From positions 1-22,794 of the IMG/VR virus record IMGVR_UViG_3300042868_005854: 22,794 nt of DNA. The stretch is one strand, 5' to 3'. The stretch is from a virus. Both the position numbers and the translations under genes were made by a program. This document shows, piece by piece, positions 1 to 22,794 of the stretch. Within the stretch, counting starts at the first letter, position 1. Each line of letters starts with the position of its first letter. Under the pieces are notes generated by a model. The model had not been told where the DNA came from and did not search any database. It saw only the letters and a program-made list of their open reading frames with translations.

Positions 1-526
1 TCTTTAAAAGGTAATATTGAACATTACCTGAATTATCAATCTCATAAACAGATACTTCTGTTGGATCTAATGAACTACTATATGTAAAGTCAACTTGATT
101 TAATGTTCTAAACTTAATACCCGATTCGGACTGTACTTGCATGTTATCTTGTATAGATAATGCATAACGGTAATCCGGACGAGCGTCGATGCCGGTGCCA
201 ATAGACGGTACCAATTGGTACACATCCAATGTTACAATCGCTGGCGCGTTGAGTTTAGGCTTGTACCCAAACAATTGCGACAGCATCAATACATTTGCAT
301 CTTCCTGTGCAGTAGATAAAACAGATTCGCGGAATTGTTGATCTGCATAGTATGATAAAACGTCACCGACATACGATGCCATTTCTATAAACATCATACC
401 GGGTGACGATTCATTAAAATCGTTATATGTATTAGGAAAGTATTGTTTTGCAAAACTTATTAAGTTCTGACGAAACTGAGCAAAGTCTTTGTTAAGATAC
501 TTTACGTCTTTTTTAACTAATTCCAT
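1..526 (-). CDS. Baseplate wedge protein, gp6-like (partial, N-terminal part)
   Basis: The first 175 residues are present and the gene runs off the left edge. The N-terminus begins MELVKKDVKYLNKDF and carries the stretch ESSPGMMFIEMASYVGDV followed by YYADQQFRES, a pattern I recognise from the gp6/baseplate-J-like wedge proteins of T4-like phages. In T4, gp6 dimers tie the six wedges into the ring around the hub. The start is fixed by a strong AGGAGG at 533-538 and by a TAATG overlap with the stop of the gp25-like gene upstream, so the two are probably translationally coupled. The position after gp25 fits the T4-like order 25 then 6. The exact family (gp6 rather than another large wedge protein) is moderately sure. 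Confidence 0.8.
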   Translation of the reverse strand, partial: MELVKKDVKYLNKDFAQFRQNLISFAKQYFPNTYNDFNESSPGMMFIEMASYVGDVLSYYADQQFRESVLSTAQEDANVLMLSQLFGYKPKLNAPAIVTLDVYQLVPSIGTGIDARPDYRYALSIQDNMQVQSESGIKFRTLNQVDFTYSSSLDPTEVSVYEIDNSGNVQYYLLK

Positions 527-1068
527 TAAATCCTCCTAGTGAGTTGACCAATTGCAATTAACTGTTGCTGTACATCTAAATTAGGTGTTGTTTGTGATAT
601 AATTATAGCATTCTCTGATGCTAATACGTTGATAACTAAATTAGCACCTGATTCAGTAACACGAAAACTTATACGTATCGATAATGTATTTTCATCACGT
701 GTTATGTCAATCGCATCTATAATAATATACGGTAACCAATATTCAATATCATCACGCAAACTAGACGATAATGTATCAGCTAATACTTCGGTATTTTGTT
801 CAAACAAACTTTCACGTATACGCGTGCCAAAGTTTGGTTGCATTATACGTTCACCTTTGCCAGTTAATAGCAAATTTTTAAAATTGCTAATAGACTGTTC
901 TTCTGTAGTATATGATAAAGCAAAAACCGAACCACCGCTTAATGATCCAGACGCATAATTTTGCGTATCGGTTTTAGCCGATGCTGCTTTATTAAACGGC
1001 AATAGTATGCCGACGGCAATATCCGGAGTATCATTATATGGCTTATACTGGTAAATGGTTCTAGCCAT
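526..1068 (-). CDS. 25: Baseplate wedge protein, gp25-like (GPW/gp25 family)
   Basis: 180 residues. The region around residues 64-90 contains NLLLTGKGERIMQPNFGTR, the signature of the GPW/gp25 family, followed by a helix and a beta-rich C-terminus (IDAIDITRDENTLSIRISF). Family members sit next to the tail sheath and baseplate wedge and help start sheath assembly in contractile tails. The protein is longer than T4 gp25 because of about 50 extra N-terminal residues and a C-terminal tail. Its start overlaps the upstream stop as TAATG, and its own stop overlaps the next start in the same way, so three baseplate genes are tightly coupled. Confidence 0.9.
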   Translation of the reverse strand: MARTIYQYKPYNDTPDIAVGILLPFNKAASAKTDTQNYASGSLSGGSVFALSYTTEEQSISNFKNLLLTGKGERIMQPNFGTRIRESLFEQNTEVLADTLSSSLRDDIEYWLPYIIIDAIDITRDENTLSIRISFRVTESGANLVINVLASENAIIISQTTPNLDVQQQLIAIGQLTRRI

Positions 1069-1547
1069 TATACTTTACCTTTCTTTTTATCTATAGCTTT
1101 CATTAAGGCAGAATAGTCACGTGTCATGGCATTAACAACGGTAGCTACTTTTTCATTATTCGTATCAACGGGTCTGCCGTCCAAATCATGTGTCGGAGCA
1201 ACAGTCGTCGGGCCTGATTCAAAACCAGCACTACCATAACCAAAAGCTTGTGCCATACTAGAATCGAATCTCAACGTGCCTTCATTTACTACTGGCGTCG
1301 ATGCTGTATCATTTAACAAATCATTTAATAGCGGATCTTTAGAAAATGTCTTTTTCGGCGTTGTTGTATGGGCTCCGGTAGATCTACCGTCTGTACTACG
1401 CATACTTTCCAATATAGTATCTGCTGTTAAGCGTTGTTTTGTTGATTTCTTAACTTCGTTTAAAGCTTGTATCTCGTCACGAACAGCTGAACGTACTTCT
1501 TCACGTATAAGCTGGCGTAAAGCTTTAATAAATCCTTTAGAATCCAT
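1068..1547 (-). CDS. Hypothetical protein in baseplate cluster
   Basis: 159 residues, family not recognised. It opens with an amphipathic charged helix (FIKALRQLIREEVRSAVRDE), has a low-complexity Thr/Ser/Pro middle (about 50-120) and ends in a second helix with NAMTRDYSALMKAIDKKKG. This helix-linker-helix layout suggests a small structural or chaperone protein, but that is inference. An AAAAGGAA ribosome-binding site lies just before the ATG, and an ATATTTAT promoter-like octamer lies 14 bases before the start. Its stop overlaps the gp25-like start as TAATG. Confidence 0.75.
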   Translation of the reverse strand: MDSKGFIKALRQLIREEVRSAVRDEIQALNEVKKSTKQRLTADTILESMRSTDGRSTGAHTTTPKKTFSKDPLLNDLLNDTASTPVVNEGTLRFDSSMAQAFGYGSAGFESGPTTVAPTHDLDGRPVDTNNEKVATVVNAMTRDYSALMKAIDKKKGKV

Positions 1548-1561
1548 GAAATTCCTTTTAA

Positions 1562-1569
1562 ATAAATAT
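1562..1569 (-). promoter_or_regulatory. Putative late promoter octamer ATATTTAT
   Basis: Sense-strand ATATTTAT followed by TTAAAAGGAATTTC and the ATG at 1547. It is one of nine leader-located copies in the window. The octamer-to-start distance is 14 bases, the shortest in the set. Confidence 0.55.
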
Positions 1570-1571
1570 AC

Positions 1572-1805
1572 TTATGATACAGTTCCAGGCGATGTTGTCG
1601 AGCCGGCTCCTGGCCCGCTAGGCGTACCTACAATTACAGATTGACCCGGGTTAACCGTTGTCTGTATAGCAAATGTATAAATAGCTTGAGCTAATTCTCG
1701 AGCCAATGCAGCTGTAGCCGTTTCTGAATTTTTAGAAGTTTGCGCTCTTTTAAACGCCGTTAATATTTGTACTTCTAACAGTTGTTGTGCAGTAGTTAGT
1801 GGCAT
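1572..1805 (-). CDS. Small hypothetical protein, baseplate cluster
   Basis: 77 residues. The first 50 residues form an Ala-rich helical region (MPLTTAQQLLEVQILTAFKR) and the last 25 are Gly/Ser/Pro/Thr-rich and probably disordered. No family recognised. It lies 4 bases after the hub gene stop and 25 bases before the next gene, so it is part of the same transcript. A minor virion or tail component is the likeliest role from position alone. Confidence 0.7.
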   Translation of the reverse strand: MPLTTAQQLLEVQILTAFKRAQTSKNSETATAALARELAQAIYTFAIQTTVNPGQSVIVGTPSGPGAGSTTSPGTVS

Positions 1806-1809
1806 ATTT

Positions 1810-2814
1810 TTATTGTTTCATTGTTTTTAAATCTGTTAACAGTTGTTGTACCTGTGTTACATTCGAAGCTGTTAATGTCGGCCCGCCCATGGGCGTTTGA
1901 AATTGTGCTTTACCGCTAGTTAGATCTACTAGTTGTTGTAATGTCTGTTCTAGCAAGTTAAATAATTTATCCATATCCATTTGCCATTTAGGCGTAACGA
2001 TATTAACGGTTTTAGCTCCGACTATAATCACTTCATCTGTAGATGAATTAAAAATCAATCGATCAGATGAAATAATAGCTTGGCCCTTCGTATATGCGTC
2101 GGGTAACTGTACGCCTACACCTATAGACCGTTGCGATGTATTAAATTTAATATTTTGATCTGTCGATAATACTATAAAACTTTTTGTAGTATTTGGATCT
2201 TCAATTACATAACGATTTGGTCCGGACTCCGGCTTATGTCCATTACTTATAATAGTAATCGGCGAATTTTGATTTCCTTGCCAGAACGGTTTAACTGTAT
2301 ACTGTGAAGTATCGCCTACAATCGTTGAACTAAAACGTATTGCTTGCCCATGACGTCCATGTAAAATAATATCGCCTTCATATGGCTGAAGTGTTTTTAC
2401 ATTTGGATTTTCACGAAAGTTTTTACCTGGAGTATAAGTATCGATATTACCTGAACGTGGCAGTGCCGAAACCGTATAAGACGTAGTATTTATCGATGAT
2501 ATTTGTTTTGGTAACGGGTTTAGATTAACATTATCTTGTATAGATATTGGCCCTAAATAAAAATAGTTATATGATTTAGTAACACTATCAGCATTACTAC
2601 CATTCATACGAAATAATAGTATATGTTCTCCAATCGCTGGCATATACGTTATATTCCAGGCTGGGCTAGCATAATATTCATTAAATGGGCCAGTTTGAGA
2701 TACTGTACGTACTTTAACCGTACCCAATGGAAAGTCACCACGTGATGTAAACCGTGATTCGACACTACGTTTAAACGCTAAATCTGTTTCGATAACTTCG
2801 GCTACTAATAACAT
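1810..2814 (-). CDS. Baseplate hub / central spike OB-fold protein, gp5-like
   Basis: 334 residues. The N-terminal third looks like an OB-fold (LGTVKVRTV, then WNITYMPAIGEHILLFRM), and around residue 145 is PYEGDIILHGRHGQAIRFSS, a segment typical of gp5-type hub proteins of T4-like phages. No lysozyme domain such as that of T4 gp5 is visible. The C-terminus (MDMDKLFNLLEQTLQQLVDL) is helical. In the virion it should sit at the hub under the tail tube. The ATG overlaps the upstream stop as TAATG. The family call rests on motif recognition, not on a search. Confidence 0.78.
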   Translation of the reverse strand: MLLVAEVIETDLAFKRSVESRFTSRGDFPLGTVKVRTVSQTGPFNEYYASPAWNITYMPAIGEHILLFRMNGSNADSVTKSYNYFYLGPISIQDNVNLNPLPKQISSINTTSYTVSALPRSGNIDTYTPGKNFRENPNVKTLQPYEGDIILHGRHGQAIRFSSTIVGDTSQYTVKPFWQGNQNSPITIISNGHKPESGPNRYVIEDPNTTKSFIVLSTDQNIKFNTSQRSIGVGVQLPDAYTKGQAIISSDRLIFNSSTDEVIIVGAKTVNIVTPKWQMDMDKLFNLLEQTLQQLVDLTSGKAQFQTPMGGPTLTASNVTQVQQLLTDLKTMKQ

Positions 2815-3182
2815 TATTCGCCTTGACTTTTCTGAATAGCTTTAATTTCGTCCTCAGCTTCTTGTAGCAAACGAGAACGTTCTTCATCAGATAAAATAAA
2901 CTCACCGCCGGCGGACTCATTTTCTTTAGCAGTAGCTGAAAGTAAACGTTGTACAACCGCAGCTAACTTAACCAATGCATCATCGTTCTTAACAGATACC
3001 TCGAGGTAATCTTTAATCATTGGAACGATAACTGCTGCATCGCCTACGTTTTTAACTAACGGTTGTAACTCTTTTATTAGCCCATCAATCTGACGTGACT
3101 TCATTTTTGAATTGTGGTAAATGTCCTTCATTAGGTCAGAGAAGGAAGTACCTTTGAATAACTCAAATTCAGTAGATGCCAT
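2814..3182 (-). CDS. Conserved phage protein downstream of late sigma (unknown function)
   Basis: 122 residues, strongly helical. It begins MASTEFELFKGTSFSDLMKD and continues with a conserved-looking IDGLIKELQPLVKNVGDAAV block, then an acidic C-terminal helix (residues about 95-122). It resembles proteins I associate with T4-like marine phages but I cannot name a function. It starts a new unit after the sigma gene: the leader carries an octamer promoter candidate inside an 11-bp inverted repeat whose arm includes the ribosome-binding site. Its stop overlaps the hub start, so whatever controls this start probably controls the hub gene too. Confidence 0.8.
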   Translation of the reverse strand: MASTEFELFKGTSFSDLMKDIYHNSKMKSRQIDGLIKELQPLVKNVGDAAVIVPMIKDYLEVSVKNDDALVKLAAVVQRLLSATAKENESAGGEFILSDEERSRLLQEAEDEIKAIQKSQGE

Positions 3183-3218
3183 TTATAGCCCTTTTATTAA
3201 TAAATATAGGGCTATAAA
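3182..3218 (-). promoter_or_regulatory. Leader hairpin enclosing a promoter-like octamer
   Basis: Perfect 11-bp inverted repeat (TTTATAGCCCT at 3182-3192, AGGGCTATAAA at 3208-3218) with a 15-base loop. The loop holds ATATTTAT (3200-3207) and the palindrome TTTATTAATAAA. On the RNA, the downstream arm contains AGGG of the ribosome-binding site and ends at the first base of the start codon. RNA started within the loop would lack the upstream arm. Confidence 0.7.
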
Positions 3219-3219
3219 C

Positions 3220-3981
3220 TTATTGGTGTAGACGTCCTGACTTTTGATATGACATATACATCTTATCAAAGTCTTTGCGCATTACATTTAATACGCGCGT
3301 GATATTTTGTGTTTTGAGTCCCGTACGTTCTCGTATAAGAATATAAATAGACTTCTTATTAAAGTTTTCTATGTTCTCACGTATACGGAATATTTCTAGT
3401 ATCGTATCGGCTATTAGAATATCACGTTTGTTTGAAAATATCATTTCCATATTAGTATCATACCAGTCTACCCACTGATTTACGAAATCCCTTAGGCCTT
3501 CTTGATATGATGATATTGATAATTCTAATGTTAAGTCTCGATCGTCGTCAATAACCGTTGTTTCTACACGACGTTTTAGTTTAGCATAGTTAGCATTGTT
3601 CTGTATAATTAAGTAGTTCTTAACTATACGGCTAAAGTAACTATAGGCTTTACCTTTACCTTGCGTATACTTATGAATTTTTTCATTAAGAAACGCTACT
3701 ACTTCACACTTAACATCTTCATATGGTACATCAAAATAACTAAATTTGAATGTATGATAGATATTTTCAACTAGTTTATTAAAGGCATAATCAATATGCT
3801 CTTTATAGATTCGATTACGTTTAGTTGTATCCGTTTCTATATTATAGGCTACAATAGCCTTTTCGGTAGTGGCCGTAAAGTACATGTTAGTAGCTTTACG
3901 ACCTCTTTTACCTTTTCTTTCTAATGCTTCTTCTGCTTCTTGTTTTGCTAAATCTGCATAAAACTGTTCAACTGGGGACAT
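3220..3981 (-). CDS. 55: Late-transcription sigma factor, gp55-like
   Basis: 253 residues. The central part matches the T4 gp55 group: RNRIYKEHIDYAFNKLVENI (55-74), an acidic FDVPYEDVKCEV block, and GKAYSYFSRIVKNYLI (about 110-125), which corresponds to the sigma region-2 core and -10 recognition part. The C-terminus is helical and could contact RNA polymerase. Such proteins direct host RNA polymerase to late promoters, usually with a sliding clamp; no clamp or gp33 gene is in this window. An AAAGG ribosome-binding site lies about 10 bases before the ATG. The gene is followed by the first octamer-controlled unit, so it is a natural reader of the ATATTTAT motif. Confidence 0.85.
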   Translation of the reverse strand: MSPVEQFYADLAKQEAEEALERKGKRGRKATNMYFTATTEKAIVAYNIETDTTKRNRIYKEHIDYAFNKLVENIYHTFKFSYFDVPYEDVKCEVVAFLNEKIHKYTQGKGKAYSYFSRIVKNYLIIQNNANYAKLKRRVETTVIDDDRDLTLELSISSYQEGLRDFVNQWVDWYDTNMEMIFSNKRDILIADTILEIFRIRENIENFNKKSIYILIRERTGLKTQNITRVLNVMRKDFDKMYMSYQKSGRLHQ

Positions 3982-3984
3982 TTA

Positions 3985-4272
3985 TTAAAACCTTTCATTC
4001 AATAGTGTAACTATTTCGTGGATTTCTTTGAAAACAAAACCAGTTTCGTCGTCTGCTTCAAATGATCCTAAACGATCTATTTGTTTCATTCTATCATATG
4101 ATAACGTAGCGTGTTTCTTAATGTCTTCAAAAAAGTTATTGTACTCTATAAAATCTGTTTCGAGTGATTCGATATTATCTTCTAATACCTCAACCTTTTT
4201 CATTAAGTTACGTATTACATAACCACATACTAGTAATGCAACAATCAATGTTCCAAATATAAGTAATTCCAT
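3985..4272 (-). CDS. Membrane-anchored coiled-coil protein
   Basis: 95 residues from the ATG at 4272. One N-terminal membrane helix (MELLIFGTLIVALLVCGYVI) is followed by a coiled coil (KKVEVLEDNIESLETDFIEY) and an acidic domain. A second in-frame ATG at 4284 would add four residues and overlap the upstream stop; I prefer 4272 because a GGA lies seven bases before it and it begins 4 bases after that stop. It sits between the HD hydrolase and the sigma factor. Function unknown. Confidence 0.7.
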   Translation of the reverse strand: MELLIFGTLIVALLVCGYVIRNLMKKVEVLEDNIESLETDFIEYNNFFEDIKKHATLSYDRMKQIDRLGSFEADDETGFVFKEIHEIVTLLNERF

Positions 4273-4276
4273 ACAA

Positions 4277-5011
4277 TTATCCAAATAAATTTGATATGTC
4301 GAAAGCAGCTTCGCTATTCGTTACTCGTCCGCCTTTTACGCTAGTTCTAGCTGCGTCGGCAATAGGACGATTGTTTTTCCAAGCATCATATTCAATCGTA
4401 GCAGCCATATGGTCTGCGTGATGTAGTATAAGTGCCATATTTGTTTTTAATTTCGAATCTTGACTACGTGATAAGAAGTAAGCACGATTTGCTTCATCAT
4501 ACATGCCATCATGAATACGAATTGTTTGATATTCGTTCCAAGACATATGAACACCAAACTCTTGTAATGTCCATAAACTCAAGTCCGGTACCAATGTAAA
4601 TGGTATGTTTGGATTATGTTTATAAATCTTACCTTGATTTTTACGATGCCATTCCGAATCATTTGGAATATATACTTCTTGACCTTGGCCAGGAAAACCT
4701 GCTTTACCTAAGTCATGATGCATTGCTGCAAAAAGAAGTTCTTCCAAGGTAAATCCTGATACATCTGCACCTTTAGATTTCCATATGTCATAAAGTGTTT
4801 CTGTACAATCCATTACACGTAACACGTGATCTACATAACCACCTGCAAAAGCATTGTGATAATATTCTGTACCAGAGGCTGGCATCATCATTATACGTTC
4901 CTCGAAGTGATCGTACATGGTATTTAGTTCTGCTTCACGTCCCGGGAAGAGATTGATCTTACTACGAAACGTAGACCAATTTTTTGCAATTTGTTCTGCT
5001 GTTAAACTCAT
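4277..5011 (-). CDS. HD-domain phosphohydrolase
   Basis: 244 residues. The metal-binding HD pattern is complete: H62 in GGYVDHVLRV, H99-D100 in AAMHHDLGK, H167 in IRIHDG, and H197/H198 with D200 in LILHHADH. HD enzymes cleave phosphoester bonds in nucleotides, cyclic nucleotides or nucleic acids; the substrate cannot be told here. A longer reading frame reaches 5101, but that would lie inside the ClpP-like gene; the ATG at 5011 begins 5 bases after that gene's stop. A host nucleotide-signal or dNTP-pool role is possible, as inference. Confidence 0.82.
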   Translation of the reverse strand: MSLTAEQIAKNWSTFRSKINLFPGREAELNTMYDHFEERIMMMPASGTEYYHNAFAGGYVDHVLRVMDCTETLYDIWKSKGADVSGFTLEELLFAAMHHDLGKAGFPGQGQEVYIPNDSEWHRKNQGKIYKHNPNIPFTLVPDLSLWTLQEFGVHMSWNEYQTIRIHDGMYDEANRAYFLSRSQDSKLKTNMALILHHADHMAATIEYDAWKNNRPIADAARTSVKGGRVTNSEAAFDISNLFG

Positions 5012-5016
5012 TTTTG

Positions 5017-5655
5017 TTAAATTATTTGATCGATGATTCCATATTCCAACAATTGTTCGGCTGAAAGGAATAGGTCTATTTTCTGTTGTTGTTTCCACCA
5101 CGCTGCATCTTTATTAGAACGAGATGCTAAAAGATCGCAAACATCAGTCTCAATCTTACTTAGATTATTGATGTATGCTGAGATGTCACTTATTTTAACG
5201 CCATCGATGTAACTACTAGATTCGTGAAACATTACACTAGAACGTTTACTAATCATACGTGTACCGGTACCACATGCTAGAATTACAGCCGCAGCTGAAA
5301 AGGCTCTACCTCGACAAATCGTATTGACTGGTACGCTAAGTGATTCGATGTAGTCAATTATACCTAACATTTCATACACATCGCCGCCTGAAGAATTAAT
5401 GATAAGATTGATTGGATCATTTGCTTCTTCTTCTGTACGGTTATTTAGTATTGCCCGTATACGAATCATTAGATTTGGTAACGTACCTTCTTCTATTTCA
5501 TCCGTTAAATATACAACACTATCACGCAAATCTACTTGCGTCTGTATTTGATGTGTTATTGTTTCATATACATTTTCTGTTTCCGACGTTTCTACTGTAT
5601 ACTTTTCTTGTTGATTCATGTCAACGCGTTTGGGTTTATCCTCGTATATACTCAT
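5017..5655 (-). CDS. ClpP-like serine protease
   Basis: 212 residues. The ClpP fold is recognisable (PINLIINSSGGDVYEMLGI, then GRAFSAAAVILACGTGTR). All three catalytic residues can be assigned by alignment in mind to E. coli ClpP: S120 in GRAFSAA, H144 in MFHESS and D194 in KIDLFLSAEQ, just before the conserved EYGIID. The first 40 residues are a polar extension. It could process capsid proteins, replace or hijack the host ClpP core, or degrade host factors. No ATPase partner is seen. The neighbours downstream are an HD hydrolase and the late sigma factor. Confidence 0.87.
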   Translation of the reverse strand: MSIYEDKPKRVDMNQQEKYTVETSETENVYETITHQIQTQVDLRDSVVYLTDEIEEGTLPNLMIRIRAILNNRTEEEANDPINLIINSSGGDVYEMLGIIDYIESLSVPVNTICRGRAFSAAAVILACGTGTRMISKRSSVMFHESSSYIDGVKISDISAYINNLSKIETDVCDLLASRSNKDAAWWKQQQKIDLFLSAEQLLEYGIIDQII

Positions 5656-5693
5656 AACTAATTATAATAAAATTTATTGTAGATTCCTAGTAC

Positions 5694-6203
5694 TTATTGT
5701 ACTTTTTTCAAGCGACGTTCTAACTTTTTAAGTTCCTTGGTGCCTTTGCTAATGTCTTTTTTAAGAGTAGCCTTCTTTACTTGTCCACGTATCATAGCTA
5801 TTTGAAGTAGAATCTGTTCCTTTAACTCTTCCTTTTCCTTTTTAGACAATTTCTTTTTGTCCGATACTTCAATTGTGGTAGTAGGTAATGTACCCTTAAG
5901 GCTAGGTTGTTCAATACCTTTATGATAAACATTGCCTTGTTCATCAACGAACTCTTTCATGAACTGCCAACCCCGAGGCTTGCCAGACGATTTATATCCA
6001 GATCCTACTTCAGGGGGTGCACATAGTGACATTGTACATTTCCAACATAGTACTGCAGTAGTACGTTCTCCTACTGCAGACCATTCATTACAAAGTTGGC
6101 CTTGCCAATACTTGCTATCTGGTTCACTGTTTTGGCAAATCATATAACGCTTCTTGCCGTCCGTGCGTGTTTTCCACTGTTTTTGATTTTGTTTTTTACT
6201 CAT
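5694..6203 (-). CDS. Zinc-ribbon-like conserved phage protein
   Basis: 169 residues. Cysteines at 23, 38, 53, 56 and 61 (with CWKC at 53-56) look like a metal-binding site. A central segment GWQFMKEFVDEQGNVYHKG follows, and the last 65 residues are a Lys-rich helix. I have no family name. The layout of a small zinc domain plus a basic tail suggests nucleic-acid or ribosome binding, which is inference. The start is 6 bases after the upstream membrane protein gene. Confidence 0.75.
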   Translation of the reverse strand: MSKKQNQKQWKTRTDGKKRYMICQNSEPDSKYWQGQLCNEWSAVGERTTAVLCWKCTMSLCAPPEVGSGYKSSGKPRGWQFMKEFVDEQGNVYHKGIEQPSLKGTLPTTTIEVSDKKKLSKKEKEELKEQILLQIAMIRGQVKKATLKKDISKGTKELKKLERRLKKVQ

Positions 6204-6209
6204 GCAAAA

Positions 6210-7331
6210 TTATTTAGAATTCCAATATGCAATACGTTTTGGTTGTGTTTTGGGTATTTCGATTGGTTTTGTTTCTTCTACTGGTTTAGGTTCTTGTATA
6301 CTAGACGTAACGTTTACCGAATCTACCGGCGGAGCGTATCTAGGTGTATACATGTATACTTCTTCCGGCATATCTTTTTCTGTCGGCATACTAGCAGTAA
6401 CGTATTGATACTCGTACCAATTACGTTCTAACGCATCATCAGCATATGGATCGTCTATTTCTTCTACATATGTAGGAAAGCCTATAGGATGATTAGCCAT
6501 AGCTTTTTCTATATCTTCATCTGTAACACCATACTTCTTTTTACTAAATGCTTGATTGGCTACTACAACTAACGTAACTGCTAATGGGTCGAATACAAAT
6601 ATAATAAGTAACAAATACCAATTGATAACGCGGTCCATAGGTAAACCCGTTAACTTTGATAAATACATTAATGGGCCTAACTCACGAACAGAGTCATCTG
6701 AGTTTTTCATTTCGATAATTTTCACATCAGCTGTTGATATCGAATCATTAAGTGCACTTATTCTTGTATCTAGTAATTCACGCTCCTTAAGGGCCGTATT
6801 AAGTTCATTTTGAAGTATCGTACGTCCCGAGGTCGATGTATTAGTAATTACCTGGCCAGTTTTCTTATCAATATATTGACTTTGTCCTGGATTAGATATT
6901 GATATACGCAATTGAGTTATAGACGCCGTTAACTGTTCTTTTTCATTAACGTATTGTGCATGTTGATCTTCAAAGTTATGTTTCTTAGCTTCTATTACGC
7001 TGATTTGACGATTAACGATTTCTGTTCCAGCATACGTTTGTTGATACGCTCCGGACAAGTAACCATATATACCAGCACTAGTGATAGCCATTAGTATAAC
7101 TGTTGCTATTACTAAATACGTACGTAATACTTTATTGATTACGTTCCAGTATTGATATAAGGCAGATGCTATAACAAGCTTGGCAAACTCTAAGCTGCCG
7201 GCCATAATCATGACCTGAGTACTAGCTCCAGCAAAAAGTTTACCTAACCCGTATACAGAATAAAATGCTGCCGAACACGAAACTGCAATTGCCGCAGCCG
7301 CGATAATGTACGGAAATATTTTAGATTTCAT
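6210..7331 (-). CDS. Multi-pass membrane protein with periplasmic or cytoplasmic coiled coil
   Basis: 373 residues. Predicted membrane helices lie at about 6-28, 38-60, 72-94 and 237-260. Between helices 3 and 4 is a coiled-coil region of about 110 residues (VIEAKKHNFEDQHAQYVNEK onward) with an insertion GQSQYIDKKTGQVITN. The C-terminal 110 residues are acidic, then Pro/Lys/Glu-rich. The plan of membrane helices around a coil resembles DUF4407-type proteins; that match is tentative. It may act at the envelope during infection, for example in superinfection exclusion, but nothing in the sequence proves it. Confidence 0.78.
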   Translation of the reverse strand: MKSKIFPYIIAAAAIAVSCSAAFYSVYGLGKLFAGASTQVMIMAGSLEFAKLVIASALYQYWNVINKVLRTYLVIATVILMAITSAGIYGYLSGAYQQTYAGTEIVNRQISVIEAKKHNFEDQHAQYVNEKEQLTASITQLRISISNPGQSQYIDKKTGQVITNTSTSGRTILQNELNTALKERELLDTRISALNDSISTADVKIIEMKNSDDSVRELGPLMYLSKLTGLPMDRVINWYLLLIIFVFDPLAVTLVVVANQAFSKKKYGVTDEDIEKAMANHPIGFPTYVEEIDDPYADDALERNWYEYQYVTASMPTEKDMPEEVYMYTPRYAPPVDSVNVTSSIQEPKPVEETKPIEIPKTQPKRIAYWNSK

Positions 7332-7333
7332 AG

Positions 7334-7504
7334 TTAACTAATAGAAATACGATCTAATGCAAATTGTACACGTCGACGAATTTCGTTTAAACGACGTACT
7401 GCCTCATTTGTGTCAACGGCTTTCTTCGCAGCTAAATCTGCTAAAATCATAGCCATGTTGTCGGCTTCTTCTAAACGTCGTAACACATTGTCTTTGTCTC
7501 TCAT
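7334..7504 (-). CDS. Small helical protein (56 aa)
   Basis: Begins MRDKDNVLRRLEEADNMAMI and ends in RRRVQFALDRISIS. It is entirely helical with alternating charge, as in small DNA- or protein-binding helical hairpins. The ATG overlaps the UvsE stop as ATGA, and an AGAGGAG ribosome-binding site lies about 10 bases before it. An ATATTTAT octamer sits 20 bases upstream within the UvsE coding end, so it may have its own late start. Family not recognised. Confidence 0.75.
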   Translation of the reverse strand: MRDKDNVLRRLEEADNMAMILADLAAKKAVDTNEAVRRLNEIRRRVQFALDRISIS

Positions 7505-8544
7505 GATAATAACTCCTCTTTTGTATAAATATTGCGATATTCTAAAAGAGCTAATTCCTTAGCCTTTGCCTCGACCATAATATCTAAATCATAGCCGTAT
7601 GTATTGATAGGTAACTTGATGTAGTCAGCATGTGCTGTAATCTTGATCTTGTCAAACTCTTTCTTGTACTTGGCTAAGGTAGGCCATGTAGCTAACTCTT
7701 CGATCGTAATGTTATTGCGATCACACATGCCTTGTAGCATGGTCTGATACTCGGTACGACGGGACTCGCTATAATGACAAGCTTGACGTATATGTGAAGG
7801 CCAAGTACTACGTGCTAACTCTAATGCCTGCTGTTCGGTCAAATGACCAGGATTGAGCGAATGGTGAAAATAATCGAATGTAATCGGAATGCCGATATCA
7901 GTATGTACAAAGTCATATAACATCTGTACCGTATACATGCTAGGCTTGTCGTCATTCTCTACAACCAAACGTGCCTTGCAACTATCGGATAGCCTATGCC
8001 AATTACGTTTCCATACCTGCACAGTAGCTTCAGGATTGCCGTAAGCAGCGCCGATATGAATATTGACCTTGTTGTTATATGACGGCTCGAAGCCCATAAG
8101 GTCAAATAATTCGGATTGACGTTCGAGACTTGTAATAGTCTTGTCAACAACAGCTGCATGAGGCGAACCTAAAATATGAAATGGGCCGGGATGACACGAA
8201 AGGCGATGTCCATACGCTCGAGCATAGTCACCAGCTTCGAGCAACTTAGCCTTGATATGCTCTGCCTGGGGCAACTCGTGTGTCTCAAAATGATCGTGCC
8301 ACGGAATGAGATCTGAACCGATTCGGAATAGACGTATGTCATTCTCTTCGTTCCATTTGAGAATATGTAAAAGGTCGCTAGCGTTTTGTAAAGCTAACTC
8401 ACCAATCTTAGCTAAGTCTCGGGTGTTATACCAAGAACCTTTCTTAATGCCTCGGGACGTCGTAATACGACCACCGAGTTTTTTCGGTCGATTGCCTAGT
8501 GTCTGGTTGATACAGGCATAACCTAACCGTGTGTTATTGTTCAT
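7501..8544 (-). CDS. uvsE: UV damage endonuclease UvsE (UVDE)
   Basis: 347 residues, full length for the family. It starts with RLGYACINQTL as UVDE proteins do and carries the TIM-barrel metal-site motifs in order: FRIGSDLIP (73-81), CHPG (117-120), NIHIG (161-165), VVENDD (194-199, E196), FDYFHHSLNPG (223-233) and HYSES (257-261). The enzyme nicks DNA 5' of UV photoproducts, starting an excision repair route independent of UvrABC. For a phage it would repair its genome or delay host DNA loss in sunlight. It is the first gene of a transcription unit, preceded by one copy of the six-member promoter family and by a TATAAATA sequence. Confidence 0.93.
   Translation of the reverse strand: MNNNTRLGYACINQTLGNRPKKLGGRITTSRGIKKGSWYNTRDLAKIGELALQNASDLLHILKWNEENDIRLFRIGSDLIPWHDHFETHELPQAEHIKAKLLEAGDYARAYGHRLSCHPGPFHILGSPHAAVVDKTITSLERQSELFDLMGFEPSYNNKVNIHIGAAYGNPEATVQVWKRNWHRLSDSCKARLVVENDDKPSMYTVQMLYDFVHTDIGIPITFDYFHHSLNPGHLTEQQALELARSTWPSHIRQACHYSESRRTEYQTMLQGMCDRNNITIEELATWPTLAKYKKEFDKIKITAHADYIKLPINTYGYDLDIMVEAKAKELALLEYRNIYTKEELLS
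7525..7532 (-). promoter_or_regulatory. Putative late promoter octamer ATATTTAT (inside uvsE end)
   Basis: Lies 20 bases before the ATG of the 56-aa gene. It falls in codons for ...NIYTK near the UvsE C-terminus, so it could be there by coding chance. A 7-bp inverted repeat CTCTTTT/AAAAGAG brackets it, overlapping the AGAGGAG site; this is weak evidence for a hairpin. Confidence 0.4.
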
Positions 8545-8630
8545 TTTGTATGTATTTATACTGTAAAGATAAGAGAAATCCCGTACGAATCCAAATATTT
8601 TTTATGAAATTTTACTAAAAAAGTTCACGT
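8545..8630 (-). promoter_or_regulatory. Early/middle promoter-like element, copy F (before uvsE)
   Basis: Sense strand holds TTTGGATTCGTACG (around 8582-8594), then TTATCTTTAC and TATAAATA (8553-8560), then the ATG at 8544. The GGATTCGTACG core is shared with the copy before the DUF4494-like gene. TATAAATA is the exact T4 late promoter sequence, so this leader may carry both promoter types. Confidence 0.55.
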
Positions 8631-8676
8631 TTAAAGGGTTTTGGAGCCGTACGGGGCTTCTGATATTCGACCTATT

Positions 8677-8703
8677 ATAAGATACCGTTAAACGTTCTCT
8701 TAT
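8677..8703 (-). terminator. Possible terminator hairpin after the 139-aa gene
   Basis: Inverted repeat ATAAGA (8677-8682) and TCTTAT (8698-8703) around a 15-base loop. The loop contains part of a 14-mer (CCGTTAAACGTTCT, 8685-8698) that recurs at 15431-15444, also just downstream of a gene. There is no clear T-run, so a transcription stop is not proven. Confidence 0.35.
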
Positions 8704-8728
8704 ACGGTCATTTTAGGGTGATTTTGGG

Positions 8729-9148
8729 TTAGTTTTCGGATATAGATTGAACTTCGCCTATAATTTCATAGGCTAGGAAATAACGCATCATATCACTATT
8801 TTTAGCCTTTTTGATGTCATGCCTACGGGTCATGATATAACCCGTATTCCACATCTGGCGTGTAAAGTTTCTAATTACCTTAAGATTATCAGAATTTAGT
8901 ACTATTAAACGATCTATTGACATGACCGTTAAACGATATGGCCCGATGTGCATATCCTGGACGGACATCATGATTTGTTTTGTACCGGATTCCTTATACT
9001 CTTTTTCTAATTTCGAAACTTGTTTGTCAACTGATTCAGTTATACCTAAACGCATTGCATCCCACAGAAACTCTATCTTTTCTGCGGGATTCAATGCTAT
9101 AAATACATCGAAATCATCTTCTGTTATTACGAGTTCTTTCAATGTCAT
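8729..9148 (-). CDS. Hypothetical protein (139 aa)
   Basis: No family recognised. The protein is mixed helix and strand: an acidic N-terminus (LVITEDDFDVFIALNPAEK), a helical middle, then a beta part (MSVQDMHIGPYRLTVMSIDR) and a basic stretch (TRRHDIKKAKNSD). It is the last gene before a non-coding stretch of 184 bases, so it probably ends its transcription unit. Confidence 0.75.
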   Translation of the reverse strand: MTLKELVITEDDFDVFIALNPAEKIEFLWDAMRLGITESVDKQVSKLEKEYKESGTKQIMMSVQDMHIGPYRLTVMSIDRLIVLNSDNLKVIRNFTRQMWNTGYIMTRRHDIKKAKNSDMMRYFLAYEIIGEVQSISEN

Positions 9149-9164
9149 ACGCCGATACTTTCTT

Positions 9165-9172
9165 ATAAATAT
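9165..9172 (-). promoter_or_regulatory. Putative late promoter octamer ATATTTAT
   Basis: 16 bases before the ATG at 9148, in the 28-base gap after the preceding stop. A 10-base palindrome CGACTAGTCG (9174-9183) lies immediately upstream and overlaps that stop codon. Confidence 0.5.
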
Positions 9173-9176
9173 TCGA

Positions 9177-9449
9177 CTAGTCGAGACGTCCCATCATTCC
9201 TAAACGATATCTCTTCATTACAGTTTCGCGTGCTTCGCGAGCTGTTTGTTCAATCAATTCTAACTCATCCATTGTTACGGAATACTTCTGATTACCAATA
9301 ATAAACTCACCAATTGGTGGTCGATTTGGTTCCATTTTAAAAACATGTGCTGATACTTGATTATCGCACTCGAAGTCAATACCTCCGTAAAATTTCCCGT
9401 ACTTGCGTACCTTTGTCTGGTCTACAGCAAATCTGTTGTTAACACTCAT
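9177..9449 (-). CDS. Hypothetical protein (90 aa)
   Basis: Not recognised. The first 55 residues are beta-rich (KFYGGIDFECDNQVSAHVF), and the C-terminal 35 form a charged helix (LELIEQTAREARETVMKR). It is 11 bases downstream of the methyltransferase gene and probably co-transcribed with it. No clear ribosome-binding site; the leader is AT-only. Confidence 0.7.
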   Translation of the reverse strand: MSVNNRFAVDQTKVRKYGKFYGGIDFECDNQVSAHVFKMEPNRPPIGEFIIGNQKYSVTMDELELIEQTAREARETVMKRYRLGMMGRLD

Positions 9450-9460
9450 AAAAATATGTT

Positions 9461-10228
9461 TTATTTGTAAATAATTAATGTAAACATTTCATCTGAATAT
9501 GTATGATCTAATGCTACGACACCAAATGTGCCTTGACACCAATTCAATACATCTCCCGGACTCCAGTTTATCAGTCCATCTTCAATTTTTAGTATGTCTG
9601 AAGCTAACATAACAATAACACCACGTTCGGCATGTTCATACATCGCTGTCATGGTCTTTGTAAAGTACTCCCAATCGGTAATTGTACTACCATCATAACG
9701 CAAATTCAATGAATTAACGTTTATGACCCAATCCTTCTTAAGATCTTTTGGTAATGTAAACCAATCGGCTTCACGTACATCGATACCCTTATAAATTTCA
9801 TTACCGGCATCTACTAACACTTTATTCGAATCAATACCGACATAGTCAATTGATTCCATAGGTTGTTGTGACTCTTGTGCATAGAACACTTTAAAATCAC
9901 CACGACCGCATCCAAAGTCTAAAATACTAGCTCCGTCCTCTATAGAGTTAGCTATGATTCGATAACTCGACCATTGTCTTTCTCGAGAATCATACCCAAC
10001 AATTTCCGCCGCATGTTGTATATAACCTAGATCCGGTTCTAGTTCCGGAAGTTCTTCGATAAACTCCTCTTGTTCAACAATTGTTTCTGAAGGCATTGTT
10101 TCAGCTTCTAACATTGTATCCAATTGTTCCGTTACGGATCTAGAATCTTCTAACATCGAATCTAGTTGTTCAGTAACTGTCGACTTTTGTTCCTGCGATT
10201 TAAACAGTTCGCTTATTTTTTTCAGCAT
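9461..10228 (-). CDS. Class I SAM-dependent methyltransferase
   Basis: 255 residues. Motif I is SILDFGCGRGDF (101-112), followed by an acidic strand end VGIDSN (about 128-133) that would bind the ribose of SAM, and by VREADWF. The catalytic part offers no NPPY-type motif, so an amino-DNA methyltransferase is unlikely; a small molecule, RNA or protein target is open. The N-terminal 65 residues are acidic and contain a direct duplication, VTEQLDSMLE at 18-27 and VTEQLDTMLE at 32-41, which may be a docking extension. It overlaps the upstream gene by 29 bases. Confidence 0.85.
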   Translation of the reverse strand: MLKKISELFKSQEQKSTVTEQLDSMLEDSRSVTEQLDTMLEAETMPSETIVEQEEFIEELPELEPDLGYIQHAAEIVGYDSRERQWSSYRIIANSIEDGASILDFGCGRGDFKVFYAQESQQPMESIDYVGIDSNKVLVDAGNEIYKGIDVREADWFTLPKDLKKDWVINVNSLNLRYDGSTITDWEYFTKTMTAMYEHAERGVIVMLASDILKIEDGLINWSPGDVLNWCQGTFGVVALDHTYSDEMFTLIIYK

Positions 10229-10490
10229 TTCGTCTTCTTGTTTTGATTCTTGTAAACTTACTTTCTTTATTAGATAGTTCCATTCGAGCTGGATGTGTAC
10301 GGTTAAAGTGCTGTGAAGTTTTACAAGCTAATGCTGCATACTTCCAAGCAGTATCTTCATCATACGCATCTGGCAGAAAGAACTCTTCTGCTAATACGGT
10401 ATCGTCATTTTCAATTACATGTGTACCATCTTCTAGTACTAGCAATTTAGCGTTTGGATACTGTTTTAGTACTTTTTTCTTATCCTTCAT
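10200..10490 (-). CDS. Hypothetical protein (96 aa)
   Basis: Begins MKDKKKVLKQYPNAKLLVLE. The N-terminal half looks like a small alpha/beta unit (LLVLEDGTHVIENDD), and the C-terminus is strongly basic (FTRIKTRRRNAEKNKR). A GTG at 10517 would add nine residues but overlap the upstream gene; neither start has a clear ribosome-binding site, so the ATG is chosen. The last 29 bases overlap the methyltransferase start. Confidence 0.72.
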   Translation of the reverse strand: MKDKKKVLKQYPNAKLLVLEDGTHVIENDDTVLAEEFFLPDAYDEDTAWKYAALACKTSQHFNRTHPARMELSNKESKFTRIKTRRRNAEKNKRTV

Positions 10491-10500
10491 TGTAACTAGA

Positions 10501-10848
10501 TTAATAAGATCTTGCACCTATTGTTTTGAATACGAAGTCACCACTACGTTCATAATGCTTATCTTCTAGAGATACATCAGAGCCGTAATTAGCTCGTGTA
10601 TGCCCTAGGCTACGATCGATTCGCATTTTGTTTTTTCCGTCATTGATGCGGAATATTTCCGTAAGTTTTGAATTGATAAAAAATGGTGACTTGGTGTTAT
10701 CGACAGGAACCATTATATACGCGGATCCTTTTTCAGAACGAATGTCGTATGTTGAAACACCTTTCTTTGTTCTACGGTTAGTAACTAACCCTACTTGATT
10801 TGTATCTTCGAACGTAAATACAACTAATTCTCCAGCATTATATTTCAT
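10501..10848 (-). CDS. Hypothetical beta-barrel-like protein (115 aa)
   Basis: The first 45 residues (AGELVVFTFEDTNQVGLVTN) look like an SH3/KOW-type small barrel, a fold often used for RNA or protein contacts. The C-terminus is charged. No named family. It lies 5 bases after the DUF4494-like gene. Confidence 0.72.
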   Translation of the reverse strand: MKYNAGELVVFTFEDTNQVGLVTNRRTKKGVSTYDIRSEKGSAYIMVPVDNTKSPFFINSKLTEIFRINDGKNKMRIDRSLGHTRANYGSDVSLEDKHYERSGDFVFKTIGARSY

Positions 10849-10853
10849 ACTCC

Positions 10854-11060
10854 TTATTTAGGTTGTTCAATAACTTTACAGATTTTACTATTGGATACAG
10901 ACTTAACTTCAAACTCTCCTGTATATCCTTCGAAATCTTTGTTAACTAGTTGTTCAGCGTGTGTCACTGAAACAGCATCAACCAAATAAGTTTCTGTTAC
11001 CCACTTTACTCCTTTGGGAGTATCGCTGGCAATCTTTACCTTTGCTACGTAATAACTCAT
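10854..11060 (-). CDS. DUF4494-like protein
   Basis: 68 residues. The pattern YYVAKVKI, then VTETYLVDAVSVTHAEQLV, then a C-terminal strand pair matches DUF4494, a small family I know mainly from Bacteroidota and their phages. The function of the family is unknown. It is the first gene of its unit and is preceded by copy E of the promoter family, so it is likely expressed early. The match is from memory of the VTETYLVDAVSF-type signature. Confidence 0.75.
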   Translation of the reverse strand: MSYYVAKVKIASDTPKGVKWVTETYLVDAVSVTHAEQLVNKDFEGYTGEFEVKSVSNSKICKVIEQPK

Positions 11061-11136
11061 AACTTTTTATTTTAAATTAATATTATAACTATATTATAAT
11101 GACTTTTTCGTACGAATCCTAATGCTTCGTAAACTT
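11061..11136 (-). promoter_or_regulatory. Early/middle promoter-like element, copy E
   Basis: Sense strand TTAGGATTCGTACGAAAAAGTC (core at 11109-11122), then an AT-rich stretch with two TATAAT-like matches, then AAAAAGTTATG. The core starts about 58 bases before the ATG at 11060. Confidence 0.6.
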
Positions 11137-11138
11137 TT

Positions 11139-11534
11139 TTACAATTGTTTTGGAATTGGTGTCGAACGACGGCCACCCTTAGTGCGCATTGCTTCCATTT
11201 GTTCAGCAACTTCTATCTCAGCGCGTATCATTTGTTGAATAACACTTTTCTCTTGCACCAGAGCTAATAAAGACTTATACTTACGATATGCATCATTAGA
11301 TGAAGCAGCATCAGCTGCTGTCTTAGACATGGCCTCTATTCTACTAGTAATACCGTCACGTAACTGTGAACGTGACATTGATCCGAAGCCTACAATATGA
11401 ACTTCTGGATCGATCGGATCAAAATCTTTAGGATCTAATAATCCACCATACTTATAAGATGTTTCGTTGAGCATGTTGTTCATTTCTTCAACAATCATCT
11501 CTCTAAGTTTATTTTTAAAATCCATGTGTTTCAT
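11139..11534 (-). CDS. Hypothetical helical protein (131 aa)
   Basis: The N-terminus MKHMDFKNKLREMIVEEMNN is an amphipathic helix like those at the front of several structural proteins in this window. A middle part (GFGSMSRSQLRDGITSRIEA) precedes two long helices, and the tail is basic with prolines (GGRRSTPIPKQ). Start and upstream stop overlap as TAATG. A virion or assembly protein is possible; not recognised. Confidence 0.72.
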   Translation of the reverse strand: MKHMDFKNKLREMIVEEMNNMLNETSYKYGGLLDPKDFDPIDPEVHIVGFGSMSRSQLRDGITSRIEAMSKTAADAASSNDAYRKYKSLLALVQEKSVIQQMIRAEIEVAEQMEAMRTKGGRRSTPIPKQL

Positions 11535-11788
11535 TATTCCCAGAATATCAATTTAGCAATTACACCTAACATTGTGATCCATATAGACCAAAGGGCGGCC
11601 GAGGCTACTTTTCTAAATTCAGTGTTTTTATTAACACGAGCGATAGCCCCGTTGTCAGGGTCTAACAAAGTTTTTTTAATCTCAGATATATCGGCTTGCA
11701 CCTTAACCTGTGATTCGCGAAGAAACTCTACGTCCTTCTTTATAAGTTGTATCTCGTTATGAATTTCAGAATTCGTAAGCCTCGGCAT
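11534..11788 (-). CDS. Coiled-coil membrane protein, XhlA/holin-like layout
   Basis: 84 residues. A coiled coil covers about 5-43 (NEIQLIKKDVEFLRESQVKV), a short DPDNGAIARVNKN loop follows, and one membrane helix fills about 60-82 (VASAALWSIWITMLGVIAKL). This order is the one seen in XhlA-type phage membrane proteins that assist holins in lysis. No endolysin is found in this window, so the lysis role stays an inference; a tail-associated membrane protein is an alternative. Confidence 0.7.
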   Translation of the reverse strand: MPRLTNSEIHNEIQLIKKDVEFLRESQVKVQADISEIKKTLLDPDNGAIARVNKNTEFRKVASAALWSIWITMLGVIAKLIFWE

Positions 11789-11793
11789 AGTTG

Positions 11794-11979
11794 TTAAACC
11801 CTTTTAGATTCAGTTACTGATTGCTTACGGTATTCAGTAACTAACTTCTTCATTTCGCCAATCGCCTTGCGCGCGCGAGTTGCAGCTGACTTAGTACCTT
11901 TGTCCGTAAACTTCATGTGGTTGTCTTCAAAATCGATCCAAAGATCTTTCATCTGCGTAAATAATTCATGTGATGTCAT
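11794..11979 (-). CDS. Histone H1-like (Hc1 family) protein
   Basis: 61 residues. The core KGTKSAATRARKAIGEMKK (27-45), followed by LVTEYRKQS, matches the small Hc1/histone H1-like proteins common in Bacteroidota, where KGNKAAGTRxRK is the usual form. These basic helical proteins bind and compact DNA. Unlike many host copies it lacks a long Lys/Ala tail. In the phage it could package or protect DNA or disturb the host nucleoid. The leader has an ATATTTAT octamer and an AAAGGAA site, which suggests late expression. Confidence 0.85.
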   Translation of the reverse strand: MTSHELFTQMKDLWIDFEDNHMKFTDKGTKSAATRARKAIGEMKKLVTEYRKQSVTESKRV

Positions 11980-11999
11980 AACATTTTCCTTTATTTAAA

Positions 12000-12007
12000 A
12001 TAAATAT
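12000..12007 (-). promoter_or_regulatory. Putative late promoter octamer ATATTTAT (before Hc1-like gene)
   Basis: 20 bases before the ATG at 11979, followed by TTTAAATAAAGGAAAA with a good ribosome-binding site. It lies in the 29-base gap between two genes, so it is free of coding constraint. Confidence 0.6.
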
Positions 12008-12008
12008 C

Positions 12009-12260
12009 TCAGTAGTCAAAATCATCTTCATTGTCATTAGAAAAATCATCGTCTAACGAATCTTCATCTTCACGTATTTCGAATAAACGACTAAATTCTA
12101 ACTCAAGTTCTGACTCATCGACTATCGGGCCATCGACAAATTGATATATCAAATCACCATCGAGATATACTTCTCCGATCTGAGTATCTTCATCAATAAA
12201 ATATTCGATATCATCACCGTAATACTCATCATTAGTTACTAAGTTGATTACTGTAATCAT
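12009..12260 (-). CDS. Acidic hypothetical protein (83 aa)
   Basis: Extremely acidic, with most of the last 30 residues Asp/Glu. The first 45 residues are beta-like (VINLVTNDEYYGDDIEYFID). Small acidic phage proteins can mimic DNA, but nothing here shows that. The start codon overlaps a 15-base palindrome, TGATTACTGTAATCA at 12245-12259. An AAAAAAGGAA site lies just before the ATG. Confidence 0.72.
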   Translation of the reverse strand: MITVINLVTNDEYYGDDIEYFIDEDTQIGEVYLDGDLIYQFVDGPIVDESELELEFSRLFEIREDEDSLDDDFSNDNEDDFDY

Positions 12261-12276
12261 ATGTTCCTTTTTTAGA

Positions 12277-12284
12277 ATAAATAT
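12277..12284 (-). promoter_or_regulatory. Putative late promoter octamer ATATTTAT
   Basis: 16 bases before the ATG at 12260 and directly after the stop codon of the small basic gene upstream. Followed by TCTAAAAAAGGAACAT. Confidence 0.6.
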
Positions 12285-12431
12285 CTACGAACGGCCCTGT
12301 CCTCGGTACAATTTACGATATTTTTTCGAATGTTTTGAACGCGCATTCTTAGATTTTGCGTGTACGCCAGGACGTTTTTTTCTAGATCTAGGCGACCAAG
12401 CGTTTATTGTTTTGTTTGATGTTTTTGCCAC
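12285..12431 (-). CDS. Small basic protein (48 aa), GTG start
   Basis: Contains KKRPGVHAKSKNARSKHSKK and ends in YRKLYRGQGRS. I recognise this as a small conserved protein of phages and Bacteroidota; function unknown, possibly nucleic-acid binding because of its charge. The GTG start has AAAAAGG nine bases before it. Its first 45 or so bases overlap the end of the 94-aa gene upstream in another frame. Its start codon lies in one arm of a possible hairpin (12428-12477). Confidence 0.78.
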   Translation of the reverse strand: MAKTSNKTINAWSPRSRKKRPGVHAKSKNARSKHSKKYRKLYRGQGRS

Positions 12432-12672
12432 TTACATAATCCTTTTTAAGTATGTTTACTTTATAAATATGCAGTGGTTGTACGGACCAATTCATGCGGC
12501 GTTTAAGTTCTGCGATGTTGCGTTTATCGTTAGGATTTGGATAGTCGCAATGGAGTACATATGGTTGCCAAACGCGGCCACGATTACTGCCTACATACAA
12601 ATTGTATAGATGGCAATATGGAAACGGATCATTTCTTAATTTCTCCACGAGTAAAGCGTTTTTGTTCTTCAA
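12388..12672 (-). CDS. Hypothetical protein (about 94 aa, non-ATG start)
   Basis: Not recognised. Its sequence is protein-like (RNDPFPYCHLYNLYVGSNRG, then PNPNDKRNIAELKRRMN). The frame starts at a TTG (12672) or a GTG (12648); no ATG is available near either, and both overlap the upstream gene. The 3' end overlaps the small basic gene by 44 bases. It could be real but translated at a low level. The overlapping frames on both sides are the main doubt. Confidence 0.58.
   Translation of the reverse strand: MKNKNALLVEKLRNDPFPYCHLYNLYVGSNRGRVWQPYVLHCDYPNPNDKRNIAELKRRMNWSVQPLHIYKVNILKKDYVSGKNIKQNNKRLVA
12428..12477 (-). promoter_or_regulatory. Octamer with possible start-codon hairpin
   Basis: ATATTTAT at 12463-12470. 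On the sense strand, CCACT-G-CATA pairs with TATG-TA-AGTGG: 9 base pairs with a small internal loop. The downstream arm contains the GTG start of the small basic gene. The octamer overlaps the upstream arm by three bases. It is less certain than the hairpins at 3182 and 15904. Confidence 0.45.
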
Positions 12673-12922
12673 AGGCTTCTTTCAACGTACGTTCATCTTC
12701 GGATACGACCTTCGGATCACGATTTGTTTTTCCGGCTTGCACGATGTACCATGGCTTACGTTTCTGTTGCGGATCGTGCCAATTGATATTTGGTATTATC
12801 CAACCTTTATTACATTTAACATCAAAGTTACCGTCTGGACGATGATAAATTATCGTACCGGATTTTAATTCTCCTAGCATACGAAACATTATCTGCATAC
12901 CTACTTTAAGTATGTTACTCAT
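12629..12922 (-). CDS. Hypothetical protein with small barrel (97 aa)
   Basis: Residues 1-60 look beta-rich (FRMLGELKSGTIIYHRPDGN, then KGWIIPNINWHD), and the C-terminus is a charged helix. An SH3-like fold is possible. No named family. It begins one base after the upstream stop, as part of a run of tightly packed small genes. Confidence 0.7.
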   Translation of the reverse strand: MSNILKVGMQIMFRMLGELKSGTIIYHRPDGNFDVKCNKGWIIPNINWHDPQQKRKPWYIVQAGKTNRDPKVVSEDERTLKEAFEEQKRFTRGEIKK

Positions 12923-12923
12923 A

Positions 12924-13202
12924 TTAATAGTATTTGATTATATGATTATAGTTGTTAGATTTGACAACACTACAAATTTCAAACTCAATTTTAGCCGTAG
13001 CAATTAGCATATTAAGTGCCTCCTGATACCGACCGTCAAACATTACCGGAACATGTATTAAGTGTTCTATATACATCTGTATAAATGTACGGCGGTCCGC
13101 CTCATTACGAGACGGTACCTTATCCGCAATCCATGTGTCTAAAAAACGTGCTAACGCATTAACGTCATTTGTATTTAGATATTGCAATAATTGATCTCTC
13201 AT
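12924..13202 (-). CDS. Hypothetical helical protein (92 aa)
   Basis: All-helical pattern (DQLLQYLNTNDVNALARFLD, then IQMYIEHLIHVPVMFDGRYQ) with conserved-looking Trp and Tyr positions. Not recognised. The start overlaps the upstream stop by one base. Confidence 0.7.
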   Translation of the reverse strand: MRDQLLQYLNTNDVNALARFLDTWIADKVPSRNEADRRTFIQMYIEHLIHVPVMFDGRYQEALNMLIATAKIEFEICSVVKSNNYNHIIKYY

Positions 13203-13399
13203 TACATCAATCCAGCACGTTTCATCTTTTTCCAGTATCGATACTTACCCAATACCAGTACTGTCGTGATACACAAAACAGCTACCTGAGCTATTGTTTT
13301 ATCAGATCCGCTATCCCAGAACAATGTTATAACAAACATTGTTATTAACATGAGATAATGAAACAATGACTCCTTAAGAGTCCACTTTAGAAATTCCAT
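13202..13399 (-). CDS. Small membrane protein, two helices (65 aa)
   Basis: Begins MEFLKWTLKES. Two membrane helices, about 12-28 (LFHYLMLITMFVITLFW) and 36-52 (IAQVAVLCITTVLVLG), then a basic tail (KYRYWKKMKRAG). The start is set by an AGGAGG site about 7 bases before the ATG; the frame opens earlier, but that part overlaps the upstream gene. Small two-helix proteins with basic tails include holins, but no lysis partner is adjacent. Confidence 0.75.
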   Translation of the reverse strand: MEFLKWTLKESLFHYLMLITMFVITLFWDSGSDKTIAQVAVLCITTVLVLGKYRYWKKMKRAGLM

Positions 13400-13577
13400 T
13401 TTCTTCCTCCTTTTTGCCGTAGACTTTTGTCTCGACACGATTACAAACTTCAGTAAAATGTTTACGAATTTGGCCAATTGGGAATGTGTTACCCCACACT
13501 GTGCCGGCATCCCTTTCACTGATTGTGATCAAATCACCTGTCGCTTCTACGACATACGTTCCGATTTCTCTTTTCAT
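13374..13577 (-). CDS. Hypothetical protein (67 aa)
   Basis: Begins MKREIGTYVVEATGDLITIS. N-terminal beta strands are followed by a helix and a charged end. Not recognised. The ATG overlaps the upstream stop as ATGA, and the last 26 bases overlap the membrane protein gene. The AGGAGG used by that gene lies inside this coding end. Confidence 0.68.
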   Translation of the reverse strand: MKREIGTYVVEATGDLITISERDAGTVWGNTFPIGQIRKHFTEVCNRVETKVYGKKEEENGISKVDS

Positions 13578-13927
13578 TTGTTGTTTATATTAAGTTCTTC
13601 TAAAATTTCTTGATACGCCGCTATTTTACCTCGATAGAATGTCGGGTTATCAGACATCTCAGCTGTCTTCTGACATTCCACGATAAGCTTTTCTAGAAAC
13701 GTAACTAGTCGAGGCTTTGTCTCGTTGACCTTCTCGCGAGGCGTAAACTCGATATGAGGAATATGAGGACCTTGCCACCAATCATCTGGTATATGTTGTA
13801 GTGGACGCGTACGTGCATGCATGCCAGGATCTACTAGTTTGTTACCCATTATACATCCACAGATGCCACTGCCTCCGTTAGCAGGATTACAACTACAAAT
13901 TGTGTGATACGGAACTTTTTCTGCCAT
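13574..13927 (-). CDS. Cys-rich N-terminus hypothetical protein (117 aa)
   Basis: Four cysteines near the start (CSC at 11-13, then GICGC at about 22-25) could bind a metal. A middle part with WWQGPHIPHIEF precedes a long C-terminal helix (VTFLEKLIVECQKTAEMSDN). No family known to me. The stop overlaps the next start as ATGA. Confidence 0.7.
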   Translation of the reverse strand: MAEKVPYHTICSCNPANGGSGICGCIMGNKLVDPGMHARTRPLQHIPDDWWQGPHIPHIEFTPREKVNETKPRLVTFLEKLIVECQKTAEMSDNPTFYRGKIAAYQEILEELNINNK

Positions 13928-13936
13928 ATTATTTTA

Positions 13937-14227
13937 TTATATGCTGTTAATGTTAGCGTTAAGCCTAGAATCTTCTATATCTTCATCTTTCTTTACTATT
14001 TTAGCCAAACAATCCCAACCGGATGGAGCACGGTCGCAAGGCACACATTCGATTAACTCAATCGTATGCATATTGCCGTCGTTATACACATGAGCTACAT
14101 CTTGGTCCGCTTCACATAACCATACGTGCACGTCATGTATTGTACGGTATGGCACATACTGTGTTACGAAATATGTAGCTACCCAACGGTTATCCCGTTT
14201 ATGTATTCTTGCTTGCTTTCTTTGCAT
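13937..14227 (-). CDS. Hypothetical protein (96 aa)
   Basis: A mixed beta protein (RWVATYFVTQYVPYRTIHDV, then NDGNMHTIELIECVPC) with a cysteine pair in ECVPC and DCLAK. Not recognised. It overlaps the CYTH-like gene by 29 bases and uses an ATG within it. Confidence 0.68.
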   Translation of the reverse strand: MQRKQARIHKRDNRWVATYFVTQYVPYRTIHDVHVWLCEADQDVAHVYNDGNMHTIELIECVPCDRAPSGWDCLAKIVKKDEDIEDSRLNANINSI

Positions 14228-14657
14228 TGCGTTTTGCTATTGCTATGTTTGAATATTTCTTGTTTCCAGTTACTTCTTTACCGCAGTAGTCCGGCAGATA
14301 TACAATCGGCCGGTCGTCTGTATACTCAATTTCAACTACCATCGTGCCGTCTGCAAACACATCTATATCTACTGTATTACCATTGAAACGATCAAAGTAT
14401 CGTGTCTTCTCGAGTTTGATATCAGTAGCGGCGTACATTTCTAAAGCATCTTCCAACGGTATGTCATATTCGTACTCAACACGTTCTGTAGGACTTAGTA
14501 TTGTCTTAACGGTAAGACGTGCTTGATAACCGTCCATAATACGAACACGCATGTGCTTCTTTCCATCAAACATAACATAGCCTTGTTTGATATGTACAGA
14601 ATCTAACCCTTCTGGTAGATACTTTAGTTCAAATTTACGTTCTTGTTCTCTTGGCAT
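14199..14657 (-). CDS. CYTH / triphosphate tunnel metalloenzyme domain protein
   Basis: 152 residues. It begins with the ExExK signature as EQERK (residues 4-8), followed by alternating charged strands as in the CYTH tunnel: MRVRI (36-40), RLTVKT (47-52), EYEYDI (61-66), KLEKTRYF (81-88), VDIDVFADG (96-104) and VVEIEY (107-112). These enzymes bind triphosphates in a positively and negatively charged beta tunnel; members hydrolyse thiamine triphosphate, tripolyphosphate or RNA 5' triphosphates, or make cAMP. The substrate here is unknown. RNA 5'-end processing is an attractive idea for a phage but is only inference. The C-terminus is basic. Confidence 0.87.
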   Translation of the reverse strand: MPREQERKFELKYLPEGLDSVHIKQGYVMFDGKKHMRVRIMDGYQARLTVKTILSPTERVEYEYDIPLEDALEMYAATDIKLEKTRYFDRFNGNTVDIDVFADGTMVVEIEYTDDRPIVYLPDYCGKEVTGNKKYSNIAIAKRNAKKASKNT

Positions 14658-14696
14658 ACTCTATTTATTTTTAGTGTTTTCACGTTTACGTATAGG

Positions 14697-14924
14697 CTAG
14701 ACTGGCCATGCTCCGTCAACTGGTAAATCTTGCCCAAAGTCGGAGTCGTTGTAACCATTCGTTAGCCATGGACCATCCGGTGCTTTAGATTCTGCCTTTG
14801 CTTGAAATAACAATTTAATTGCTAATTCATTGATCATTTCGAAATGTTCTTGCATTTGCGCGACATCCTGACTATCAATGTCGCTGAGTTCGATTATACG
14901 TTTGATCGTGTTTTGGTCTACCAT
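14697..14924 (-). CDS. Hypothetical protein (75 aa)
   Basis: First 45 residues helical and acidic (IKRIIELSDIDSQDVAQMQE), the rest extended (DGPWLTNGYNDSDFGQDLPV). Not recognised. It lies 10 bases after the preceding acidic protein gene and shares its transcript. Confidence 0.68.
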   Translation of the reverse strand: MVDQNTIKRIIELSDIDSQDVAQMQEHFEMINELAIKLLFQAKAESKAPDGPWLTNGYNDSDFGQDLPVDGAWPV

Positions 14925-14934
14925 TTGTCAAATA

Positions 14935-15162
14935 TTACATGTACAATTGTTCATTATGGATTTTTTCATTGATAAGGTCACTTTCTTCCTCATTCAACTT
15001 ATCTAGGTCCTCATCCGTTAACGGCTCGCCGTCGGTGTATTCTGCATATGAAATATATGCATCACAAAAGTCCGGATAATCACTTGTATCAATACCATCG
15101 ATCTCAATAGTATCGTAATCAATCTCCTTTCCTATTAGCATATCCATATCCATTTCCATCAT
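14935..15162 (-). CDS. Acidic conserved small protein (75 aa)
   Basis: The core IEIDGIDTSDYPDFCDAYIS followed by DGEPLTDEDLDKLNEE resembles short acidic proteins that I associate with several phage groups; function unknown. The frame opens at an ATG at 15180, but that ATG falls inside the conserved promoter block (AAGTATGGAAAAAG, compare AAGTATAAGAAAAAG in sister copies). The ATG at 15162 is the one that aligns with the starts of the sister genes, so I use it. Confidence 0.75.
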   Translation of the reverse strand: MMEMDMDMLIGKEIDYDTIEIDGIDTSDYPDFCDAYISYAEYTDGEPLTDEDLDKLNEEESDLINEKIHNEQLYM

Positions 15163-15236
15163 ATTTATATCTTTTTCCATACTTAATAATAAGAAGAATC
15201 TTTCATAAATCCTAGAAAAATGTTGAAAAAGTTACA
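15163..15236 (-). promoter_or_regulatory. Early/middle promoter-like element, copy A
   Basis: Sense strand GTAACTTTTTCAACATTTTT, then CTAGGATTTATG, then CTTATTATTAAG (15182-15193) and a purine-rich leader GGAAAAAGATATAA. The order and spacing match copies C and D. The core starts about 50 bases before the chosen ATG. Confidence 0.62.
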
Positions 15237-15248
15237 GTTTTTGTAATC

Positions 15249-15360
15249 AATTGATATACAATAAGTTATATAAAATAGTAGAAAACTCATTGAAAACCAA
15301 TGAGTTATAACTAATTGATATACAATATGTTATAAACCACTAATTTTCAATGAGTTATAA
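15249..15360. repeat. AT-rich repeat region: two direct-repeat pairs and a hairpin
   Basis: A 22-base repeat (AATTGATATACAATAAGTTA and two more bases) at 15249-15270 recurs at 15313-15334 with one mismatch. CAATGAGTTATAA occurs at 15298-15310 and 15348-15360. A 9-bp perfect hairpin AACTCATTG-AAAAC-CAATGAGTT lies at 15284-15306. The stretch 15181-15459 has no gene on either strand. Candidate roles are a replication origin, a regulator-binding array or a transcript boundary. Confidence 0.6.
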
Positions 15361-15370
15361 GATACAAATC

Positions 15371-15385
15371 GTTCGTTTAACGAAC
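15371..15385. repeat. 15-base palindrome GTTCGTTTAACGAAC
   Basis: Two perfect 7-base arms around one central base. It could be an operator for a dimeric regulator. It lies between the repeat region and a terminator-like hairpin. Confidence 0.5.
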
Positions 15386-15424
15386 TCAAACCTTTTTATG
15401 GTATACTATATCCAACCCTCCCAA

Positions 15425-15445
15425 AAGAACCCGTTAAACGTTCTT
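15425..15445 (-). terminator. Terminator-like hairpin after the 53-aa gene
   Basis: AAGAAC and GTTCTT arms around GTTTAACGG, followed on the sense strand by TTTT-GGG. It lies 15 bases after the stop of the 53-aa gene. The loop and one arm contain the 14-mer also found at 8685-8698. Confidence 0.45.
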
Positions 15446-15459
15446 ATTTCAGGCTAAGC

Positions 15460-15621
15460 TTATCGCTTATAGTCAAACCCTAGGTTCAATACAATCAAAC
15501 GGATATGTTTGAAAGATAGGTCCATACGGAACTCCAAAACCGTAAGTCCAAACAAACGTACTTCGGTACCTAACTTATCCCATTGCTTTGCATTTGCACC
15601 CCAACTGTTAATCCAGTTCAT
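15460..15621 (-). CDS. Small hypothetical protein (53 aa)
   Basis: Begins MNWINSWGANAKQWDKLGTE and continues to a beta/helix part (VRLFGLTVLEFRMDLSFKHI). The ATG is preceded at 6 bases by a strong AGAGGAG site. A hairpin suited to termination follows the stop. Not recognised. The strong site and open frame in a stretch otherwise without genes support it. Confidence 0.72.
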   Translation of the reverse strand: MNWINSWGANAKQWDKLGTEVRLFGLTVLEFRMDLSFKHIRLIVLNLGFDYKR

Positions 15622-15664
15622 AACCACTCCTCTGTTACTTAAATTAATATTTCAGGATCTACCG

Positions 15665-15919
15665 TTACAGCTCATGATAACCAACATTAGCTTGTGTAAT
15701 GTAGTTATAACTCTGTGAAATATGGTCCTGTATCCAGCCCGGCAGATTCTTTTCCATCGAACCGACTTTCTTAGAAAGTTCGATAGCTTGTTTAGCAATT
15801 TGTAACAATTGCTGTTGTGCCATCTTTACCTCATGATCTTCGCCAGGCATGCCTTCTGATAACGCAAAACGCGATTCGCGTGGAATGCCGGCTAACCGTT
15901 GTAAACGTTCTGGATACAT
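15665..15919 (-). CDS. Conserved helical phage protein (84 aa), hairpin-controlled start
   Basis: Begins MYPERLQRLAGIPRESRF and has a C-terminal block KNLPGWIQDHISQSYNYIT that I recognise from small proteins of T4-like marine phages, sometimes attached to virion proteins. It is all-helical; a structural or assembly role is likely, as inference. A CGGAG site lies before the ATG. The start codon and first five codons form one arm of an 18-bp perfect inverted repeat (15904-15978), with a promoter-like octamer in the loop. Confidence 0.8.
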   Translation of the reverse strand: MYPERLQRLAGIPRESRFALSEGMPGEDHEVKMAQQQLLQIAKQAIELSKKVGSMEKNLPGWIQDHISQSYNYITQANVGYHEL

Positions 15920-15978
15920 ATGATCTCCGTTTTATTTATAAATATACGAAGCTTTACTTAATATGTATCCAGAACGTT
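15904..15978 (-). promoter_or_regulatory. 18-bp inverted repeat hiding a start codon, octamer in the loop
   Basis: AACGTTCTGGATACATAT at 15904-15921 is exactly inverted at 15961-15978. The 39-base loop holds ATATTTAT (15938-15945), an overlapping TATAAATA and the CGGAG ribosome-binding site. On the RNA, the downstream arm contains the ATG at 15919. Upstream RNA should fold and block the start; RNA begun at the octamer cannot form this hairpin. Confidence 0.8.
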
Positions 15979-16001
15979 ACAGAAAATACTATACTACTTG
16001 A

Positions 16002-16322
16002 TTAGGAGTTACCCTCATCTTTCTTGTTAAATACCGTATCCTCTAACTGTGTAATCAATTGAGCACCTACCATCGCCATGATTTGTTTTTCTTGCGGTTC
16101 GTAACGGTCTCCTGTTTCTTCAATGCATTGTTTGCAAAACTCAGCAGCATTTAGTATCGCTAGCTTATGTACCGTATCAAAATCAAGTTCCGGCTTAGCT
16201 TCCTCAATACGAGTCACCATGTTCTTATACAAATCTTTTGCGATAGCATTAATCATTTCGATTGTATCGAATTGATCTTTTCCGAGTAGAGCTTCGCTAC
16301 CACTCATGTCAATTTCTTTCAT
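16002..16322 (-). CDS. Hypothetical helical protein (106 aa)
   Basis: All-helical (FDTIEMINAIAKDLYKNMVT, then VHKLAILNAAEFCKQCIEET) with an acidic start and a short Asn/Ser tail. Not recognised. It begins with CACAATATG and no Shine-Dalgarno site, like its neighbours and like many Bacteroidota genes. Confidence 0.7.
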   Translation of the reverse strand: MKEIDMSGSEALLGKDQFDTIEMINAIAKDLYKNMVTRIEEAKPELDFDTVHKLAILNAAEFCKQCIEETGDRYEPQEKQIMAMVGAQLITQLEDTVFNKKDEGNS

Positions 16323-16334
16323 ATTGTGTTTTTG

Positions 16335-16622
16335 TTATTTACTAATTAGAGTTTGTTCGATCAATCGTATAACTTGTACGTTCTTAGCTAAAATACTATC
16401 GCCTATTGCAACAGTTTCATCGCCAATGAATCGTAGGTACGGAAAAGCTTCATCATAGCCTTCATACGTAAATAGTTCACGTTTATTATTATCATACGTA
16501 ACTTCTACGGTATAGCGATATCGTGCTGATTTAAGTATATAAGACTGAGTCTCTGTCGACTCCTGTTTAACGCTACAACTCGTTACGCATAACGCAGCAG
16601 CTAGTATCAAAACGTATTTCAT
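16335..16622 (-). CDS. Small lipoprotein (95 aa)
   Basis: From the ATG at 16622 the protein begins MKYVLILAAALCVTSCSVKQ, a classical lipoprotein signal with cleavage before C16 in the VTSC lipobox. The mature part is beta-rich (RYRYTVEVTYDNNKRELFTY). A nine-residue upstream extension is possible but has no signal value, and GGAAA before 16622 supports the shorter start. A spanin-like outer-membrane lipoprotein is one thought, but it lacks a typical Pro-rich spanin body. Confidence 0.78.
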   Translation of the reverse strand: MKYVLILAAALCVTSCSVKQESTETQSYILKSARYRYTVEVTYDNNKRELFTYEGYDEAFPYLRFIGDETVAIGDSILAKNVQVIRLIEQTLISK

Positions 16623-16658
16623 ATGTTTCCGAATTTTATTTTCAAACAACGAATGGCC

Positions 16659-16898
16659 CTAGGCTACATCGTAATTGTACAACCAACCGCAATCGTCATC
16701 GTAAAAATCAACTTCGCTGGCAATGCGTGATCCCAACTGTTCCAAAATGGTTTGGCTAAGTTGCCGCCAATACCCAACTCTCAAATATCGCTGCTCGCCA
16801 CGGAACTGAATGTCTTCAGCGGCAATGCCATTCAACTCTAGAATCTCTTGGATTTCTAGCTCAACTTTGCTTATTGGTTGTTCGTTTTCTAATCTCAT
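16659..16898 (-). CDS. Hypothetical protein (79 aa)
   Basis: Mixed helix and strand (SKVELEIQEILELNGIAAED, then FRGEQRYLRVGYWRQLSQTI) with the C-terminal DDDCGWLYNYD. Not recognised. It is the first gene after copy B of the promoter family and probably leads the lipoprotein unit. Confidence 0.7.
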   Translation of the reverse strand: MRLENEQPISKVELEIQEILELNGIAAEDIQFRGEQRYLRVGYWRQLSQTILEQLGSRIASEVDFYDDDCGWLYNYDVA

Positions 16899-16919
16899 AT
16901 TGTATTTGCTTTAATTCTA

Positions 16920-16985
16920 ATCTTTTATCTTTATCTTATACTTAAAAATAAGTACTTTTGGTCTAAAAACCTAAGGAAAAGTTAA
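16920..16985 (-). promoter_or_regulatory. Early/middle promoter-like element, copy B
   Basis: Sense strand GTTAACTTTTCCTTAGGTTTTTAG-like core, then AAAGTACTTATTTTTAAGTATA with the 5-bp inverted repeat ACTTA/TAAGT at 16940-16953, then AAGATAAAGATAAAAGAT. The core is degenerate and the leader to the ATG is about 20 bases longer than in copies C and D. Confidence 0.5.
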
Positions 16986-16995
16986 CTTTTTTCGG

Positions 16996-17325
16996 TTATT
17001 TTACCTCGATAATATTAGGATACATACTCAACAAACCTACACGATATCCACTGATCTTGAAAGTATAGGTAGAATCTTCTTTAAGACTACCATATACATC
17101 ACTGGAGTTCCAATTACCACGGAATACATCATCTTCTAGCTTCACCGTTCCATGGTCTGTATATACTAGGTAAAACGATTTAAAGTTATCCTTGCCTGAC
17201 ATTTGTGTAACGCGTTCTTTTCCGGTTACTTTAGCTCGGATTGAGTCGGTATGGAAATATCCACTACTTACACCAATAATTGCTAAAAATACAATGGCTA
17301 CAAATACAATGTTTACTCTTTTCAT
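16996..17325 (-). CDS. DUF1523-like membrane-anchored protein
   Basis: 109 residues. One N-terminal membrane helix (VNIVFVAIVFLAIIGVSSGY) is followed by TGKERVT, FYLVYTDHG, VKLEDDVF, NSSDVYGSLKEDSTYTF and a C-terminal SMYPNIIEVK. This series resembles DUF1523 proteins of phages and bacteria, whose function is unknown. The family call is from memory. It follows copy C of the promoter family and has a purine-rich leader, so it is probably expressed early. Confidence 0.72.
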   Translation of the reverse strand: MKRVNIVFVAIVFLAIIGVSSGYFHTDSIRAKVTGKERVTQMSGKDNFKSFYLVYTDHGTVKLEDDVFRGNWNSSDVYGSLKEDSTYTFKISGYRVGLLSMYPNIIEVK

Positions 17326-17400
17326 ATCTTTTATCTTTTTCTTATACTTAATAATAAGTGCTTTATCACACGAATCCTAGAGAAATGTTGAAAAAGTTAC
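17326..17400 (-). promoter_or_regulatory. Early/middle promoter-like element, copy C
   Basis: Sense strand GTAACTTTTTCAACATTTCT, CTAGGATTCGTGTGA (17366-17380), ACTTATTATTAAGT (17346-17359), then ATAAGAAAAAGATAAAAGAT and the ATG at 17325. Almost identical to copy D from ACTTATTATTAAGT to the ATG. Confidence 0.68.
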
Positions 17401-17445
17401 AAAAAGTTACGGTTATAACCAGTTCAATATCAACGAGTTATAACA

Positions 17446-17460
17446 CATTGAAAATCAATG
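17446..17460 (-). terminator. Small hairpin CATTG-ATTTT-CAATG
   Basis: Lies directly after the stop of the 45-aa gene and about 70 bases upstream of the copy C core. The same hairpin with one loop change occurs at 15288-15302 upstream of copy A. It may end the upstream transcript or form part of the promoter module. Confidence 0.4.
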
Positions 17461-17462
17461 GT

Positions 17463-17600
17463 TTAGGACCAAAACTCTATTACGCCGCAAATGGCCATTA
17501 TAATAGTCATGAGGACTTGCCAGTAACACATGGTACGGTGTTGTAATGGCCACTCGAAAAAGTTTTCCCAGCGCAAATGTTTATGTATTAGTTTCTTCAT
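17463..17600 (-). CDS. Small membrane peptide (45 aa)
   Basis: Begins MKKLIHKHLRWENFFEWPLQ, basic and aromatic, followed by one membrane helix (WQVLMTIIMAICGVIEFW). The ATG is preceded by GGAA at 8 bases. The basic-in layout suggests an inner-membrane peptide. Not recognised; too short to prove by composition alone. Confidence 0.6.
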   Translation of the reverse strand: MKKLIHKHLRWENFFEWPLQHRTMCYWQVLMTIIMAICGVIEFWS

Positions 17601-17669
17601 ATCAATGTTCCGACGCAGTCGGCTACCGGTGCTAGTTATTTGTATTTAAGTTCCACCCATTAAGGCCTA

Positions 17670-17685
17670 TGTGCCATCCGGCACA
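17670..17685. other. GC-rich hairpin TGTGCC-GGAT-GGCACA
   Basis: Perfect 6-bp stem with a four-base loop, 14 bases after the stop of the DUF551-like gene. No T-run follows on the sense strand, so it may slow or protect RNA ends rather than terminate. Confidence 0.45.
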
Positions 17686-17698
17686 GGACGGCCCGGGT

Positions 17699-18007
17699 CT
17701 ATATGTATGCCCAAGCAATTACGGCGTTACGGCTCCCAGGAGCTCCTACGGTTTGCAATAAGCGTGATGTGTAATCATACCAACGTGTTGCGGTGCTTGA
17801 TGTAGCGAGACGACCTTGCGTTATGAATGTGCCGACCCGACCCCATCTAGTACTTCCACCTTTTGTGTAACGCAACAATACGTCACGTCCCGGTTCGGGT
17901 AGTGCCACATGCACATGTATCCATACAAATGTTTGTGGCGTGCCGGTTGGTACGGGTGTCTCCGGTGTGGGCGCCGGTTCAGTAAAGTGTTCCAAGTGTT
18001 TAGTCAT
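17699..18007 (-). CDS. DUF551-like hypothetical protein (102 aa)
   Basis: A Pro/Thr-rich N-terminal 25 residues precede FVWIHVHVALPEPGRDVLLR and end with NAVIAWAYI. The W-hV-LPEPGxDVLL pattern and the C-terminal A-W resemble DUF551, a small phage and prophage domain of unknown role. The match is tentative. Its ATG overlaps the upstream gene by 8 bases. Confidence 0.68.
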   Translation of the reverse strand: MTKHLEHFTEPAPTPETPVPTGTPQTFVWIHVHVALPEPGRDVLLRYTKGGSTRWGRVGTFITQGRLATSSTATRWYDYTSRLLQTVGAPGSRNAVIAWAYI

Positions 18008-18509
18008 TTTTAGTTACGTTGTGATATATGTTATCCGTAGCAACAACACGTAAATCAAATTCAAGATTCAGCCATTGGTGAGGTTTATTAGCTATAGGGC
18101 CAAAGTCAACTTGTCCACCGGTGTCCGGATTTGTAAGTGTTATCAATTCCGTTTCCATCATTAATTGATGATCAATACGGAATCGTCGTGCATCGGCATC
18201 ATATGCTATGTCATTTACGCCAATAATAAATTCACGGTGATGTGTTACGTGATGCAAGGCTTCCGAGCTAACAAGTGAATCATGACCCATTGCATCGCGT
18301 ATGGCATAAAGTTTACGATCCGTTTGGGAGCCATGATGTCCAATATTGTAGACCCGTACGACACTACCTTTATTAAAAACGTGGCAACGGGCTTCATATC
18401 CGCTTTGGTCATACTGCACACCCAATTCATCAAACTTTTCTCGATAATTACCGTATGTATATCCTGGCTCAACGACACGTGCCCATTCGCCAATTGCAAA
18501 TTCTGCCAT
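18000..18509 (-). CDS. Hypothetical protein (169 aa)
   Basis: Begins MAEFAIGEWARVVEPGYTYG; the frame is open further upstream but that part lies in the neighbouring gene. Residues 1-70 look like a small beta barrel (ARCHVFNKGSVVRVYNIG), and the rest is mixed (HREFIIGVNDIAYDADARRF). Not recognised. The leader AAATAAATAAT has no Shine-Dalgarno site; the start is one base after the upstream stop. Confidence 0.7.
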   Translation of the reverse strand: MAEFAIGEWARVVEPGYTYGNYREKFDELGVQYDQSGYEARCHVFNKGSVVRVYNIGHHGSQTDRKLYAIRDAMGHDSLVSSEALHHVTHHREFIIGVNDIAYDADARRFRIDHQLMMETELITLTNPDTGGQVDFGPIANKPHQWLNLEFDLRVVATDNIYHNVTKND

Positions 18510-18510
18510 A

Positions 18511-18768
18511 TTATTTATTTTTGAATTGTTCAAAGTTATACATAGCGTGTAGTTTATTTTCTGAGATTTGATTAAAAGGTACTCCCATAAGTTTACTAAT
18601 ATAATGGTAAGTATCAAACGCAAACTTAATCATATCTTCCTCACTATACATTCTCTTAGCTTGCCACTCAGCACCTTTGATAAACATTTTCATTGAGGGA
18701 AATCCTTTATTCGCTTCCGTAGAATCATAAGCAAGTCTTTCAGCGGCTTCTTCAAGTGTTTCTTTCAT
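18511..18768 (-). CDS. Bacteroidota-type small protein (EGAEWQAKRMYSEE family)
   Basis: 85 residues. The pattern TLEEAAERLAY, then FIKGAEWQAKRMYSEEDMIK is one I know from many phages and mobile elements of Bacteroidota; function unknown. The helical C-terminus is divergent. It is a useful host marker. Confidence 0.8.
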   Translation of the reverse strand: MKETLEEAAERLAYDSTEANKGFPSMKMFIKGAEWQAKRMYSEEDMIKFAFDTYHYISKLMGVPFNQISENKLHAMYNFEQFKNK

Positions 18769-18777
18769 ACTATTTTT

Positions 18778-19062
18778 TTAATACATGGCTTTTGCTTTTT
18801 CGTAATGCTTTTCGAGTTGCGTCAGAAGACTAACCAAACGTTGTTTGGATTTAGCATACGCATAGAACTGACAACTTTCGCTGTCAAATTCCAATCCACT
18901 CGTATTGAAATTCTTTTTTACAGACGCTTCAAAGTCATATGCCGAATCATACTCGTGACCAATCACAGAAGCTCGGGGATATCCTGTCAATGTCCATTGT
19001 GCACCATCCCAATCACCTTTCCAAATACTCAACCCAATTGGGCTATTGATACTGTTTTTCAT
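18778..19062 (-). CDS. Hypothetical protein (94 aa)
   Basis: Starts with a Trp-rich part (LSIWKGDWDGAQWTLTGYPR) and ends with GLEFDSESCQFYAYAKSKQR and a helix. The DSESCQFYAYAK segment is familiar from Bacteroidota phage proteins, but I have no name. Co-transcribed with the genes on either side (9- and 11-base gaps). Confidence 0.72.
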   Translation of the reverse strand: MKNSINSPIGLSIWKGDWDGAQWTLTGYPRASVIGHEYDSAYDFEASVKKNFNTSGLEFDSESCQFYAYAKSKQRLVSLLTQLEKHYEKAKAMY

Positions 19063-19073
19063 GATGTTCGTGT

Positions 19074-19418
19074 TTAGTTTTTATATCCAACAAATTTAAC
19101 TGGTATGTCTTGTACTAGGCCTTCACCGACCAAAACAGGCCATATCCACTCATGCAAATAATGGTTCTGCATCATATCCAATTGGCGAAGCGCGTCGTCA
19201 TAAATATCAGACATTTCATAACCCACACCATGGCCATAACTGCATATGGCTTTGGCAATTGTCCTTAGGGTTGACTCATCCTTTTCGAGGTATGATTTGT
19301 TAAGAGCTTCTGTAATTGCTGTTTTCATGTTTTCAGCTACGACCGCATTATGCAAATACATTTGCGGATTCCATGGACGGGTTATTTGTATCCCGTATTC
19401 TGTTCCTAATGTTTTCAT
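19074..19418 (-). CDS. Hypothetical protein (114 aa)
   Basis: Helical with Trp/Tyr-rich stretches (RPWNPQMYLHNAVVAENMKT, then HYLHEWIWPVLVGEGLV). No family known. It is the first gene after copy D of the promoter family and leads a unit of about five small genes. Confidence 0.72.
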   Translation of the reverse strand: MKTLGTEYGIQITRPWNPQMYLHNAVVAENMKTAITEALNKSYLEKDESTLRTIAKAICSYGHGVGYEMSDIYDDALRQLDMMQNHYLHEWIWPVLVGEGLVQDIPVKFVGYKN

Positions 19419-19495
19419 ATCTTTTATCTTTTTTCTTATACTTAATAATAAGGACTTTTGTGTGTGAATCCTAAGAAAAAGTGAAAAAAGTTACG
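19419..19495 (-). promoter_or_regulatory. Early/middle promoter-like element, copy D
   Basis: Sense strand GTAACTTTTTTCACTTTTTC, TTAGGATTCACACA (core 19462-19476), CCTTATTATTAAGT (19440-19453), then ATAAGAAAAAAGATAAAAGAT and the ATG at 19418. From the inverted repeat to the ATG it differs from copy C only by one extra A and one base. Confidence 0.68.
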
Positions 19496-19551
19496 AAAAG
19501 TTGTAACACATTGATAATTAAAGAGTTAGGAAAAACCGGTACTTTTGGCGA

Positions 19552-20598
19552 TTATTTGGCGTACCAAACAGCTAATCCATCTGCATCTTCAGATACAAAC
19601 GCGGTAACGTCGCTTAGCAGCACTATTACCAATTGTGTTGCGTTGTTACCTTTTGCAGTTTTACCTGTATATACATCATCAGCTCCAAGTATCCTGAACT
19701 TAGTTAACGCTGTAACAAATTCTTCGATCGTGTAATCCGCTGCGCTACAACGTTGTACAAACGTATCAAAATCAGTGTATTTACGTGCAGCATCTTCTTC
19801 AGCATCCATAGCGAAGTTTTGTTTTGTCGAGCCAACACCGATAGTGAGTATTTGCAATGTTCCGCTACGCAAACTCAACCCACTAACAGCCTGCGTTTGT
19901 TTCTTTAAAGAGCTAGGCACACGTTTAAATGCAACAATATTGCGTACAGCACGGCCTAAAAACTTAGTGTCATTTAAGTCTTCAGAATCCACCGGCACAA
20001 CAACAAAGTTACTATTGCGGTAACCACCAACCATCGCACCGACGAACGCCGCTGCGCGTGGCATATGTTTAGACCACATAGCCAACGATCCAGCATATAA
20101 AGTACTGTCGCTTTGCAATACACCATAATGATTCAGAATCATATCATATAGTTTCGCACCATATCCTTTACCACGATACTCTGTAGCTACTTCACTAAAA
20201 CCAATCTTCGGAGCATCTATACCATATATGGTCTTAAGACTATATGGCCAATCCGCTATTTCAGACTCAATGATACCGATAGCCGCTTCAGCCATTGGTA
20301 CCGCCGGATCAGTAGTAACCAATAAGTGATGCATTAAATCCGTGCCCTCGTAACGCAACAATACCAAATCACCTGACGTTGCAATTGCTTCACGTCGCAG
20401 ACGTTTACGCATGTCTTCTGGCATTGTTTCTTTGGTCCATTGATCATCGAACAATGTACCCGGCCATGGTATAAAACGATTCCAATTCACCCCGCCGCCG
20501 CGACGCTTGAATAAATCGTCCATGATATCCAAGCTAGTGTTGCGCGATGCATGGCCACGTTCGATAGATATTTCCTTGAGTATATCGGATAATTGCAT
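19552..20598 (-). CDS. GNAT-type acetyltransferase with extra domains
   Basis: 348 residues, about twice a bare GNAT domain. The acetyl-CoA binding loop is RGKGYGAK (142-149) after FSEVATEY, followed by YDMILNHYGVLQSDSTLY, as in GNAT motif A and B. The first 60 residues begin MQLSDILKEI and include the Gly/Trp-rich KRRGGGVNWNRFIPWPG; this opening occurs in other phage enzymes. Residues 190-348 are a separate mixed domain without a name. GNAT enzymes acetylate amines; the target may be a host protein. An octamer, a palindrome and an AAAAGGG site precede the start. Confidence 0.82.
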   Translation of the reverse strand: MQLSDILKEISIERGHASRNTSLDIMDDLFKRRGGGVNWNRFIPWPGTLFDDQWTKETMPEDMRKRLRREAIATSGDLVLLRYEGTDLMHHLLVTTDPAVPMAEAAIGIIESEIADWPYSLKTIYGIDAPKIGFSEVATEYRGKGYGAKLYDMILNHYGVLQSDSTLYAGSLAMWSKHMPRAAAFVGAMVGGYRNSNFVVVPVDSEDLNDTKFLGRAVRNIVAFKRVPSSLKKQTQAVSGLSLRSGTLQILTIGVGSTKQNFAMDAEEDAARKYTDFDTFVQRCSAADYTIEEFVTALTKFRILGADDVYTGKTAKGNNATQLVIVLLSDVTAFVSEDADGLAVWYAK

Positions 20599-20616
20599 AT
20601 GCCCTTTTATTTATTA

Positions 20617-20624
20617 ATAAATAT
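20617..20624 (-). promoter_or_regulatory. Putative late promoter octamer ATATTTAT (before acetyltransferase)
   Basis: Lies 18 bases before the ATG at 20598, within the 16-base palindrome TATTTATTAATAAATA. A second palindrome ACTATATAGT is at 20633-20642. CATAT at the front can pair with ATATG at the start codon (5 bp), too short to claim a hairpin. Confidence 0.6.
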
Positions 20625-20668
20625 GTTGTTTTACTATATAGTTTACCGAATCATGCTGGTATCGAACA

Positions 20669-20896
20669 TTATCCGCGACGCCCATAAAAACGAGCCTTAA
20701 ACCCAGGTGAACTCAAATACGCAATAGCGCTAATAGCCAATAGTATCCAAATAAACATCCACCCTATTCCTGGTATCCAAAGCACTCCAAAGCCATTGGT
20801 TGAATCGGGGTCTTTAGGGTCATGTGTCGCGCGAATAATACTGTAAGCCATGATCCAATGCGTAACCGCAAGTGTTATTAAAAGTGTAAGTGTCAT
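20669..20896 (-). CDS. Small membrane protein, two helices (75 aa)
   Basis: Helices at about 3-20 (LTLLITLAVTHWIMAYSI) and 41-63 (IPGIGWMFIWILLAISAIAY), separated by a polar loop with HDPKDPDSTNG, and a basic C-terminus. The leader repeats ACACAATAC three times before the ATG and has no Shine-Dalgarno site. Function unknown. Confidence 0.72.
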   Translation of the reverse strand: MTLTLLITLAVTHWIMAYSIIRATHDPKDPDSTNGFGVLWIPGIGWMFIWILLAISAIAYLSSPGFKARFYGRRG

Positions 20897-21094
20897 ATTG
20901 TGTATTGTGTGTATTGTGTTATCTGTTTGTTATATATGCAAATTGTTTAGTATGATAGGCCACTAGGGTGGTCGGCACTGCCGAATCTTTACAAACCGGT
21001 GGTCTATAGCAAAAAAGCGTTGTTCACGAGAGAAACAGGTATAGCAGGCCCATAAAACCGGTATCCCCTGGTATATTAAGGATAACCGGTATAT

Positions 21095-21108
21095 CCCCAT
21101 ATATGGGG
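21095..21108. repeat. 14-base perfect palindrome CCCCATATATGGGG
   Basis: Perfect two-fold symmetry, typical of an operator. It is followed on the plus strand by four G-runs (21105-21139) with loops of 4 to 8 bases, which could form a quadruplex. Confidence 0.5.
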
Positions 21109-21141
21109 TGGTTTTGGGCTGCTTTTGGGGGTTATGGGGCT

Positions 21142-21169
21142 GTATATCCGGGTATGTCCGGGTATGCCC
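21142..21169. repeat. Tandem decamer GTATRTCCGG
   Basis: GTATATCCGG, GTATGTCCGG and GTATGCCC follow each other without gaps. Related GGTATATCC-like segments occur at about 21059 and 21087. It may be a multi-site binding array. Confidence 0.5.
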
Positions 21170-21178
21170 TATTATAGG

Positions 21179-21382
21179 CTATTTCTGTATACCATGCTGT
21201 GCATTAGCCTCTCTATATATATAGCGCCAATATGCATTGAAGTCCATGTCTCTATCTGGATATACGCTGTATGCAATGCGTGGACTGTGACGTCCTTTTG
21301 GTTTGTTCCATGGACGCTTGCGTCGCTCTAGGGGAAGTGCTATGTTGCGCTTATATATGCGCGTTATATATGCTAATATCAT
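21179..21382 (-). CDS. Small basic hypothetical protein (67 aa)
   Basis: Begins MILAYITRIYKRNIALPLER, with a basic middle (RKRPWNKPKGR) and C-terminal Tyr/Trp-rich part. Not recognised. It starts in the AACACAATG context shared with neighbouring genes. Its codon use includes AGG-type clusters (TATATATAG), so it is less certain than its neighbours. Confidence 0.55.
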   Translation of the reverse strand: MILAYITRIYKRNIALPLERRKRPWNKPKGRHSPRIAYSVYPDRDMDFNAYWRYIYREANAQHGIQK

Positions 21383-21433
21383 TGTGTTATGCTATTTCTT
21401 ATTATTGCTAGGGCCGTACATCTTTCGAATGCC

Positions 21434-21486
21434 GGGGATCGACCCAATCGCCGATCCCCAATCATCGATAAGATAAGATAAGATAA
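21434..21486. repeat. 8-bp hairpin and GATAA tandem repeat
   Basis: GGGGATCG (21434-21441) is inverted as CGATCCCC (21452-21459) around a 10-base loop. It is followed by four GATAA units (21467-21486). No gene overlaps it. Confidence 0.55.
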
Positions 21487-21505
21487 AAACGGGCACCGCT
21501 GTGCC
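21485..21505 (-). terminator. Rho-independent terminator after the metalloprotease gene
   Basis: Sense strand GGCAC-AGCG-GTGCC, then CG and TTTTT. It starts 2 bases after the stop codon. The compact GC stem and T-run are the clearest terminator in the window. Confidence 0.75.
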
Positions 21506-21507
21506 AT

Positions 21508-21927
21508 TTACTTGCGCAAATGGATCTTCTTATAGCATTCCCATATGTGCTTATAATAGATCTCATTTGCGCGTGCATGTACCTCATATGGGTTATCTGT
21601 ATACCCAAACACTTTAGCGTATCGACGGTATCTGGTCTTTACGGGTTGAATGCTATGCGTATATTCATGCACGAATGTCTTTATAAATTGCTTTACTGTC
21701 TTGCAAGTATTGATGTTGATATATATACGATGCGACTCTTGCAGATACCAACCATATAGGTTATTATCAAAATCATCTTCATCTTCTGGATCAACTACTC
21801 TTACCGTTAACGTATTAGGATGCCTACGATTCTCACCAAAGTAAAGCATACACCATGCCTTACAAAAGTTAATAAGGCTACGGCGCTCCTTCGTTGTTAA
21901 CAGTCTATTGTTTGTTCTTAGGTTCAT
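21508..21927 (-). CDS. Zinc metalloprotease-like protein (HEYTH)
   Basis: 139 residues. FVHEYTHSIQP (85-95) holds the HExxH zinc motif with H87, E88 and H91. NPYEVHARANE (112-122) downstream likely gives the third ligand, as in SprT-like and other gluzincin-type phage peptidases. The first 60 residues are an alpha-beta lead with an acidic loop. A small peptidase could process virion or host proteins; the substrate is not known. It is followed by a clear terminator, so it ends its unit. Confidence 0.8.
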   Translation of the reverse strand: MNLRTNNRLLTTKERRSLINFCKAWCMLYFGENRRHPNTLTVRVVDPEDEDDFDNNLYGWYLQESHRIYININTCKTVKQFIKTFVHEYTHSIQPVKTRYRRYAKVFGYTDNPYEVHARANEIYYKHIWECYKKIHLRK

Positions 21928-21930
21928 ATA

Positions 21931-22161
21931 CTAGTATTGTGCTGTTTGATCGGTCCAACTAAAGCCGCATAAGTTACGTGTCCAATATACTGCTACCGTT
22001 TGGGTTACTGGCTCACCATTCTTATCCTTACGCGTATTGCCGGCATCATCTTTAACATATTGGTTAAACCGTACGGTACTATCATCTTTCCACGTTACCG
22101 AATCGGCTGGTATCTCTATAGGCTCGGCTCGGGCCGGTAACCATATTAAGTATGACTTCAT
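21931..22161 (-). CDS. Hypothetical protein (76 aa)
   Basis: Beta-rich (MKSYLIWLPARAEPIEIPAD, then STVRFNQYVKDDAGN and TQTVAVYWTRNLCGFSW), like a small barrel. Not recognised. The start overlaps the upstream stop as ATGA, and the stop lies 3 bases before the metalloprotease start. Confidence 0.68.
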   Translation of the reverse strand: MKSYLIWLPARAEPIEIPADSVTWKDDSTVRFNQYVKDDAGNTRKDKNGEPVTQTVAVYWTRNLCGFSWTDQTAQY

Positions 22162-22427
22162 GCTCCGGCGAACTTATAAGTTCGGAATACTTTGTCGAAC
22201 TTAACGGCATGGAAACACCAATTACGTTGTTCGCCGGTTCGAAGATTGATACCCGGCGTACCAAAGGTATAATCAAACCCGGCAATGTCAGATTCGCCTT
22301 CTGACCATGTACCGAATTCCGGCATACGATCGAATTGAATAACATCTCCTACTTGCAATGTTTGGGGATGCTTACTATAGCCATCCGCAGCTGCTACTTC
22401 TCGTAAAATCAATTTAACCTGTTTCAT
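22158..22427 (-). CDS. Hypothetical protein (89 aa)
   Basis: Beta-rich with VGDVIQFDRMPEFGTWSEGE and a C-terminal CFHAVKFDKVFRTYKF. Not recognised. The overlap with the next gene as ATGA suggests they work or are made together. Confidence 0.68.
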   Translation of the reverse strand: MKQVKLILREVAAADGYSKHPQTLQVGDVIQFDRMPEFGTWSEGESDIAGFDYTFGTPGINLRTGEQRNWCFHAVKFDKVFRTYKFAGA

Positions 22428-22439
22428 ATTTTTTTAGTA

Positions 22440-22553
22440 TTAGTGTCCAACAATATTTGAAATCCAACATATGGCATATATGCCACCTATAACCATTACG
22501 GCTAATGCTATAAAGCTAATTAGCTCTCTACCTTCTTCCTTATTCAAGTTCAT
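22440..22553 (-). CDS. Very small membrane peptide (37 aa)
   Basis: MNLNKEEGRELIS is followed by one membrane helix (FIALAVMVIGGIYAICWISN). The start is one base after the upstream stop (TGATATG), which suggests coupling. No site sequence is visible. The composition fits a real single-span peptide. Confidence 0.6.
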   Translation of the reverse strand: MNLNKEEGRELISFIALAVMVIGGIYAICWISNIVGH

Positions 22554-22554
22554 A

Positions 22555-22794
22555 TCAATAATCTGGGTTACCAATGTAATACAACTCTTCGTTCGAAACA
22601 ACTTGGGTGGTTATCATGCTCTCTATATATCGCATCATCGCCGGATCAATTACACGCTTCAGGCTCTTTACTGATACATAGTCCGGAAACCGTTCTCCTT
22701 TAAAACCAATCACAAAGTTAATACTTTCTACGGATTGCTTTGCAGCTTCGGCTTCTGGTGTCTCAATACCGTCTAACAACTCAATAACGGCATC
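22555..22794 (-). CDS. Hypothetical protein, 5' end outside the window
   Basis: The frame is open to the right edge (DAVIELLDGIETPEAEAAKQ at the edge), so the true start probably lies beyond it. Visible parts: IGFKGERFPDYVSVKSLKR and a C-terminal VVSNEELYYIGNPDY. Not recognised. Confidence 0.65.
   Translation of the reverse strand, partial: DAVIELLDGIETPEAEAAKQSVESINFVIGFKGERFPDYVSVKSLKRVIDPAMMRYIESMITTQVVSNEELYYIGNPDY

Follow-up and report, generated by a model that had tools for sequence, protein, structure and literature searches.

A probable translational lock with its promoter inside the hairpin, as in T4 gene e, between a sigma-like gene and a baseplate block in an environmental phage lineage

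In the T4 genes e, soc, 49 and I-TevI, long early RNA folds so that a helix encloses the Shine-Dalgarno sequence and/or the AUG, and transcripts from the late promoters do not include the 5' portion of that helix (PMC3014915, PMC2988022). For T4, lysozyme synthesis is described there as lowered ~100-fold (PMC3014915). Together with mobE of phage Aeh1, these genes are the closest known systems to the one presented here (PMC3014915, PMC2988022). In the open-access literature, promoter-in-hairpin leaders were found for the T4 cases only, and the junction analysed here was not found in print.

When recomputed, T4 e showed a 37-base intergenic stretch with a hairpin of -14.9 kcal/mol and the promoter inside the hairpin; the gaps of T4 e, soc and 49 are 37, 32 and 41 bases, respectively. 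The DNA stretch studied here, which we call the window, is a complete IMG/VR viral record of 22,794 bases, and nearly all its plausible genes are carried by the minus strand. A hairpin in the window likewise occupies a gap of 37 bases, between the genes at 3981-3220 and 3182-2814, and folds at -16.2 kcal/mol. The two loci have several features in common: a late gene directly follows a gene of the early region (a timing that is proposed for the window), the ribosome-binding site and start lie in the stem, and the late promoter (a predicted one in the window) is placed so that its RNA omits the 5' arm.

An inverted-repeat scan of the window confirmed the geometry given in a sequence-only reading of the same DNA, namely an 11-bp perfect repeat with an octamer-bearing loop of 15 bases, in which the downstream arm overlaps the ribosome-binding site and reaches the start codon. 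Arms 3218-3208 and 3192-3182 form 11 uninterrupted base pairs; the downstream arm contains AGGG, and its final base is the A that opens the ATG at 3182 (Table 1). The TAA stop of the upstream gene is located 1 base before the 5' arm. The RNA fold has a z of -4.18, and 0 of 200 shuffles folded as well. No other perfect inverted repeat in the window combines arms of 11 bp or longer and a 3-20-base loop, against a chance expectation of 0.13 such stems on average and 2 at most (30 first-order Markov simulations). The computed cost of opening the ribosome-binding site and AUG in the window is 16.1 for a long RNA versus 3.8 for a short one. An Rfam scan of the window gave 0 matches at the gathering score.

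Table 1 Features of the junction and of the second hairpin in the window
Feature	Positions	Strand	Sequence and basis
Upstream gene, probable late sigma factor, 253 aa	3220..3981	-	Helical model, PDB matches, weak gp55 profile match
5' arm	3208..3218	-	TTTATAGCCCT; complementary to the ribosome-binding site; complementarity kept in relatives
ATATTTAT, probable late promoter element	3200..3207	-	In the loop; strand bias; TATTTAT in 64 of 64 unique relatives
Loop, 15 bases	3193..3207	-	ATATTTATTAATAAA; holds ATATTTAT (3207-3200) and TTTATTAATAAA (3204-3193)
3' arm	3182..3192	-	AGGGCTATAAA; contains the ribosome-binding site AGGG (3192-3189)
Controlled gene, 122 aa, function unknown	2814..3182	-	First gene of the block leading to baseplate genes; conserved in relatives
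Second hairpin, same architecture	15904..15978	-	18-bp perfect arms, octamer in the loop; gene 15665-15919

The best explanation of this arrangement is, in our estimate with a probability of about 0.75, a promoter-in-hairpin translational lock of the type described for T4 genes e, soc, 49 and I-TevI. Read-through RNA from the sigma-like gene, which we infer to be made before late time and to be repressed, would fold the stem at approximately -16 kcal/mol and thereby bury the ribosome-binding site and the beginning of the AUG of gene 2814-3182. At late time, RNA polymerase would initiate from the late promoter, with its ATATTTAT element in the loop, and the resulting RNA, beginning near 3194, would retain the 3' arm only, carry a leader of ~12 bases and be freely translated. 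By its position, ATATTTAT would leave its RNA without the 5' arm. In T4 late promoters, RNA starts 6 bases after the promoter octamer; by analogy, the late RNA of gene 2814-3182 is predicted to start near 3194, inside the loop, which gives the 12-base leader with only the 3' arm. The sigma-like and controlled genes lie on the same strand with a short gap between them, and no terminator is called at 3182-3220.

The distribution of ATATTTAT, whose counterpart in T4 is TATAAATA, makes it very probable that this element serves as the lineage's late promoter. In the window, 10 copies lie on the minus strand, which bears the genes, against a single copy on the plus strand. The pattern ATATTTATN{0,12}AAAGG was present in 14 of 14 related contigs (65 matches listed), always on one strand per contig, and the reversed-pattern control gave 1 match over all 14 contigs. 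The genes with ATATTTAT-AAAGG upstream include the portal protein gene and the gene of a giant protein that neighbours SbcC. At the relatives' junctions described below, TATTTAT precedes the start by 12-19 bases in 64 of 64 unique sequences. Earlier transcription of the sigma-like gene, suggested in the sequence-only reading, is a logical supposition. A late-type octamer also exists at 7532, upstream of the block of the sigma-like gene, and could feed long late RNA into gene 2814-3182.

The late-type promoter of gene 20598 carries the palindromic TATTTATTAATAAATA at 20608-20623, with a 14-base stretch identical to the loop at 3207; this site has no flanking arms, and its opening cost is 4.7 versus 2.8. 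A leader repeated upstream of 15180, 17325 and 19418 joins a T-rich stretch to CTAGGATT or TTAGGATT and to TTATTATTAAGT, a short way ahead of the start codons; these leaders may be early promoters.

To what extent is the hairpin retained in related genomes? Relatives were found with both flanking proteins, and after loci with a start less than 60 bases from the locus end were dropped, 156 loci with 64 unique junction sequences were kept. In most of the 64, the arms can pair with the ribosome-binding site, and their sequences vary between relatives: TAATCCTT/AAGGATTA, GCCCCTT/AAGGGGC, GTCCTT/AAGGAC, ATAGCCCTT/AAGGGCTAT, AGAGC/GCTCT and others. A convincing stem is missing in, for example, loci L041, L092, L079, L093, L094, L122, L137, L062, L073, L075 and L158. 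The hairpin is a real, conserved element.

The complementarity of the arms was compared with that obtained after exchanging arms between genomes. In an initial test on the 64 sequences, the stem score was 15.17 versus 13.02 with swapped arms. Swapping of the 3' arms among 49 non-redundant junctions gave 12.12 (sd 0.39) against 14.39 observed, a value reached by 0 of 20000 swaps; the corresponding numbers were 0 of 20000 for 28 representatives (below 90% protein identity), 1 of 20000 for 17 (below 85%) and 217 of 20000 for 7 (below 80%). Single-linkage thinning to 6 representatives gave a non-significant result (1497 of 20000), and greedy thinning replaced single linkage, a choice made after that result was seen. 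When the register was set on the core AAGG only, the outer three positions were paired in 71% of cases versus 58% after permutation (0 of 5000). Covariation in fixed columns was weak, with paired cells at 66.1% versus 64.1% in shuffles (45 of 500); double changes amounted to 45 versus 31.6 (7 of 500), and pair types were not above shuffles (332 of 500). We attribute the weakness to the stem register, which slides 1-2 bases between sequences, and swapped-arm tests were therefore used instead of fixed columns. The fixed-column test and the failed test with 6 representatives are the main results against a claim of strong covariation. In the covariance check across related phages, suggested together with the sequence-only reading, the arms pair beyond swapped-arm controls, and the signal in fixed columns is weak.

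Megablast of the window against 50,697 phage records returned no DNA match. Proteins related to the 253-aa protein, with 40-42% identity, occur in Microcystis phage Mel-JY01, the Flavobacterium phages immuto and an uncultured phage; no paper on Mel-JY01 or immuto was found in the open-access literature. The homologous junction of immuto (L164:6694-6726) possesses the octamer, but neither AAGG nor a hairpin. The host of immuto is perhaps not reliant on Shine-Dalgarno pairing, and if so, the absence of both might be expected. In Mel-JY01, an octamer-like stretch overlaps the start and the junction has no hairpin; in LR756508, no such junction was seen. These three give no support for conservation beyond the lineage.

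Another important question is whether the hairpin belongs to this gene or accompanies the octamer wherever it occurs. The gene at window position 1547 and its relatives provide a comparison within the same phages: the octamer is the same and the hairpin is absent, with a stem score of 7.7 (56 sites) versus 15.3 at gene 2814-3182 and its relatives (66 sites). The mean cost of opening the region from the ribosome-binding site to the AUG was 8.6 kcal/mol on read-through RNA versus 2.1 kcal/mol on late RNA for the controlled gene (n = 85 unique sites), and 4.0 versus 2.5 kcal/mol for the 1547 gene (n = 74 sites). Late RNA was taken here to start 6 bases after the octamer, and the set omits sites located less than 70 bases from the locus start as well as those without an ATG 13-39 bases from the octamer start that opens an ORF of 45 codons. 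A read-through/late difference of at least 4 kcal/mol was found at 85% of the 85 sites versus 14% of 225 other octamer sites, some of which lie inside coding sequence (e.g., the groups starting MNKSPVDLFYEWH and MDKIINWFLLL), so that the 1547 gene is the cleaner control. A strong stem is missing in approximately one-sixth of the relatives (13 of 85 sites under 4 kcal/mol).

The difference persisted after thinning, at 85% identity for the controlled gene and 75% for the control gene, thresholds that are unequal because the protein of the former is more conserved. Representatives with a difference of at least 4 kcal/mol numbered 14 of 17 versus 5 of 43 in the control (Mann-Whitney p = 4e-7), and those above shuffled upstream sequence at p 0.05 numbered 10 of 17 versus 1 of 43; the remaining 7 of the 17 were not individually above shuffles, and 3 of the 17 fell under 4 kcal/mol. 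Relative to the late promoter of the 1547 gene, the hairpin is specific to gene 2814-3182 and its relatives. The computed evidence at the junction comprises the hairpin, its conservation, the complementarity of its arms and the lack of a hairpin at another late promoter in these phages. The core idea of the sequence-only reading, in which the ribosome-binding site is occluded on read-through RNA and a promoter in the loop gives RNA without the 5' arm, gains comparative support, since all relatives compared carry the motif, the arms pair better than swapped ones and the other late promoter has no hairpin.

Could the same arrangement serve translational coupling? The hairpin would then block independent initiation, ribosomes finishing the sigma-like gene would open it, and the yield of the next gene from the long RNA would scale with that of the sigma-like protein. 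At 36 of 84 sites, the stop codon of the sigma-like gene overlaps the 5' arm; at 47 of 84, the distance is 0-12 bases. A terminating ribosome could thus open the arm in 83 of 84 sites, a count that includes weak stems. However, coupling needs no promoter motif in the loop, and the motif is universal in the relatives. Compact spacing is moreover usual in these genomes, several other junctions of which have a stop codon a few bases from the octamer. The gaps of T4 e, soc and 49 are equally short, and T4 e is nevertheless reported to be reduced ~100-fold (PMC3014915); because this repression occurs despite a similar gap, we rate coupling lower and regard it as unlikely. It is improbable to a greater degree that the CCTT run preceding the octamer extends the promoter, its complementarity to AAGG being incidental and without function in RNA. 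CTT directly before the octamer is indeed common at the controlled gene (T 0.85 at -2, T 0.67 at -1), and the core CCTT/AAGG pairing is family-wide, which explains why much pairing is also seen with swapped arms. Nevertheless, the pyrimidine run, present at the controlled gene, is absent at the 74 sites of the 1547 gene and at 120 others, and pairing outside the core tracks the arm of the same genome.

The sequence-only reading also allowed the hairpin to be a terminator of the sigma transcript, and a stable stem directly after the upstream stop codon would suit a rho-independent terminator. This proposal fails in several respects: the U-run is absent after the stem, where AUAAAUGGC is found instead; a terminator scan calls none on the minus strand at this place; and the position of the stem shifts along with the ribosome-binding site, overlapping the region of the start codon. 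We consider termination very improbable, and we give even less credence to an element acting at the DNA level, such as a cruciform or a protein-binding palindrome over the promoter. The inverted repeat is centred on the promoter motif, but the arm sequences vary widely among relatives, and in the outer stem, G-U pairs (18) exceed A-C mismatches (5), against swapped-arm nulls of 23.8 and 11.8. This excess is modest evidence and leans towards sense RNA as the level at which the pairing may act.

The gene preceding the hairpin probably encodes a sigma factor. The model of its 253-aa protein is all-helical (pLDDT 76, pTM 0.49), and its PDB matches are mostly sigma factors; the superposition on region 2 of sigma-E reached 2.3 Å over 91 residues with a Z of 8.2, which can be generic for helical proteins. 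Alignment by hhalign with a profile of nine gp55 proteins was collinear over 68 columns in the region-2-like part (E 0.0022, probability 12.8%), and T4 gp55 alone gave an E of 0.051. A Foldseek search with the model returned no match at E 0.001 or better, the protein had no Pfam or PHROG match of its own, PHROG 234 included, and a PDB sequence search gave chance matches only. It also differs from T4 gp55 in length (253 versus 185 aa) and in an extra C-terminal helical part. The label of late sigma given to this gene from the sequence alone is weakened to that of a probable sigma factor. Of the hub and wedge genes named at the same time for the downstream block, the wedge subunit is supported (526-1068), and the hub (1810-2814) has no family match.

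The same design had been read at 15904, where the AUG and the first codons of gene 15919-15665 lie within the 3' arm. The architecture is indeed shared, and the 18-bp arms there (15904-15921 and 15961-15978) differ from those at 3182, in agreement with the statement that the arm sequences are unrelated. Among the relatives of gene 15919 (80 loci, 75 scored), the octamer was present in 0 of 75 and no inverted repeat longer than 7 bases was found at the start; therefore, nothing comparative supports this second hairpin. In an intergenic gap at 15284-15356, we also observed a long imperfect palindrome with 34-base arms that are 79% complementary and separated by 5 bases.

Related structures were seen at the giant gene (1947 aa, L345:5773-14799, no PHROG match), which directly follows a gene for an SbcC-like recombination nuclease. 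For its family, which includes L357-L408, 52 loci were fetched, 45 of which have an octamer site (35 unique). Several loci have complementary arms that differ in sequence, such as TTCACCTA or TCACTTG with AGGTGA, TATTCCTG with AGGAATG, and TATTCTTG with CAGGAATA; other giant-gene loci showed no complementary arms. In T4, the nucleases 46/47 are made before late time, and by this timing, both hairpin families mark places at which a gene probably needed earlier is followed by a late one. As a hypothesis, we propose a junction rule for promoter-in-hairpin locks: in this lineage, they would be fixed where a late gene follows an earlier-needed one, after the sigma-like gene in nearly all members and, in some of them, between the SbcC-like gene and the giant gene. 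We hold this rule tentatively, at slightly below even odds. If true, it would create a self-gated step at the sigma junction, in which initiation of the RNA that releases the next gene from its lock requires the product of the sigma-like gene.

The mechanism itself is already known from T4; what would be new is its lineage, outside the T4 family, and the fixed junction of a sigma-like and a late gene. The gene under control differs as well: in place of lysozyme, soc, 49 or a homing endonuclease, it is one that heads a baseplate block beside the phage's sigma-like gene. Unlike the T4 cases, the hairpin of the window is kept across a whole lineage with changing arms. If the preferred reading of a promoter-in-hairpin lock is correct, the T4 lysozyme-type lock would not be limited to T4 lysis and homing genes and would be kept, with arms changing, at one junction across an environmental phage lineage with a different late promoter. 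The order of a pyrimidine arm, ATATTTAT, AAAGG and an AUG within ~45 bases may provide a sequence rule for early-to-late boundaries in uncultured phages. The natural variants with and without the stem would form a set for testing how strong a lock is required, and they also bear on whether the lock works despite ribosomes terminating just upstream.

Follow-up and report, generated by a model that had tools for sequence, protein, structure and literature searches.

The inverted repeat over the start of gene 15919 probably works as a translational time lock of the T4 gene e and I-TevI kind, in which read-through RNA is locked and RNA started within the loop is free. This is the best supported and most likely reading of the site, argued for by its sequence, predicted folds, promoter motif and gene context and by arm covariation at a sister site (gene 3182), from which we infer the transcript starts, their timing, how translation is affected and the part played by a sigma-like protein. 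The site lies in a virus record of 22.8 kb that is probably a fragment and whose 22,794 nucleotides make up the window. Genes of the window match a ClpP-like head maturation protease and a baseplate wedge, much of it is syntenic with contig L164 (G004), and among isolates Flavobacterium phage immuto and Microcystis phage Mel-JY01 encode distant homologs of its proteins. The features at gene 15919 are as follows.

15665–15919, minus strand: 84-aa gene (MYPERLQRLAGIP...), member of a phage family that is widespread
15904–15921, minus strand: 3' arm, the two final leader bases followed by the ATG and onward, 16 coding bases of the 84-aa gene in total
15924–15928, minus strand: Shine-Dalgarno GGAGA in the loop, mostly paired in the predicted read-through RNA by an inner helix (15946–15951/15925–15930)
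15938–15945, minus strand: ATATTTAT, putative late promoter core in the loop, 26 nt 5' of the ATG
15961–15978, minus strand: 5' arm, which repeats the 3' arm exactly in inverted form; pairs extend to 15981, a single base being bulged on the opposite side

An earlier note on this DNA had described an 18-bp perfect hairpin over the gene start, and its arms, 39-nt spacing and minus-strand coordinates all hold: 15904–15921 and 15961–15978 are 100% complementary, and the minus strand reads, 5' to 3', as the 5' arm (15978–15961), the loop and the 3' arm (15921–15904). The 3' arm is AT followed by ATG TAT CCA GAA CGT T. With the ATG at 15919–15917, 16 coding and two leader bases are inverted, as had been proposed. 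The loop holds both the promoter-like octamer and the ribosome-binding site attributed to it, with ATATTTAT, TATAAATA (15933–15940, overlapping ATATTTAT) and GGAGA all located. A chance origin, which the note considered very unlikely, is excluded and the repeat is real. When the window was dinucleotide-shuffled 100 times, perfect inverted repeats with a spacer of up to 100 had a maximum length of 9–13 bp, and when start-site hairpins are ranked over 724 gene starts from the phage group's contigs, gene 15919 comes first with 18 bp, followed by the window's own gene 3182 at 11 bp and all others with 10 or fewer. That the repeat is an artefact of assembly or amplification is hardly credible. The record is a single uncultured contig and the exact arm sequence has no second copy among viral contigs, as an artefact would allow; however, only 18 nt of the 82-nt intergenic space are copied, with ordinary, unique sequence on either side, and chimeras usually invert longer stretches than this.

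Folding predictions for the two RNAs, a check that the note had proposed, separate them clearly. The read-through fold has 21 pairs and one bulge (minimum free energy −44.9 kcal/mol, z −4.4), and its inner helix CUUCGU/ACGGAG covers the Shine-Dalgarno. When the two RNAs are compared, the read-through RNA is predicted at −31.5 kcal/mol with 0.27 of the Shine-Dalgarno-to-start region unpaired, and an RNA starting in the loop just after the motif at −3.0 kcal/mol with 0.67 unpaired. The same test gives 0.19 for read-through and 0.66 for late RNA of T4 gene e, 0.31 and 0.87 for I-TevII, and a closed read-through RNA for gene 49 (0.08 unpaired); the soc control gives a less clear-cut result than these three, at 0.32 and 0.42 in this simple fold. 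Two features of this class of lock are found in silico at 15919, namely a Shine-Dalgarno and/or AUG paired in the read-through RNA, and a promoter inside the hairpin with a free Shine-Dalgarno on the late RNA from the putative start site. An Rfam search returned nothing at the gathering threshold. An intrinsic terminator at the repeat was considered and rejected, there being no terminator-like hit at this position and no U run 3' of the stem.

In T4, the starts of e, soc, 49 and the I-Tev genes are sequestered only on RNA from upstream promoters, and a late promoter inside the hairpin yields RNA with a free start (PMC3014915, PMC2988022); for gene e (lysozyme) the hairpin encloses the late promoter (PMC3014915; McPheeters 1986 cited therein). 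The predicted arrangement at 15919 is alike, with the Shine-Dalgarno and start paired in upstream RNA, a late promoter within the hairpin and late RNA lacking the 5' arm, and the geometry is close, the motif standing at −21 in e and −26 at 15919. The two differ in that the 15919 core is ATATTTAT rather than TATAAATA, the gene is unrelated, and the longer stem encloses the ATG as part of 16 coding bases. A search of 50,697 phage records with the 5 kb surrounding the hairpin gave no DNA match, to T4 or to any other of them. Predicted sequestration of the Shine-Dalgarno in read-through RNA only, for a putative late gene that would lie within an early or middle transcript, is also shared with T4 soc, gene 49, I-TevI/II/III and segB and with Aeh1 mobE (PMC2988022, PMC3014915), although these are other gene families, and the sister site at gene 3182 differs from them in covarying group-wide beside a sigma-like gene. 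The gene e-like logic put forward in the earlier note is supported by the folds, the T4 controls, the position of the promoter, the early-type element and the covarying arms at 3182; what did not stand is the T4 octamer, whose place is taken by ATATTTAT.

This substitution is seen across the group. ATATTTAT is concentrated at −30 to −21, where 117 of the group's 901 gene starts have it, against about 2 per 10-nt bin elsewhere, and its reverse complement has no peak over the same starts. As a group promoter the T4 late octamer TATAAATA was rejected, since it has no comparable peak at the 901 starts, so that of the note's promoter-like octamer the presence in the loop is retained and the group core is ATATTTAT instead. 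We call ATATTTAT late-type because it precedes very large genes and one matching PHROG endonuclease/head-closure families; its late timing is suggested by these sequence associations. Within the window it precedes genes 1547, 3182, 7504, 9148, 11979, 12260, 15919 and 20598. Most late-type promoters of the group lack a hairpin, and the idea that all of them lie in hairpins was rejected: when all late-type promoters are compared, permutation is exceeded in the 3182 group alone (0.50 against 0.237 ± 0.04), the others being at chance. A weaker third candidate occurs in the window and has no enrichment in relatives.

7516–7550, minus strand: candidate hairpin, CTCTTTT/AAAAGAG flanking ATATTTAT (7525–7532), before the small ORF 7504 and at the end of the endonuclease gene 7501–8544

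Perfect inverted repeats of 13–16 bp with similar arm sequence were also noted on three other contigs (L171 6017–6091, L170 16845–16915 and L189 3152–3214), the L171 copy within a 76-aa ORF about 70 nt upstream of an ATATTTAT.

Upstream of gene 15919 lies a second type of element, again on the minus strand.

16937–16973, minus strand: early-type element TAGG(A/T)TT..AAG..CTTATT.TTAAGTATA, heading the unit 16898, 16649, 16322, which runs as far as the hairpin

Further copies at 17343–17379 and 19437–19473 bring the matches to three, against 0.00 expected in shuffles; they precede genes 16898, 17325 and 19418, with a partial copy at 15180 and a related element before the endonuclease gene in L164. 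Inverted repeats of the form AACTCATTGA...TCAATGAGTT, ranging from imperfect to perfect, adjoin the early-type elements just upstream (15284–15356, 17405–17476 and L164 4011–4089), the L164 copy being 20 bp and perfect with a 39-nt spacer. Gene 15919 stands at the end of this unit, behind 16898, 16649 and 16322, and a search for terminator-like sites found none between 16002 and 15980. Early read-through into 15919 is expected from this position at the end of an early-type unit and the lack of a terminator-like site at the junction; the assignment of early and late timing follows from the motifs and is correspondingly provisional. Pattern search found no relatives of the neighbouring genes 16002–16322 and 14199–14657.

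These elements provide a model for how the lock would operate. Early RNA would start at the early-type element near 16955 and cross 16898, 16649 and 16322 into 15919, including both arms of the repeat. This RNA would fold so that the start codon and the codons next to it are enclosed in the 21-pair stem, with the inner helix over the Shine-Dalgarno, and with its start buried the 84-aa protein would not be made early. Late in infection, polymerase would initiate at the ATATTTAT of the loop, probably directed by a phage sigma factor, for which the 3220–3981 protein is a candidate. The late RNA would then begin downstream of the 5' arm with a leader of about 10–15 nt, leaving the ribosome-binding site open for translation.

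A second hairpin of the same design lies elsewhere in the window, directly downstream of the gene for this candidate sigma factor.

3182–3218, minus strand: second hairpin, 11-bp perfect arms (3182–3192/3208–3218) with ATATTTAT (3200–3207) in the loop
3220–3981, minus strand: sigma-factor-like gene, directly upstream of 3182

Nearly all structural matches of the 3220–3981 protein are sigma factors, with a Z of about 8 and an rmsd of 2.4–2.7 over about 92 residues against sigma region 2. Foldseek E-values are above 0.03, and the NCBIfam SigF match, found in 14 of 27 members, is weak. In this window, which is only a fragment, the sigma-like protein has no profile match to T4 gp55, and a reading as a gp55 homolog was set aside. 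Immuto and, more distantly, Mel-JY01 encode distant homologs of the sigma-like protein and of the 3182 protein, arranged in the same order; ATATTTAT lies upstream of the 3182 homolog in immuto, and inspection by eye found no evident hairpin of this kind there.

The arms at 3182, ATAGCCC...GGGCTAT, pair the Shine-Dalgarno, and in relatives they differ yet still pair, as AGTCC/GGACT, TAATCC/GGATTA, GATAACC/GGTTATC, GTTC/GAAC and AGAGC/GCTCT. Across about 30 distinct relatives the two arms change together, pairing being kept by compensatory changes. With their own arms the sequences have a mean minimum free energy of −7.69 kcal/mol, against −4.48 ± 0.39 when 5' arms are exchanged within the group; the own-arm mean was reached in 0 of 20,000 permutations (30 distinct sequences), and covariation is also found with 21, 16 or 10 protein-cluster representatives. 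This stronger result allows the register to vary. A rigid-register pair count lies weakly above shuffles (69.5% against 66.1%, 22 of 500 shuffles) because the stem register shifts between sequences. Stems in relatives have about 5–12 pairs, with the Shine-Dalgarno within the 3' arm in most sequences, and in some relatives a clear stem is absent. These stems bear on two alternatives to a translational lock. The read-through stem could be a site for RNase III or other processing that splits the early unit from the 84-aa gene, with the block of the start secondary. At 15919 the roughly 21 nearly perfect pairs do form a long double-stranded stem, but typical RNase III sites are longer than the stems of about 5–12 pairs at 3182, which moreover lie on the Shine-Dalgarno, and the promoter and ribosome site inside the loop also argue against processing, which we consider unlikely. 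The repeat could instead act as DNA, as an operator dyad or a cruciform recognised by a regulator of this promoter, given that the arms flank the promoter and its core TATTTATAAATA is palindromic. We judge this very unlikely, since the arms at 3182 still pair despite their variable sequence, a misfit for a fixed protein site, and the Shine-Dalgarno lies in the 3' arm there in most sequences.

The hairpin at 15919 has a different evolutionary distribution. Homologs of the 84-aa protein occur in more than 100 viral contigs and the gene start aligns with the ortholog start MNIERLQR..., from which we take the gene to be real, although annotated phage records and prokaryote genomes contain no match. 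ATATTTAT lies upstream in 26 of 62 non-redundant homologs, against about 0.4 expected. The nearest orthologs (67% identity, L208-L210) stand directly behind other genes and have neither a late-type promoter nor a comparable hairpin directly 5' of the gene. With the hairpin absent altogether from these orthologs, there is no arm covariation at 15919, and as far as the sequence data reach the hairpin is lineage-specific. Such a distribution might also reflect a recent template-switch event that duplicated the gene start in inverted form on a micro-scale and that serves no function yet. Template-switch events produce exact inverted copies, and the repeat is exact, has its copy within 60 nt and is absent in orthologs. 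A functionless copy is nevertheless improbable, given where the repeat falls: late-type promoters are few, and the one that it flanks, in the manner seen at 3182, stands at an early-to-late junction. As an origin, we suggest, template switching would explain the perfection of the repeat and is compatible with a present function as a lock.

Around the 84-aa gene, a small ORF of about 53 aa (MNWINSWGANAKQWDKLG..., about 15460–15621, minus strand) preceded by GAGGAG lies directly downstream, followed by a terminator-like site at 15385–15371. An N-terminal motif, (K)LRxLIREEV or ERLQRLAGI, is common to many genes of the group (1068–1547, 11139–11534, 15665–15919 and L164 2349–3710) and is perhaps a tag for head targeting or cleavage.

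Our results indicate that the timing lock of the T4 gene e type is not peculiar to relatives of T4; it appears here in a phage group with a different late promoter, and at 3182 it is kept by compensatory changes across about 30 distinct sequences. It is quite possible, and we propose tentatively, that promoter-in-hairpin locks evolved independently in a large, uncultured phage group that uses a late promoter of its own, ATATTTAT. They would occupy early-to-late junctions, with a conserved and covarying lock right behind the sigma-like gene and another, young, at 15919, and would arise repeatedly where a late gene follows an early one. The promoter-in-hairpin pattern would let early-to-late junctions of uncultured phages be tested for from sequence alone, and it points to two candidates for early silencing, the 84-aa protein and the gene that follows the sigma-like one.
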